53,510 nucleotides of DNA from Candidatus Kaelpia aquatica (lineage in GTDB: Bacteria; Omnitrophota; Gorgyraeia; Kaelpiales; Kaelpiaceae). Both the position numbers and the translations under genes were made by a program. The notes under the pieces were generated by a model. The model did no database searches, had not been told where the DNA came from, and saw nothing but the letters and a program-made list of their open reading frames with translations. Location of the stretch: contig JAVCCU010000022.1 of the NCBI GenBank assembly GCA_030765335.1, forward strand, positions 1 through 53,510. Direction: 5' to 3'. Below are positions 1 through 53,510 of the stretch, piece by piece. How positions within the stretch are numbered: the stretch's first letter is position 1; each line of letters begins with the position of its first letter.

Positions 1-1
1 A

Positions 2-1324
2 TCTTTTAAGAGAAAATTTTTATTAGGATATTTCTGGGGCATTATAGTCTTTAGTTTTTTATCTTATTGGGTTACTCATGTAGCCTTCCTTGGGTTCTTA
101 TCGGCAATCCTTTATCTCTCTTTATACTCTGGGTTATTCACGGTTCTAATTAGTGGAAATAGAAAATTTACCAATCCTTTTTATATAGCGAGTCTATGGG
201 TATCTCTTGAATTTTTGCGTTCTTTTCTCTTTACAGGTTTTTCTTGGGGTTTTTTGGGCTATGCTTTTTGGAGCCGCTTAAATTTTATTCAAATTGCAGA
301 TCTATTCGGTATCTATGGTGTATCATTTGCAGTTGTTTTGATTAACGCAGCTTTGTTCTGTTTTTTTATCGAGCATAATAGAAGGCGTAAAGTGGTTAAC
401 CTTGCAGTAATCCTATTGATTATAGTCTGTTCGTTTTGTTATAGCAGGTATCGTTTGAATTCTCTGCTGTCTGAAGATAGTGTTAACAACGTTGCTCTGG
501 TTCAGACAAATGTGGATTCCAATTTAAAGTGGGATCTAGAACTATATAGAGATAATTTAGAAAGAGTTAGACTACTTGGGCTAATTGCAAAAGAGAGAGG
601 CGCAGAGCTTATAATATTTCCCGAGACAGTATTGCCCTATAGCTGGAATAGAGATAAGAGAGTCATGGATGATATGGAAGGTATCATCGAAGAGCTCAAC
701 AGAGATATTATTTTAGGGATTCCTTATTGTCAGGACGGCAAGCTTTATAACGCGTCTCTTTTATTTAATAAAAACGGAGAGGTCAAAAGCAGTTATTTTA
801 AGAATCATTTAGTGCCTTTTGGTGAGTATCTTCCATGTGATAAATTATTATCTTTTTTAAAGGAGTTTTATCCTGTCGGATATTATTCACCCGGTGTAGA
901 CTCAAATCTTCTTAAGTACCAGAACAACTATTTTTCTGTTTTAATATGCTACGAAGATATTTTTCCTAACATCGCAAGAAAAGCTACTTTAAGCGGTGCC
1001 TCTTTTTTAGTTAATCAGTCTGATGAGGGTTGGTTTAAGAATAGCCAAGAGGTATATCTGAATAATCAGATTGCGGTTTTCCGTGCAATCGAGAATAGGC
1101 GCTCATTGGTGCGTTCAACAAATACAGGCATAACTTGCTTAATAGATTACAAGGGGCGAATATTAAGTCAATTAGATCCGTTTAGGGCAGATGTTTTAGT
1201 AGTCGATGTTCCAATCTATAAAGAGCTATCCATTTATTCTAAATATGGATTGGTATCACTTATTGCCATTGCTTCTATTTTTGTTTTATTATATTCCGTT
1301 TGGAATAATAAAAAAAGGTTGTAA
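2..1324 (+). CDS. lnt: Apolipoprotein N-acyltransferase, 5' end cut by window edge
   Basis: Transfers the third acyl chain from phospholipid to the N-terminal cysteine of outer-membrane lipoproteins in the inner membrane. The frame is open from base 2 (the first internal ATG is only at 215), so the true start lies left of the window; about 440 residues are visible against roughly 500 for the family. The N-terminal part is a string of hydrophobic segments. The nitrilase-like domain carries the three catalytic residues: Glu in FPETVLPYSW (codon 623), Lys in KNHLVPFGEYLP (codon 800) and Cys in LICYED (codon 947). A final membrane helix precedes the stop. A 6-bp palindrome overlaps the stop codon but has no T-run. 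Together with the lol genes downstream it shows a diderm cell with mature lipoprotein sorting. Confidence 0.95.
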   Translation, partial: SFKRKFLLGYFWGIIVFSFLSYWVTHVAFLGFLSAILYLSLYSGLFTVLISGNRKFTNPFYIASLWVSLEFLRSFLFTGFSWGFLGYAFWSRLNFIQIADLFGIYGVSFAVVLINAALFCFFIEHNRRRKVVNLAVILLIIVCSFCYSRYRLNSLLSEDSVNNVALVQTNVDSNLKWDLELYRDNLERVRLLGLIAKERGAELIIFPETVLPYSWNRDKRVMDDMEGIIEELNRDIILGIPYCQDGKLYNASLLFNKNGEVKSSYFKNHLVPFGEYLPCDKLLSFLKEFYPVGYYSPGVDSNLLKYQNNYFSVLICYEDIFPNIARKATLSGASFLVNQSDEGWFKNSQEVYLNNQIAVFRAIENRRSLVRSTNTGITCLIDYKGRILSQLDPFRADVLVVDVPIYKELSIYSKYGLVSLIAIASIFVLLYSVWNNKKRL

Positions 1325-1485
1325 ACTTACAATAATTAAGGTTCTTCTAAACTAGAAATAGTTCGAGTTCTCGCTGGGGATGTTAACTAAATTATCTCTT
1401 AATTATATGAGTGAAGAATTAGTTTTAAAGTATTTCTTATCTCTAAAAAGATAGGCTTGATTGATCTAGTAAGAATTGATTAACA

Positions 1486-1971
1486 CTATCCGTTGAATAA
1501 TGTTTTAGCCTCTTGAAGTATGCGTTCTGCCTCATCAGAATTAATCGTGGTATCGTCCATAGTTATGCCTAATTTTGCTTTTGAAAGATTCATTCCAGTG
1601 AGGTATCCTGTTATGCTCGTTATTCCAAGCATATGTAATTCGTATTTTGCTGTAATTTTGGCAGCAACTATAATTGCGCGTGCCATATCTGTATCCATAT
1701 TTCGGTTTTCAGCTAATTGTTCAGATACTGGACTAAGATCTAAAGTGCCTTCAAAGTAGTCTTTAAGCATAAATTTTTCGTCTCCTGTTAAAGGGGATTC
1801 AGCCCTGCTAAGAATGTCTCCACAGAAAATTATCCCCCATGCTACTTGCCTTTCGGTGAACTTAGAATCCGTTTTAATTCTTCGGGCAAAACAGGTATTG
1901 GATAAGAATAAAATGGAACAAAAGATAGATACTATAATCAGGCTAATTTTTTTACTCGTATGTATTTTCAT
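1486..1971 (-). CDS. Exported protein of unknown function
   Basis: 161 residues, family not recognised. The N-terminus is a clear Sec signal peptide: lysines at 3, 7 and 8, hydrophobic core about 10-24, then SNTCFA with a probable cut after residue 29. The mature part is mainly helical in character, with an acidic C-terminus, and has one cysteine. A good promoter and an A/G-rich ribosome-binding region (AAAAGGGG) precede the ATG. It lies alone on the minus strand behind lnt, and a 38-bp repeat lies just upstream of its promoter. No domain motif supports a function. Confidence 0.7.
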   Translation of the reverse strand: MKIHTSKKISLIIVSIFCSILFLSNTCFARRIKTDSKFTERQVAWGIIFCGDILSRAESPLTGDEKFMLKDYFEGTLDLSPVSEQLAENRNMDTDMARAIIVAAKITAKYELHMLGITSITGYLTGMNLSKAKLGITMDDTTINSDEAERILQEAKTLFNG

Positions 1972-1990
1972 TTAATACCCCTTTTCTATA

Positions 1991-2019
1991 TTTATCCCAT
2001 ACAATATCATTGTTGTCAA
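1991..2019 (-). promoter_or_regulatory. Sigma70-type promoter of the 161-residue exported protein
   Basis: On the minus strand a perfect TTGACA (2014-2019) is followed after 17 bases by GATAAA (1991-1996). Transcription would start near 1984, about 13 bases before the ATG at 1971. Confidence 0.6.
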
Positions 2020-2035
2020 ATAATGGGTTAATTAC

Positions 2036-2073
2036 CAAAAAGTTGCGAAACTCGTCCAATGCGGGGAGTTTTT
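2036..2073. repeat. 38-bp direct repeat, copy 1
   Basis: Identical over 38 bases to 3115-3152. It has an A-run at one end and a T-run at the other, around a stem-loop: AACTC then TCC pair with GGG and GAGTT across an AATGC loop, with one bulged G. It sits between the stop of the 304-residue gene and the promoter of the 161-residue gene, so it could also act as a terminator, although the plus-strand T-run does not face the minus-strand genes. Its origin is unknown. Confidence 0.9.
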
Positions 2074-2098
2074 ATATTTAACAATCTGTAGCAGTAAC

Positions 2099-3013
2099 TT
2101 ACAGAGGATTTCTATTTGTCAAAATATGCATACCTAGAGATTTTGGAGTGACCCAATTAGATGCTGGATATGTTAAATTTCGTCTCTCAAGAATATAAGT
2201 TGGGTAGTCTTCTTCTGTTGCTAATTTTTTAAATATTTCAAAGCCGAGATTTCTATACAAACTACCATATAAAGTATCTTCGAAATTTTCACCACGAGCT
2301 AATGCATCCAAAGATTCTTGATTTGCTAATTTAAATTGAATCTTTCCTCCGATCGGTATAAAGCTTGTAATAAACTCAGTCATTGCAGTACCTATTCCTT
2401 GACCTCTCAAATTAGAAGGAGCACTTTGAAAGAATTCTTTTATTGCAGAATCATTTTCAATATTTAAAACCGAAGTGAAATAAGCGTATAGAAATTTTGC
2501 TTGAGCATTAAATTCGTCTTTAGGTCCTATTGTAAAATATGCTACCATTGCGGCGAGTAATGATTTTTCACCCATATGGTCTTTTCGATATGGCGAAATC
2601 GCTTCATATATACCTGAATAATCCAATGTAATTTCCCATCCAATATTCAAAATTCCATCTTCAGTCATATGAATTCCTGTGGTCATTGCAACTGGATATC
2701 GGTTATCAGTATCGTTATTAGAGTTAGGCATTATATGTATCATATGTTTAGATTTCAGATCTTCTGTAGAAAATATTCCTCGTTCTACGAAGTCGTTTTG
2801 TATGACAATTCTATATTCTTTATCTGGATTTTTTGCAGTAGTAAACATGATAACCTGTCCTTGTCTATTTGCAATTTCATCAAAAGGAGATAATTCGGAC
2901 CGATATCGTCTTGTAGGGATATTTCTGTGGAAATTGTTTGTTAGATTAATGCTAAAATGCACTAATAATAATAAAGATACTGTTAATTTCCAATATCTAT
3001 CAAGGAATTTCAT
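2099..3013 (-). CDS. Membrane-anchored protein of unknown function
   Basis: 304 residues from the ATG at 3013. A further in-frame ATG exists at 3040, but the promoter at 3045-3072 would start transcription at about 3038, which favours the inner start; neither has a well placed Shine-Dalgarno. A single N-terminal hydrophobic stretch (residues about 8-21) forms a signal anchor; the rest looks soluble and would face the periplasm. I recognise no domain or catalytic motif. AT-rich like its neighbour. The gene and its promoter are bracketed by the two perfect copies of the 38-bp repeat. Confidence 0.7.
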   Translation of the reverse strand: MKFLDRYWKLTVSLLLLVHFSINLTNNFHRNIPTRRYRSELSPFDEIANRQGQVIMFTTAKNPDKEYRIVIQNDFVERGIFSTEDLKSKHMIHIMPNSNNDTDNRYPVAMTTGIHMTEDGILNIGWEITLDYSGIYEAISPYRKDHMGEKSLLAAMVAYFTIGPKDEFNAQAKFLYAYFTSVLNIENDSAIKEFFQSAPSNLRGQGIGTAMTEFITSFIPIGGKIQFKLANQESLDALARGENFEDTLYGSLYRNLGFEIFKKLATEEDYPTYILERRNLTYPASNWVTPKSLGMHILTNRNPL

Positions 3014-3044
3014 AATAAGTAAACTTTTTTGCCCCCTCATGCTA

Positions 3045-3072
3045 TTTATACCACATGGATGATGTTTGGCAA
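3045..3072 (-). promoter_or_regulatory. Sigma70-type promoter of the 304-residue membrane-anchored protein
   Basis: On the minus strand TTGCCA (3067-3072) is followed after 16 bases by TATAAA (3045-3050), five of six matches in each box. The predicted transcript starts near 3038 and leaves a leader of about 25 bases to the ATG at 3013. Confidence 0.6.
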
Positions 3073-3114
3073 AATTATATCTGTTTTATTGTTATCGTTT
3101 AGTTCTGGGTATAA

Positions 3115-3152
3115 CAAAAAGTTGCGAAACTCGTCCAATGCGGGGAGTTTTT
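3115..3152. repeat. 38-bp direct repeat, copy 2
   Basis: Perfect copy of 2036-2073 in the same orientation, 1,079 bases away. Here the T-run is longer (seven T). A TATAAC box overlaps its first base, so a plus-strand transcript could begin inside the repeat and end at the terminator at 3196-3231. Confidence 0.9.
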
Positions 3153-3195
3153 TTGCAATTCAGTGAAAATACAAACTTTTCGCTGGATTACTTAT

Positions 3196-3231
3196 AAAAC
3201 CCCAGTTGCAGAAATGTAGTTGGGGTTTTTT
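3196..3231 (+). terminator. Strong intrinsic terminator
   Basis: AAAACCCCA pairs with TGGGGTTTT, and the stem continues inward with wobble pairs to a GAAA tetraloop (3211-3214), giving about 15 pairs, followed by T-run 3226-3231. No plus-strand gene lies between lnt and this point, so it may end a small RNA or read-through from lnt. Confidence 0.8.
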
Positions 3232-3331
3232 GTTTATGCAGGAATATGATGTTTTATATATTGTGGCGAAATATTTTTTGATGTAATATGGAGAAATATT
3301 TTGGGGCAAGTCCACTGAGTACTATTATTCT

Positions 3332-3358
3332 TAAAGGGCGGTTTATGATCCGCCTTTA
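3332..3358. other. Hairpin just ahead of the hydrolase start
   Basis: TAAAGG-GCGG pairs with CCGC-CTTTA with one bulged base. It ends 17 bases before the ATG at 3376 and has no T-run, so it is more likely a leader structure than a terminator. Confidence 0.5.
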
Positions 3359-3375
3359 TAAACGATGGAGAGAAC

Positions 3376-4275
3376 ATGGAGCAACGCAGAATCTTTAGGT
3401 TATCACTTTTTATAATGCTTTTGATGGGTGGGCTTGGGCTTTCGCCTGTCCTTGCGCAGGCCGGTCTTCATCAGAACGTTGAGACGGTCAAAATAGCGAC
3501 CTCTGCTGAGGGCACGGCGATCAATTATTACGAGCATGGGCAAGAGGGGCCGGTACTTGTGTTCGTTCACGGATGGAGTTGTGACGCGAGCTACTGGAAA
3601 GAGCAGGTCGAGTATTTCAAAGAGAAGTATCGCATGGTTCTGATCGATCTGGCTGGGCATGGTCGCTCTGGGAGTGAACGTGAGAATTACACCATGGAAG
3701 CTTTTGGTCAGGATGTGAAGGCTGTTGTCGAGAATATAGGGGCAGAGAAGGTGGTCTTGATCGGTCATTCTATGGGTGCCCTTGTGATCGCAGAGGCGGC
3801 CCGCTTGATGCCAGAGAAGGCTATTGGATTGGTCGCGGTTGATGACCTTCAGAATGTGGAGTATCTCCTAGGGGAAGAACAGTTCAAAGAGATGACTACG
3901 CCATTCAAAGAAGATTTCAAGAAGGGTGTCAGAGGTTTCGTTATAGGTATGCTGCGTTCTGACAACTCGCTGGTCAATGAATGGGTGATCTCTGATATGT
4001 CTTTGGCTGATCCCAGGGTTGCGCTCAGTGCCATAACCGGGTCATTAGGCGGGTATCTGACAGGTGATGTGGCCAAGCTGTTTGATGAATTGGATCTTCC
4101 GGTTGTAGCTGTGAATGCCGACCTTTGGCCAACAGATGTCGAAGCGAACAGACGGCATATAAAGGACTTTGAACTAATCGAGTTGGACGGACTGGATCAT
4201 TTTTTGATGCTTAAAGCACCGGAGCGTTTTAACCCTGCGCTTGAGCAGGCTGTTAAAATGATACTGAAGAAATAG
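3376..4275 (+). CDS. Secreted alpha/beta hydrolase
   Basis: 299 residues with a signal peptide (basic start, core about 9-24, cut after PVLAQA). The hydrolase fold is complete: HGW oxyanion region at about 65-67, the nucleophile elbow GHSMG with Ser132, an acidic residue at Asp249 or Asp254 in ADLWPTD, and the catalytic His275 in DGLDHFL. Residues 59-100 match the usual V-F-V-H-G and D-L-A-G-H-G-R-S pattern. Substrate cannot be told: esterase, lipase-like or C-C hydrolase are all possible. GGAGAG ahead of the ATG serves as ribosome-binding site. The DNA is visibly richer in G and C, with different codon choice (many GCG, ACC, GTC, ATC) from its neighbours, suggesting recent transfer. Confidence 0.88.
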   Translation: MEQRRIFRLSLFIMLLMGGLGLSPVLAQAGLHQNVETVKIATSAEGTAINYYEHGQEGPVLVFVHGWSCDASYWKEQVEYFKEKYRMVLIDLAGHGRSGSERENYTMEAFGQDVKAVVENIGAEKVVLIGHSMGALVIAEAARLMPEKAIGLVAVDDLQNVEYLLGEEQFKEMTTPFKEDFKKGVRGFVIGMLRSDNSLVNEWVISDMSLADPRVALSAITGSLGGYLTGDVAKLFDELDLPVVAVNADLWPTDVEANRRHIKDFELIELDGLDHFLMLKAPERFNPALEQAVKMILKK

Positions 4276-4411
4276 AAAAGAGAGTGTTTATGAGGCGAAT
4301 ATGTGCAAAAGTACTAGGTGGACATAATAATAAAGTCAGCGCCCTAATAAGCTTCAAAAAACAATCGTATTTCTCTCGCTTTTTTTATAATTCATCCCCA
4401 CATAAATAATC

Positions 4412-4434
4412 ATCGAAAAGTTCGGATTTTTTTT
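4412..4434 (+). terminator. Weak intrinsic terminator behind the hydrolase
   Basis: A short stem (CGAA with TTCG across AAG) is followed by ATTTTTTTT. The stem is only four to six pairs, so efficiency is doubtful. Confidence 0.35.
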
Positions 4435-4483
4435 GGGGGGGTCTCGGGGAATTTTTATATTTACCCCCTTGCGGTTTAATAAA

Positions 4484-4514
4484 TTGCAAGTGGTTTTCCT
4501 TGTGCTATTATAAT
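4484..4514 (+). promoter_or_regulatory. Probable promoter of the 45-residue microprotein
   Basis: A perfect TATAAT at 4509-4514 with TTGCAA at 4484-4489. The spacer is 19 bases, longer than ideal; using TATTAT at 4506-4511 it is 16. The leader to the ATG is about 20 bases and contains a full AAGGAGG. Confidence 0.5.
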
Positions 4515-4539
4515 ATAACAAATAAAAAAGGAGGTAGTT

Positions 4540-4677
4540 ATGAATTGGAAAATGTTTGGACAAATAGTATTGTTAATGATAATCGGCGTGTTAGTTTTAA
4601 TGTCTATGAAATATGCTATACGGAAGTGTCCGATAATGGGTAAAAATATGGGATGTTATTCTCCTGTCCAAAAGTGA
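4540..4677 (+). CDS. 45-residue single-pass membrane microprotein
   Basis: A short gene with a consensus ribosome-binding site AAGGAGG (4528-4534) five bases before the ATG, and its own promoter. The product starts MNWKMFGQ, has one membrane helix at about residues 8-23, then a basic tail with two cysteines (KCPIMGKNMGCYSP) and many methionines (seven). Function unknown; the Met/Cys content could fit metal binding, which is only a guess. The signals for transcription and translation are better than those of most genes here. Confidence 0.6.
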   Translation: MNWKMFGQIVLLMIIGVLVLMSMKYAIRKCPIMGKNMGCYSPVQK

Positions 4678-4761
4678 ATAAACAGTTTAAATAATGTGCT
4701 TATCCTGTATTTATTACAGTAAACATGATAGGTGATCCATTGTATTGTTTTCTTTAGTATA

Positions 4762-4799
4762 CAACCAATTGCAAAACTCGCTTAACGTAAGGGTCTATG
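4762..4799. repeat. Degenerate copy of the 38-bp repeat
   Basis: Ungapped comparison with 2036-2073 gives 22 identities in 38, concentrated in the left half, where TTGC-(G or A)-AAACTCG is shared. It lies between the microprotein gene and lysS, again at a boundary between units. Confidence 0.4.
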
Positions 4800-4923
4800 T
4801 ATTTATAAGTAGTTTGTGAATAAAGAGTTAGGAGAAATAGTCTCTTTATCTCTGCGATTGTAGAGATTTTAGGTTAAAATTGTGCTATTTAGAGAGTTAT
4901 ATTATTTTTTAGGATAATCCAAG

Positions 4924-4952
4924 TTGACTTATTTTATATAAGAGTTTACAAT
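4924..4952 (+). promoter_or_regulatory. lysS operon promoter, nearly leaderless
   Basis: TTGACT (4924-4929), 17-base spacer, TACAAT (4947-4952). Start of transcription is expected near 4959, within about three bases of the lysS ATG at 4962, and there is no Shine-Dalgarno. Confidence 0.65.
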
Positions 4953-4961
4953 TCAGAAGAT

Positions 4962-6380
4962 ATGAAAGACGAATTAAGAGAACATAAACTTGATAAACTA
5001 AAGAGGTTGGAGGCTAAAGGTATAAATGCCTATCCTAGCCGCTATTTGCCCTATGATTCTATAGCATCCTGCCTGGAAGGTTGGGAGGATGATAAGGAGA
5101 TTAAGATTGCAGGTCGTATTATGGCTCTAAGGGGTCACGGTAAGAGCATATTCTTAGATCTTAAAGATGCAACCTCCAGAATGCAGGTCTATATTAATAA
5201 CGATATTTTGGGCGAAGATAAGTTTACTACTTTTAAAGAGTGTTTTGATATTGGAGATATTATTGGAGTAAGCGGAGAGACTTTTAAAACACGGACAGGT
5301 GAAAGTACTGTCTCGGCAAAAAGCGTTACAATGCTGTCAAAATCACTCTTGTCGCTCCCTGAGAAGTGGCATGGGTTAAAAGATGTAGAGATAAGACATA
5401 GAAAGCGTTATCTGGATTTGATTATGAATGATGAATCTAAAGAGAGGTTTTTGTTGAAGAGCAAGATAATGAATCTCTTACGCAGCTTTCTAAATGAAAA
5501 AGGGTTTATTGAAGTTGAGACTCCCATGCTCCATGCTGTAGCCGGTGGTGCAGCCGGAGCGCCTTTTAAGACTCATCTTGAAGCCTATGATCTAAATCTT
5601 AATCTTCGGATTGCTCCGGAGCTTTATTTGAAGAGACTGCTTGTTGGAGGGTTTGAAAAAGTCTATGAGATAAATAGAAGTTTCAGGAATGAAGGCGTCT
5701 CTACTAAACATAATCCTGAGTTTACCATGATGGAGCTATATTGGGCCTATGCAGATTATAATGATATAATGGCTCTTACTGAGGAGCTCTTCTCTTTTCT
5801 TGCTCGCGAGATAAAAGGGGATGAAGAGTTTGAGTATCAGGGTAAAAAGATTAGCTTTAAAGCCCCATTTAAGAGGTTGAGTTTTTCAGAGATATTAGGA
5901 GAAGAAGACCTCGACATAGATAAGCTTAAGGAGATAATGGAGAAGAAGCTCGATAAGAAATTAGAGAAACTCTCTAGGTCTCAGATTTTAAATCTATGTG
6001 AGGATTATATAGAAGAGCAGCTCGATGATAGCCCTATTTTTGTAGTTGATTATTTAAAAGAGATATCCCCTTTGGCCAAGACAAAAGAGGGCAGCGCTAA
6101 TCTTACCGAAAGATTTGAGCTTTTTGTCGCTGGTATGGAGATTGCTAATGCATACAGCGAGCTCAATAATCCAATTGAACAGATGGAGAGGTTTCAGGCT
6201 CAGAGCGGTGAGAAGAGAGAGCATGTAGATTATGATTTTGTTCAGGCCTTAGAATATGGAATGCCTCCCGCTGGAGGGTTGGGGATAGGTGTAGATAGGC
6301 TTATCATGTTACTTACCGACGCAGCTTCTATCAGAGAAGTTCTGTTCTTTCCGTTGCTAAAACCAGAAAATACTTTATGA
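4962..6380 (+). CDS. lysS: Lysyl-tRNA synthetase, class II
   Basis: Charges tRNA-Lys. The 472 residues are slightly shorter than the common 490-500. An OB-fold anticodon-binding domain occupies about residues 40-140; class II motif 1 follows RHRKRYLDLI, motif 2 is FRNEGVSTKHNPEFTMMELY, and motif 3 is GLGIGVDRLIMLLT near the C-terminus. The first gene of a co-transcribed run: its stop overlaps the next start by four bases (ATGA). Confidence 0.97.
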   Translation: MKDELREHKLDKLKRLEAKGINAYPSRYLPYDSIASCLEGWEDDKEIKIAGRIMALRGHGKSIFLDLKDATSRMQVYINNDILGEDKFTTFKECFDIGDIIGVSGETFKTRTGESTVSAKSVTMLSKSLLSLPEKWHGLKDVEIRHRKRYLDLIMNDESKERFLLKSKIMNLLRSFLNEKGFIEVETPMLHAVAGGAAGAPFKTHLEAYDLNLNLRIAPELYLKRLLVGGFEKVYEINRSFRNEGVSTKHNPEFTMMELYWAYADYNDIMALTEELFSFLAREIKGDEEFEYQGKKISFKAPFKRLSFSEILGEEDLDIDKLKEIMEKKLDKKLEKLSRSQILNLCEDYIEEQLDDSPIFVVDYLKEISPLAKTKEGSANLTERFELFVAGMEIANAYSELNNPIEQMERFQAQSGEKREHVDYDFVQALEYGMPPAGGLGIGVDRLIMLLTDAASIREVLFFPLLKPENTL

Positions 6381-7552
6381 GGTTTGAATTCTGGCTGGCC
6401 AGTAAATATCTTCTGCGAAGAGAGACTAAATTCCTAAAGCTTGTCTCTGTTATAACAGTCCTAGGCGTTGCTATTGGAGTAATGGCGCTGCTGGTTGTTA
6501 TAGCGGTTATGAATGGTTTTGATCAAGAATTAGAAGATAAAATCTTAGGAACAAACTCTGACATCCTAATAAAGTCTCAGAGCTTTATTTCTAAGCCAGA
6601 TGAGATTATAGCCAAAATCCAGGGGTTGGAGAATGTAGTAAGTAGTTCTTCTATTATAGTAGGAAACGGAAGCCTTATTAATGAGGGTTATTTGGAAAAT
6701 ATATATATCAAAGGTATAGACTTAGAGAGTGAAAAGAAGACTACCAGAATAGATAACTATCTTTTAAATAGGTTAGAGAGCATATCAGAAGACGGTATTA
6801 TTTTAGGTAAAATTATTGCTCAAAAGATGGGCTTGGGAATCGGCTCATCCATTAAAGTTCTTCTGCCTTTTAATCTTGATAGCTTTGATTTTAAGGTTGT
6901 TGGGGTATTTGAATCAGGGATGTATGAGTATGATTCTTCCATGGCCTATATAAATATTCAGAAAGCAGAGAGCATCTTCAATCTTTTAGGTGCAACTGCT
7001 ATTGAGGTTAAGATAGAAGATTCTTATAAGGCTGATAAAGTTAAAGCTACTATTAAATCTTGTTTAGGGTCTGATTTTGATGTCTTAAGCTGGATGGATA
7101 TGAATAGGAATCTCTTTAGCGCACTAAAGCTAGAGAAGACGGCAATGTTTATAATACTTTGCCTGATAATACTCGTAGCCTCTTTTAATATTGCCAGCAT
7201 TCTTATTATGTCTGTATTAGAGAAAGTGAAAGATATCGGCATTATGAAGGCGATAGGGATGAAGAATGCAACCATAAGAGGGGTCTTTATGATGCAAGGT
7301 ATGCTAATAGGTCTCTCAGGTATAATTTTGGGTTCTGCCTTAGGGGGCGGAATAATATATCTCCTAGATAATTATCCTATTATAAAGTTGCCTTCAGACA
7401 TTTATTACATTGACCGCTTGCCGGTCTCTACGTCTCTATTAGATTTTGCAATTATTATAATTGCTGCTCTTGCTATAACATTTGTGGCTACGTTATACCC
7501 TGCAATAAAGGCATCTAAGTTTGATCCTGTTGTGGCCTTGAGGTATGAATAA
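6377..7552 (+). CDS. Lipoprotein-releasing ABC transporter permease, LolC/LolE family
   Basis: Inner-membrane permease that extracts mature lipoproteins for transfer to the outer membrane. 391 residues: membrane helix at about 22-48, a periplasmic MacB-like domain, then three helices (about 258-285, 305-330, 355-380) of the FtsX fold. Only one permease gene is present, so it probably works as a homodimer (LolF-like) instead of a LolC-LolE heterodimer; this is an inference. Overlaps lysS by ATGA and lolD by TAATG. Confidence 0.92.
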   Translation: MRFEFWLASKYLLRRETKFLKLVSVITVLGVAIGVMALLVVIAVMNGFDQELEDKILGTNSDILIKSQSFISKPDEIIAKIQGLENVVSSSSIIVGNGSLINEGYLENIYIKGIDLESEKKTTRIDNYLLNRLESISEDGIILGKIIAQKMGLGIGSSIKVLLPFNLDSFDFKVVGVFESGMYEYDSSMAYINIQKAESIFNLLGATAIEVKIEDSYKADKVKATIKSCLGSDFDVLSWMDMNRNLFSALKLEKTAMFIILCLIILVASFNIASILIMSVLEKVKDIGIMKAIGMKNATIRGVFMMQGMLIGLSGIILGSALGGGIIYLLDNYPIIKLPSDIYYIDRLPVSTSLLDFAIIIIAALAITFVATLYPAIKASKFDPVVALRYE

Positions 7553-8232
7553 TGATAACACTTAAAAATGTAAACAAATCTTTTAAGGTTGGGAATAAGA
7601 CAATAGATGTTCTAAAGGATCTCTCTTTTGAAGTGGCGGAGGGTGAAATTTTAGCTATACGAGGCCCCTCTGGTGCTGGTAAATCAACGCTCCTTCATAC
7701 TATAGGAGTCTTGGAGAGACCGGATAAAGGAGAAGTCTATTTAGAGGGAGATGATATTTATAGTTTTGATGAAAATAGAAAGGCTATATTCAGAAATAAC
7801 AATATCGGCTTTGTGTTTCAGTTCTATTATTTAATTCCAGAATTAAGTATTCTTGAGAATGTTGCACTGCCTCTACTTATAAAAAACATTAAGAGACCTG
7901 AAGCATTAAGTAAGGTTCGGGAGATTTTAAAATTTTTGCAGATTGATAATAGAGCAGATCACTATCCCAATCAAGTTTCAGGGGGAGAACAGCAGCGCAC
8001 TGCTATTGCTCGGGCTCTTATAGTAGAGCCTAAGATTCTTCTCTGCGATGAGCCTACTGGAAATTTGGATTCTCAAATGGGCGAAGAAGTGCTAAAATTA
8101 CTTGAATTAGTAAACAGAAATAGAAATACTACTATTATAATTGTAACTCATGATCGCGATGTAGCTTCATGGACCAAGAGAGAGCTTTATATAAAAGACG
8201 GTTTTATAGAAAAAGATAATCAGATTAAGTAG
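7552..8232 (+). CDS. lolD: Lipoprotein-releasing ABC transporter ATPase LolD
   Basis: Drives the neighbouring permease. 226 residues with Walker A GPSGAGKS (38-45), Q-loop FVFQ (87-90), signature VSGGEQ (142-147), Walker [10 protein letters not shown] (162-170) and the switch His in VTHDRD. Start codon overlaps the permease stop by one base, indicating coupled translation. Confidence 0.93.
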
Positions 8233-8250
8233 CGGCTTAAGGAGGATGAG

Positions 8251-9120
8251 ATGAAAATTTATCTTAACGGTAATTTAGTTGAAGAAGAAGATGCAAAGGT
8301 CTCTGTTTTTGATCATGGGTATCTTTACGGCGATGGTGTATTTGAAGGAATAAGGGCATACAATGGCTTGGTGTTTAGACTAGATGAACATTTAGATAGG
8401 CTCTATAGCTCTGCTCATACTATTATGCTTAGTATCTCTTTGACTAAAGAAGAGATAAAAGAAGCTCTTTTAGAAACATTGAGAGCCAACGATTTAAAGG
8501 ATGCCTACATTAGGCTTATTGTCTCTCGCGGTCAGGGGGATTTAGGTTTAGACCCAAGAAAATGCAAGAGCCCAACCACTGTTATAATTGCAGATAAGAT
8601 CGCGCTCTATCCGCAGGAGTTTTATGAAAAAGGGCTTGATATTATTACAGTTCCTACAAGGAGAAATATAACCGAGGCTGTCAACCCCCAGATTAAATCT
8701 CTTAATTACCTTAATAATATCATGGCCAAGATAGAGGCCATTAATTGCGGATATGAAGAGGCTATTATGCTAAATAACGAAGGCTATGTTGTAGAGTGTA
8801 GCGGTGATAATATATCTATACTCTCTGACTCCAAGCTCTATACTCCGCCTGATCATTTAGGTGCTTTAAAAGGCATAACGCAGGCTGCAGTTGCAGGGTT
8901 AGCCAAAAAGATGGGCATTGGTATTGTGCAAGAAGTTTTCTCAAGGCATGATATCTATAATGCTCAGGAGTGTTTTTTAACAGGTACCGCTGCTGAGATC
9001 ATCCCTGTAGTCAAGGTTGACGGTAGGGCTATCGGGTCTGGTGGGCCAGGAGAGGTTACGCTACAGCTGATTAAGGATTATAGAAACCTTACTAAGAGTG
9101 AAGGTATTTCGGCTTATTAA
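8251..9120 (+). CDS. ilvE: Branched-chain amino acid aminotransferase (class IV PLP fold)
   Basis: Interconverts Leu, Ile and Val with their 2-oxo acids using glutamate. 289 residues; opening pattern FDHGYLYGDGVFEGIRAY, PLP lysine Lys149 in QIKSLNYLNN, Glu182 in VVECSGDN, and TGTAAEIIPV near the end. It is preceded by an ideal AAGGAGG. D-amino acid aminotransferase is the main alternative, as the two share the fold and the KSLN motif; the YGDGVFEGIRAY opening favours IlvE. Citramalate synthase and aspartate kinase further on belong to the same amino-acid supply. Confidence 0.88.
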   Translation: MKIYLNGNLVEEEDAKVSVFDHGYLYGDGVFEGIRAYNGLVFRLDEHLDRLYSSAHTIMLSISLTKEEIKEALLETLRANDLKDAYIRLIVSRGQGDLGLDPRKCKSPTTVIIADKIALYPQEFYEKGLDIITVPTRRNITEAVNPQIKSLNYLNNIMAKIEAINCGYEEAIMLNNEGYVVECSGDNISILSDSKLYTPPDHLGALKGITQAAVAGLAKKMGIGIVQEVFSRHDIYNAQECFLTGTAAEIIPVVKVDGRAIGSGGPGEVTLQLIKDYRNLTKSEGISAY

Positions 9121-9140
9121 TTGGAGGATAGATTGTAAAT

Positions 9141-9647
9141 ATGAATTGTGATATTTGTAACGAAAAAGAAGCCTCGGTTCATTTAACTGAGATAATAAAT
9201 GGTAAGGTTACAGAGCTGCATCTCTGTGAGGATTGTGCTAGGAAGAAAGGAACGCAGATGGAGCAGCACTTTGGGATTTCAGACCTCTTATCTGGACTTG
9301 CTGATTTGAGCACTCCTTTAGAGGTAAAAGAGGAGCCTACTCTAAAGTGCTCTAATTGCGGGATGGGTTATAATGATTTTAAAAAATCAGGGCGGTTTGG
9401 TTGCAGTGAATGTTATGAAACCTTTAAAAAACATATTCCATCTTTGCTTAAAAGAATACATGGTTCTACTAAATATGTTGGAGATATACCTAAGACGGGT
9501 GAGTTTAAGGTTGTTAGAGATGAGCTGCAGCAGTTACGCAAAGAGCTGCAATCGGCAATTGAAAAAGAAGAGTATGAGAGAGCGGCTGAAATAAGAGATC
9601 AGATAAAAAAGTTAGAGAAGAAGAGAGTAAAAAAAGATGAAAAATAG
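9141..9647 (+). CDS. mcsA: McsA, zinc-finger activator of the arginine kinase
   Basis: 168 residues. Four CxxC pairs (C3/C6, C29/C32, C70/C73, C88/C91) form two zinc sites, and a UVR motif occupies about residues 125-162 (AIEKEEYERAAEIRDQIKKL). McsA activates McsB and links it to ClpC in Firmicutes. GGAGGA lies ahead of the start. Its 3' end overlaps mcsB by 11 bases. No ctsR repressor gene is found upstream, unlike in Bacillus. Confidence 0.92.
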   Translation: MNCDICNEKEASVHLTEIINGKVTELHLCEDCARKKGTQMEQHFGISDLLSGLADLSTPLEVKEEPTLKCSNCGMGYNDFKKSGRFGCSECYETFKKHIPSLLKRIHGSTKYVGDIPKTGEFKVVRDELQQLRKELQSAIEKEEYERAAEIRDQIKKLEKKRVKKDEK

Positions 9648-10689
9648 TAATGTCGATACTCTATTGAACCAGCCTAGTGCTTGGTTAAAAGGTACAGGCG
9701 AGGACTCTGATATTGTTATTTCAAGCAGAGTGAGGTTTGCCAGGAATTTAAAAAACATACCTTTTTATCACTGGGGGAATGATGAGCAGCGCCAGCAGAG
9801 TTATTCTAAAATCAAAGAGGTTTTGGAAGATATTCCGGATTTTAAAAACGGTATCTGGTTGGATATGGATGGGTTGAGTGAGCTAGATAGGTATTTTCTT
9901 CTTGAGAGACATTTAATAAGCAAAGAGCTGGCCGATAAAGGAGCCTATAAGGCCGACCTTGTAGGAGATAGGGAGATAGTCTCTATTATGGTTAACGAGG
10001 AAGATCATGTTCGCCTCCAAGTCTTAGAGTCAGGGTTCTCTCTGCTTGATGCTGTTAATATAGCCAGGAAGATAGATAGTGAGCTTGCTAAGAGACTTGA
10101 CTATGCCTTCAATTACGAACTTGGTTATCTTACAGCTTGCCCTACTAATACAGGTACCGGCCTTAGAGCTTCTGTGATGCTGCATTTGCCTCTGCTTGTT
10201 ATGAGTAAGCAGATTTCAAATGTTATCAACACGATAGCGAAACTAAGCTTTACTACTCGCGGTTTTTATGGAGAGGGCACTGAGGCTAGCGGAAATTTTT
10301 TTCAAATCTCTAATCAGGTTACTTTAGGAAGAGCTGAAGAGGAGATTATTGAGAATCTCCAAAAAGTTATAATTCAGGTTATAAGTTATGAAAGAGCAGC
10401 CAGAGAGAAGTTTCAAAAAAAAGACAAGCTCTCTTTAGAAGATCAGGTGTTCCGTTCCTACGGTATGCTGCAGAATTCACGTCTTATAAACAGTAAAGAG
10501 GCAATAGAACTTCTTTCTAATTTGAGATTGGGAGCGGATTTAGGTGTCATAGATATAGATTTAAAGCAGATTAATGAGCTCCTGTTGTATATACAGCCGG
10601 CCCATCTGCAGAAATTTGAAGGTAAGGTTTTGAGTTCAAAAGAGAGAGATATAAAACGTGCAAGACTTATAAGAGAAAGAATAGCATAG
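9637..10689 (+). CDS. mcsB: Protein-arginine kinase McsB
   Basis: Phosphorylates arginines on damaged proteins, marking them for ClpC. 350 residues with the guanido-kinase signatures SSRVRFARN (about 29-37) and [18 protein letters not shown] (about 168-185). The C-terminal RDIKRA at 337-342 matches the RDxxRA phospho-arginine pocket that regulates the Bacillus enzyme, so allosteric control is probably kept. Overlaps mcsA, and clpC follows after 8 bases. Confidence 0.94.
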
Positions 10690-10697
10690 GAGGTATT

Positions 10698-13154
10698 ATG
10701 AAAATGTTTAATAGGTTTACCGAACGTGCCAGGAAGGTAATAATAATTGCTAAAGAAGAAGCTAGAAGATTTAACCATGATTTTATTGGTACAGAGCATA
10801 TTCTTTTGGGCTTAGTAAGAGAAGGCGAAGGTGTTGCAGCTATTGTTTTAAAGAGCCTTACTCTTGAGCTTGGTCAGATTAAGACAGAGGTTGAGAAATT
10901 TGTACAGCCTGGGCCAAATGCCGTTATCTCAGGGGACGTACCTTTTACCCCTGCAGCTAAGAAAGCGATTGAACTGGCTATGGATGAGGCAAACTCTCTC
11001 GGCCATAATTATATCGGTACAGAGCATCTTCTATTAGGTCTGGTAAGAGAAGGCGAGGGGGTGGCATCGCAAGTGCTTTTCAATCTCGGTTTAAATGCTA
11101 ACAAGATAAGAGAGTCTGTAATGGATCTCTTGGGTACTCCATCAGGTCAAAATTTAAGCGGTGCTGGTCCGGGAGGCCCTGCAGTAAAAAGCAAGACTCC
11201 TGCTTTGGATACATTTGGAAGGGATTTAGCTACTTTGGCCAGAGAGGATAAACTTGATCCAGTCGTAGGCAGAAGCAATGAGATTGAGAGAGTGATGCAA
11301 GTATTATGTAGGAGAACAAAGAACAGTCCGGTCTTACTTGGTGAAGCCGGAGTTGGCAAAACTGCTATTGTTGAGGGGCTAGCGCAGAAGATAGTCTCTG
11401 GCGATATTCCGGATCTTCTTAGAAACAAAAGGATTGTTGCTCTAGACTTAGCTCTTATGGTTGCAGGAACTAAATATAGAGGGCAGTTTGAAGAGAGAAT
11501 AAAGGCTGTGATGAATGAGATTAAGAAGACAGAAAATGTTATTCTTTTTGTAGACGAACTGCATACCCTTGTAGGTGCAGGCGGCGCAGAAGGTGCAATA
11601 GATGCATCTAATATACTTAAGCCTGCCTTATCTAGAGGAGAGATTCAGTGCGTTGGCGCAACTACTCTAGATGAGTATAGAAAGCATATCGAAAAAGATG
11701 CTGCCCTAGAGAGGCGTTTCCAGACTATTATGGTCGATCCTCCTACTGTTGATGAGACGATCGAAATACTTAAAGGGTTGAGAGATAAATATGAGGCGCA
11801 TCATAAGGTTAAGTTTACAGATGAGACTATAACTGCTGCAGCTAAGTTGTCCGATAGGTATATTACTGGTAGATTTTTGCCCGATAAGGCAATAGATTTA
11901 ATTGATGAGGCGGGATCTAAGGCTCGTCTCTCCGTTTTAACCATGCCCCCTGAACTTAAAGATCTTGAGGGAAAAATAGAGGATATTAAGAAAGAGAAAG
12001 AGGCTGCTATTAAGGGTCAAGACTTTGAGCGTGCGGCAAAGATGAGAGATCAAGAGAGAGAGACCAAAAAAGATTTGGAATCAAATAAAAAAAATTGGGA
12101 GAAGACTAAGAGCGAGGAGCAGCCGGTTGTTACTGCAGAAGATATTGCAGTAATTGTATCTAAATGGACAGGTGTGCCATTGATGAAATTAGAGGAGACT
12201 GAAAGCGATAAGCTATTAAAGATAGAAGAGGAGCTTAGAAAGGGTGTTGTAGGTCAGGATGAAGCTATTCATGCGATAGCACGTGCTATAAGGAGATCGC
12301 GTGCAGGATTAAAAGATCCCAAGCGCCCGATAGGTACTTTTATATTTTTAGGACCTACAGGCGTAGGTAAGACGCTTCTTGCAAAAGTGTTGGCGGAGTT
12401 TTTGTTTGGAAATGAAGATGCGTTAATACAGCTTGATATGTCAGAGTATATGGAGAAGTTTAATGTCTCTCGCCTTGTAGGTGCTCCTCCAGGTTATGTA
12501 GGTTATGAAGAAGGCGGACAGTTAACAGAGAAAGTTAGACGGCGGCCTTATTCGGTTGTATTGTTGGATGAGATAGAGAAAGCTCATCCGGATATCTTTA
12601 ACGTATTACTCCAGGTTATGGAGGACGGCAGGCTTACAGATAGCTTTGGGCGGCGTGTTGATTTTAGAAATGTTGTGTTGATAATGACTTCCAATGTCGG
12701 CGCATCGCTTTTGAGGGTGCAGGGGGCGATAGGATTCAAATCCGGAGCAGAGTCTAGCGAAGTTGATCATAACTCTATGAAAGATAAGTTGATGGATGAA
12801 GTCAAGAAGACGTTTAAGCCCGAGTTTTTGAATCGGGTTGATGATACGACAGTCTTCCATTCTTTGAATAAAAAGCATCTTACTGAAATAGTAGAGATTG
12901 AACTAAGAGAGGTAATAGAGAGAATACAGGAGCAGGGACTTGATATGGAGTTAGCTAAAGATGCAAAAGATTTCTTGATAGATAAAGGGTTTGACCCTGT
13001 TTTTGGTGCCCGCCCCTTAAAGAGGACTATACAAAGATATATAGAAGATCCTCTTGCTGAGGATATTATTGCTGGAAAATTTAAATCTCCCGATGTTATC
13101 CATGTTAAAAAAGCATCACGCAAAGAAGAGTTGGAGTTTAAAAAGAAAGGTTAA
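10698..13154 (+). CDS. clpC: ClpC AAA+ unfoldase
   Basis: 818 residues. The N-domain carries two Clp_N repeats ([17 protein letters not shown] near 31 and a close copy near 107). AAA-1 has Walker A GEAGVGKT at 215-222; a middle domain with a UVR-like stretch ([18 protein letters not shown]) is diagnostic for ClpC and not ClpB; AAA-2 has Walker A GPTGVGKT at about 550 and Walker [12 protein letters not shown]. It feeds unfolded substrates to ClpP, which is not in this window. GGAGG precedes the ATG. A long coupled unit with mcsA and mcsB. Confidence 0.97.
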
Positions 13155-13194
13155 GTTTATTAATAATCTTCTCCAATATTAGCTTCTATTTTAA

Positions 13195-14865
13195 ATGTAT
13201 ATATCGTATTTAAAAAAAAGATATAAGATATTTCTTATTTTTCTGGCAGTCTTTTCAATACTTTTTTCTTTAAGCTTTGCTCTTTCCAATACAGTTCTTA
13301 ATATGGTAATAAAGAATCTAATGACAGGGTCGTCTATTCCGTCAGATGTTAAGATTCATGCAAGACAATTTATTTTTTCTCTTGAAGACGGGGTTGTATT
13401 AAAGAATCTGTCTATATCTAGAGGAGATAAAAATTTTGTAATCCCTAGATTTGCAATCAAGAAAAATAACGGTTTTATTTCAATTAAAATAAAAGGGGTG
13501 TTATTAGATCTAAATTTACTTAAAAGTTTAATAGCTATCCCTATCGGCAGCAGTGCTTCTAACGGTGTCTCTTTAAAAGTTAGGTTAGATGATATCGATT
13601 TTTTATCTCAAGGTAAGACTATAAATATAGATCATGGTTCTATATCATCCGGTAAGAATGGTGTTCATTGGGATTTAAGATTTACTTATCAGGGGTTAAA
13701 TTTAAATGCTAGAGGCTATGCTTCGCTTGAAAGAGAACTCTGTTTTTTTAATTTTACTTCTGAATTTATGAAAACAGTTTTAGTGGGTGAGTATGATTTA
13801 AAAAGAAAAATTCTAAGAGGAGGAGTATTTTTTAGAGGAGATTTCTATCGTTTAGGAGCTAAAGCTTTAAGCGAGCATGGAGTTCTCTCCCTGATAGATG
13901 TCTCTTTAGGCCCTCTCTCTATCCCTGGACCTATAGAGTTAAATCTTAATAAGGGTTTGAGTTTTAATTGGGCTATTCAAGGCGGTTCTTTAGACGCATC
14001 TGGCTTTCTTGATTTTAAGAGCGAAGAGGATAGACTTCGCTTCTATGTTAAGGTTTTAAAGGCCCAGTTTGGAGAGTATGAGTTAATAACAAACTCCTAT
14101 ATAGACTATCTTATAGATGAGAATTCCTTGGTCTTTGACTCTGTAGGTACTGTTTTAAACAAGATGCCTTTTTCAGAGATCTCTTTTAAAGCAGCACTGA
14201 CAGATAGAGGGGTAGTCCTTGAGAGGTTTGGCTATGAAGGCGGAATAAGTCTTAGTGGTTACTGCGATTATAATTTAAATCATAGTATTCAGGGGGAGTT
14301 TAATGATTTCAATTTGCATGAGATGATGACTGTGGTTATGCCGCTCTATGCCCGCTATCTAAGCGTTCCCAAGATAAATGGAGAATTTAATTATTTTTTC
14401 TATGATGATACAAGATTTACAGATGTTGCATTAGAGCTTGGAGAGGGCAGGATTATAGATGTTGTATTTGAGAGCGGCAGGGTTCATCTGATGGGGAATT
14501 CAAATATACTAGAGTTTGTCAATTCAGAGCTGGTCATTGACGGTATGCGCCTAGCTTTTGAAGGCAATGTTGACATAGCTGAATTTCCAACTACTGCTAT
14601 GTGGGAAGATGTTTTTTTAGTTCCTATTTCAACCTCTTATCCTTTTGGGGATATATCTTTTGAGGATAGGTTTGGAGATAGAAAGATGTCTTTAGGTGCA
14701 AAGCTAAAAGAGAATGTGAGATTGGATTATAATGTGGAATTTTCAGCAGATGAAAACTACAATAAGAATGAAGTATCGTTGGAGATTATAGGTATACCTA
14801 ATTTAAAATTGCGCTTGAAGGATAACGAAGAGATAATGGGAGTAGAGAAAAACATTAAGTTTTAA
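13195..14865 (+). CDS. AsmA-like membrane-anchored beta-rich protein next to mla genes
   Basis: 556 residues, one N-terminal membrane helix (about 10-32), the rest apparently periplasmic with alternating short beta-type stretches, as in AsmA/TamB/YdbH-like bridge proteins; the pattern KINGEFNYFFYD near residue 400 is typical of that group, but no firm family signature is visible. The gene ends five bases before mlaE, so it is probably part of the same lipid-transport operon. A role as a lipid bridge or partner of the MCE transporter is an inference. No clear ribosome-binding site. Confidence 0.6.
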   Translation: MYISYLKKRYKIFLIFLAVFSILFSLSFALSNTVLNMVIKNLMTGSSIPSDVKIHARQFIFSLEDGVVLKNLSISRGDKNFVIPRFAIKKNNGFISIKIKGVLLDLNLLKSLIAIPIGSSASNGVSLKVRLDDIDFLSQGKTINIDHGSISSGKNGVHWDLRFTYQGLNLNARGYASLERELCFFNFTSEFMKTVLVGEYDLKRKILRGGVFFRGDFYRLGAKALSEHGVLSLIDVSLGPLSIPGPIELNLNKGLSFNWAIQGGSLDASGFLDFKSEEDRLRFYVKVLKAQFGEYELITNSYIDYLIDENSLVFDSVGTVLNKMPFSEISFKAALTDRGVVLERFGYEGGISLSGYCDYNLNHSIQGEFNDFNLHEMMTVVMPLYARYLSVPKINGEFNYFFYDDTRFTDVALELGEGRIIDVVFESGRVHLMGNSNILEFVNSELVIDGMRLAFEGNVDIAEFPTTAMWEDVFLVPISTSYPFGDISFEDRFGDRKMSLGAKLKENVRLDYNVEFSADENYNKNEVSLEIIGIPNLKLRLKDNEEIMGVEKNIKF

Positions 14866-14870
14866 TAATT

Positions 14871-15629
14871 ATGAAGGAGAGAATAAATAGTTTTTTCTGT
14901 TATATCGGTAGGTTGACTATGCTCGCAGGGCATATCATCAACCTTCTTTTTACCAGAACACCTCGGTTTGATCTCCTTTACAAGCAGATGATTAAAATAG
15001 GATTAGAGAGTTTTCCTATAGTCTCTTTGACATCTATATTTATAGGTATAGTTATTGCATTACAAAGCGCTTATCAGATGCAGAGGCTTTCAGCAGAGAT
15101 ATACATCGCCTCCTTAGTTGCGCTTTCAGTTGTACGGGAGCTAGGACCTGTTATAACCGGTCTTGTTGTCGCTGGCCGCGTCGGGGCTTCTATCTCTGCC
15201 GAGTTGGGTACAATGAAGGTTACCGAGCAGGTGGATGCTATGGAGTCAATGGCTATTGACCCTGTTCAGTATCTTGTGATCCCCAGGTTTTTAGCGCTTC
15301 TTATTATGCTTCCAATCTTGACTGTATATGCTGATATAATAGGCATATTTGGAGGGTTCTTAATAGGAGTAACTAGACTTGGCATAGGCGCGACTCAGTA
15401 TTTAAAGCTGACTTTTGAATCTTTAGTTATGAAGGATATCTATAGTGGTTTTTCAAAGCCTATAGTCTTTGCAGTTATAATTGCCTTGATATCTGCGCAA
15501 GAAGGTTTTATGGCAAGAGGCGGAGCAGAGGGTGTTGGCAGGGCAACTACACGTACAGTGGTCAATACTTTCATCTTAATCATTACAGCGGATTGCTTGA
15601 TAACAGCATTCTCCTATTTTATTTTATAA
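14871..15629 (+). CDS. mlaE: MlaE-type lipid ABC transporter permease
   Basis: Integral permease of the MCE phospholipid transporter. 252 residues, about five membrane helices; the family signature GPVITGLVVAGRVGASISAE lies at about 89-108, followed by ELGTMKVTEQVDAMESM. The stop overlaps the mlaF start by one base (TAATG). Confidence 0.94.
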   Translation: MKERINSFFCYIGRLTMLAGHIINLLFTRTPRFDLLYKQMIKIGLESFPIVSLTSIFIGIVIALQSAYQMQRLSAEIYIASLVALSVVRELGPVITGLVVAGRVGASISAELGTMKVTEQVDAMESMAIDPVQYLVIPRFLALLIMLPILTVYADIIGIFGGFLIGVTRLGIGATQYLKLTFESLVMKDIYSGFSKPIVFAVIIALISAQEGFMARGGAEGVGRATTRTVVNTFILIITADCLITAFSYFIL

Positions 15630-16372
15630 TGATAAAAGCAGTCAATCTTTGGAAAAATTTTGAAGACTTAGAGGTTTTAAAAGGTTTAGATATTACAATA
15701 AATGAGGGTGAGGTTTTTGTCATAATTGGTCAGAGCGGATGCGGCAAGAGTGTGTTTTTAAAGCTGTTAATAAACCTTATTGAACCTGATAAAGGTGATA
15801 TATTAGTAGAGAATGAGGATATACTAAAACTAAATGAAAAAGAGCTTAGAGAATTAAGGATGAAGTTCGGTTTTGTGTTTCAGAATTCGGCTCTCTTTGA
15901 TTCTTTGAATGTATATGACAATGTCAGCTTTGAGTTAGCTCAGCATACTGATTTAGATCAATATTTAATTCGTGAAAGGGTGGCCGACTGCCTTAAGCTT
16001 GTAGGCCTGCAGGGTATAGAGGATAAGATGCCGGCTGATTTAAGCGGAGGGATGAAGAAGAGGGTTGCTATAGCTAGGGCTGTAGTCTTAAATCCCAAGA
16101 TAATGCTCTACGATGAGCCGACTACAGGATTGGATCCGATTGTTGCATCTTCGATAAATTATTTGATTAAAAAGTTAAAACGGGAAGTCAATGCAACCTC
16201 TATTGTGGTTACCCATGATATGAGCAGTGCTTATTCTATAGCAGATAGAATCGGTATGCTTTATAAAGGAAGGATTATTGAGACAGGCAGTCCAGATGAA
16301 ATAAAGGCCAGCTCTAACCCTATTGTCCAACAGTTTATCAATGGCGATATTCAGGGCCCTATAGAGATATGA
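15629..16372 (+). CDS. mlaF: MlaF-type lipid ABC transporter ATPase
   Basis: 247 residues. I take the ATG at 15629 as start, overlapping the mlaE stop as in other coupled pairs here; an upstream in-frame TTG at 15593 would add 12 hydrophobic residues that do not belong to the ATPase fold. Walker A GQSGCGKS, signature DLSGGMKKR (the Mla hallmark), Walker B IMLYDEPTTGLDP and switch His in VVTHDM are all present. Confidence 0.93.
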   Translation: MIKAVNLWKNFEDLEVLKGLDITINEGEVFVIIGQSGCGKSVFLKLLINLIEPDKGDILVENEDILKLNEKELRELRMKFGFVFQNSALFDSLNVYDNVSFELAQHTDLDQYLIRERVADCLKLVGLQGIEDKMPADLSGGMKKRVAIARAVVLNPKIMLYDEPTTGLDPIVASSINYLIKKLKREVNATSIVVTHDMSSAYSIADRIGMLYKGRIIETGSPDEIKASSNPIVQQFINGDIQGPIEI

Positions 16373-16458
16373 TATATAGCATTGAGGATTGTAACTTAAA
16401 AATTGAAAGAGTAGATATTAAAGCGGTTAAATTAAGTTTAATTTTGTTGGGAGGATAA
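16369..16458 (+). CDS. Possible 29-residue coupled micro-ORF in the mlaF-mlaD gap
   Basis: Starts with an ATGA overlap on the mlaF stop and ends four bases before the mlaD ATG, so it exactly fills the gap. Product begins MIYSIEDCNLKIERVDIK and ends in a hydrophobic LSLILLGG. The last codons double as the mlaD ribosome-binding site (GGGAGGA), so its translation might assist mlaD initiation. It could equally be chance; no homology can be judged. Confidence 0.25.
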   Translation: MIYSIEDCNLKIERVDIKAVKLSLILLGG

Positions 16459-16462
16459 AACT

Positions 16463-17236
16463 ATGGAATATTGGAGAAAGAGTGAATGGAGATTGGGCCT
16501 CTTCATTGCCTGCGGCATTGTTATGTTTAGCGTTCTTGTTTTTACTATAAGCAATCTTAACTTTTTTCAGAGAAGTTATGAAGTAAGAGTTCTTTTTAAG
16601 TTTGCAAACGGTATAGAGAGCGGAGCTCCAGCTAGACTTGCAGGTGTAAAGGTTGGTGAAGTTAAAAATGTTAAGATAATCTATAATCCAGATAACGAGG
16701 CCCCTCTTGTTGAGGTTGACCTATTGATAGAAGAGGATGTTTTGATTAGGCAGAATGCCAGCGTATTGATCTCTACACTGGGATTGTTGGGTGAGAAATA
16801 TGTTGAGATATTACCTGGTGATAAAGGCCGAGATTTGATAAGAGACGGTGATATTATAGTTGGCTATGATACTGTTCCGATGGCAAGGCTTTCAGACTTG
16901 GCATATCAAATTGCTCAGAAATTAGATCAGACTATAGATTCTGTGAGAGAGATTTTTCTCAAAGAAGAGAATAAGCAAGACTTAGAAGATATAATCGTAA
17001 ATATGAAGGCTTTAAGCTATAATTTGAATAAGCTGGCAATTGAGACCAATGAGGTTATGAGCAAGATAAATAATGGAGAGGGTACTTTCGGTAAGATTCT
17101 TTCTGAGGATGTACTTTATTATGAGATACTTGAAATTGTAAGAGACATCAAGAGGAATCCTTGGAAATTGCTGAGGAAGACAAAGAATTCTGAAGATACA
17201 TCTTTAGACGATGGCAACCAAGGTTATTTACGTTGA
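16463..17236 (+). CDS. mlaD: MlaD-type MCE domain lipid transporter subunit
   Basis: Substrate-binding ring subunit of the lipid transporter. 257 residues: membrane helix at about 10-30, then one MCE domain at about 38-118 with the family pattern GIESGAPARLAGVKVGEV. The C-terminal half is helical, with likely coiled coil, as in many MlaD relatives. GGGAGGA precedes the ATG. MlaB and MlaC partners are not found here. Confidence 0.93.
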   Translation: MEYWRKSEWRLGLFIACGIVMFSVLVFTISNLNFFQRSYEVRVLFKFANGIESGAPARLAGVKVGEVKNVKIIYNPDNEAPLVEVDLLIEEDVLIRQNASVLISTLGLLGEKYVEILPGDKGRDLIRDGDIIVGYDTVPMARLSDLAYQIAQKLDQTIDSVREIFLKEENKQDLEDIIVNMKALSYNLNKLAIETNEVMSKINNGEGTFGKILSEDVLYYEILEIVRDIKRNPWKLLRKTKNSEDTSLDDGNQGYLR

Positions 17237-17250
17237 GGGCGGTTTTTAAT

Positions 17251-18594
17251 ATGAAAAAGAGTACTATATTTATTTGTCAGAATTGCAGCTATCAATCTAA
17301 GGGATTTTTAGGGCGTTGTCCGGAGTGTGAGAGTTGGGATTCTATGATTGAAGAGCTCAAAGAGCAGGAGAGCAGAGTTATATCTAGCGGTAAGTCTGCT
17401 CAAGTATTGTCTGAAATAGAATTTGAAGACCAGAGTAGAGTCTCAACAGGGGATAATGAATTTGATCTTGTCTTAGGCGGTGGAATCGTTCCGGGATCTG
17501 TTGTGCTTTTAGGCGGGAGACCTGGTATTGGCAAGTCTACCATCATGCTTCAGGTAGCTTTTAATATTGCAGGGTCTAAAAAAAGCGTCCTCTATGTTTC
17601 AGGCGAAGAGTCTTTGGCTCAGATTAGGATTAGAGCGAAGAGGCTGAATGTTAAAGAAGAGTCTAGTCTGTTTTTTCTATCCGAGACTAATTTAGAGGTT
17701 ATAATATCTCAAGTTGAGTCGTTAAATCCAGATTTTCTGATAATAGACTCGATACAGGTTGTCTCTCATCCTGATCTCTCTTCTTCTGCTGGAACTATAA
17801 GCCAAGTTAAAGAGTCTGCTCAAAAGTTGACGAGGATTGCAAAAGATAGAAATATTTCCACTTTTCTTGTAGGGCATGTTACAAAAGAGGGCTCTCTAGC
17901 TGGCCCTATGGTTCTAGAGCATATCGTAGATACAGTTCTTTATTTTGAGGGAGAGAGCTTCCTGTCTCACAGAATATTAAGGGCTATAAAAAATCGATTT
18001 GGCTCTACCAATGAGATAGGTCTATTTGAAATGACAGAGGACGGATTGAAAGAAGTGAAGAATCCATCGTCAGTATTTCTATTGGAGGAAGAGATTCAGA
18101 CTCCCGGCAGCGTCATTGTCTCTACTCTTGAAGGAACACGCTCGCTTTTAGTTCAGATTCAGGCTCTTGTTGCTAAGTCTTACCAGGGTTTTCCGTTGAG
18201 ACGTACTATAGGTTTAGACCACAACAGGGTGACTCTGCTCACTGCTGTTTTAGAGAGAAGAGCCGGTTTTGGTCTCTATAATCAAGATATCTTCATAAAT
18301 GTTGTAGGGGGGCTGAAGATAGGAGAACCTGCTGTAGATTTAGGTGTGCTTTTGGCTCTAGCTTCGGCTTTTAAAAATAAGGCTCTGGACAATGATTTAA
18401 TTGTTTTTGGTGAAGTTGGTTTGGCTGGAGAGGTAAGAAAAGTTGGTTTTGCAGAGAAAAGAGTAAAAGAGGCAATAAAGTTAGGATTTAAGAAATGTTT
18501 GATTCCCAAAGGAAACTTGTTGGAAAAAGACAAGTTTAATATTAAAATATTTGAAACCGTTAACATTAAAGAAGCACTAAAAATTTTGGAGTAA
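17251..18594 (+). CDS. radA: DNA repair protein RadA
   Basis: Branch-migration helicase of recombination. 447 residues from the ATG at 17251; the alternative TTG at 17233 adds six residues, whereas GAGGGCGG lies well placed for the ATG. A CxxC...CxxC zinc finger (CQNC and CPEC) opens the protein, then Walker A GGRPGIGKS, the RadA-specific KNRFGSTNEIG, and a C-terminal Lon-protease-like domain. In Bacillus this gene follows clpC; here the mla block is inserted between them. Confidence 0.96.
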   Translation: MKKSTIFICQNCSYQSKGFLGRCPECESWDSMIEELKEQESRVISSGKSAQVLSEIEFEDQSRVSTGDNEFDLVLGGGIVPGSVVLLGGRPGIGKSTIMLQVAFNIAGSKKSVLYVSGEESLAQIRIRAKRLNVKEESSLFFLSETNLEVIISQVESLNPDFLIIDSIQVVSHPDLSSSAGTISQVKESAQKLTRIAKDRNISTFLVGHVTKEGSLAGPMVLEHIVDTVLYFEGESFLSHRILRAIKNRFGSTNEIGLFEMTEDGLKEVKNPSSVFLLEEEIQTPGSVIVSTLEGTRSLLVQIQALVAKSYQGFPLRRTIGLDHNRVTLLTAVLERRAGFGLYNQDIFINVVGGLKIGEPAVDLGVLLALASAFKNKALDNDLIVFGEVGLAGEVRKVGFAEKRVKEAIKLGFKKCLIPKGNLLEKDKFNIKIFETVNIKEALKILE

Positions 18595-18597
18595 AAT

Positions 18598-19554
18598 ATG
18601 AAATTAATAAGATTGATTTTTTTTGTGTTAGTTGTAGTTTTAAGTTTCGTTCTTTTTTATTTTAAGAATGCCAGCTTGAATAGTGTCCCGTTCTTTACTT
18701 TTATATCGTTAGGAGTAGCATTTATCTTGATAGAGTATATTAGCTCTAAGATTAATACGATATATCTGACATCTTTTCTGCTTGCTCTGTTGGTTAGTTC
18801 TGTGTTCTCTCTTATCTCAGTAAAGCTGTTCTCTTTCTATAAGCTTGGCATAGCTCCTGAGATAGTTGTCGCTCTCTCTTTTGTCTTAATTTTTTACCTC
18901 TGCTTTGCTGCAGCTTTCAAATTTAGTGAGACAAAACTATTCTCAGCTTCAGGCTCTAAGAACGAACTGATAGTTGTGGATACATCTGCAATTATTGATG
19001 GCCGGATTGCAGATCTTTGCGCGACTAAATTTTTGTCGGCCAGGTTCTTAGTTCCCAAGTTTGTACTTAAAGAGCTGCAGCATATAGCCGACTCCCATGA
19101 CCATCTTAAGAGAAAGAGAGGTAGGCGTGGTTTGGATATTTTAAGTAGGATGAGAAAGGCTAAGGTGGATCTTGTTATAGATGAGCATGATTTTCCTGAT
19201 ATAAGAGAGGTGGATGCTAAATTAGTCCAATTATCTAAATTTTATGGGGCTTCTATTTTTACAACCGATTATAATTTAAATAAAGTAGCTCAGCTGCAAG
19301 GGGTCGTAGTTTTAAATATTAATGACCTTGCAAATGCCCTTAAGCCTGTAGTATTGCCGGGTGAAAATATGAAGATAAAAGTTGTTAAGGAAGGCAAAGA
19401 TAATAAGCAGGCGATTGGTTATCTGGATGATGGCACAATGGTTGTGGTTGAAGATGCAAAGCACTTAATGGGTAATATTGTAAGCATAGTTGTAACAACA
19501 GTACTGCAGACCTCAGCCGGAAGAATAATATTTGCTAAGAAAGCTAAGCATTAA
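18598..19554 (+). CDS. Membrane PIN-TRAM domain protein, YacL family
   Basis: 318 residues: four N-terminal membrane helices (about 3-20, 31-49, 56-77, 86-109), a PIN nuclease domain beginning LIVVDTSAIIDGRI (about 124) with acidic residues for metal binding, and a C-terminal TRAM domain (about 255-310). It is a homologue of Bacillus YacL, whose substrate is not settled. The usual neighbour disA is absent from the position between radA and this gene. Confidence 0.9.
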   Translation: MKLIRLIFFVLVVVLSFVLFYFKNASLNSVPFFTFISLGVAFILIEYISSKINTIYLTSFLLALLVSSVFSLISVKLFSFYKLGIAPEIVVALSFVLIFYLCFAAAFKFSETKLFSASGSKNELIVVDTSAIIDGRIADLCATKFLSARFLVPKFVLKELQHIADSHDHLKRKRGRRGLDILSRMRKAKVDLVIDEHDFPDIREVDAKLVQLSKFYGASIFTTDYNLNKVAQLQGVVVLNINDLANALKPVVLPGENMKIKVVKEGKDNKQAIGYLDDGTMVVVEDAKHLMGNIVSIVVTTVLQTSAGRIIFAKKAKH

Positions 19555-19555
19555 T

Positions 19556-20230
19556 ATGCAGATTGCATTTGTTCTTCTGGCAGCTGGAAGTGGCGAAAGA
19601 TTAGATGCTGAAGTTCCCAAGTCACTTGTTAAGCTTGATAATCTTCCTCTGTTTATACATTCTCTGATTAGATGCAAGGAGGCGGGTTTTTTTAATCAGT
19701 CTATCCTTGTTGTGCCTGAAGGGTTTAAAGAAGATTTTAAATCTGCTTTATTTGAGCATGGTCTTGATGTTGATAGTCTTGTTTTGGGCGGCTCTAAGAG
19801 AGTGGAATCTATGTCCAATGCTCTTGACGCCATCAAATATGCAGACTATGTGTTTATACATGATGCGGCGCGTCCATTTATTAGCGTTAGACTGATGGAG
19901 GCTCTTTTAAAGGAGGTGCAGAAACATTCTGCCGTCATGCCTGCATTAGCAGTCAGCTCAGCATTAAAAATATCTAAAGATGGTTTTGCGGTCAGAACAT
20001 TGGATAGAAGGAATATGTATACTGTTCAGACACCACAAGTCTTTGATTTTCAATTAATCAAATTAGCACTATTGGAATTTAAAAATAGAAATATAGGAGA
20101 CGAGGTGTTTGATGACTCCTTTCTATTAGAACTTAGCGGTAACAAAGTTAGGATGATAGAAGGGGATCTGTTTAATTTTAAGATTACATACCCTCAGGAT
20201 TTAGAATTTGCAAAGAGGATTTTAGAATAA
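19556..20230 (+). CDS. ispD: 2-C-methyl-D-erythritol 4-phosphate cytidylyltransferase
   Basis: Third step of the MEP isoprenoid pathway. 224 residues from the ATG at 19556; an in-frame TTG at 19532 lies inside the previous gene and is not needed. The nucleotide-binding opening is VLLAAGSGERLDAEVPKS; HDAARPF and the TVQTPQVF motif are present. Its stop overlaps the ispF start (TAATG). Confidence 0.94.
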   Translation: MQIAFVLLAAGSGERLDAEVPKSLVKLDNLPLFIHSLIRCKEAGFFNQSILVVPEGFKEDFKSALFEHGLDVDSLVLGGSKRVESMSNALDAIKYADYVFIHDAARPFISVRLMEALLKEVQKHSAVMPALAVSSALKISKDGFAVRTLDRRNMYTVQTPQVFDFQLIKLALLEFKNRNIGDEVFDDSFLLELSGNKVRMIEGDLFNFKITYPQDLEFAKRILE

Positions 20231-20700
20231 TGCAGATAAAGATTGGTTTTGGATTTGATTCTCACGGTCTTGAAAAAGGTGATAAGATCAAGCTCGGTGG
20301 AGTAGAGATAGAGTCTGATTTTAAACTCAAAGGATTTTCAGATGGAGATCTCATTATGCATGCCTTGTCTGATGCTATTCTTGGTGCTTTATCCCATAAG
20401 GATATAGGGGAGTTGTTTCCTGATACAGATAGTTCTAATAAAGGTAGAGACAGTGCTGATTTTTTAAAACAAGTTAAAGAGTTGATGCTCTCAAAGAATT
20501 ATAATTTGAGTAATATTGATATAACTGTTGTTATAGAAAGACCGCATCTTAGCCCTTACAAAGATAGGATAAGAGAAAATATAGCTGAAATATTAGAGCT
20601 AGACAACGATTTAGTCTCTGTCAAGGCTAAGCATACCGAGGAAGCTTTTTCAACTAATACAGCTGTCTGTTTTGTAGTTGTACTATTGATGAAAGCATGA
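20230..20700 (+). CDS. ispF: 2-C-methyl-D-erythritol 2,4-cyclodiphosphate synthase
   Basis: Fifth step of the MEP pathway. 156 residues; metal ligands Asp10 and His12 in GFDSHG and His44 in SDGDLIMHALSDA, plus DIGELFPDTD and the ending KAHTEE...TNTAVCFVV (KAKHTEEAFSTNTAVC). Coupled to ispD by a one-base overlap. Confidence 0.95.
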   Translation: MQIKIGFGFDSHGLEKGDKIKLGGVEIESDFKLKGFSDGDLIMHALSDAILGALSHKDIGELFPDTDSSNKGRDSADFLKQVKELMLSKNYNLSNIDITVVIERPHLSPYKDRIRENIAEILELDNDLVSVKAKHTEEAFSTNTAVCFVVVLLMKA

Positions 20701-20844
20701 GCTTTATATGCCGATTCATCTCAAGTTTAATTTCCACTCTATTTTTATTTGATCATTATGTTTCTAGTTTTTAGGTTTCTGTTTTTATACAATTTAATAT
20801 GATAATTTAGCGTTCAACTTGTTCTCTAGTTATAGCTTTATATA

Positions 20845-20872
20845 TTGACATTTTATGAGGTTCAGAGATAAT
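20845..20872 (+). promoter_or_regulatory. cysE promoter, nearly leaderless
   Basis: Perfect TTGACA (20845-20850), 16-base spacer, GATAAT (20867-20872). Transcription would begin at about 20879, two bases before the ATG. It lies in a 180-base gap that otherwise holds nothing recognisable. Confidence 0.65.
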
Positions 20873-20880
20873 AAATTACA

Positions 20881-21591
20881 ATGTTTCTAATTATTTTAAT
20901 CGTTGCAATAATAATGGGATATACTATCTCTATTCTGTTTAAACCTGAGATAGAGGCAGCTATGGATCGTGATCCTGCAGCCAGGAGCAGTATAGCCATA
21001 ATAATATTATATCCTGGACTACATGCTTTAATTGTCCATAGACTCTCTCATTATCTTTATGGATTTAAAGTGCCTTTTATTCCCAGGTTGATATCTCAGC
21101 TAGCAAGGCTATTAACTGGTATTGAGATTCATCCTGGAGCTGAGATAGACGATGGGCTATTTATAGACCATGGAATGGGTGTTGTAATAGGTGAGACCTC
21201 TATGATAGGTAAGAATGTAACTCTCTATCAAGGTGTTACATTAGGGGGGACTGGCAAAGAGCGTGGTAAGCGCCATCCTACTATAGGAGATAATGTTGTT
21301 ATAGGTTCTGGAGCCAAAGTATTGGGCAATATAAGAATAGGAGACAATGTTCAAATAGGCTCCAATGCTGTTGTTATAAAAGATGTACCCGATGATTCTA
21401 CTGTCGTTGGAGTTCCGGGAAGAATGGTGAAGAGAGAGGGTATAAAAATGCCCAAAATATCTTTAGACCATACAGATCTACCTGATCCTTTAGCTCAGTC
21501 TATAGATCGCATTCAGAGTGAGATAAATGAAATAGAGGATGTCTTAAAGCAGTGGCGTAAAAAGAAAGAAGAAGAGCTAAATGGCGATTAA
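20881..21591 (+). CDS. cysE: Serine O-acetyltransferase with N-terminal hydrophobic segment
   Basis: Makes O-acetylserine for cysteine synthesis. 236 residues. The left-handed beta-helix domain is typical: HPGAEIDDGLFIDHGMGVVIGE with the catalytic His, then LYQGVTLGGTG and GVPGRMV. Residues 2-19 form a membrane helix (FLIILIVAIIMGYTISIL) directly before the conserved EIEAAMDRDPAARS, which is not usual for short EpsC-type enzymes. The DPAARS...YPGLHA pattern identifies the EpsC subgroup. Overlaps cysS by 11 bases. Confidence 0.93.
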   Translation: MFLIILIVAIIMGYTISILFKPEIEAAMDRDPAARSSIAIIILYPGLHALIVHRLSHYLYGFKVPFIPRLISQLARLLTGIEIHPGAEIDDGLFIDHGMGVVIGETSMIGKNVTLYQGVTLGGTGKERGKRHPTIGDNVVIGSGAKVLGNIRIGDNVQIGSNAVVIKDVPDDSTVVGVPGRMVKREGIKMPKISLDHTDLPDPLAQSIDRIQSEINEIEDVLKQWRKKKEEELNGD

Positions 21592-23029
21592 AGTTTTAAA
21601 CTCCCTTAGTAAGAAGAAGGAAAAGTTCCAATCTATAAAAGAGAATAGGGTCAGCATCTATCTCTGTGGTCCTACTGTCTATGACCAGCCCCATTTAGGA
21701 CATTTAAGAAGTGCTTATGACTTTGATGTTATAAGAAGATATTTTCTATTTTCAGGATATGAAGTATTGTTTTTAAGAAACGTTACCGACATAGATGATA
21801 AGATTATAGATAAGGCCAGAAGTTTATCAAGCAAAGGTCTAAAAGAATCAACTCGTGAGATTGCTGATAAATATTATAAGGCCTATGATCTTTGGATGAC
21901 TAAGTTTGGGATATTGCCTCCCGATATAGAGCCTTGGGCTACAGATCATATAGCCCAAATGCAGGAGATGATTCAAAAGCTTATTGATAGAGATTATGCC
22001 TATATGTCAGACGGAGATGTTTATTTTAACATTAAGAAGTTCAAGAATTATGGCAATCTTTCTCATCGCTCTGTTGAAGATATTATATCAGGTGTAAGAG
22101 TTGAGCCTGGCGATAAGAAGAGAGATCCGCTTGATTTTGCTCTCTGGAAAAAAGTTAAAGAGGGCGAGCCTTTCTGGGAAAGTCCTTGGGGGGAAGGGAG
22201 GCCTGGTTGGCATATAGAGTGTTCAGCTATGAGTACATGTTACTTAGGAGATACCTCTGATATTCACGCTGGCGGAAGAGATTTGATATTTCCGCACCAT
22301 GAGAATGAGATTGCTCAGGCTGAAGCGGCGACAGGGGAAAGGTTTGCAAACTACTGGCTGCATAATGGTATGCTTACAATTGATGCGCAGAAGATGGCTA
22401 AATCTCTCGGCAACTTTATAACAATAGAAGATGTTTTAGGCAAGTATCATCCTGATGTTATTAAGATGTTTTTTCTGTCCACAAACTACAGTAGTCCTAT
22501 TGATTTTTCCTGGCAGAGATTGGATGGATTGAAGTCTGTAAAGAGCAGTTTTGATTCTTTTTTTTCAAAGTTAAGAGTGATAAGGAATATAGAACATTTA
22601 AAATCTGAAGTAAAATCTGAAAAAGAGTGTTTTGCATTTGATAGCCAGATCGATGGCCTGGTTTCTAAATTTAAAGATGCTATGGATGATGATTTCAATA
22701 CTGCTTTAGCATTTGGAGTTCTTAATGAGATGCTAAGTCTTGGTAATAAGGTGTATGATGATAAGGAGCTAGAGTTTTCGTCTAAAGCTATTCTTTTGAT
22801 CAGGATAAAGAATTTTGTCTTAAAGTTATCTAAAATATTTGGTCTTTTTGAGGATCTAGATTCAGGTTTAGATGGCTATAAGCAGGCAGTCGATCTTTTG
22901 ATAAAAATTAGAGATGAATTGAGAGATAGCAAGTTATATCAATTAGCAGACAAGATAAGAGGTTATTTAGAAGACATAGGGATAGTCCTAGAAGACGGCG
23001 CAAGCAGATCCAGCTGGAGAAAGGTTTAA
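21581..23029 (+). CDS. cysS: Cysteinyl-tRNA synthetase
   Basis: 482 residues. HIGH-type motif HLGH in GPTVYDQPHLGHLRSAYDFD, zinc ligands Cys29 (LCGPTVYD), Cys and His in HIECSAMS and FPHHENE, and the KMSKS loop as KMAKSLGNF. C-terminal DALR-like anticodon region. Follows cysE as in Bacillus. Confidence 0.97.
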   Translation: MAIKVLNSLSKKKEKFQSIKENRVSIYLCGPTVYDQPHLGHLRSAYDFDVIRRYFLFSGYEVLFLRNVTDIDDKIIDKARSLSSKGLKESTREIADKYYKAYDLWMTKFGILPPDIEPWATDHIAQMQEMIQKLIDRDYAYMSDGDVYFNIKKFKNYGNLSHRSVEDIISGVRVEPGDKKRDPLDFALWKKVKEGEPFWESPWGEGRPGWHIECSAMSTCYLGDTSDIHAGGRDLIFPHHENEIAQAEAATGERFANYWLHNGMLTIDAQKMAKSLGNFITIEDVLGKYHPDVIKMFFLSTNYSSPIDFSWQRLDGLKSVKSSFDSFFSKLRVIRNIEHLKSEVKSEKECFAFDSQIDGLVSKFKDAMDDDFNTALAFGVLNEMLSLGNKVYDDKELEFSSKAILLIRIKNFVLKLSKIFGLFEDLDSGLDGYKQAVDLLIKIRDELRDSKLYQLADKIRGYLEDIGIVLEDGASRSSWRKV

Positions 23030-23031
23030 GT

Positions 23032-23979
23032 TTGAAATCTAGAAATAAAGAATCGCTGACAGCTTTTCTATTTTTAACTCCAAACATGATTGGGTTTTTA
23101 GTCTTCATTTTATTGCCTGTTATATTCTCTCTTGTCTTGAGCTTTTTTAAATGGGAGCTTATCGGCAGCGGAGAGTCTCTGTTCTCTAATCTTAAGTTTG
23201 TTGGTTTTGATAATTTTATTAAGCTCTTAGGTTTTCATTTAAAAGACGGCCGTTTAATAGCTAATGATCCCCATTTTTGGCAGTATCTTTATAATACTGT
23301 GTTTCTGATGCTTATAATACCCATAGGCATTCTAGGCTCTCTGATATTAGCTATAGCTGTTAATCAAAAATTAAAAGGCGTTGTATTATATCGAGTTATA
23401 TTCTTTCTTCCCGTTATATGTCCTATTGCTGCAATAGCAGTTCTCTGGAAAGTATTGCTTAATCCCGATTTTGGTCTTATAAATAGTTTGATAGTTAAGT
23501 TCTCAACTCTATTGGGCTTAGAGCTAGAAGGGCCTAATTGGTTATCTGATGCTAATTGGGCAAAGCCGGCAATCATGCTTGTTAACCTCTGGATGACGGT
23601 GGGCGGTTATAACATGATCCTATATTTGGCAGCATTGCAGGGTATTCCAAAGGACCTCTATGAGGCAGCAAATATAGATGGGGCTAGCTCCTGGCATAAA
23701 TTTCGCTATATTACGGTCCCCATGATATCTCCAACCACTTTCTTTATAACAATTATGAGTATAATTGGAGGCTTGCAGGGTTCTTTTGCTATAATATACA
23801 TCTTAACAGGAGGAGGTCCAGCCGGGTCATCTACCACTATAATGTATTATATATTTACAAATCTTTATGAATTTCAGAAGGCTGGATATGCTGCCGCTGT
23901 TGCCTGGGTGCTGTTTATTTTAATATTCCTTTTCTCTAGGATATATTGGAAGAAAGGCGGGAGCTTGGTGCACTACTGA
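23032..23979 (+). CDS. Sugar ABC transporter permease, MalF-like
   Basis: 315 residues, start codon TTG with GGAGAAAGG at a suitable distance. About six membrane helices and the EAA loop EAANIDGASSWHKFRYITVP (about 212-231) that contacts the ATPase. Import of a carbohydrate is likely, but the substrate cannot be inferred: no binding protein or ATPase gene is adjacent. Paired with the next permease after 8 bases. Confidence 0.9.
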   Translation: MKSRNKESLTAFLFLTPNMIGFLVFILLPVIFSLVLSFFKWELIGSGESLFSNLKFVGFDNFIKLLGFHLKDGRLIANDPHFWQYLYNTVFLMLIIPIGILGSLILAIAVNQKLKGVVLYRVIFFLPVICPIAAIAVLWKVLLNPDFGLINSLIVKFSTLLGLELEGPNWLSDANWAKPAIMLVNLWMTVGGYNMILYLAALQGIPKDLYEAANIDGASSWHKFRYITVPMISPTTFFITIMSIIGGLQGSFAIIYILTGGGPAGSSTTIMYYIFTNLYEFQKAGYAAAVAWVLFILIFLFSRIYWKKGGSLVHY

Positions 23980-23987
23980 GGGCTTAG

Positions 23988-24857
23988 ATGAAGAACGAGA
24001 TTAAGACGAGAAAGAGATTTAATGGAAAAATTACCAAAAATATCTTTTGGTATCTCTTTCTTTCTATTTTTAGCATTACCATGATTTTACCTTTTGCCTG
24101 GATGATATCTACATCGTTTAAAGATTCTGTCGAGGTTTATACAGGAGACCCTCTAGATTGGAGAAGCTGGATACCGGATAACTTTCTCTGGCAGAATTAC
24201 GCCGACGTTTTTAAAGTAATACCATTTTTAAGGTTCTATTTTAATTCTCTATTTGTTGCTTTGTGTGTAACTTTAGGCGTTGTTACTACAAGCTCTCTTG
24301 CCGGCTATGCTTTCTCACGACTTAATTTTATAGGTAGAGATAAGATATTTTTTGCCTACCTTGCAACCATGATGATACCGGGTGCTGTTGTAATAATACC
24401 AGTATTTATTTTAATGCGGTACTTTGGTTGGATAGATAGCTATAAAGCGCTAATCATACCTGCTATGTTTACAGCCTATGGTACTTTTATGTTGAGGCAG
24501 TTTTTTATGACTTTACCTAAAGATTTAGAAGATGCTGCTAAAATTGATGGCTGTGGTTATCTGGGGATATTTTTAAGAATAATACTGCCTCTTTCAAAGC
24601 CAGCCTTGGCAACTCTTACCGTGTTTACCTTTATCGGTAACTGGCAGAGCTTGCTTTGGCCGCTCCTTGTAACCAACTCAATTGATATGTTCACTGTTCC
24701 TATTGGTCTATCTTATTTTGAATCCCAGTATTATCTTGTTAATTGGACGCTTCTTATGGCGGCCTCTACTATGGCAATTATTCCTATCGTTATAATCTTT
24801 ATCTTTGCTCAGAAGTTCTTTATTCAGGGTATCAAACTTGAAGGGATTAAAGGATGA
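23988..24857 (+). CDS. Sugar ABC transporter permease, MalG-like
   Basis: 289 residues with six probable helices; EAA loop EDAAKIDGCGYLGIFLRIIL at about 181-200. Second half of a heterodimeric permease with the preceding gene. Overlaps tmk by four bases (ATGA), so the transporter is embedded in a housekeeping operon. Confidence 0.9.
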   Translation: MKNEIKTRKRFNGKITKNIFWYLFLSIFSITMILPFAWMISTSFKDSVEVYTGDPLDWRSWIPDNFLWQNYADVFKVIPFLRFYFNSLFVALCVTLGVVTTSSLAGYAFSRLNFIGRDKIFFAYLATMMIPGAVVIIPVFILMRYFGWIDSYKALIIPAMFTAYGTFMLRQFFMTLPKDLEDAAKIDGCGYLGIFLRIILPLSKPALATLTVFTFIGNWQSLLWPLLVTNSIDMFTVPIGLSYFESQYYLVNWTLLMAASTMAIIPIVIIFIFAQKFFIQGIKLEGIKG

Positions 24858-25477
24858 AGGGGACATTCGTTACATTTGAAGGTATTGAGGGAAGTGGTAA
24901 GTCTACCCAGGCAGGGCTTTTTATAAATTGGTGTCAGGAAAACGGCAAAAAGGTACTTTTTTTAAGGGAACCAGGTTCAACTTCTATCGGTGAGAAAATA
25001 CGCGAAGTATTATTATCCCTTGATTATAAAAATTTTTATCCTCAGACTGAACTGCTACTTTTTCTATCTGCCAGAGCACAGATGGTTAGAGAAAAAATAA
25101 GACCTGCTTTAGAGGAAGGCGTTATAGTTATTTTGGACAGATATCTGGATTCTACTTTTGCCTACCAAGGATATGGTGAGGATATCCCCTTAGATCTTAT
25201 TGATAAAATGAATTCTTTTGCGACCTCTAACCTCATGCCGGACATCACCTTTCTTTTAGACATAGAGATAGGGGAAGGTTTAAAAAGAGCAGGATTTAAA
25301 GATAGAATTGAAAAAAAGGGCTTGAAGTTTCATAGTAAAGTTCGAGACGGTTATAATAGATTAGTCGAAAGTTCCAATGGAAGAATGCATGTTGTTAAGG
25401 TTAAAGAAGATTCCTTAGAGACTCAAAAAGAGATAAGAGAAATTTTCCAGAAAAAGTTTTTTTATAAGTTTCTTTAG
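24854..25477 (+). CDS. tmk: Thymidylate kinase
   Basis: Phosphorylates dTMP to dTDP. 207 residues. P-loop EGIEGSGKST (about 9-18), the DR(Y/H) motif LDRYLDSTFAYQG, and a LID region RAGFKDRIEKKGLKFH. Preceded by an ATGA overlap. The final gene of this plus-strand run. Confidence 0.95.
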   Translation: MKGTFVTFEGIEGSGKSTQAGLFINWCQENGKKVLFLREPGSTSIGEKIREVLLSLDYKNFYPQTELLLFLSARAQMVREKIRPALEEGVIVILDRYLDSTFAYQGYGEDIPLDLIDKMNSFATSNLMPDITFLLDIEIGEGLKRAGFKDRIEKKGLKFHSKVRDGYNRLVESSNGRMHVVKVKEDSLETQKEIREIFQKKFFYKFL

Positions 25478-25490
25478 GATAATTAAATAT

Positions 25491-25519
25491 TTGATTCTGT
25501 TTAGTAGAAAGAGTATATT
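25491..25519 (+). promoter_or_regulatory. Promoter of the Met/Lys-rich exported protein
   Basis: TTGATT (25491-25496), 17-base spacer, TATATT (25514-25519), both five of six to consensus. A full AAGGAGG ribosome-binding site follows before the ATG at 25554. Confidence 0.6.
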
Positions 25520-25553
25520 AAAAGGCTAATTAGTTAGTAATAAGGAGGTAATT

Positions 25554-25916
25554 ATGAAGAAGGGAATAGCTATTGCTGTTGTTCTGTTTTCCGGTGCTGT
25601 ATTTATGTCATCTGTTTATGCTGGAGAGAAGCAAGGCGGAGTGATGGGAAAAGAGATGATGAAAAGCAGCGGCAGTGATGTGAGCTCTATGGCAATGAAG
25701 ATGATGATGGGTAAATCCATGGTTGCAACCGAAGACGGTGGGGTTGTTGTTATGATAGGGAATAAGCTGCTTAAGTATGATAGAAATCTTAATCTCAAGA
25801 AAGAAGTAAAAATTGAAATTGATTTTTCTGAGATGAAAAAGATGATGAAAAAATGCAAGAAGATGATGGATAAGAAGAAGTGTATGATAAAGGAGAAGAA
25901 AGAAGAGATAGAGTAG
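25554..25916 (+). CDS. Small exported Met- and Lys-rich protein, unknown function
   Basis: 120 residues, signal peptide cut after SSVYA (about 23). The mature part has clusters of methionine (EMMKSS, SMAMKMMMGKSM, KKMMKKCKKMMDKKKCMI) and two cysteines flanked by lysines. A central segment, VATEDGGVVVMIGNKLLKYDRNL, reads like a beta-hairpin. I do not recognise a family; Met-rich exported proteins are often linked to copper, but that is only an analogy. It forms its own transcription unit with a good promoter, ribosome-binding site and terminator, suggesting regulated or high expression. Confidence 0.8.
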   Translation: MKKGIAIAVVLFSGAVFMSSVYAGEKQGGVMGKEMMKSSGSDVSSMAMKMMMGKSMVATEDGGVVVMIGNKLLKYDRNLNLKKEVKIEIDFSEMKKMMKKCKKMMDKKKCMIKEKKEEIE

Positions 25917-25931
25917 ATATAGCGTTAAATC

Positions 25932-25966
25932 AAGGCCGCCTTTGAGGCGGTCTTTTTATTTTTTTC
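25932..25966 (+). terminator. Intrinsic terminator of the Met/Lys-rich protein gene
   Basis: AAGGCCGCC pairs with GGCGGTCTT across TTTGA (one G-T pair), then a T-rich run to 25966. Confidence 0.85.
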
Positions 25967-26124
25967 TAAGTATAGTTGGGCGTGTTGAAAATTTTAGTTT
26001 GAGAGATTGCGTTGAAGAGGCTGTTAACAATTACCTGTATTAAATTTCTGAATTTAAGAAAGTTAAACAGACAGAAACTGACAAGGTAAGCGTATTCAGC
26101 AATGCTTTGCCCTCAACCGTTTAA

Positions 26125-27393
26125 TTACCTGCTATTGCAATCATCGCAATCCTGAGGAAGATAGTCAATCTTAACGCATCTCCGCTCAAGAGCATGAATA
26201 TTTTGCATATCGTCTGAACCGCGGGTTAGATCTAATTTATTGAAACTTATATCAATAGTATCGATTATTGTGTCATCAGGAAATTCGTTATAAAGCCCTG
26301 GGTTCTTGACTAAGGCTGAGATATCATCTATAAAATTGTGATGGAGAAATAGCCAGACTATATCGGTAAGCTCTGAGAGTGAAGAGATATCTCTTATTCG
26401 GTTTTGAGCAAGGTTTAAGTTTGTGATTTGAGCTAAATTAGGATTTTCGAAGACCCTTATATTAAAAATTTTATTAGCGCAGAGATTTATATCTACTAGG
26501 TTGTTTAGGTTATATAATACTCCAATATCCTCTATAAAATTGTCAAAGAGCTCAAGTTTTTTTAAATTATGGAGATTACCTAATGCTGAGATATCTTCAA
26601 TATCGTTTTGAGAAGCTGCAAAGTATGCTAAATTGGTAAGACCTACTATCGGGGTGAGGTTAGATATTCTTGCTTCGCCTTCTTCTCTCTTTCCGCAGAT
26701 ACTTGTATGGTCAGATGGGGTTTTCCACTGTCGGGGATTCTTATTATCTGAGATATCAAGATGGGTCAAATTTATTAAAACAGGGTTATTAGTTAAAGGG
26801 TGTTTTGCCCCTAGAGCAGTTATATCTGTAATCATGTTGCCGTTTAGGTAGAGTTTCTTTAGATTTGACATGTTTGGATGAGCGAATGTCCTGATATCGG
26901 TTATCAAGTTATATGATGCTCTGAGTAGTGTGAGGTTGGTGAGGTAGCACACAGCGCTTATATCTCTTATCTGGTTGTATTGTATATCAAGTTCGGTCAA
27001 TTGAGTGAGATTGGCGAGAGATGTTATATCCGTTATTTGATTATTACCTAAGTTAAGATGCGTTAAATTAATTGCATATTCTAATCCTGTTATATCTTTA
27101 ATTCCGCAGCAGGATAATTCAAGGTTTGTCAAAGCTTGCATATCCTGGATAGTTATTGCTTCTCCAGTCTCTTTTTCTAGAACGGATCTTAGGCGTTGAT
27201 TAAGAATCATATCTGGGATGTATACTCCGTTATCAACTGTTGCATTAAGATTTGTTGCGATTTTGTTTGATGAAGGGAGGGGACCTATGGATTGCATGAT
27301 TGGATCAAATCTGCCTGATATTGGGTTAAAACCATAAGCATATGATGAGATCAAAGCTGTTAGTAAAGATATTTTTAAGATAGTATTATTCAT
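26125..27393 (-). CDS. Secreted leucine-rich-repeat protein, internalin/SDS22-like
   Basis: 422 residues from the ATG at 27393, which follows AAGGAT; an in-frame upstream codon at 27438 would put 15 extra residues in front of the signal peptide. The signal peptide ends near SSYAYG. From about residue 60 to 400 there is a run of about 22-residue repeats of the type NLTHLNLGNNQITDITSLAN, with N-x-I-x-D-I at each turn. The C-terminus is short and has several cysteines (CVKIDYLPQDCDDCNSR) with no anchor visible. Protein binding at the cell surface or outside the cell is likely; partner unknown. One longer, irregular loop (about residues 240-262) interrupts the repeats. Confidence 0.88.
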   Translation of the reverse strand: MNNTILKISLLTALISSYAYGFNPISGRFDPIMQSIGPLPSSNKIATNLNATVDNGVYIPDMILNQRLRSVLEKETGEAITIQDMQALTNLELSCCGIKDITGLEYAINLTHLNLGNNQITDITSLANLTQLTELDIQYNQIRDISAVCYLTNLTLLRASYNLITDIRTFAHPNMSNLKKLYLNGNMITDITALGAKHPLTNNPVLINLTHLDISDNKNPRQWKTPSDHTSICGKREEGEARISNLTPIVGLTNLAYFAASQNDIEDISALGNLHNLKKLELFDNFIEDIGVLYNLNNLVDINLCANKIFNIRVFENPNLAQITNLNLAQNRIRDISSLSELTDIVWLFLHHNFIDDISALVKNPGLYNEFPDDTIIDTIDISFNKLDLTRGSDDMQNIHALERRCVKIDYLPQDCDDCNSR

Positions 27394-27428
27394 TTTTATC
27401 CTTTTGTGAAATTGAAATTTATATAATA

Positions 27429-27457
27429 AATATACCATATGTAAGGTAGGAAAACAA
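27429..27457 (-). promoter_or_regulatory. Promoter of the leucine-rich-repeat gene
   Basis: On the minus strand TTGTTT (27452-27457), 17 bases, TATATT (27429-27434), the latter preceded by TGG (extended -10). It lies in the 62-base gap behind the RND gene, so the LRR gene can be expressed on its own. Confidence 0.5.
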
Positions 27458-27500
27458 ATTTTAGGAAAAAATATAACAGATGGTACTTTTAAGTAAGATT

Positions 27501-30500
27501 TTAAGAGTTGTTTTCGTTTTTCTTTCTCGTAGTCTCATGGTGGGTTATCTTCATGGTAATATCGTCAATAGCAGCATAGATGCATGGAATAACAATTAAG
27601 GTTAAGACTGTTGCGCAGATTAAGCCCCAGACAATAGTTAAAGCCATAGGTTTTAAGAATGGATCGCCTCCCCAGATGCCATAGGCTGTAGGAGTTAGGC
27701 CTAATGAAGTAGTTATTGTTGTAAGTAGAACAGGTCTAAGGCGTAATCGGCCAGCCTCTATGATTGATTTGCGCCTATCCATTCCTTTCTGGCGCAGGTT
27801 ATTTATAAATTCAACCAGGACTATTGAATCATTTACAACTATACCGCTTAGACCGACAACACCCATAAGCATAAAGAAACTTAATGGAAGGCCGTGGAGC
27901 AGAAATGCCCAGATAACGCCTATCAAGCCGAAGGGAATAGCCGTCATAACAATAAAAGGCTGAATGAGCGAATTAAAGTTAGCAGCCAATATTATAAATA
28001 TACAGAAGAATGAAATTATAAAAGCTCTTATGAATCCTTGGATCGATTTTACGTTCTCTCTCTGTTCACCGCCGAATTTAACTGTATATCCTGGATATTG
28101 ATTAGGTATATCTTTCATCTTTTGAGCAAGAAGCTGGTTAGCCTGGATGGAGGTTATATTCTTATTGTCTACATCGGCTCTGACTGTTATTACTCTCCTA
28201 CCGTCTAAGTGACGTATCGTAGAGACAGCTGTTTTATCTTCTATCCTAGCTACCTTATTAAGGGGTATAAGATTGTTGAATTTATTGGGAATTAGTATTT
28301 TATTAAAAGTAGTTCTGCTGTTGCGATAGTTTTGCGGAAACATTACCAAAACATCTATCTCTTCTTCTGCTTTTGTCGACTTTATTGAGGTTGCAATTCC
28401 TCCTCTAAATGTTGTACGGATATTCGAAGCAATCTCATCAATCGATAAGTAGGTGCTGGCTGCAGCCTCTTCATCGACAACTACTCTTATTTCGCTCTGT
28501 CCTATTTCGTAATCTGATGTTATGTCGGTTACACCTGGTATATCCTCTAATATTGAATATGCTTTTTGGGATATCTCATTTAGTATCTCAAACCCATCGC
28601 CCCTTATTTGGATTGCTATAGCCTTACCTGTTGGAGGCCCTTCTGCCTCTTTTTCAAAATATATTTTATCAAAACCTTCTACCTCTTTTAATAAAGATCT
28701 TAAGCTATTGATAATATCATCAACCCCTCTTTTTCTATCTGCAGCAGGGCTGAGATATATAGTGATTTGAGCAATATGGCTTCCAGTCTTTCCGCTGGGA
28801 TCGAATGCGTGGTGCGATGACCCGGATGAGCCAATTTCAGTTGTATAGGCATCAAGCTCATTAGGCGGGAGCTCAGATACTATTTTTTCTACTTTATTTA
28901 TCAATCTCTCTGTCTTATAAAGATTGGTACTTATTGGAGCTTCTGTCTTTATATAGAATTGATCGATACCCTGGCTTCCAAATAATATAAAGGGCATAAA
29001 TTTAGCGACTACAAATGTTAAGATTAGGATTATAGATATTATTGCTAGTATAAGGTAGCGTTTATTTAGAGCTTTATTTATGGTTTTAGTATAAAAATTA
29101 ATCAGGGCCTTAAACCATGGCCGCTCTTTTTTGGATTTAAATTGTTCACCTACTTTTAACTTTACAAAATCTGCAATATGGGAAGGCAGGATGACCAATG
29201 CTTCAAATAAAGATGCAGCTAGAGCAATTGTTACAACAATAGGTATTTCACGGATAAATTTTCCAATTATACCTTCCATGAACATAAGAGGCATAAAGGC
29301 CGCTACTGTAGTTATAATAGTTGTAGTTACCGGCTTAATGACTTCCTCTGTTCCTAAAATGGCTGCTTTTTGGGGTGGGTGTCCTTCTTCTATGTAGCGG
29401 GAGCAGTTTTCGGCTATAATTATCCCGTCATCTACAAGCATACCTAATACTATAATAAGACCAAACATAGTTATCATGTTTACGCTTATTCCGGCAAAAC
29501 CCATTATTGCCAGGGTCATACTAAAGGCTATGGGTATGCCCATAGCAGTAATAAGGGCTATTTTTAAATCCAGGAAAAATAGAAGCACTACCAAGACTAA
29601 GAATATTCCAATGATACCGTTTTGTCTTAACACTCCAAGACGTCTTTTAACATAGAAGGACATATCGTCGATATAGGAGGTATGGAGTTTCGGATTAGCG
29701 TATACTGAGTATTCTTTAACAGCTTTTTTAACAGCCGTTACTATTCTTATTGCATCGCCGCTACTCTTTTTAATAACCGTTAATGCTATAGAACGTGTAC
29801 CAAAGCTTTTATTTATTGAATCTTCTTCTTCAAAAGAGAATTTTACCTTAGCAACGTTCTTTACATAGAGCCAGTTTCCTGTATCGTTTGCTCTTATTAC
29901 AACATTTTCTATCTCATCTACTGTATAGAACTCTCCTGTAGTTCTAATACTAAATTCCTCATGAGATCTGATTTTTCCTGCAGGTATGCTTATATTTCTT
30001 TTACCAAGAGCTGCCATTATCTCTTCAAGTGAGATCTGATACTCTTTTATCTTATCAGGGTCAACCTCGACCCAAATCTCTTTATTACGCCAGCCGCTTT
30101 TAGATATTGAAGATACACCTTCTATATCTTCGAGAATATCTTCCAGATTCTCGGCATCTTTCTGTAAGTCCCATTCGCTCATATCTCCGCTCAATGCAAT
30201 TTTAATAACTGGGATTTCACCTGATGTTATCTCTGTTACCCGAGGGTCTTCTTTAACCTCATTAGGCAGACCCCTCACTCTATCTACAGCTTTTTGAATA
30301 TCATCTATTACTTTATCCTTATCTTTAGCATCACTACTTATCTCTACCAATATTGAAGATAGATTATCTGTTGAAGAGGAGCTAAATTCTTCTATACCAT
30401 CTACGCCTTTAAGTTCTTTCTCAATAGGCGTAGTTACTAATTTCTCTACTTCATTAGGGGCTGCTCCTGGATAAGCTGTTGTTATTATAACGGTATCAAA

Positions 30501-30629
30501 GGAGACCTCAGGGAAAGCCTCTTTTTTTATTTTTGATATAAAGAGAGTATAGAATCCTGCAATAAGGATAAATACAGATATAAGGTTTATTAACAGCGAG
30601 TGCTTTACGGAAAATTCACTTATTTTCAT
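27501..30629 (-). CDS. RND-family efflux transporter permease
   Basis: Proton-driven inner-membrane pump of the AcrB/HAE superfamily. 1,042 residues, the normal length: membrane helix at about 12-30, first large periplasmic loop, helices about 335-470 with the proton-relay acidic pair in GMLVDDGII, second periplasmic loop, and closing helices including GIVVNDSIVLVEF. The start overlaps the stop of the tolC-like gene by four bases. No periplasmic adaptor gene is present. Substrate unknown; control by the MarR protein suggests a response to toxic compounds. Confidence 0.94.
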   Translation of the reverse strand: MKISEFSVKHSLLINLISVFILIAGFYTLFISKIKKEAFPEVSFDTVIITTAYPGAAPNEVEKLVTTPIEKELKGVDGIEEFSSSSTDNLSSILVEISSDAKDKDKVIDDIQKAVDRVRGLPNEVKEDPRVTEITSGEIPVIKIALSGDMSEWDLQKDAENLEDILEDIEGVSSISKSGWRNKEIWVEVDPDKIKEYQISLEEIMAALGKRNISIPAGKIRSHEEFSIRTTGEFYTVDEIENVVIRANDTGNWLYVKNVAKVKFSFEEEDSINKSFGTRSIALTVIKKSSGDAIRIVTAVKKAVKEYSVYANPKLHTSYIDDMSFYVKRRLGVLRQNGIIGIFLVLVVLLFFLDLKIALITAMGIPIAFSMTLAIMGFAGISVNMITMFGLIIVLGMLVDDGIIIAENCSRYIEEGHPPQKAAILGTEEVIKPVTTTIITTVAAFMPLMFMEGIIGKFIREIPIVVTIALAASLFEALVILPSHIADFVKLKVGEQFKSKKERPWFKALINFYTKTINKALNKRYLILAIISIILILTFVVAKFMPFILFGSQGIDQFYIKTEAPISTNLYKTERLINKVEKIVSELPPNELDAYTTEIGSSGSSHHAFDPSGKTGSHIAQITIYLSPAADRKRGVDDIINSLRSLLKEVEGFDKIYFEKEAEGPPTGKAIAIQIRGDGFEILNEISQKAYSILEDIPGVTDITSDYEIGQSEIRVVVDEEAAASTYLSIDEIASNIRTTFRGGIATSIKSTKAEEEIDVLVMFPQNYRNSRTTFNKILIPNKFNNLIPLNKVARIEDKTAVSTIRHLDGRRVITVRADVDNKNITSIQANQLLAQKMKDIPNQYPGYTVKFGGEQRENVKSIQGFIRAFIISFFCIFIILAANFNSLIQPFIVMTAIPFGLIGVIWAFLLHGLPLSFFMLMGVVGLSGIVVNDSIVLVEFINNLRQKGMDRRKSIIEAGRLRLRPVLLTTITTSLGLTPTAYGIWGGDPFLKPMALTIVWGLICATVLTLIVIPCIYAAIDDITMKITHHETTRKKNENNS

Positions 30630-32164
30630 AGTGTAGAATTCCAGTATTTATCAAGCAGTGTATTTTTTTTAATAGCCAAATCTATCAAGCTGATATGGTA
30701 ATTATAAAGGGTGGCTGCAAGGTTTAGTTCTGCATTTAATAGGTCTTCTTCATACCTTATAACTGTATCTGAGCTGGATCTTCCGTAGTTAAATCTTTTC
30801 ATCTCTTCGTGGAGTTTATTTCTTTGCAGCTCTACTATTGAGTTATAAAGTTCAGCCTGACTTTTTAAGCTGTTTACGCTTTTGACCTTGTTGTATACTT
30901 CTTTAAGTATCAGTCGTTCAACTTTTTTTAAAGAGAGCAAGAGCTGTTCTTTATAAAGGTGCGCCTCCTTGAGCTCTGAACGGGCTGCTCTATTTTCTAG
31001 AGGAATATTGAAGCTTATTCCTACATAGGTTTGAGAATCATTCTCTCTTGATAGATCACTCCAGGCATCGCTCTCACTGCTTCTGATGCCATTTTTGGTA
31101 AAGCTTGCTTCTAGGTCTATCTCTGGCCATAGAGAGTTTTTCTTCATGCTTATATCTATATCTTTAGATTTAAGTTTGTTTTTAATGATTTTATAGTCAC
31201 GCCTAGCCTCTATTGCTCTCTCTAGTTCCGTATCTATATCTTTACTTAGAAGTTCTGTTTTTAAACCATCTAATGTCTTTATGTTAATAGAGGAGTCTTC
31301 TTCGTTTAATAGAAATAGCAGATTGTTTTTAGCCAGTTCTCTCTCTAGCTCTGCAATAAGGAGCTCATTCTTTCTGCTTTGAAGACTTGCTTTAACTGCA
31401 AATATATCTACTTCTTCTGCTAAGCCTCGTGAATATTTATCTTCATATTTTGCATATAATTCTTTGGATTTATTGAGCATATCATTTCTTATATTCAATA
31501 TCCTATCTCTTAAAGCTAAGTTCCAGTATTCGGTCTGGACATTATATATAATGCTCTCTATGGAATCCAAAGAGGAGTATTTAGCATTCTCTATGTCTAT
31601 CTTTGTTATTTTGATTTCACCTCGATCTTGAAGTCCGAAGAAATTTTTACCTAGAGGCTGGGTTAAAGCCAGAGTTCCAGATGTTTCATAATTTGGGCTT
31701 ATTGTGACTGTTGAGAGACTTGAAGAGGTTCTCCCATCTTCTGCTTTAAGCTCTATAGTTGATCCTGTTGGCAGAGTTTTCTCTAGGCCCATTGAAAATG
31801 ATTTACTGCGCGTGCGAGAGTTATCTGTCGTTGAGGACAATTGCTGTTTATTGTCGCGGTGGCTGGCTTCTAAAGTTAAAAATGTATCAAATATAGACTC
31901 TTCTTTTTCAAGTTTTGTCCTGCTTCTGTAGGTATCATATTTTGCAATCTGTATCTCTAGTGAATTTTTAAGTGCAAGATCTGTTACGGATTCAATTGAC
32001 AGGGGCAGTACTGCGGCAGGTTCAATATCTTCAGCTTTAAGGTCTATCTTTTCTGCGGTTATTTCATTTAGAGATAAGGCTTTATTGTTGTTAAATATGA
32101 TGATAATAATAGCTAAAGATAAAACTAGTGCTTTATATAAAATTTGATGTTTATTGTTTTTCAT
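30626..32164 (-). CDS. TolC-family outer-membrane efflux protein
   Basis: 512 residues: signal peptide (hydrophobic core about 11-24), then two copies of the outer-membrane-efflux fold with long helical stretches, each with the usual N-x-x-L-x-x-A and Q-x-x-Y-x-L pattern (VQTEYWNLALRDR about 208-220). Overlaps marR by 14 bases and the RND gene by four, so all three are one operon. Confidence 0.9.
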   Translation of the reverse strand: MKNNKHQILYKALVLSLAIIIIIFNNNKALSLNEITAEKIDLKAEDIEPAAVLPLSIESVTDLALKNSLEIQIAKYDTYRSRTKLEKEESIFDTFLTLEASHRDNKQQLSSTTDNSRTRSKSFSMGLEKTLPTGSTIELKAEDGRTSSSLSTVTISPNYETSGTLALTQPLGKNFFGLQDRGEIKITKIDIENAKYSSLDSIESIIYNVQTEYWNLALRDRILNIRNDMLNKSKELYAKYEDKYSRGLAEEVDIFAVKASLQSRKNELLIAELERELAKNNLLFLLNEEDSSINIKTLDGLKTELLSKDIDTELERAIEARRDYKIIKNKLKSKDIDISMKKNSLWPEIDLEASFTKNGIRSSESDAWSDLSRENDSQTYVGISFNIPLENRAARSELKEAHLYKEQLLLSLKKVERLILKEVYNKVKSVNSLKSQAELYNSIVELQRNKLHEEMKRFNYGRSSSDTVIRYEEDLLNAELNLAATLYNYHISLIDLAIKKNTLLDKYWNSTL

Positions 32165-32594
32165 TTTGATATAGATCGGCTTTTATTTTCTTTAAAATAT
32201 TTAGGTAATCTTCTCTCTCTTTTTCTGTTAATTTAGAGAATAGTTTTATTATCCCTTTCTCTCTCTCTAGGCGTACATTTTTTACTATTTTCTTACCCTT
32301 CTCTGTAATTTTTATATAGATGACGCGCCTATCTTTTTTATCATATCTCCGTTCTGCTGTTTTTATAGAGCAGAGCCTCTCCACTAGGCCCGTTGTAGCA
32401 GGCAGGGATATGTTGAGTTCAGCTGCAATATCTTTCATCTTCAGAGGTCCTTGCAGAGATAATATGTTGAGTGCTAAGTACTGGGGCATGGTAATAGTCC
32501 CATTCTTTAAGGCGTCATTTTGGTTTTTAGCTGCACCTCTTATTATATGAGGCAGTATTCTTGCAACTTCTTCGGCAAAATATTCAATATTCAT
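32151..32594 (-). CDS. MarR-family transcriptional regulator
   Basis: 147 residues, winged helix-turn-helix; helix region MKDIAAELNISLPATTGLVERL (recognition helix about 65-80) and wing with KKDRRVIYIKITEKG. First gene of the efflux operon and presumably its repressor, releasing DNA on ligand binding. AT-rich repeats immediately upstream are candidate operators. No clear ribosome-binding site; translation may be leaderless. Confidence 0.92.
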   Translation of the reverse strand: MNIEYFAEEVARILPHIIRGAAKNQNDALKNGTITMPQYLALNILSLQGPLKMKDIAAELNISLPATTGLVERLCSIKTAERRYDKKDRRVIYIKITEKGKKIVKNVRLEREKGIIKLFSKLTEKEREDYLNILKKIKADLYQNEKQ

Positions 32595-32600
32595 TTTTTA

Positions 32601-32655
32601 TTTATTTAATTTAATAAATAGTTCATGTCATTAATTATTTCCTGTATTAATTATT
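32601..32655. promoter_or_regulatory. Candidate MarR operator sites in the divergent gap
   Basis: A palindrome TTTATT-TAATTT-AATAAA (32601-32618) lies seven bases upstream of the marR ATG, and a 10-base direct repeat ATTAATTATT occurs at 32630-32639 and 32646-32655, 16 bases apart. MarR proteins often bind AT-rich palindromes in such positions. No good sigma70 boxes for marR stand out. Confidence 0.4.
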
Positions 32656-32688
32656 GCATATTATCTTATATTAGTCAAGATGTTCTGG

Positions 32689-32694
32689 TATAAT
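32689..32694 (+). promoter_or_regulatory. Extended -10 promoter of the 186-residue membrane protein gene
   Basis: Perfect TATAAT preceded by TGG, an extended -10; no good -35 is seen. The start lies at about 32702, and AGGAGG (32709-32714) precedes the ATG at 32719. Confidence 0.55.
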
Positions 32695-32718
32695 AGCTAG
32701 GTAAATATAGGAGGCATT

Positions 32719-33279
32719 ATGGTTATATTCTTTAAATTTGTATTTTTGGTAATCCCGCTGACGTATATTTTATTTGAGAAAAGAATCTCTTTAGCTGTAG
32801 CAGCAGCGCTGTTCTCTTATTTTCTAATTCTAAGAGTCTCTGAGTCTAACTCTGGAATATTGAATCTCCTCATAAAATCCAAGCTCTATTCTAGAGTTAA
32901 GAATATTACTAGAGAGAAACAGCTGAACGTTCTCTATATGCTGGGAGCTATATTTGTTGTAGTCAACTTTTTCCAAAAAGATATTGCCTGCTTCTCTCTC
33001 ATATTAAGTTTGCTTTATATTGCACTATTATCTTTTCTGGAGAGGTTTTCTAGGATTCGACTCTTAAGTAGGCCTTTAGATATGATGCTGATTTTAACTT
33101 TAGCGATCTATCCTTTAGCTAAATACCTGGGGGTTCATTTTGCACTTTCCGATAATGTTATAAATTACTCTCTATTGAGTGTACCTTTAATACATTTTTC
33201 TTTACGTTGGCCGGAGGAGAGTTTCTCGGTTATATTTTTTACGGCTTTTGCGGCTCAATTTATTAAAAACTCTTTTTAA
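32719..33279 (+). CDS. Integral membrane protein of unknown function
   Basis: 186 residues with about six hydrophobic segments (about 2-18, 24-40, 72-88, 90-106, 118-134, 145-183) and basic loops (KSKLYSRVKNITREKQ about 54-69). No recognised motif. Strong ribosome-binding site. The next gene, a Nudix hydrolase, starts three bases after the stop, so both are co-transcribed with the DJ-1 gene. Confidence 0.8.
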   Translation: MVIFFKFVFLVIPLTYILFEKRISLAVAAALFSYFLILRVSESNSGILNLLIKSKLYSRVKNITREKQLNVLYMLGAIFVVVNFFQKDIACFSLILSLLYIALLSFLERFSRIRLLSRPLDMMLILTLAIYPLAKYLGVHFALSDNVINYSLLSVPLIHFSLRWPEESFSVIFFTAFAAQFIKNSF

Positions 33280-33281
33280 AA

Positions 33282-33725
33282 ATGGTTAAGAGAGAATTGT
33301 CTTGCGGCGGGATTCTATATAGAAGAGTAGAAGATAGTTTTCAGATTGCTTTAGTTAAAAGGTTAAGAAAAAATGGCCTAACTGTCTGGTGTATTCCCAA
33401 AGGCAAGGTTGAAGAGGGTGAAAGCCATAGAGAGACTGCACTGAGGGAGGTCAGAGAAGAGACAGGAATGAATGGTATTATAGAGAGCGATTTAGGTAAT
33501 ATCAATTACTGGTTTTATGATACTGAGGATAAAGTTAAGATAAATAAGAAAGTATATTTTTTTCTTATGGCATACAAAGATGGTGATTTAGGGGATCATG
33601 ATTCCGAAGTTGAAGAGGTAAGATGGGTTGGAATAGATGATGTTTTAGACTGTATGAGTTATGATTCTGAAAAAGATATAGTTGAAAAATCAAAAAATAA
33701 ATTACTTGAAAAGGGGGTTGCTTGA
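33282..33725 (+). CDS. Nudix hydrolase
   Basis: 147 residues with a perfect Nudix box, GKVEEGESHRETALREVREETGM (residues about 38-60; G-x5-E-x7-REVxEExG). Hydrolyses a nucleoside diphosphate linked to another group; the ALVKR...WCIPKGK opening resembles the Ap4A / diadenosine polyphosphate hydrolase group, but substrate is uncertain. The stop overlaps the TTG start of the next gene (TTGA). Confidence 0.9.
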   Translation: MVKRELSCGGILYRRVEDSFQIALVKRLRKNGLTVWCIPKGKVEEGESHRETALREVREETGMNGIIESDLGNINYWFYDTEDKVKINKKVYFFLMAYKDGDLGDHDSEVEEVRWVGIDDVLDCMSYDSEKDIVEKSKNKLLEKGVA

Positions 33726-34297
33726 AAAAGCTTGTGCTCCTATCCTTTATTTTAGGGTCACTATTTACATTGAGAGCCTATTGTCAAGATAAGGTTTTGA
33801 TGGTGGTACCTAAGAAAGATTTTCGGGATGAAGAGCTGTTTGTCTCTAAAGAGATTATTGAGCACTCAGGTTATGGAGTAGATATAGCCTCTAGTTCTCC
33901 AGGATATTGCTTTGGCATGTTGGGGCATAATATCGAAGCCACCATGTCTTTAGATGATATCAAGGTGGCAGATTATAAAGCTGTAATATTTATAGGCGGT
34001 GTGGGAGCGAAAGAGTATTGGCATGACAATAGAGCACTCTCTATAGCTAGGGATGCCATGAAAGAGGAGATTGTTTTAGCTGCGATATGCATAGCTCCTG
34101 TTACTCTGGCCAATGCCGGAGTTTTGGAGGGTAGAGGCGCTACTGTGTCAGCTTTGTTTAAAGATCAGATTATAGCTAAAGGCGCAATTTATAGTGGTTC
34201 CGGTATCGAGGTTGATGTTAATATTATAACTGCAAGTTCTCCTTCTTCCAGCGAGGGGTTTGGTTGTAAGATAGTTGAGCTTTTAAAAGATAGATAG
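33722..34297 (+). CDS. DJ-1/PfpI family protein with signal peptide
   Basis: 191 residues, start codon TTG overlapping the Nudix stop. A hydrophobic N-terminus (LVLLSFILGSLFTLRAYC, about 4-21) looks like a signal peptide, perhaps a lipoprotein because of the cysteine at 21. The DJ-1 core has Glu in FRDEELF and the elbow cysteine in AAICIAPVTLANAG. The family includes deglycase-like, chaperone and protease-like members, so activity cannot be assigned. Export of such a protein is unusual. Confidence 0.85.
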   Translation: MKKLVLLSFILGSLFTLRAYCQDKVLMVVPKKDFRDEELFVSKEIIEHSGYGVDIASSSPGYCFGMLGHNIEATMSLDDIKVADYKAVIFIGGVGAKEYWHDNRALSIARDAMKEEIVLAAICIAPVTLANAGVLEGRGATVSALFKDQIIAKGAIYSGSGIEVDVNIITASSPSSSEGFGCKIVELLKDR

Positions 34298-34319
34298 CTT
34301 TTAATTTCTGGAGGTAGAT

Positions 34320-34727
34320 ATGAGTTCTAAAAAAATAGTACTGCACTTTCCTAAAAAATTGGTTGACCGTCCTCTTGTCTGTGATGCTGTTAAAAAACAT
34401 AATCTAGATTTCAATATCCTTAGGGCTTCAGTTACACCTGATGAAGAAGGGATCTTAGTCTTAGAACTTACGGGGGCGGCTAAAGATCTTAATAAAGCAA
34501 TTAAACTCCTAAGGAGCAGCGAAGTTACAGTTCAGCCTTTAAGCAAGGATGTTGTTAGAAATGAGCCTAAGTGTACTCATTGCGGGCTCTGCGTAGTCTA
34601 TTGCCCAACAAGCGCTTTATACACCGACAAAGTAACGCAGGAGATAATCTTTGAAAAAGATAAATGTATTGGATGCGAGATCTGTGTCAAGGTCTGTCCT
34701 ACCAGAGCTATGGAAATTAATTTTTAA
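34320..34727 (+). CDS. NIL-domain ferredoxin
   Basis: 135 residues: an N-terminal NIL domain (about 5-75) and two [4Fe-4S] clusters, CTHCGLCVVYCP (Cys85, 88, 91, 95) and CIGCEICVKVCP (Cys116, 119, 122, 126). GGAGGT precedes the ATG. Proteins of this architecture act with COG1900 proteins in sulfide-dependent homocysteine formation from aspartate semialdehyde in methanogens and some anaerobic bacteria. Coupled to the next gene by TAATG. Confidence 0.93.
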   Translation: MSSKKIVLHFPKKLVDRPLVCDAVKKHNLDFNILRASVTPDEEGILVLELTGAAKDLNKAIKLLRSSEVTVQPLSKDVVRNEPKCTHCGLCVVYCPTSALYTDKVTQEIIFEKDKCIGCEICVKVCPTRAMEINF

Positions 34728-35446
34728 TGCAAGAGAGGTTTTATAGGGATTGGGTCAAGAATTATGGAGGAATAAGTTTTCAGGCCCAAATTGAAGAGAC
34801 GGATCTGTTTATATCGGCAGATAGTGACATTAAAGATCAAGCTCTCGATTGTGTTAAAAGGCAGAGAGCCTTGTTGAAGGATTATATAAAAAAAGATAGT
34901 TCATTTCTCACCTCGCTTGAGCCGATTGAAGTCGAACCTCAGGCACCTTTAATTATAAAAGAGATGACTAGGGCAGCTTCTATAGCCGGGGTTGGGCCCA
35001 TGGCGGCTGTTGCCGGTGCGATGGCAGAGATTGTTGGAAGAGAGCTGCGCGAGCTAAGCGAGAACATAATAGTTGAAAATGGAGGTGATATCTTCATAGA
35101 TACTTGCCGCAGCAGTGTGGTTGCTCTCTATGCAGGTAGTTCTTCTATGTCGGGTGAAATAGGCTTAAAATTAGATCAAAATATTATGCCTCTTGGAGTC
35201 TGCACTTCTTCAGCTACAGTAGGGCACTCTTTGAATTTTGGTAAAGCCGATGCTGTTACTGTGGTATCTGATTCAACTGCTATTGCTGATGCATTAGCCA
35301 CTTCTATTTCAAATATGATCAAATTTTCTTCTGATATAGACTTTGCTTTAAAATATGTTCAAGATATTAGTGGTATTAAAGGGTTAATCATAGTTGCAGC
35401 TGGAAAGATAGCCTTTTACGGTGATGTTGAGATTGTAAAATTATGA
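34727..35446 (+). CDS. UPF0280 / COG2122 family protein (ApbE-like fold)
   Basis: 239 residues. The conserved stretches AASIAGVGPMAAVAGAMAE (about 87-105), NGGDIF (about 123) and VCTSSATVGHS (about 166) are typical of UPF0280. A member of this family in Methanosarcina is linked to efficient sulfide assimilation. Its pairing with the NIL-ferredoxin supports the same role here. The COG1900 partner is missing from the window. Confidence 0.88.
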   Translation: MQERFYRDWVKNYGGISFQAQIEETDLFISADSDIKDQALDCVKRQRALLKDYIKKDSSFLTSLEPIEVEPQAPLIIKEMTRAASIAGVGPMAAVAGAMAEIVGRELRELSENIIVENGGDIFIDTCRSSVVALYAGSSSMSGEIGLKLDQNIMPLGVCTSSATVGHSLNFGKADAVTVVSDSTAIADALATSISNMIKFSSDIDFALKYVQDISGIKGLIIVAAGKIAFYGDVEIVKL

Positions 35447-35510
35447 TTGTATAAAATTTGAGACATTTTTTAGCTATCTTCTTGCAGCTATTTTAGTTAT
35501 AGTAATTATC

Positions 35511-35539
35511 TTGACATGAATTTGCTCTTATGCTAACGT
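35511..35539 (+). promoter_or_regulatory. Promoter of the HU gene
   Basis: Perfect TTGACA at 35511-35516 with a 17-base spacer to TAACGT (35534-35539), a poor -10. A GGAGGA ribosome-binding site precedes the ATG at 35572. Confidence 0.45.
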
Positions 35540-35571
35540 AATTCTGATAAGAAATAAAAAAGGAGGATGCA

Positions 35572-35844
35572 ATGACTAAAAAAGATATTGTCAGTAAAAT
35601 TGTAGAGAAGACAGGCTATAAACAGACTGAAGTTAAAAATACAGTTCAGCTGATATTGGATACAATGACCTCTGCTCTTGTGGGTGGAAATAATATCGAA
35701 TTGAGGAATTTTGGAGTTTTTAAAGTAAAGACAAGGAAGCCTAGGCAGGGACGTAATCCGCGAACAGGAGAGATAGTTCCTGTACCCCAAAGGCGTGTTG
35801 TGGTTTTCAAGCCAGGCTTGGAATTGAAAGAAAGATTAAAATAG
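35572..35844 (+). CDS. HU-family DNA-binding protein
   Basis: 90 residues, full length. Dimer-forming helices (MTKKDIVSKIVEKTGYKQTE), then the DNA-binding arm with the family signature FGVFKVKTRKPRQGRNPRTG (about 48-67). Bends and compacts DNA. HU and IHF cannot be separated with confidence from this sequence alone. Confidence 0.95.
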   Translation: MTKKDIVSKIVEKTGYKQTEVKNTVQLILDTMTSALVGGNNIELRNFGVFKVKTRKPRQGRNPRTGEIVPVPQRRVVVFKPGLELKERLK

Positions 35845-35924
35845 AACCGATTTGATCGGGAAGAATGTTTACTTCTTACCATATCAACCTGGCTGTATGG
35901 AGAGAAGGAAGAGGAAGGTGAAGC

Positions 35925-36131
35925 ATGAGTAGCAGAGGTAAGGTCAAATGGTTTTCGAACCAGAAGGGCTTCGGTTTTATAACACCAGAAGAAGGGGCGG
36001 ATATCTTTGTCCATTTTTCTGCAGTTCAAACCGAAGGCTATAGGACGCTTGGAGAAGGCGACGATGTGGAGTTTGAGATAGTCGAAACTCCTAAGGGTCC
36101 TCAGGCTGCTAATGTAAAAAAAGTTAGCTAA
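35925..36131 (+). CDS. Cold-shock domain protein
   Basis: 68 residues with RNP1 KGFGFI and RNP2 DIFVHF; opening [15 protein letters not shown]. Binds single-stranded RNA or DNA. An 80-base leader with GAAGAGGAAGG precedes it and it may share a transcript with HU. A terminator follows. Confidence 0.96.
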
Positions 36132-36143
36132 ACCAAAATTATA

Positions 36144-36182
36144 AACCCGCTTCTCTCTATTTTTTGAAAGAGGCGGGTTTTA
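36144..36182 (+). terminator. Intrinsic terminator of the cold-shock gene
   Basis: AAACCCGC pairs with GCGGGTTT, with partial pairing of the inner CT-rich and GA-rich arms, followed by TTTT. Confidence 0.8.
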
Positions 36183-36233
36183 AAATAATACTTTTTTTGT
36201 TTTTTTTCAATGCATCCTTGTACCTATCGTATT

Positions 36234-36239
36234 ATACTA
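36234..36239 (+). promoter_or_regulatory. Likely -10 box of hisS, very short leader
   Basis: TATACT eight to nine bases upstream of the expected start, leaving a leader of about eight bases to the ATG at 36254. No clear -35. Confidence 0.35.
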
Positions 36240-36253
36240 AAAATGGGTAAAAT

Positions 36254-37513
36254 ATGAATTATAGAAGGTTGCGAGGCACAGAAGATATATATGATCCAGA
36301 GGTTGAGATCTGGCATAGGATTGAAGCTATTGCCGAGGATATTTTCAAGCTCTACGGTTATAAGGATATAAGAACGCCTTTAATTGAGTACACAGAATTA
36401 TTTAAGCGCAGCATCGGTGAAGCCACCGATATTGTAGAGAAAGAGATTTATCAATTTCAGGATAATTCTAAAAGACTTATATCTCTAAGACCAGAGGCTA
36501 CCGCTTCTATTGTCAGAGCCTATCTTGAAAATAGCCTTTACCAAAAGCCTGGAGTGGCAAAATTTTATTATTCAGGGGCAATGTTCAGGGCTGAGAGGCC
36601 TCAGAAAGGACGAAAGAGGCAATTTCATCAGCTAGGCGTTGAAGCTATAGGTTCTCTATATCCTGAGATGGATCTAGAGGTTATGTTGTTAGCTCAGAAG
36701 TTTTTTGATCTTCTGGGCATTAAGGATTATATTATAGAGCTTAATACTTTAGGCTGTAGAGAGGATAAAAAAAAGATATCCGACTATTTAAGGAAAGAGA
36801 TTAAAGGCGGCCTTCAAGATCTCTGCTCCAGCTGTCAAGAGAGGTACAATAGGAATATTTTCCGGGTTCTAGATTGTAAAAACCCCGCTTGTAGAGAAAA
36901 AATATCAAGGTTAAATATTGATATTAAGAATGCTGTATGTGAAGATTGCATAAGGCATTATCAGGATTTAAAAGGCATGCTTAACCTCTTAGGCCTTAAA
37001 TATGTAGAGAATAAGTATCTGGTCAGAGGCTTAGACTATTATACCCGCACCGTATTTGAGATATCTCATCCAGGCTTAGGTGCTCAAAACACCATAGCTG
37101 CAGGGGGGCGGTATGACAATTTGGTAGAAGATATGGGCGGTTCTTCCACTGGAGCTGTTGGTTTTGCTTTAGGGGTAGAGAGGCTGATAATGACGCTTGA
37201 TGAGAAGGCCGGTTACTTTAATAATTTGGATGTTTTTATTATTTTACAAGATAGAAGTTTAATAGATCAAGCCTTGCTTAAGCTTGTTGAGTTCAGGGAT
37301 AATGGTATCTCAGCAGATATGGATTATGAGGGTAAGTCATTAAAATCGCAGATGCGGTTGGCTAATGAGAAAAACTCTAAGTTTGTTTTAATATTAGGAG
37401 AAGAAGAAGATAAGCAAGGGTTCTATTCTTTAAAAAATATGGAAGCACATCAGCAGCAGAAAATAAAAAAGACAGATATTTTAGATGTCGTTAAAGGAGG
37501 TTTAAATTGCTAA
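36254..37513 (+). CDS. hisS: Histidyl-tRNA synthetase
   Basis: 419 residues. Class II motif 2 FRAERPQKGRKRQFHQLGVE, HisRS signatures VRGLDYYTRTVFEI and GGRYDNLVEDMGG, motif 3 GFALGVERLIM, and a C-terminal anticodon-binding domain. Overlaps aspS by seven bases. Confidence 0.97.
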   Translation: MNYRRLRGTEDIYDPEVEIWHRIEAIAEDIFKLYGYKDIRTPLIEYTELFKRSIGEATDIVEKEIYQFQDNSKRLISLRPEATASIVRAYLENSLYQKPGVAKFYYSGAMFRAERPQKGRKRQFHQLGVEAIGSLYPEMDLEVMLLAQKFFDLLGIKDYIIELNTLGCREDKKKISDYLRKEIKGGLQDLCSSCQERYNRNIFRVLDCKNPACREKISRLNIDIKNAVCEDCIRHYQDLKGMLNLLGLKYVENKYLVRGLDYYTRTVFEISHPGLGAQNTIAAGGRYDNLVEDMGGSSTGAVGFALGVERLIMTLDEKAGYFNNLDVFIILQDRSLIDQALLKLVEFRDNGISADMDYEGKSLKSQMRLANEKNSKFVLILGEEEDKQGFYSLKNMEAHQQQKIKKTDILDVVKGGLNC

Positions 37514-38901
37514 GGACTCATTATTGCGGAGAGCTTCGAAAAGAAGATAAAGACAAAAAGGTTGTTTTGGCCGGGTGGGTTTATAGAATAAGAGAACACG
37601 GTAAAGTTACTTTCCTTGATTTACGTGATCGGGAGGGTCTTATCCAGATTGTATGTGTTCCCAGTATTTTAAAAGATAGCGCGAATGTTGTTAAAGAGTT
37701 GACTAAAGAGGATGTTGTCTATATTGAGGGTACTGTTAATGAGAGGCCCCAAGGTACGATAAATAAAAATATTCCAACTGGAGAAGTTGAGTTGTTGGCG
37801 TCAGATGTTAGGCTGCTCAATAAATGCAAAGATCTTCCTTTTGACATAGAATCGGAGACAGAAGTATCTGAGGATCTGCGCCTTAAGTATAGGTATTTAG
37901 ACTTAAGAAGAGAGGAGTTAAAGAAAAACTTTATCTTCAAAGACAAGGTTACCAAATATACCAGGGACTTTTTTCATCAGGAAGGATTTTTAGATATAGA
38001 AACGCCAATACTTACAAAGTCTACGCCTGAAGGGGCTAGAGATTTTCTGGTTCCTGCTCGCTTGCGTTCGGGGAGCTTCTATGCATTACCTCAATCTCCT
38101 CAGCTTTTTAAGCAGATTTTAATGATTGCAGGCCTTGATAAGTATTATCAGATAGCAAGATGTTTTAGAGATGAAGACTTAAGGGCTGATAGGCAGCCTG
38201 AGTTTACACAGCTGGATTTAGAGATGAGCTTTATTGATGAAGAGGATATCTTTAATCTTATAGAGGGGTTGTTAAGTTACATTTTTAAGAAAGTGTTAAA
38301 TTATGAACTAAAGACCCCCTTCCTGCGCCTATCTCATAGAGAAGCTATGGAAAAGCATAATTCAGACAAGCCGGATTTAAGAACAGAAGGAGATGATTTT
38401 TGCTTCCTCTGGTTAAAAGATTTTCCATTATTCAATTTTAGTGTCGAAGAAGATAGCTGGGATATGGAGCACCATCCTTTTACTGCGCCTCATCCAGAAG
38501 ACATAGATCTTATAGGTAAAGATATGGGCAAAGTTAGGGCCAGGTCGTATGACCTAGTTCTCAATGGTGTTGAGTTAGGCAGCGGCAGCATTAGAATACA
38601 TCAGAGAGAATTACAGGAGAAGATTTTCAAAGCCATAGGCATAGACGATGAAGATGCAGAGCGTAAGTTTGGTTTTCTATTAAAAGCCTTGGATTCCGGG
38701 GCACCACCTCATGGAGGTTTTGCTTTAGGGCTAGATAGAATGCTTGCTTTAATGTTAGGGGAGAATAGCATCAGAGATGTAATAGCTTTTCCTAAGACTC
38801 AGCGTGGTATCTGCCTTTTAACCGATGCCCCTTCGCATGTTGATGTTGACCAGTTGCTGGAATTAAAAATAAGAACATTGAAGGAGGAGAGAGATGACTA
38901 G
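37507..38901 (+). CDS. aspS: Aspartyl-tRNA synthetase lacking the GAD insertion
   Basis: 464 residues, start TTG with GGAGG six bases ahead. N-terminal OB-fold (about 18-105), motif 2 FRDEDLRADRQPEFTQ, and motif 3 GFALGLDRMLALML show a bacterial-type AspRS. Bacterial enzymes are about 590 residues, with a GAD domain of roughly 120-145 residues after the SDKPDLR motif. Here SDKPDLR (about 286-292) runs almost straight into FCFLWLKDFPLFNF (about 298-311): the insertion is missing without a frameshift. Whether it charges only tRNA-Asp, or also tRNA-Asn, cannot be seen. Confidence 0.95.
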   Translation: MLRTHYCGELRKEDKDKKVVLAGWVYRIREHGKVTFLDLRDREGLIQIVCVPSILKDSANVVKELTKEDVVYIEGTVNERPQGTINKNIPTGEVELLASDVRLLNKCKDLPFDIESETEVSEDLRLKYRYLDLRREELKKNFIFKDKVTKYTRDFFHQEGFLDIETPILTKSTPEGARDFLVPARLRSGSFYALPQSPQLFKQILMIAGLDKYYQIARCFRDEDLRADRQPEFTQLDLEMSFIDEEDIFNLIEGLLSYIFKKVLNYELKTPFLRLSHREAMEKHNSDKPDLRTEGDDFCFLWLKDFPLFNFSVEEDSWDMEHHPFTAPHPEDIDLIGKDMGKVRARSYDLVLNGVELGSGSIRIHQRELQEKIFKAIGIDDEDAERKFGFLLKALDSGAPPHGGFALGLDRMLALMLGENSIRDVIAFPKTQRGICLLTDAPSHVDVDQLLELKIRTLKEERDD

Positions 38902-39508
38902 AAAAATACCATCTTTAATCTTAATGGCAGCTTTATGTTTCTCTTTAGGTTGTATAAGTGTAGGAACAAGAGAGATTATAATGCCTGATCAAGAGGTGAT
39001 AGGTAATCAGGGTTATATGGAGGGTTCTCCTTTATCGACGCATGGAGATAGAGAGATTAAAAAGAAAAAGATTTTCGACGTAGAGATAGAGATTCCAGAT
39101 CTGTTTCAGAAAGAAACAGCATCTTCTTACGATCAGACCATATGGGGTAATCAAGGGTATTTTCAAAAGAGAGATACCGAGATACCTTGTATTTATGTTG
39201 CTCCGAAAAAGAAACCCCTTCCTATTGTAAAGCCAGAAGAGGTATATGAGGGTGAAGATGATGCAGGTTCTCTTGATCCATGTTCTTGGAAGCCTGTGGA
39301 GCCTGCTAGAGTCGAATATATGGATTATGCAGTAGTCGAAGGGGACAGCCTTTGGATTATTGCAAAGAGAGTCTATGGCGATGCAACAAAATGGAACCTT
39401 ATATCTGATAATAATCAGGATGTTTTAAAAGGCCGCAAATACCTTAAACCTGGAATGATATTGAAGCTACCTGTTTTGGACGAGAGTAGAGCCCAGTATA
39501 TAAAATGA
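38894..39508 (+). CDS. LysM-domain lipoprotein
   Basis: 204 residues. Signal peptide with a likely lipobox ending at Cys20 (CFSLGC). Two short repeats, GNQGYMEG (about 37-44) and GNQGYFQ (about 83-89), separate proline- and lysine-rich stretches, and a C-terminal LysM domain (about 148-197; VVEGDSLWIIAKRVYGD) would hold peptidoglycan. Start overlaps aspS by eight bases; ribosome-binding site GGAGGAGAG. Confidence 0.88.
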   Translation: MTRKIPSLILMAALCFSLGCISVGTREIIMPDQEVIGNQGYMEGSPLSTHGDREIKKKKIFDVEIEIPDLFQKETASSYDQTIWGNQGYFQKRDTEIPCIYVAPKKKPLPIVKPEEVYEGEDDAGSLDPCSWKPVEPARVEYMDYAVVEGDSLWIIAKRVYGDATKWNLISDNNQDVLKGRKYLKPGMILKLPVLDESRAQYIK

Positions 39509-39609
39509 AAGAGAAGTTTTTAGAGCTTGAAGATAAGATTATCCAAACTCTTGGCAGTCGTTTTGATGGTAATGTTAAATTGATTAAGAGAATTAGGCTT
39601 AGATATTAA
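39505..39609 (+). CDS. Possible 34-residue coupled micro-ORF before pgpH
   Basis: Begins with an ATGA overlap on the LysM gene stop and ends six bases before pgpH. Product MKEKFLELEDKIIQTLGSRF followed by a basic tail ending KRIRLRY; amphipathic and charged, not membrane-like. It might be a remnant of a longer protein or a leader peptide that couples translation. Chance cannot be ruled out. Confidence 0.35.
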   Translation: MKEKFLELEDKIIQTLGSRFDGNVKLIKRIRLRY

Positions 39610-39615
39610 AGGCTT

Positions 39616-41820
39616 ATGAAAGTAAGAGAGAGAAAGAAGATACTGAGACTTCGTAAACGAAAAGGAACCAGAGACTCCTTGAATTTAAAATTTTTTGTTC
39701 GGCCTTTAATAATACTTAGCACTGCATTTTTAATCACCGTAATATACCATCTGGGCGGAGAGGTGTCCCAGCTTAATCTAAGGGAGGGCGATATAGCCTT
39801 AAGAAATGTATTTGCTCCCTTTAGCTTTAATTACAGCGTCGGTATAGATAAGAATAAAACAGAAGCAGCAAAAGAGAGGGCTAGGTTAAATTTAGGAGAG
39901 GCCTATTCTCTTGATGAAGGCGTGTCTCTGGTCGTCTTAGATAAGATTAAAAAAATATTTGATTATACGCCGTCTGTTTTTATCGAAGGAGAAAATTTAT
40001 ACTTACCTGAAGAGCTGATACCTCTTATGCCTCAGGGTCTAGATTTTAAAGATCTCCGTGCTCTAAAAGAGTATAACCTAGATTTGGTTTTAAAAGATAT
40101 ATCTGAACAGTTGGAAGAGTTCTACAAGAATAGCTATATTATTTCTGACTCTGATTTTTCAAGATTTATTTTGTCAGAAGCTAAGCACCTCTATGTAAAG
40201 TCCGGAAGTGATTATGCTCAGCTCCCCAGAGATAGTTTGCAAATAGTTACTTTAAGTAAGGCCAGAGATATTCTTTCTTCAGAGTTTAATAGGGTATTCA
40301 AGTTTAAGAATAAAGAATTGGTAATAGGTCTAATATTTTGGAACTTGGAGCCCAATATAGTATTCTCTGAAGAAGAGACAGAGGTGTTTAGAAAAAGAGC
40401 AGAGAAGAGCGTAGAAGATGTATATATACGTAAATATATTAAAAAGAATGAGAGCATTCTTTCAAAAGGCAGACATATAAATAAAGAGGATCTGATTAAG
40501 CTCAGAGAGATTAGCAGTAAGTCCGAAGATAAAAAATTTCCCGTAGCCTTAGGAGTCTTTATATTCTCCCTGCTCTTTCTTTCTCTAATCACCATCTCTT
40601 ATAAGTACTTTAATCCCAAGTTTTATCAAAATGTTTCTCAATTAATTTTAGTTTCCTTGGTCATTTTGATTACAGTAGCTATCTCTAAAGGAGTGGTGCT
40701 CTCTCCGTTGCCTAGTTATATCATCCCTGTTGCAATGGGGCCTATGTTAATAGCTGTTCTGGTCTCTTTTCCTGTTGCAGTAAAAGTCTCAATCTTTGTC
40801 GCTATTATAAGCGGCATCATAATAGGGGATAATATAGTACCTGCGGTATGTTTTCTAATTGGTTCCCTTGCCGGCACTATGGCCATGAAGGATATCCGTA
40901 ACCGTCATCAGCTCCTTAAAGCTGGGATAGTTGTCTCGGGTGCTCAGTTTGTTGCTCTATTTGGACTGGGGCTAGCCTTTGGTATGGATAATAATATTCT
41001 TTTGAGAGAAGGCTTGATGGCCGTATCAAGCGGAATCTTGGCGGCTTTCTTTACATTGGGATTATTGCCTATCTTGGAGCACATCTTTAAAATCATAACC
41101 AACATAAGCCTTCTAGAGTACTCAGATTTAAATCACCCATTATTAAAAGAACTTTTAGTAAAATCTCCTGGGACATACCATCATGCTCTTGTTGTGAGCA
41201 GCTTTGCTGAACAGGCTGCGGAATCAGTTGGAGCTAATCCTCTTTTAGCCAGAGTCGGTTCCTATTTTCATGATATTGGAAAGTTGGAAAAACCTGAATA
41301 TTTCTCCGAGAATGTATCTTTAGAGAAGAAAGATAAGTCTAAACATGAAAAGCTTTCTCCCTCTATGAGTAGTTTGATAATTATAAACCATGTTAAAAAA
41401 GGTATAGAACTTGCACAGTCATATAAGCTGCCTCCGGCAATAGTGGATTTTATTGAACAGCATCATGGGACTTCTTTAGTATATTATTTTTATCATAAGG
41501 CTTTGGAGGGTAAATCTCCTCAGGATATAAAAGAAGAGCAGTTTAGGTACCCGGGTCCTAAGCCTCAAACAAAAGAGGTTGCAATAGTCTCTTTAGCCGA
41601 TACTGCTGAAGCAGCGACGAGAAGCCTCCAGGATCCGACTTCTGCTCGCATAAAAGGCCTAGTAAAAGAGGTGATCAATAATAAATTTATTATGGGTGAG
41701 CTTGATGAGTGTGAGTTGTCCTTTAAAGATCTGCATAAGATTGAGGATGTTTTTACTAGACTAAGTGTTAGCGTACATCATGGGAGAATTGAATATCCTA
41801 ATGGCAAAAAAGAACTTTGA
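39616..41820 (+). CDS. pgpH: Cyclic-di-AMP phosphodiesterase PgpH (7TMR-HD family)
   Basis: Degrades c-di-AMP at the membrane. 734 residues: N-terminal helix (about 29-46), a large extracytoplasmic 7TMR-HDED domain (about 50-315), about seven helices (about 315-490), and a cytoplasmic HD domain with His-Asp in SYFHDIGK and later HH in EQHHG. The adjacent ybeY and dgkA match the Bacillus order. The c-di-AMP synthase DisA is absent from its expected slot behind radA. Confidence 0.95.
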   Translation: MKVRERKKILRLRKRKGTRDSLNLKFFVRPLIILSTAFLITVIYHLGGEVSQLNLREGDIALRNVFAPFSFNYSVGIDKNKTEAAKERARLNLGEAYSLDEGVSLVVLDKIKKIFDYTPSVFIEGENLYLPEELIPLMPQGLDFKDLRALKEYNLDLVLKDISEQLEEFYKNSYIISDSDFSRFILSEAKHLYVKSGSDYAQLPRDSLQIVTLSKARDILSSEFNRVFKFKNKELVIGLIFWNLEPNIVFSEEETEVFRKRAEKSVEDVYIRKYIKKNESILSKGRHINKEDLIKLREISSKSEDKKFPVALGVFIFSLLFLSLITISYKYFNPKFYQNVSQLILVSLVILITVAISKGVVLSPLPSYIIPVAMGPMLIAVLVSFPVAVKVSIFVAIISGIIIGDNIVPAVCFLIGSLAGTMAMKDIRNRHQLLKAGIVVSGAQFVALFGLGLAFGMDNNILLREGLMAVSSGILAAFFTLGLLPILEHIFKIITNISLLEYSDLNHPLLKELLVKSPGTYHHALVVSSFAEQAAESVGANPLLARVGSYFHDIGKLEKPEYFSENVSLEKKDKSKHEKLSPSMSSLIIINHVKKGIELAQSYKLPPAIVDFIEQHHGTSLVYYFYHKALEGKSPQDIKEEQFRYPGPKPQTKEVAIVSLADTAEAATRSLQDPTSARIKGLVKEVINNKFIMGELDECELSFKDLHKIEDVFTRLSVSVHHGRIEYPNGKKEL

Positions 41821-42223
41821 CATTGTTGTACATAGTATAGATGCACCCTTAAAGAAGAATAAGATTGCTTCTTATTTTGAAAAAATAATAGAGGTTTTGC
41901 CTGAAGCTAAGGGTTTCTCTTGGAGTATTGCGGTAGTCTCAGATAGAGATATGAGAATATTAAACAAGAATTATAAAGACAGAGATAAGACTACCGACGT
42001 GCTGGCCTTTTTTTATCCTAACGGAGATCCTCAAGCAGAGATTGTAATATCTTCAGAGATGGCTGTTAAGAATGCTCCTTGCTATAACAACTCTCCCGAA
42101 GAGGAGTTCTTAACTTATTTAATTCACGGGGTATTGCATATTTTGGGATATAATGATATAAGGAAAGGTCAAAAAGATTTAATGTTTAAAAAGCAGAGCG
42201 ATATTTTAGGGAAGATACTATGA
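41801..42223 (+). CDS. ybeY: YbeY-like endoribonuclease with altered active site
   Basis: 140 residues from the ATG at 41801 (in-frame ATG at 41780 possible). YbeY acts in 16S rRNA maturation as a zinc enzyme with His in HGxLHLLGYDH. Here the motif is HGVLHILGYND: the first two His are kept (codons at 42125 and 42137), the third is Asp (42155). The conserved Arg of NxxYRxxDxxTDVLSF is Lys (NYKDRDKTTDVLAFF). Either zinc is held by Asp, or catalysis is weakened. Overlaps pgpH by 20 bases, and the next gene by four. Confidence 0.85.
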   Translation: MAKKNFDIVVHSIDAPLKKNKIASYFEKIIEVLPEAKGFSWSIAVVSDRDMRILNKNYKDRDKTTDVLAFFYPNGDPQAEIVISSEMAVKNAPCYNNSPEEEFLTYLIHGVLHILGYNDIRKGQKDLMFKKQSDILGKIL

Positions 42224-42921
42224 AAAAAAGAACTTTTACTGCGCGGCTAAATAATGCGGTTGAAGGATTGATAGGTGTTTTCAAGGATCATAGAACTGTA
42301 CGCTTACATCTTCTTATAAGTAGTCTTGTTTTTGCAGGAGGTGTTTTTCTTGGATTAGGCAGAGTGGAGCTGCTCTTTCTTGCCATGGCTCTTGGGCTTA
42401 TACTTTTTGCTGAAATGATTAATTCTTGCATTGAGATGGTGCTTGATTTTGTGCATCCGAATTATGATAAGAAGTTGGGTAAGATTAAAGATATGCTTGC
42501 AGGTACGGTCCTGTTTATGGGCCTAGTATCGTTTTTTGTAATCTATCTCTTGATTAGTCCTTACTTGGAAACTTCTATGCCTAGAGGTTTTGATAGGCTA
42601 AGAGGGGCTAGTTGGTATATTACATTTTTAACTCTCGCTATAGTAGGCGCTATAGTCATAATAAGTAAAACTTTCTTCCAGAAAGGCACTCCGCTTCGGG
42701 GCGGTATTCCATCAGGTCATGCTGCTATGTCTTTCTCTATCTGGACTATCGTAACATTGCTTGAGGCAAATGCATTACTCTCAATATTGATATTTGTCAT
42801 GGCAGTGATAATTGCATCCAGTAGGGTTAAAGAGGGTATTCACTCATTGTGGGAGATAACACTTGGAGGTTTGGTAGGGTTTTTAGTGACACTAACCATA
42901 TTCCAGATATTTAGCGGCTAA
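42220..42921 (+). CDS. DgkA-PAP2 fusion protein
   Basis: 233 residues. Residues about 1-115 are a DgkA/undecaprenol kinase unit with EMINSCIEMVLDFVHPNYDKK and the characteristic small membrane helices. Residues about 125-233 are a PAP2 phosphatase unit with GIPSGHAAMSF (catalytic His) and SRVKEGIHSLWEITLGG. Bacillus has separate proteins. A kinase and phosphatase in one chain suggests recycling of the lipid carrier undecaprenol; the substrate is inferred. Coupled to ybeY (ATGA) and to DUF502 (TAATG). Confidence 0.9.
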   Translation: MKKRTFTARLNNAVEGLIGVFKDHRTVRLHLLISSLVFAGGVFLGLGRVELLFLAMALGLILFAEMINSCIEMVLDFVHPNYDKKLGKIKDMLAGTVLFMGLVSFFVIYLLISPYLETSMPRGFDRLRGASWYITFLTLAIVGAIVIISKTFFQKGTPLRGGIPSGHAAMSFSIWTIVTLLEANALLSILIFVMAVIIASSRVKEGIHSLWEITLGGLVGFLVTLTIFQIFSG

Positions 42922-43544
42922 TGATGCCTAAAAGAGTAAGAAAATATTTTTTGACTGGTATTGCTACAGTCTTGCCATTAATAGTAACCTTCTGGTTTTT
43001 AACTTGGTTATTTGAAATTGTCGATAGCCTTTTATTAGATCCGTTTCTTAATTATGTTCAAAATTATTTCAGTTACCCTGGTATAGATATAATCGTCAAG
43101 GTGGTCTTGGTGCTAGTCTTGGTATTATTGCTCTCTTTTCTTGGATTTTTGGTTAGTTTTTTATTCTTCAGAAGATTTTTGAATTTTTTTGAAAATCTTT
43201 TTCTTAAATTCCCTATAGTAGGTAAGATTTATAAATCTATTAAACAGATAAGCGATGCTGTTATGGGTGAAGGTAGGAATGTGTTTAAAAAAGTAGTCTT
43301 TGTCGAGTATCCCTCTGACGGAAGGTTCTGTATAGGATTTATGACCGCTAAAGCAGAGAAGATTTTAAATGAAGCAGTTGGATCTGAGCTCATTGCCATC
43401 TTCATACCTACAACCCCCAATCCTACAAGTGGTATGTTAATTTACTATCCCAAGGAAAAGATTAAATATCTTGATATGACTGTTGAAGAGGGCATGAGAG
43501 TAGTTATTTCGGCAGGAACTGCAATTGTATCCTCCGATGATTGA
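42921..43544 (+). CDS. DUF502 membrane protein
   Basis: 207 residues, two membrane regions (about 9-30 and 53-78), then a conserved segment IVGKIYKSIKQISDAVMGEGRNVFKKVVFVEYP (about 94-126), typical of DUF502. Function not established. The stop overlaps recO. Confidence 0.88.
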   Translation: MMPKRVRKYFLTGIATVLPLIVTFWFLTWLFEIVDSLLLDPFLNYVQNYFSYPGIDIIVKVVLVLVLVLLLSFLGFLVSFLFFRRFLNFFENLFLKFPIVGKIYKSIKQISDAVMGEGRNVFKKVVFVEYPSDGRFCIGFMTAKAEKILNEAVGSELIAIFIPTTPNPTSGMLIYYPKEKIKYLDMTVEEGMRVVISAGTAIVSSDD

Positions 43545-44289
43545 AAAGACAAAAGCCTTTATAATCAATAGAAGAGTATATCGCGACACAAGCCTGCTTC
43601 TTACTCTATATAGCTATGATTTTGGTAAAATCGAGGGAATAGTAAAAGGCGTAAGAAAGATAGAGGATTATGGTCGCTATGATGGTATTTTGGATCTATT
43701 TTCCAATTACGAAGTGGTTTTCTATCCTCGTAAATCAAAATTTGCCCTCTTTGTTCAGTTTTACCTCCTAGACTCCTACTGGGATAGCATTAGAGATTAC
43801 AACAAATTTTCCACTCTATGTTCAGCCATAGAGCTGTTGAACCATATTATGCAGCCTTATGAAGATAACAAGGATATATATGGTTTGATAGATTTTCTGT
43901 TAAGCGAGATATCTGTAAATAGGACAGATATTGTTTTTTATACTTTTTTGATAAAATTACTGAAATTCTCTGGTTTTAGCCCTCAAATAAACGAGTGTAT
44001 CAGTTGTGCTAAAAAGATAGAATATAAGGGTTATTTCTCAATCTCTGAAGGGGTTTTATACTGTTCGAAGTGTGGCAGCGTGAGAAGAGGTTTAATTCCT
44101 ATAAGCTCTGGAGTTATTAAGTCTATTAATTTTTTAAAAGACGAGCCTTATGTAAATATAAAAAGATTTCTATTTACTCCCAAAGTCAGGATGGATTTGG
44201 AAAACATTATTGCTAAGTTTTTAGAGTACCACATATCCTTTACCTCTAAAAGCTGGAGTGAGTTAAACTCTGAGCCTGTATATAGATGA
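43537..44289 (+). CDS. recO: Recombination mediator RecO
   Basis: 250 residues from the ATG at 43537, overlapping the DUF502 stop; an upstream TTG at 43525 is possible. N-terminal OB-fold (KTKAFIINRRVYRDTSLLLT), helical middle, and a zinc finger with CISC and CSKC (about 148-175). Loads RecA on SSB-coated DNA. Usual neighbour era is absent. Confidence 0.92.
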   Translation: MIEKTKAFIINRRVYRDTSLLLTLYSYDFGKIEGIVKGVRKIEDYGRYDGILDLFSNYEVVFYPRKSKFALFVQFYLLDSYWDSIRDYNKFSTLCSAIELLNHIMQPYEDNKDIYGLIDFLLSEISVNRTDIVFYTFLIKLLKFSGFSPQINECISCAKKIEYKGYFSISEGVLYCSKCGSVRRGLIPISSGVIKSINFLKDEPYVNIKRFLFTPKVRMDLENIIAKFLEYHISFTSKSWSELNSEPVYR

Positions 44290-44933
44290 TCAGAGATAAT
44301 ATTATCAAAAGGTCTTTCTTTATTTCGTTTATGCTTCATTTTGCGTTCCTAATTCCTTGGAGAGGTATATTTTCTATCAAGCCCAATGAGAATAGAACAT
44401 TAGGGGCAGAGCCTGTGGTAGTCTCTTATGAGATATCCAATAGAGAGAAAGTTGAAATTCAAAAGGTTGAAGTTCCAAAAAAAGATGAAAATACTAAAGC
44501 TGAGGACTTAGAGCGGGAGTCTTCCGAAGACTTTAAAGATGATGTTGTCCCAGAGGAGGAGCATGAGCAAGCTTCTTATTTAATTGAAGAGGATGAAGTC
44601 GTAAGCCTTTCAGGGAAGATGGATGGCCGCGAGGTCCCGGCTGTTCTTATTGAATACTATAGTTCCATAAGAGAAGAGATTAAAAAGAAAGCCTTCTATT
44701 ATAAGCCTAATAAGGGTAGAGGTGCTGTCACAGTGCTCTTTGGAATTGATTCAAAGGGTCTACTTAAAAAATTGGCCATTGATGATATTAGGTCAACTAA
44801 CCAAAAGACCTTGAGAGCCGCTGCTTTAGATAGCGTAAAACATGCTGCTCCTTTTCCTCCTTTTCCTCCGGAGCTTAAGAATAATATTATAACCTTCAGC
44901 ATAACTATAGAGTTTGCATTGGGAAGTAACTAA
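44286..44933 (+). CDS. TonB-like protein
   Basis: 215 residues: short N-terminal membrane segment (about 10-27), an acidic and lysine-rich spacer (about 50-105) lacking the usual proline repeats, and a C-terminal TonB domain (about 122-213) with AVTVLFGIDSKGLLKKL and FPPFPPEL. Transfers energy to outer-membrane receptors, or acts as a structural periplasmic linker. ExbB and ExbD are not nearby. ATGA overlap with recO. Confidence 0.85.
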   Translation: MIRDNIIKRSFFISFMLHFAFLIPWRGIFSIKPNENRTLGAEPVVVSYEISNREKVEIQKVEVPKKDENTKAEDLERESSEDFKDDVVPEEEHEQASYLIEEDEVVSLSGKMDGREVPAVLIEYYSSIREEIKKKAFYYKPNKGRGAVTVLFGIDSKGLLKKLAIDDIRSTNQKTLRAAALDSVKHAAPFPPFPPELKNNIITFSITIEFALGSN

Positions 44934-44973
44934 AGCAGTATTTAATTTAAATTTAATCTATTTGGGGGTAAAA

Positions 44974-45002
44974 TTGACTTCAATCTTTAAATATGGTAGA
45001 TT
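44974..45002 (+). promoter_or_regulatory. Promoter of the phosphoglycerate mutase gene
   Basis: TTGACT (44974-44979), 17 bases, TAGATT (44997-45002). The leader has AGGAGA and runs about 22 bases to the ATG at 45031. Confidence 0.55.
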
Positions 45003-45030
45003 TGAATAGTTTTAAATTTAGGAGAGAATC

Positions 45031-46218
45031 ATGAAATACGCACTTCTTATTGCTGATGGGATGAATGATAGGCCTGTAAAAGAGCTTGATGGAGCTACGC
45101 CTTTAGAGGTTGCACATACGCCCAATATTGATAATATGGCCCAGAGAGGGGCTTTAATCGGTGTGGTTAGAAATGTTCCGCGTGGTTTTAAACCTGGCAG
45201 TGATATAGCAATAATGTCTATGCTTGGATATGATCCTAAATCATACTATACGGGCCGCGGTCCGCTTGAGGCTGCAAATCTAGGGTTGAAACTCACTGAT
45301 AATCAAGTTGTTTTTAGATCTAACTTTGTAACGGTTGCAGAAGGGAAGATGATTGATTATTCTTCTTCTCACATAAGCAACAGAGAGACAGAAGTTTTGA
45401 TAGAAGGTTTAAATAAGAAATTCGGTAGTAAAAAATTCAAGTTTTATACCGGTATAAGCTATAGAAATCTTTTAATCTCTGAAGGCATAGGTGATGAGGT
45501 TAAGACGATACCTCCTCACGATATAATTGGAGAGGAGATTGCTAAATTTTTACCTAGCGGATTAGACTCGGAGCTTATAAGAGATATGATGCTGGAGTCT
45601 CAGGATTTTTTAGCTTCTCACGATGTTAATAGAGTTCGCCTGGATTTGGGCGAGAATCCTGCAAATATGATATGGTTATGGGGTCAGGGCAGGCGCCCTA
45701 GTTTTCCGAGCTTTGAGAAAAAATATGGAGTAAATGGTTTTGTTATTTCTGCGGTTGATCTGGTAAATGGCATGGCAAGATCGATGGGCCTAGAGGTTGT
45801 AAAGGTTCCTGGTGCGACAGGGTATTATGATACAAATTATGCGGGCAAGGGAGAGTATGCAATAGAGAATCTCAAGAGATATGATTTTTGCTGCGTTCAC
45901 CTTGAAGCAACAGACGAGGCAGGTCATAACGGAGATTTAAGAGAGAAGATAAAGGCAATTGAGTCTTTTGACCGTCATATTGTTGGTCCGATATATAACT
46001 ATCTTAAGAAGGGTGGAGATTACAGGATTTTGATATCTTCGGATCATGCTACTCCTGTTGATCTGCGCACTCATACTGAAGAACCAGTAGCTTTCATCTG
46101 TTACGGCAAGGGGATAAAGAGCGGTATTAAGTTAAAGTCTTTTAATGAGAAAAACTCCAAGGCAACACTTATTGAATATATAGGGTCTAAGTTAATAGGA
46201 GAGGTCCTGTTTAAATGA
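45031..46218 (+). CDS. apgM: 2,3-bisphosphoglycerate-independent phosphoglycerate mutase, archaeal type
   Basis: 395 residues, shorter than the about 510 of bacterial GpmI. The opening LLIADGMNDRPVKELDG and HTPNIDNMAQRG are typical of ApgM; SDIAIMSMLGYDP, with Ser in the alkaline-phosphatase-like position, and the metal sites ATDEAGHNGD and SSDHATPVDLRTHT follow. Converts 3- to 2-phosphoglycerate. Confidence 0.95.
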   Translation: MKYALLIADGMNDRPVKELDGATPLEVAHTPNIDNMAQRGALIGVVRNVPRGFKPGSDIAIMSMLGYDPKSYYTGRGPLEAANLGLKLTDNQVVFRSNFVTVAEGKMIDYSSSHISNRETEVLIEGLNKKFGSKKFKFYTGISYRNLLISEGIGDEVKTIPPHDIIGEEIAKFLPSGLDSELIRDMMLESQDFLASHDVNRVRLDLGENPANMIWLWGQGRRPSFPSFEKKYGVNGFVISAVDLVNGMARSMGLEVVKVPGATGYYDTNYAGKGEYAIENLKRYDFCCVHLEATDEAGHNGDLREKIKAIESFDRHIVGPIYNYLKKGGDYRILISSDHATPVDLRTHTEEPVAFICYGKGIKSGIKLKSFNEKNSKATLIEYIGSKLIGEVLFK

Positions 46219-46307
46219 GCGGTTTGACATTGCTGTCAGTTTCAATTGCGGCTTCTATGTTAGGTTATCTCTGTATTCCTAATAACTCTCTTTGCTGTGC
46301 TTTATAA
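46215..46307 (+). CDS. Possible 30-residue hydrophobic micro-ORF
   Basis: ATGA overlap with the apgM stop. Product starts MSGLTLLSVSIAASMLGYLC and ends IPNNSLCCAL: a single hydrophobic helix with three cysteines. It has no other support; the rest of the 212-base gap holds a small TGACA-TGTCA hairpin (46225-46238) and AT-rich sequence. May be chance. Confidence 0.3.
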   Translation: MSGLTLLSVSIAASMLGYLCIPNNSLCCAL

Positions 46308-46430
46308 GCTTAGTTAGCTTGCAAGAGATAGAAATATTGTTTTATCTATTATATCTATTATGTTAGTATTATTGGAAAGTTTAGTTTTATTGGAAGGGAG
46401 ATTTATATTTAAAAAAAGAGCGGTGTAAAT

Positions 46431-47666
46431 ATGGGTAAGAAAAAAGAGATTATTGTGCAAAAATACGGCGGTTCTTCGGTGGCTACTGTTGAAAAGATCA
46501 AAAGAGTCGCTAGGAATATTGTAGCCTATAAGAAGAGAGGGTTTAGCGTGGTATCTGTAGTCTCTGCTTTAGGTGATACAACAGATGAGCTGATAAGCCT
46601 TGCAGCTAAAATTACAAAACACCCTCAAGAGAGGGAGTTTGATATGTTGATCTCAACCGGAGAGCAGGTTTCATCGGCTCTTCTTACTATGGCCATACAT
46701 GATATGGGCTTTAAGGCTATATCTTTTACTGGTTTCCAGGTTGGAATTATAACCGATGGTGTGTTTACCAAAGCAAGGATTGTAAAGATAAATGCTGATA
46801 GAATAAAAAGCGAGCTTAAGAAAGACAAAATCGTAGTTGTTGCGGGATTCCAAGGCGTTAATCTTAATATGGATATCACAACTCTTGGCAGAGGAGGAAG
46901 CGATTTGACTGCAGTTGCTCTTACTAAGAGTCTTAATGCCGACGTATGCGAGATATATACTGACGTTAAGGGTGTCTACACAGCAGATCCTAGAATAGTT
47001 AAAGAGGCTAAAAAAATATCTAAGATATGCTATGATGAGATGCTTGAAATGGCATCGCTTGGTGCTCAAGTTATGCAGGCTCGCTCTATTGAATTTGCTA
47101 AAAAAAATAACGTTAAGATACATGTTCGTTCCAGCTCTTCTAGGGGAGAAGGAACAATGATCATGGGGGAGGTAAAAGGTATGGAAGATATCTATGTTTC
47201 AGGTGTAGCGATAGATAAAAAAGAAGCAAAAGTTACTATATGTGATGTTCCAGATAAGCCTGGAATTGCTGCTTTAATATTTTCGAGGATATCTGGTGAA
47301 AATATAAACGTTGATATGATTGTACAGAATATAAGCCGCAAAGGGTATACCGACCTCTCTTTTACTGTGCCTAAGACTGACTTGACCAAGACAGTGGATA
47401 TTGCTAAGCTCGTTGCTTCTGAGATCAAATCAACAGGGGTGACAGTAGATAATAAAATTGCAAAAATATCAGTTATTGGGGTGGGTATGAGATCCCATGC
47501 CGGCATAGCCGCAGAGATGTTTCAGGCTCTTGCAGATAATAAGATAAATATAGAGATGATATCTACTTCGGAGATAAAGATTTCATGTGTTATAAACGTA
47601 AAGCATGCTGATGAGGCAGTAAGAATATTACATAGAGTGTTTAAATTGCATAATATAAAGAGGTGA
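46431..47666 (+). CDS. lysC: Aspartate kinase
   Basis: 411 residues. Kinase opening KYGGSSVATVEKIKRVA, then FTGFQVGIITDG, GRGGSDLTAVALT, and two C-terminal ACT domains (about 265-410) for feedback control by amino acids, as in Bacillus LysC. Supplies aspartyl phosphate for Lys, Thr and Met, and aspartate semialdehyde for the proposed homocysteine route. No leader peptide or lysine riboswitch is apparent. Confidence 0.95.
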   Translation: MGKKKEIIVQKYGGSSVATVEKIKRVARNIVAYKKRGFSVVSVVSALGDTTDELISLAAKITKHPQEREFDMLISTGEQVSSALLTMAIHDMGFKAISFTGFQVGIITDGVFTKARIVKINADRIKSELKKDKIVVVAGFQGVNLNMDITTLGRGGSDLTAVALTKSLNADVCEIYTDVKGVYTADPRIVKEAKKISKICYDEMLEMASLGAQVMQARSIEFAKKNNVKIHVRSSSSRGEGTMIMGEVKGMEDIYVSGVAIDKKEAKVTICDVPDKPGIAALIFSRISGENINVDMIVQNISRKGYTDLSFTVPKTDLTKTVDIAKLVASEIKSTGVTVDNKIAKISVIGVGMRSHAGIAAEMFQALADNKINIEMISTSEIKISCVINVKHADEAVRILHRVFKLHNIKR

Positions 47667-47673
47667 TTTAAAG

Positions 47674-49257
47674 ATGAAGAAAAGAGTTGTTAAGATATAC
47701 GATACTACTTTACGGGATGGTGCGCAGACACCAGGAGTCTCTTTTGCTGTAAAGGACAAATTGTCTATAACTGAAAAGTTAGACGATTTAGGTGTTCATT
47801 TTATTGAGGGAGGTTGGCCCGGCTCTAACCCTAAGGATATAGATTATTTTAAAAAGGCTAAAAAGTTAAAAATTAAGAACTCCCAGTTAGTTGCTTTTGG
47901 TTCTACAAGAAGAGCTAAAATAAAAGCTAGCGTTGATAATAATTTGAAGGCACTTTTAAAGTCAGAAGTTAAAAATATAGCCATCTTTGGTAAGAGCTGG
48001 GACTTGCATGTAAGCAAGGTCTTTAAAGTATCTTTAAATGAAAATTTGGATATGATTTTTGATTCTGTGTCTTTCTTAAAGAAGAAGGGTTGTTTTGTTT
48101 TTTTTGATGCTGAGCATTTCTTTGACGGCTATAGAGCTAATAGAGATTATGCTTTAGAGAGTTTAAGAGTAGCAAGATCAGCAGGAGCTGACTGCTTGGT
48201 TCTCTGTGACACTAATGGTGGTATGATTCCAAGCTGGGTTAGAGATATAGTGATAGATGTAAGGAGTGAGCTAGACATTGATTTAGGTATTCATGTACAT
48301 AATGACTCTGGCATGGCAGTAGCAAACTCTATAGTGGCAGTTGAGGAGGGTGTTACCAATGTTCAGGGGACTATAAACGGTTATGGTGAGAGATGCGGCA
48401 ATGCAGATATCTGTTCTTTAATTCCAAACATAAAACTGAAATTAAAATTAAATTGTATTCCAGATTCTAAAATTAAACACCTTACAGAGATATCTCGTTT
48501 TGTATCTGATATCTCGAATATGAAGCAATTTGAAAATCAACCCTATGTTGGCTCTAGTGCATTTGCTCACAAAGGCGGGGTCCATATCAATGCTGTCATG
48601 AAAGAGTCTAGTACTTATGAACATGTAGATCCGGAGTTAGTTGGCAACAGAAGAGAGCTTTTGGTCTCAGAATTATCAGGTAAATCTTCGCTGGTTTTAA
48701 AAGCTCAAGAGTATGGATATGAGCTTCAAAAAGATAAGAATGTTACCGGAAAGCTGCATAAGCTCCTTCAGGGCTTGGAGCATGAAGGTTATCATTTTGA
48801 AGCTGCTGAAGGCTCCTTTGAGCTGCTTTTGAATAAACATCTTAAGAAATTCAAAAAGTTCTTTACTTTAGAGGGGTTCCGAGTCGTAGTTGAACAAGAG
48901 AATAAAGATGAGATTGTTTCAGAGGCGACTATCAAGCTTAAGGTTAATAGTAAAAAAGAATATACGGTTGCAAAAGGTGATGGCCCGGTAAATGCATTGG
49001 ATTCGGCCTTAAGGAAAGCTTTAAATCGGTTCTACCCTGTATTGGCTGAGATGAGGCTCTCAGATTTTAAGGTAAGAGTTTTGGATGAAAAAGACGGTTC
49101 TGCTGCTAAAGTCCGGGTTTTAATACAGTCTCAAGATAGAGAGAGCAGCTGGAATACAATAGGAGTATCTGAGAATATTGTTGAAGCTAGCTGGAAGGCT
49201 CTATTGGATAGTGTTGAGTATAAGCTAATGAAAGAACGTAAGAGGGGTAGGATATAA
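47674..49257 (+). CDS. cimA: (R)-citramalate synthase
   Basis: Condenses pyruvate and acetyl-CoA to citramalate, a threonine-independent route to isoleucine. 527 residues: TIM-barrel catalytic region starting IYDTTLRDGAQTPGVSF, HVHNDSGMAVANSIVAVE, NGYGERCGNADICSLIPN, and a C-terminal LeuA-dimer regulatory domain (about 390-515). The direct start DTTLRDG and length favour CimA over 2-isopropylmalate synthase. It follows lysC at 7 bases. Confidence 0.93.
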   Translation: MKKRVVKIYDTTLRDGAQTPGVSFAVKDKLSITEKLDDLGVHFIEGGWPGSNPKDIDYFKKAKKLKIKNSQLVAFGSTRRAKIKASVDNNLKALLKSEVKNIAIFGKSWDLHVSKVFKVSLNENLDMIFDSVSFLKKKGCFVFFDAEHFFDGYRANRDYALESLRVARSAGADCLVLCDTNGGMIPSWVRDIVIDVRSELDIDLGIHVHNDSGMAVANSIVAVEEGVTNVQGTINGYGERCGNADICSLIPNIKLKLKLNCIPDSKIKHLTEISRFVSDISNMKQFENQPYVGSSAFAHKGGVHINAVMKESSTYEHVDPELVGNRRELLVSELSGKSSLVLKAQEYGYELQKDKNVTGKLHKLLQGLEHEGYHFEAAEGSFELLLNKHLKKFKKFFTLEGFRVVVEQENKDEIVSEATIKLKVNSKKEYTVAKGDGPVNALDSALRKALNRFYPVLAEMRLSDFKVRVLDEKDGSAAKVRVLIQSQDRESSWNTIGVSENIVEASWKALLDSVEYKLMKERKRGRI

Positions 49258-49261
49258 ATTG

Positions 49262-52018
49262 ATGGAGCCTCGCTATGACTCTAAAGAGATAGAGCAGAAA
49301 TGGTATGAGTTTTGGGAAAGCAGTGGCTTCTTTAAGGCTTCAGTTGATAGAAATAAAAAACCCTACTCGATTGTAATTCCTCCTCCCAATGTTACTGGTA
49401 TCTTACATATGGGGCATGCGCTCAATAGCACCATTCAGGATATATTAATAAGATATAAAAGAATGCAGGGATATGCTTCTCTTTGGATCCCGGGTACTGA
49501 TCATGCCGGAATAGCCACTCAGAATGTTGTTGAGAAACAACTGGCAAAAGAAGATTTAAGCAGGGATGATTTAGGGAGAGAGGGTTTTGTGGATCGTGTT
49601 TGGAAATGGCGCCAAAAATATGGTTCTACCATAGTAAAGCAGCTTAGGCGTTTGGGAGCATCTTGCGATTGGAGTAGAGAGCGCTTTACGATGGATGAAG
49701 GCCTATCAGATGCTGTACTGGAAGCGTTTATAAGGCTTTATGATAAAGGTCTAGTCTATCGCGGTCGCTATATTATTAATTGGTGTCCGCGTTGCAAGAC
49801 TGCACTTTCCGATGAAGAGGTGGAACATCAAGAGCGGGAAGGATTTCTCTATTATTTAAAGTATCCTGTGTTGGATGAAGAGGGCAAGTTTGTAACAGTT
49901 GCTACAACCCGTCCTGAAACAATGCTTGGTGATGTTGCTATAGCGGTTCATCCAAGCGATGAAAGGTTTGAATTCTTAAAGAGCAAGAGAGTTGTTCTGC
50001 CCATTTTAAATAGAGAGCTTGAGCTTGTTTGGGATGATATTGTAGATCCTGAGTTCGGTACCGGGGCAGTAAAAATTACCCCTGCTCATGATGAAAATGA
50101 TTTTGAGATCGCAATGAGGCATGGACTTAAGCCCATTGTTGTTATGGATGAAGGCGGTGTAATGAATGAAAATGCAGTCAAATACAAGGGGATGGATAGA
50201 TTTGCTGCTCGGGAGAAAATAATAGAAGATTTAGAAAAACAGGATCTAGTTGAAAAGATAGAGCCTTATATAAATTCAATAGGCCACTGTTATCGTTGTG
50301 ACACTGTGGTAGAGCCCTATATATCTTGGCAGTGGTTTGTTAAAATGAAGCCTTTGGCAAAAGAAGCCATCAAGGTTGTAAAAAATAAAGAGGTTAAATT
50401 CTTTCCTCCTCGTTGGGAGAAGGTCTATCTTCATTGGATGGAGAGCATTCGTGACTGGTGTATATCCCGTCAGATATGGTGGGGACATAGAATCCCTGTA
50501 TATTATTGCAGAGATTGCTATAAGCAGACCGAGGTTTTAAGCAGCTTAGGCTCTGAGGATAGCGAAAATATTAAAGGTATAATTGTTTCTCGGGATAAAC
50601 CTAAGAGTTGCCCTGAATGTAGCGGTAGCGATATTTATCAAGATCAAGATGTTTTAGATACATGGTTTTCTTCTTGGCTCTGGCCATTTTCTACTATGGG
50701 CTGGCCAAATATTGCTGAAGGGGAACAGCAGGCTGGTAAAAGTCGAGATTTAAGTGATTTGGATTATTTCTATCCTACCTCGACTTTAGTTACAGCACAA
50801 GAGATACTGTTTTTTTGGGTTGCACGTATGGTTATGGCGGGACTTGAATTTGTAGGTCAGGCTCCATTTTCCGATGTCTATATTCACGGTACTGTTAGAG
50901 ATGAAAAGGGTAGGAAGATGTCCAAGTCTTTAGGTAATGTAATTGATCCTTTAGAGATTATAGATGAATATGGGGCTGACGCTTTGAGGTTCAGCCTAAT
51001 TTCGATTACTTCAGTTGGACAGGATGTATTTTTATCTAAAGACAAATTTATTTTCGGTCGCAATTTTACCAATAAAATCTGGAATGCGGCAAGGTTTTTA
51101 ATATCAAATCTAGATGATTTAGATGAAGGTTTTAAAATAGAAGATTACTCTCTTTTTGATAAATGGATTCTTAACAGCCTCAATGATTTAATATCAAAAA
51201 TAGATAAGGCTTTAGAAGAGTATAGTTTTAATGAAGCGGCAAATTTGTTGTATGAGTTTTTTTGGCATCAGTTTTGCGATTGGTATATTGAGTTAGAGAA
51301 GAAAGATCTTTATGCTAAAAACAGAGATGCTAAAAACAGAGCTTCTGTTGTACTAATTTTTGTGTTGGATAATTTCTTACGTCTCTTGCATCCTTTTATG
51401 CCTTTTATCAGCGAAGATATTTGGCAGAAATTAAAGTCGTATTTAACCAAGTCGTATAAGGCGATGGGGTTAGAGTTTCAGAATGCAGATAGTTTAATGC
51501 TTATGCCTTGGTCTAAAGAGGTTGAGCAATTTAAAGATAAGGAAAGCAAAGATGCAATGGAAGATATAATCGCAGTCATTCAATGCATCCGTAATATTCG
51601 TTCGGAGCTGAATGTTCCTCCGTCTAAAAAGACAACTCTTGTACTTGCAGGAGGAAGAGAGAGATTGCTGGCCGATTTTAAAAAGCACAGTGATTACCTT
51701 ACGCCTCTTGCGCAGGTATCTAATTTAGAGATTTTTAATCAAGATATCGATCGCCCAGCTCATTCTGCATTTGGCACAGCAGGCGGATTAAATATATACG
51801 TACTGCTGGAGGGCGTAATTGATTTGGAAAAAGAAAAGAAGAGGTTAGAGAAGAGAGAGGAAGGGTTAGAAATAGAATTAAATCAAGTCCAGAAAAAACT
51901 TGAAAATAAAGATTTTTTAAATAGGGCCAATCCGGAAGTTGTTTTAAAAACGAAACAGAAAGAAGAGTCTTTAAAGGACCACCTTAAAGATCTTGTTGTA
52001 ATAATGAACAATTTATGA
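49262..52018 (+). CDS. valS: Valyl-tRNA synthetase
   Basis: 918 residues from the ATG at 49262 (a TTG stands directly before it). HIGH motif in PPPNVTGILHMGHALNST, editing domain, zinc-type Cys pairs, KMSKS in RKMSKSLGNVIDPLEI, anticodon domain, and a C-terminal coiled coil (LEKEKKRLEKREEGLEIEL). GAGGGG precedes the start. Follows cimA closely and overlaps nadC. Confidence 0.97.
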   Translation: MEPRYDSKEIEQKWYEFWESSGFFKASVDRNKKPYSIVIPPPNVTGILHMGHALNSTIQDILIRYKRMQGYASLWIPGTDHAGIATQNVVEKQLAKEDLSRDDLGREGFVDRVWKWRQKYGSTIVKQLRRLGASCDWSRERFTMDEGLSDAVLEAFIRLYDKGLVYRGRYIINWCPRCKTALSDEEVEHQEREGFLYYLKYPVLDEEGKFVTVATTRPETMLGDVAIAVHPSDERFEFLKSKRVVLPILNRELELVWDDIVDPEFGTGAVKITPAHDENDFEIAMRHGLKPIVVMDEGGVMNENAVKYKGMDRFAAREKIIEDLEKQDLVEKIEPYINSIGHCYRCDTVVEPYISWQWFVKMKPLAKEAIKVVKNKEVKFFPPRWEKVYLHWMESIRDWCISRQIWWGHRIPVYYCRDCYKQTEVLSSLGSEDSENIKGIIVSRDKPKSCPECSGSDIYQDQDVLDTWFSSWLWPFSTMGWPNIAEGEQQAGKSRDLSDLDYFYPTSTLVTAQEILFFWVARMVMAGLEFVGQAPFSDVYIHGTVRDEKGRKMSKSLGNVIDPLEIIDEYGADALRFSLISITSVGQDVFLSKDKFIFGRNFTNKIWNAARFLISNLDDLDEGFKIEDYSLFDKWILNSLNDLISKIDKALEEYSFNEAANLLYEFFWHQFCDWYIELEKKDLYAKNRDAKNRASVVLIFVLDNFLRLLHPFMPFISEDIWQKLKSYLTKSYKAMGLEFQNADSLMLMPWSKEVEQFKDKESKDAMEDIIAVIQCIRNIRSELNVPPSKKTTLVLAGGRERLLADFKKHSDYLTPLAQVSNLEIFNQDIDRPAHSAFGTAGGLNIYVLLEGVIDLEKEKKRLEKREEGLEIELNQVQKKLENKDFLNRANPEVVLKTKQKEESLKDHLKDLVVIMNNL

Positions 52019-52866
52019 AGATTACTCCTGATGTTAAAACTCTGATTGCGCAGGCGCTTCAAGAAGACAGCGTAAAGCACGACTTTACTACTTTTGGTTT
52101 AGGTGTTAAAGATTTAAAAATAAAAGCTGCTCTTTTAACTCAGCAAGATGGAATACTTTGCGGGTTTGATGTATTTAAAGAGGTATTTAAAGCTTGCGGT
52201 GAGGTAAAGTGGTCGAGTGAGTTTAAAGACGGTATGTGTTTTAAGAAAGGATATAAAATTACACATTTAGAAGCTAGGGCAGGAACTATTTTAGCCGCTG
52301 AGCGTGCTGCACTTAACTTTTTATCACACTTATCTGGCGTCGCAACATTTACTAATACATTTGTTAAGCTTGTTAAACAAAGAAAGATAAAGATTTATGA
52401 TACCAGAAAGACCACTCCTGGCTTAAGAGGATTAGAGAAATATGCAGTTAAAATAGGCGGAGGTTATAACCATCGTTTTGATTTATCCGGTTCTATGATG
52501 ATTAAAGATAATCATATTAATATTTTTCAAAAAGAATATCTTAAAGATGATTATATTATTCAGATGGTGAAGAGATTGAAGAAAAAATATCCTCACAGAG
52601 CATTAGTGCTTGAAGTCCATACTTTAGGGGAGTGGAGACAGGCAATGCAGGTAAATCCTGATGTTGTAATGTTAGATAATTGGAAGCCTGATGATATTGA
52701 GACAGCTTTAAAGATGCTTAAGAAGAGGCTGTTTGAGGTTGAAATTTCAGGCAATATAGATTTTGATAAACTAAAGAAAGTATTAAGCTTAGGAATAGAT
52801 AGAATCTCTCTTGGCCGTATTACTCATTCTGCGCCCATTGTAGATTTTTCCTTAGAAGTCAATTAA
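52015..52866 (+). CDS. nadC: Quinolinate phosphoribosyltransferase
   Basis: NAD synthesis: quinolinate to nicotinate mononucleotide. 283 residues; TRKTTPGLRGLEKYAVKIGG, HRFDLSGSMMIKDNHI and ISLGRITHSAP are typical. ATGA overlap with valS. Ends six bases before the convergent SGNH gene, with no terminator seen. Confidence 0.95.
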   Translation: MKITPDVKTLIAQALQEDSVKHDFTTFGLGVKDLKIKAALLTQQDGILCGFDVFKEVFKACGEVKWSSEFKDGMCFKKGYKITHLEARAGTILAAERAALNFLSHLSGVATFTNTFVKLVKQRKIKIYDTRKTTPGLRGLEKYAVKIGGGYNHRFDLSGSMMIKDNHINIFQKEYLKDDYIIQMVKRLKKKYPHRALVLEVHTLGEWRQAMQVNPDVVMLDNWKPDDIETALKMLKKRLFEVEISGNIDFDKLKKVLSLGIDRISLGRITHSAPIVDFSLEVN

Positions 52867-52872
52867 AGTATT

Positions 52873-53510
52873 TTATTTTCGCAATATCAATTGTTCTATT
52901 TCTTTGCTTAGTTTTTGGGCGATTAGTTGATGTCCTAATTTTGAAGGATGAACCTGGTCTAAGAAGTAATTGTGTATTTTATCTTCTCCAGCTTGATAGA
53001 CATCATAAAGTTTAATATATGGTTTAATTGGGTTATTTCTTTCATAACGGTTTAGATTATCATTTATATACCAACAGTATTCAATAAAAATTACACGGCT
53101 GTTATTCTTTAAACACATTTCTTTTATTTCCTGTAGATTTTTTAAAAAGTCTGATCGAGATACTCTTATTTTAGTATAATTTCTTTCTGCAGGGTTGTTA
53201 AAACTTTTATCCACTATTTTTCTAAAGTAATTTAAATTGATATTTCTCACTAAACGATAAAATTTTAGATTATTATAGAGAAAATTATGAATTTTGGTTA
53301 TCTTTAAATTTTTATTATTTCTGGTATAAAATTCTTTATCACTATAAAAAGGGGCAAAGCATCTGTCGTTAGCTCCAAACCAGACAATAACGCAATCGGG
53401 TTTAAGTTGTGCTATATATTTTTTTAGGAAAAGCAATCCTTGAAGAGAAGAATATCCTGGATAGCCGAAATTAAATATTTTAAATTCTTTTTTAATATCG
53501 GAACTGTTTA
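52873..53510 (-). CDS. SGNH/GDSL hydrolase, 5' end cut by window edge
   Basis: The frame is open to the right edge; the visible part is about 211 residues. Near the edge it reads FGYPGYSSLQG (typical of block II), then WFGANDR (block III Asn) and DQVHPSKLGHQL (block V Asp and His). The first block with the nucleophile serine lies beyond the window. Likely an esterase, lipase-like or carbohydrate acetyl-esterase. An internal TTG at 53436 is not the real start. Confidence 0.8.
   Translation of the reverse strand, partial: NSSDIKKEFKIFNFGYPGYSSLQGLLFLKKYIAQLKPDCVIVWFGANDRCFAPFYSDKEFYTRNNKNLKITKIHNFLYNNLKFYRLVRNINLNYFRKIVDKSFNNPAERNYTKIRVSRSDFLKNLQEIKEMCLKNNSRVIFIEYCWYINDNLNRYERNNPIKPYIKLYDVYQAGEDKIHNYFLDQVHPSKLGHQLIAQKLSKEIEQLILRK

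Follow-up and report, generated by a model that had tools for sequence, protein, structure and literature searches.

Architecture of the lnt-lysS block

Between lnt and lysS, the genome of Candidatus Kaelpia aquatica (G000) carries genes separated by a repeat, and the question raised by this locus is whether the repeat bounds the units of a mobile or shuffled cassette array or is an intergenic element with a stem-loop, the two readings offered by the original prediction. We analyzed the window (the whole stretch of 53,510 nucleotides containing the locus) alongside other genomes, and propose that the block is probably a cassette array that resembles an integron, lacks an integrase and belongs to a large serine recombinase (LSR) system, nearest SCC/CcrB, in which each joint would be half of an LSR attachment site and the cassettes, judging from sequence comparison, would be mobile.

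The perfect 38-bp repeat pair reported before was recovered within a 41-bp match containing one mismatch (2033-2073 and 3112-3152). The outer end of the array on the lnt side is a plus-strand half-site at 1361-1380 that resembles the 3' end of tRNA-Asn (GTTCGAGTTCTCGCTGGGGA); it accounts for the weak copy suspected at 1345-1383 and lies where homology to a genome of the same genus (G001) breaks. Its identity to the tRNA-Asn 3' end of G000 is 15/21, a score equalled once elsewhere in the window, and that of the G001 half-site is 17/21. Cassette 1 (1381-2068, 688 bp), which is absent from G001, consists of a gene (minus strand, 1486-1971, 161 aa; no Pfam match at E ≤ 10), a tail and a core, with core joint 1 on the minus strand at 2039-2068 reading LPALDEFRNF... 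in an antisense frame open to about 1952. The sequence that follows (2069-2118, plus strand), a cassette left end beginning TTTTTATATTTAA with an imperfect hairpin, recurs past joints in both G000 and G001. Cassette 2 (2069-3147, 1079 bp) carries a minus-strand gene at 2099-3040 (313 aa; no Pfam family above its cut-off) and closes with core joint 2 (3118-3147, minus strand), which is the same as joint 1 over 30 bp and whose antisense frame, open to about 3046, reads LPALDEFRNFLLYPELNDNNKTDIILPNIIHVV followed by a stop. Cassette 3 (3148-4451), in the common cassette orientation, contains an alpha/beta hydrolase gene (3376-4275, 299 aa; PF12697, E = 1.3e-19) and ends in a degenerate plus-strand joint at 4441-4451 (GTCTCGGGGAA). 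This joint at 4451 had escaped the original prediction: TCTCGGGGAA runs there directly into the shared left-end sequence TTTTTATATTTA, the same as at joint 2068. The very short cassette 4 (4452-4791) holds a putative 45-aa ORF (4540-4677, read from the sequence and translated) and the final joint ahead of lysS, a degenerate minus-strand core at 4762-4791 with about 17/28 positions matching by eye, in agreement with the degenerate copy placed earlier at 4762-4799. Beyond it, window positions 4797-4851 match the DNA downstream of tRNA-Asn in G000 at 80% and also match the pre-lysS DNA of G001. Two genes of the window oppose the usual cassette direction.

Comparison of the lnt-lysS interval with G001 showed other genes in that genome and a break at the joint. 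Homology ends at 1380, and in G001 the sequence of window 2063-2111 directly adjoins the lnt-proximal half-site, which leaves the 688-bp one-gene unit of the window exactly between two joint halves. The array left-end sequence also adjoins tRNA-Asn elsewhere in G000, and the sequence that follows tRNA-Asn recurs at array joints. Units flanked by cores vary from one close relative to the next, the breaks falling at the joint. Instead of an insertion in G000, an excision from G001 could account for the 688-bp difference.

Copies of the core across genomes

A tolerant whole-genome search with the 38-mer (≤3 mismatches) returned the two window copies only, and the reversed pattern gave 0 matches, while BLAST and profile searches detected diverged core copies on other contigs of G000 (C5, C3, C40, C32 and C33). 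These copies, and those in other genomes, exclude a single local duplication as the source of the pair. A protein profile search, whose sites favor the reading frame because the profile is a protein one, found cores in 107 of the 384 genomes sampled from the phylum; cores also occurred in 29 of 197 genomes, with no reversed-pattern match among the matches listed. One match in Coriobacteriales (L100) lies inside a 213-aa ORF, looks like chance and was rejected; in viral contigs the core was unmatched and its peptide had no relative.

The copies are intergenic in many genomes, and both neighboring genes point in the cassette direction at 50 of 65. Intervals between successive cores mostly hold one ORF (25/36; median 1071 bp), with the main gene in the cassette direction in 31 of 35. 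Because the loci overlap and copies of identical sequence were collapsed, these counts describe distinct sequences rather than independent events. Together, the intergenic copies, the single-gene intervals of one orientation and the joint-bounded lnt-lysS difference support the mobile or shuffled cassette array. The stem-loop alternative found no such support for the 38-mer itself, whose fold is weak (z -0.5 to -1.3); a true hairpin lies just past the 38-mer, outside the repeat, and core copies sit directly 3' of a gene stop codon and 5' of a terminator-like hairpin. The many copies and the nearby hairpin might suggest a randomly inserted intergenic repeat, terminator or MITE, but the orientation bias, the fixed place past stop codons, the coding frame with its LSR and tRNA link (below) and an Rfam scan of window 1-8000 without a match at E ≤ 1 render this explanation barely tenable.

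The antisense frame and large serine recombinases

On its minus strand, the core (CTCCCCNNNTTGGACGAGTTTCGCAACTGG) together with about 17 more codons forms an open frame that corresponds to an LSR C-terminus. The frame test that counts is the one on sites found by DNA alone (65 copies): codons 11-22 were open in 53 of them, whereas the other frames gave 24 and 16 and a shuffled control averaged 25.5 (maximum 36). Antisense frame 1 and the sense frame were similarly synonymous-rich, a statistic that we left out of the evidence. Pfam searches with the antisense peptide gave sub-threshold matches only.

LSR sequence ran in frame into a core in four genomes (L204, L273/L264, L275 and L276); one of the searches behind these cases was a frame regex that covered in-frame cases only, and an independent test placed two of the four junctions at distance 0. 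Among the four fused cases no full-length intact LSR was found, one being broken by IS21-like genes and the rest being fragments or running off contigs; in G052 (L287), 46 nt separate a neighboring LSR and core, which are not in frame. Many LSR C-terminal fragments are also scattered in the data. The LSRs carry Resolvase and Recombinase domains, and full-length LSRs of this build are linked to the site in relatives, while G000 has none with PF07508. The nearest named families were CcrB, XisF and CcrA, all below cut-off (for CcrB, 88.8 bits, E = 3e-25, against a cut-off of 900 bits). A tRNA-independent gene 3' end as the target, a group IIC intron, a helitron-like end and a promoter role for the repeat were dropped once the LSR C-termini had been found.

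Islands at tRNA 3' ends

Other LSRs of the family likewise finish on the Trp codon TGG, which is the complement of the 3' CCA of the tRNA in 11 of the 11 tRNAs found. Islands at tRNAs with a core at the far end were mapped in G111, G327, G405 and G415, and the islands seen include some of about 9-12 kb that contain an LSR, restriction-modification-like genes and a far-end core. The start of the core tracks the tRNA (in G327, both tRNA-Gln and core read TTGCCC), and tRNA and core share just a short identical stretch of about 9 bp at the joint.

Such islands, their tandem accretion in G405 and the numerous LSR C-terminal fragments would fit a history in which large LSR islands entered one hotspot one after another and the cores are the scars of their far ends, later deletions having left single genes and no small cassette moving as a unit. 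We consider this unlikely in view of the one-orientation and single-gene interval statistics, the G000-G001 difference of exactly one gene, and the recurrence of a PNPOx-like gene beside the core in G154, G344 and G189 and of Thi4 in L107, L102, L170 and L282 (core flank checked for part of the Thi4 copies). A second candidate enzyme, a Xer-like tyrosine recombinase or look-alike, is encoded in several mapped islands as well (a gene of about 350-364 aa, with XerA/XerC matches in L288), and tyrosine integrases classically target tRNA 3' ends. That this enzyme rather than the LSR moves the cores is nevertheless distinctly improbable, given that the G415 island showed no such gene, that joint and LSR reading frame coincide, that fused junctions of LSR and core occur, and that tRNA-core identity is so short.

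Proposed mechanism

In the LSR-driven model, CcrB-like LSRs appear to insert islands exactly at the tRNA 3' CCA end (mostly tRNA-Asn; also Gln, His, Asp and Ser). The sequences show that the LSR gene ends at the crossover, its Trp TGG matching the complement of CCA, so that the last LSR residues are encoded by whatever lies past the joint. At far island ends and at every cassette joint, the core continues this frame as W/LPxLDEFRNW...stop (slash, crossover). An LSR acting in trans, or one since lost, would join a circular cassette at TGG/CTCCCC to a tRNA end, to the core of another cassette or to the 3' end of the LSR gene itself. A landing cassette would replace the C-terminus of the adjoining recombinase gene; tails would therefore have to stay translatable, which we propose as the reason that the coding frame is kept in unexpressed tails. 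More speculatively, and with slightly less than even confidence, we suggest a second, independent kind of integron, that is, a phylum-wide serine-recombinase gene capture whose site is the recombinase's own gene 3' end or a tRNA end mimicking it, each cassette re-encoding the recombinase C-terminus and selection on integrase function preserving the reading frame of the tails.

Relation to known systems

Integrons are the main known example of genes captured into rows of cassettes; they use a tyrosine recombinase, and in them single-gene cassettes stand in rows in one orientation, the recombination site follows the gene, and integrase-less arrays (CALIN) occur. The present array shares the tandem single-gene cassettes of one orientation, whereas its recombinase is a serine enzyme, attC motifs are lacking and its site is coding. 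Single genes, one orientation and a site past each gene would also suit an ordinary integron remnant (attC array, CALIN), but 1 of 68 sites had the attC core GTTRRRY at its junction, as in control windows (mean 1.0), an IntI-type integrase model (class 1 integron, PRK15417) gave no match above cut-off in G000, and the site encodes LSR sequence, so that such a remnant is scarcely credible.

If an LSR-built analogue exists, the cassette-capture design arose twice; in the little-cultured phylum Omnitrophota it would account for the turnover of accessory genes, and it would be a source of recombinases whose sites are short, portable and tRNA-like. An evolutionary puzzle open to direct test lies in the self-encoding joint, as the target sequence would rewrite the enzyme's C-terminus. 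The available text of the open-licence literature searched yielded no account of such an LSR cassette system.

SCC/SCCmec and ECC are LSR-driven cassettes with direct-repeat att sites at the rlmH 3' end (PMC6222049). The proposed array resembles SCC/ECC (CcrAB, CcrC) in being LSR-driven with a direct-repeat att at a gene 3' end, and CcrB is the best named match. Compared with SCC, the units here mostly comprise one gene, measure about 1 kb, carry no recombinase and stand in rows. Their primary target lies at the 3' end of a tRNA, and the LSR sites found are tRNA 3' ends and cores. The joint codes for the C-terminus of the recombinase itself, and the LSRs are CcrB-related yet fall below the Ccr-family cut-off. 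With tRNA-targeting integrative islands the system shares insertion at the tRNA 3' end, tandem accretion and restriction-modification-like cargo, and it differs from them in that the target completes the LSR gene and small cassettes share the site.

Repeat copies in the lnt–lysS block

The pair of repeats that the original prediction placed between lnt and lysS is present as near-identical 41-bp copies at 2033-2073 and 3112-3152, with one mismatch, and the weak copies claimed at 1345-1383 and 4762-4799 proved real, though degenerate; a further joint at 4451 had been overlooked. We refer to the conserved part of the repeat at cassette joints, read on the minus strand, as the core, with the joint at TGG/CTCCCC. 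A search of the whole genome (G000; 1,339,195 bases, 46 contigs) allowing up to three mismatches returned just the two near-identical copies and no reversed copy on any of the 46 contigs, a looser pattern gave six copies in total, and BLAST with the repeat flanks recovered diverged copies on further contigs, beyond the window pair. Contig C40 carries at 4750-5265 (minus strand, locus L022) a 54% identical homologue of the window's 161-aa cassette gene, which adjoins a degenerate core and has similar flanking DNA. Window 37543-38796 encodes another LysS-like protein, which shares 31% identity with the lysS product (4962-6380).

Homology between G000 and its same-genus relative G001 extends from lnt through window position 1380, ending ...GTTCGAGTTCTCGCTGGGGA, where G001 continues directly with TTTTTATATTTAAGCCTCTG..., which the window has at 2069, past the core. 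Since G001 joins 1380 to 2069, the stretch 1381-2068, consisting of one gene, a tail and the core with both ends at a joint, is present in the window and absent in G001. The units suspected of being mobile or shuffled thus do differ between relatives, and G001 has other genes instead: lnt is followed by a 301-aa and a 466-aa gene separated by a core, and on a different contig a 358-aa gene flanked by two cores precedes lysS. In more distant relatives, lnt and lysS are separated by roughly 180 bp in G016 and 600 bp in G007. The G001 half-site matched the G000 tRNA-Asn 3' end at 17 of 21 bases (0 of 20,000 shuffles), and the G000 half-site matched its own tRNA-Asn 3' end at 15 of 21, a level matched once elsewhere in the window. 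Downstream of tRNA-Asn on contig C43, the adjoining 200 bp show 86% identity to DNA past the last pre-lysS joint of G001, and the window has shorter matching stretches beyond 4791 and beyond 1380; therefore, one left-end sequence abuts both the true tRNA end and cassette joints.

Distribution, placement and cargo

The core consensus in minus-strand reading is CTCCCCNNNTTGGACGAGTTTCGCAACTGG. Of 197 genomes from the class, 29 contained its DNA pattern, the reversed pattern being absent among the matches listed, and the encoded-peptide profile matched in 107 of 384 phylum genomes (E ≤ 0.05), while neither core nor peptide was found in viral contigs. Scanning TTGGACGAGTTTCGCAACTKK over 84,980 species genomes yielded 25 stretches. 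Omnitrophota or Omnitrophica stood in the titles of 17, four came from Saelkia (twice), Gygaella and Velamenicoccus, genera that we take to be Omnitrophota, and the other four included Zixiibacteriota, Coriobacteriales and WOR-1. The Zixiibacteriota record (L096) has two cores 1536 bp apart whose units share about 228 bp at 81%; these cores outside the phylum could reflect cross-phylum transfer or misbinning.

Copies separate genes elsewhere too: among 65 copies flanked by genes on either side (naive ORFs, 80 aa or longer; copies within an ORF excluded), both neighbours run in the cassette direction, opposite to the core-encoded peptide, in 50, the three other arrangements accounting for 5, 5 and 5. 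The window's two minus-strand genes are opposite to this usual direction, which counts against the mechanism proposed below. The 36 intervals between same-strand successive copies measure 365-2468 bp (median 1071), with a single ORF of 75 aa or more in 25 and two in 7, and the largest ORF follows the cassette direction in 31 of 35. At least six copies stand in a row on a single contig of G344, array lengths being lower bounds because MAG assemblies break at core sites. Sixteen of 20 sampled cargo proteins matched Pfam at E ≤ 0.001; the cargo comprises nitronate monooxygenase, metallophosphatase, Thi4, PNPOx, trehalose synthase, acyl-transferase, methyltransferase, NERD, DUF2971, Fe-S protein, DNA alkylation repair, Zn ribbon, cupin, zeta toxin, GIY-YIG and a CopG antitoxin whose match fell under its cut-off.

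The joint as coding sequence

The cassette joint is coding. Among 65 sites identified purely from DNA similarity, 53 have no stop in codons 11-22 past the core start when read in frame LPxLDEFRNW. The corresponding counts are 24 and 16 for the two alternative frames and a mean of 25.5 (maximum 36) for shuffled tails in 200 trials; the first stop is codon 28 in 16 of the 65. No ordinary gene was found upstream of the core frame; this region contains stops and, for many copies, also a hairpin (a perfect stem in 36 of 88 copies by a simple rule).

One peptide-profile match (L204, genome G250) has a 203-residue open frame that reads ...YRKPFSFIAEGLICSNW and, across the joint, LPVLDDFRNWLLAEAPHTFLAEMRMT and a stop. 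As a query, it retrieved large serine recombinases (LSRs), about 490-550 aa long, from the phylum, with matches at E ≤ 1e-6 in 37 of 384 genomes, fragments counted, and all three full-length LSRs tested contain Resolvase and Recombinase domains. The best named relatives, CcrB (88.8 bits), XisF and CcrA, all score far under cut-off, and the sole solved relative by sequence is the resolvase-family chain 3guv. Three further LSR C-termini continue without a frame break into a core (L273/L264 in G243, L275 in G405, L276 in G322), and an independent distance test, restricted to cores scoring with the profile, gave two in-frame LSR-core pairs at distance 0 plus a G052 neighbour 46 nt off and out of frame. 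Two findings tell against the mechanism proposed below: among the LSR-core junctions found, none involves an intact full-length LSR, and G000 has no PF07508-type LSR. Separately, an inverted second LSR C-terminal match lies about 1.5-1.8 kb from the first on G155:C2 and C4, G261:C29, G431:C83, G325:C31, G300:C1 and G344:C33, most such pairs being a full-length LSR plus a short fragment in an IS-like arrangement.

tRNA ends and islands

A KPF...W motif is present in 18 of the 33 LSR ORFs listed. For 11 of these 18, ARAGORN called a tRNA at the LSR 3' end: five for Asn, two for His, one each for Gln, Asp and Ser, and one of undetermined type. In each of the 11, the tRNA gene ends on the base that opens the W codon, TGG complementing CCA; because of this overlap, the recombinase's last residues are read from its target. 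Six more of the 18 carry the tRNA-like string TGGCTCCCC...CGAACC, with no tRNA called there by ARAGORN, and in one (L255, G052) the string is absent.

Mapping covered 5 kb or more of five islands. The far-end sequence predicted to complete the LSR in a circular form was found as a same-strand upstream core in four of them: those of G111 (LSR at 27.4 kb, cores at 37.9 and 39.3 kb), G327 (core at 5584, LSR at 13266-14864, tRNA-Gln at 14766-14840), G415 (a weak match, LPMAHEFTNW) and G405, where another LSR C-terminus precedes the core in frame, a case of tandem accretion. The G193 island showed no core up to the contig end. The core's first bases mirror the tRNA, being CTCCC in Asn-type islands and TTGCCC in the G327 Gln island; the G405 core also has CTCCC, its tRNA being left unnamed by ARAGORN. 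The G000 tRNA-Gln ends in TGGCTACCCC, and cores on C5, C24 and C32 start CTACCC. Position 1 of contig C10 (L322) falls precisely on the CCA end of tRNA-Gln; this start and the CTACCC cores probably represent another G000 attachment site, lost in assembly.

Islands L288 (G327), L324 (G111), L326 (G193) and L275 (G405) share a pair of genes, one for an HTH-like protein (about 163-184 aa) and the other for a product of about 350-364 aa that is XerA/XerC-like in L288, along with restriction-modification-like genes adjoining the LSR. The occurrence of a Xer-like protein or a by-eye look-alike in several mapped islands (L288 alone tested) also weighs against the mechanism proposed below.

Proposed mechanism and comparison with known systems

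At the level of sequence, the joint position, the LSR-core and LSR-tRNA fusions, the far-end cores and the unit difference between relatives are established. In the most likely mechanism, a circular element or cassette would have one attachment site, with an LSR of this family reading through W/LPxLDEFRNW... to a stop. Its partner in recombination at TGG/CTCCCC would be a tRNA end, another core or the sequence beside a resident LSR gene; the target would then supply the end of the LSR, if there is one, and the core, now exposed at the opposite end, would serve as a new target. Small LSR-less cassettes would use the same sites in trans. We infer LSR catalysis, this trans mobilisation, the direction of the G000/G001 change and selection via the C-terminus.

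No published description of such a system was found in an open-licence library. The array is similar in working to an integron array, but its core joints fail the attC test. SCC and ECC cassettes have direct repeats of about 50 bp, and their CcrAB serine recombinases work on the 3' region of rlmH (PMC6222049); the core array resembles these cassettes, although it differs in site, unit size and family scores.
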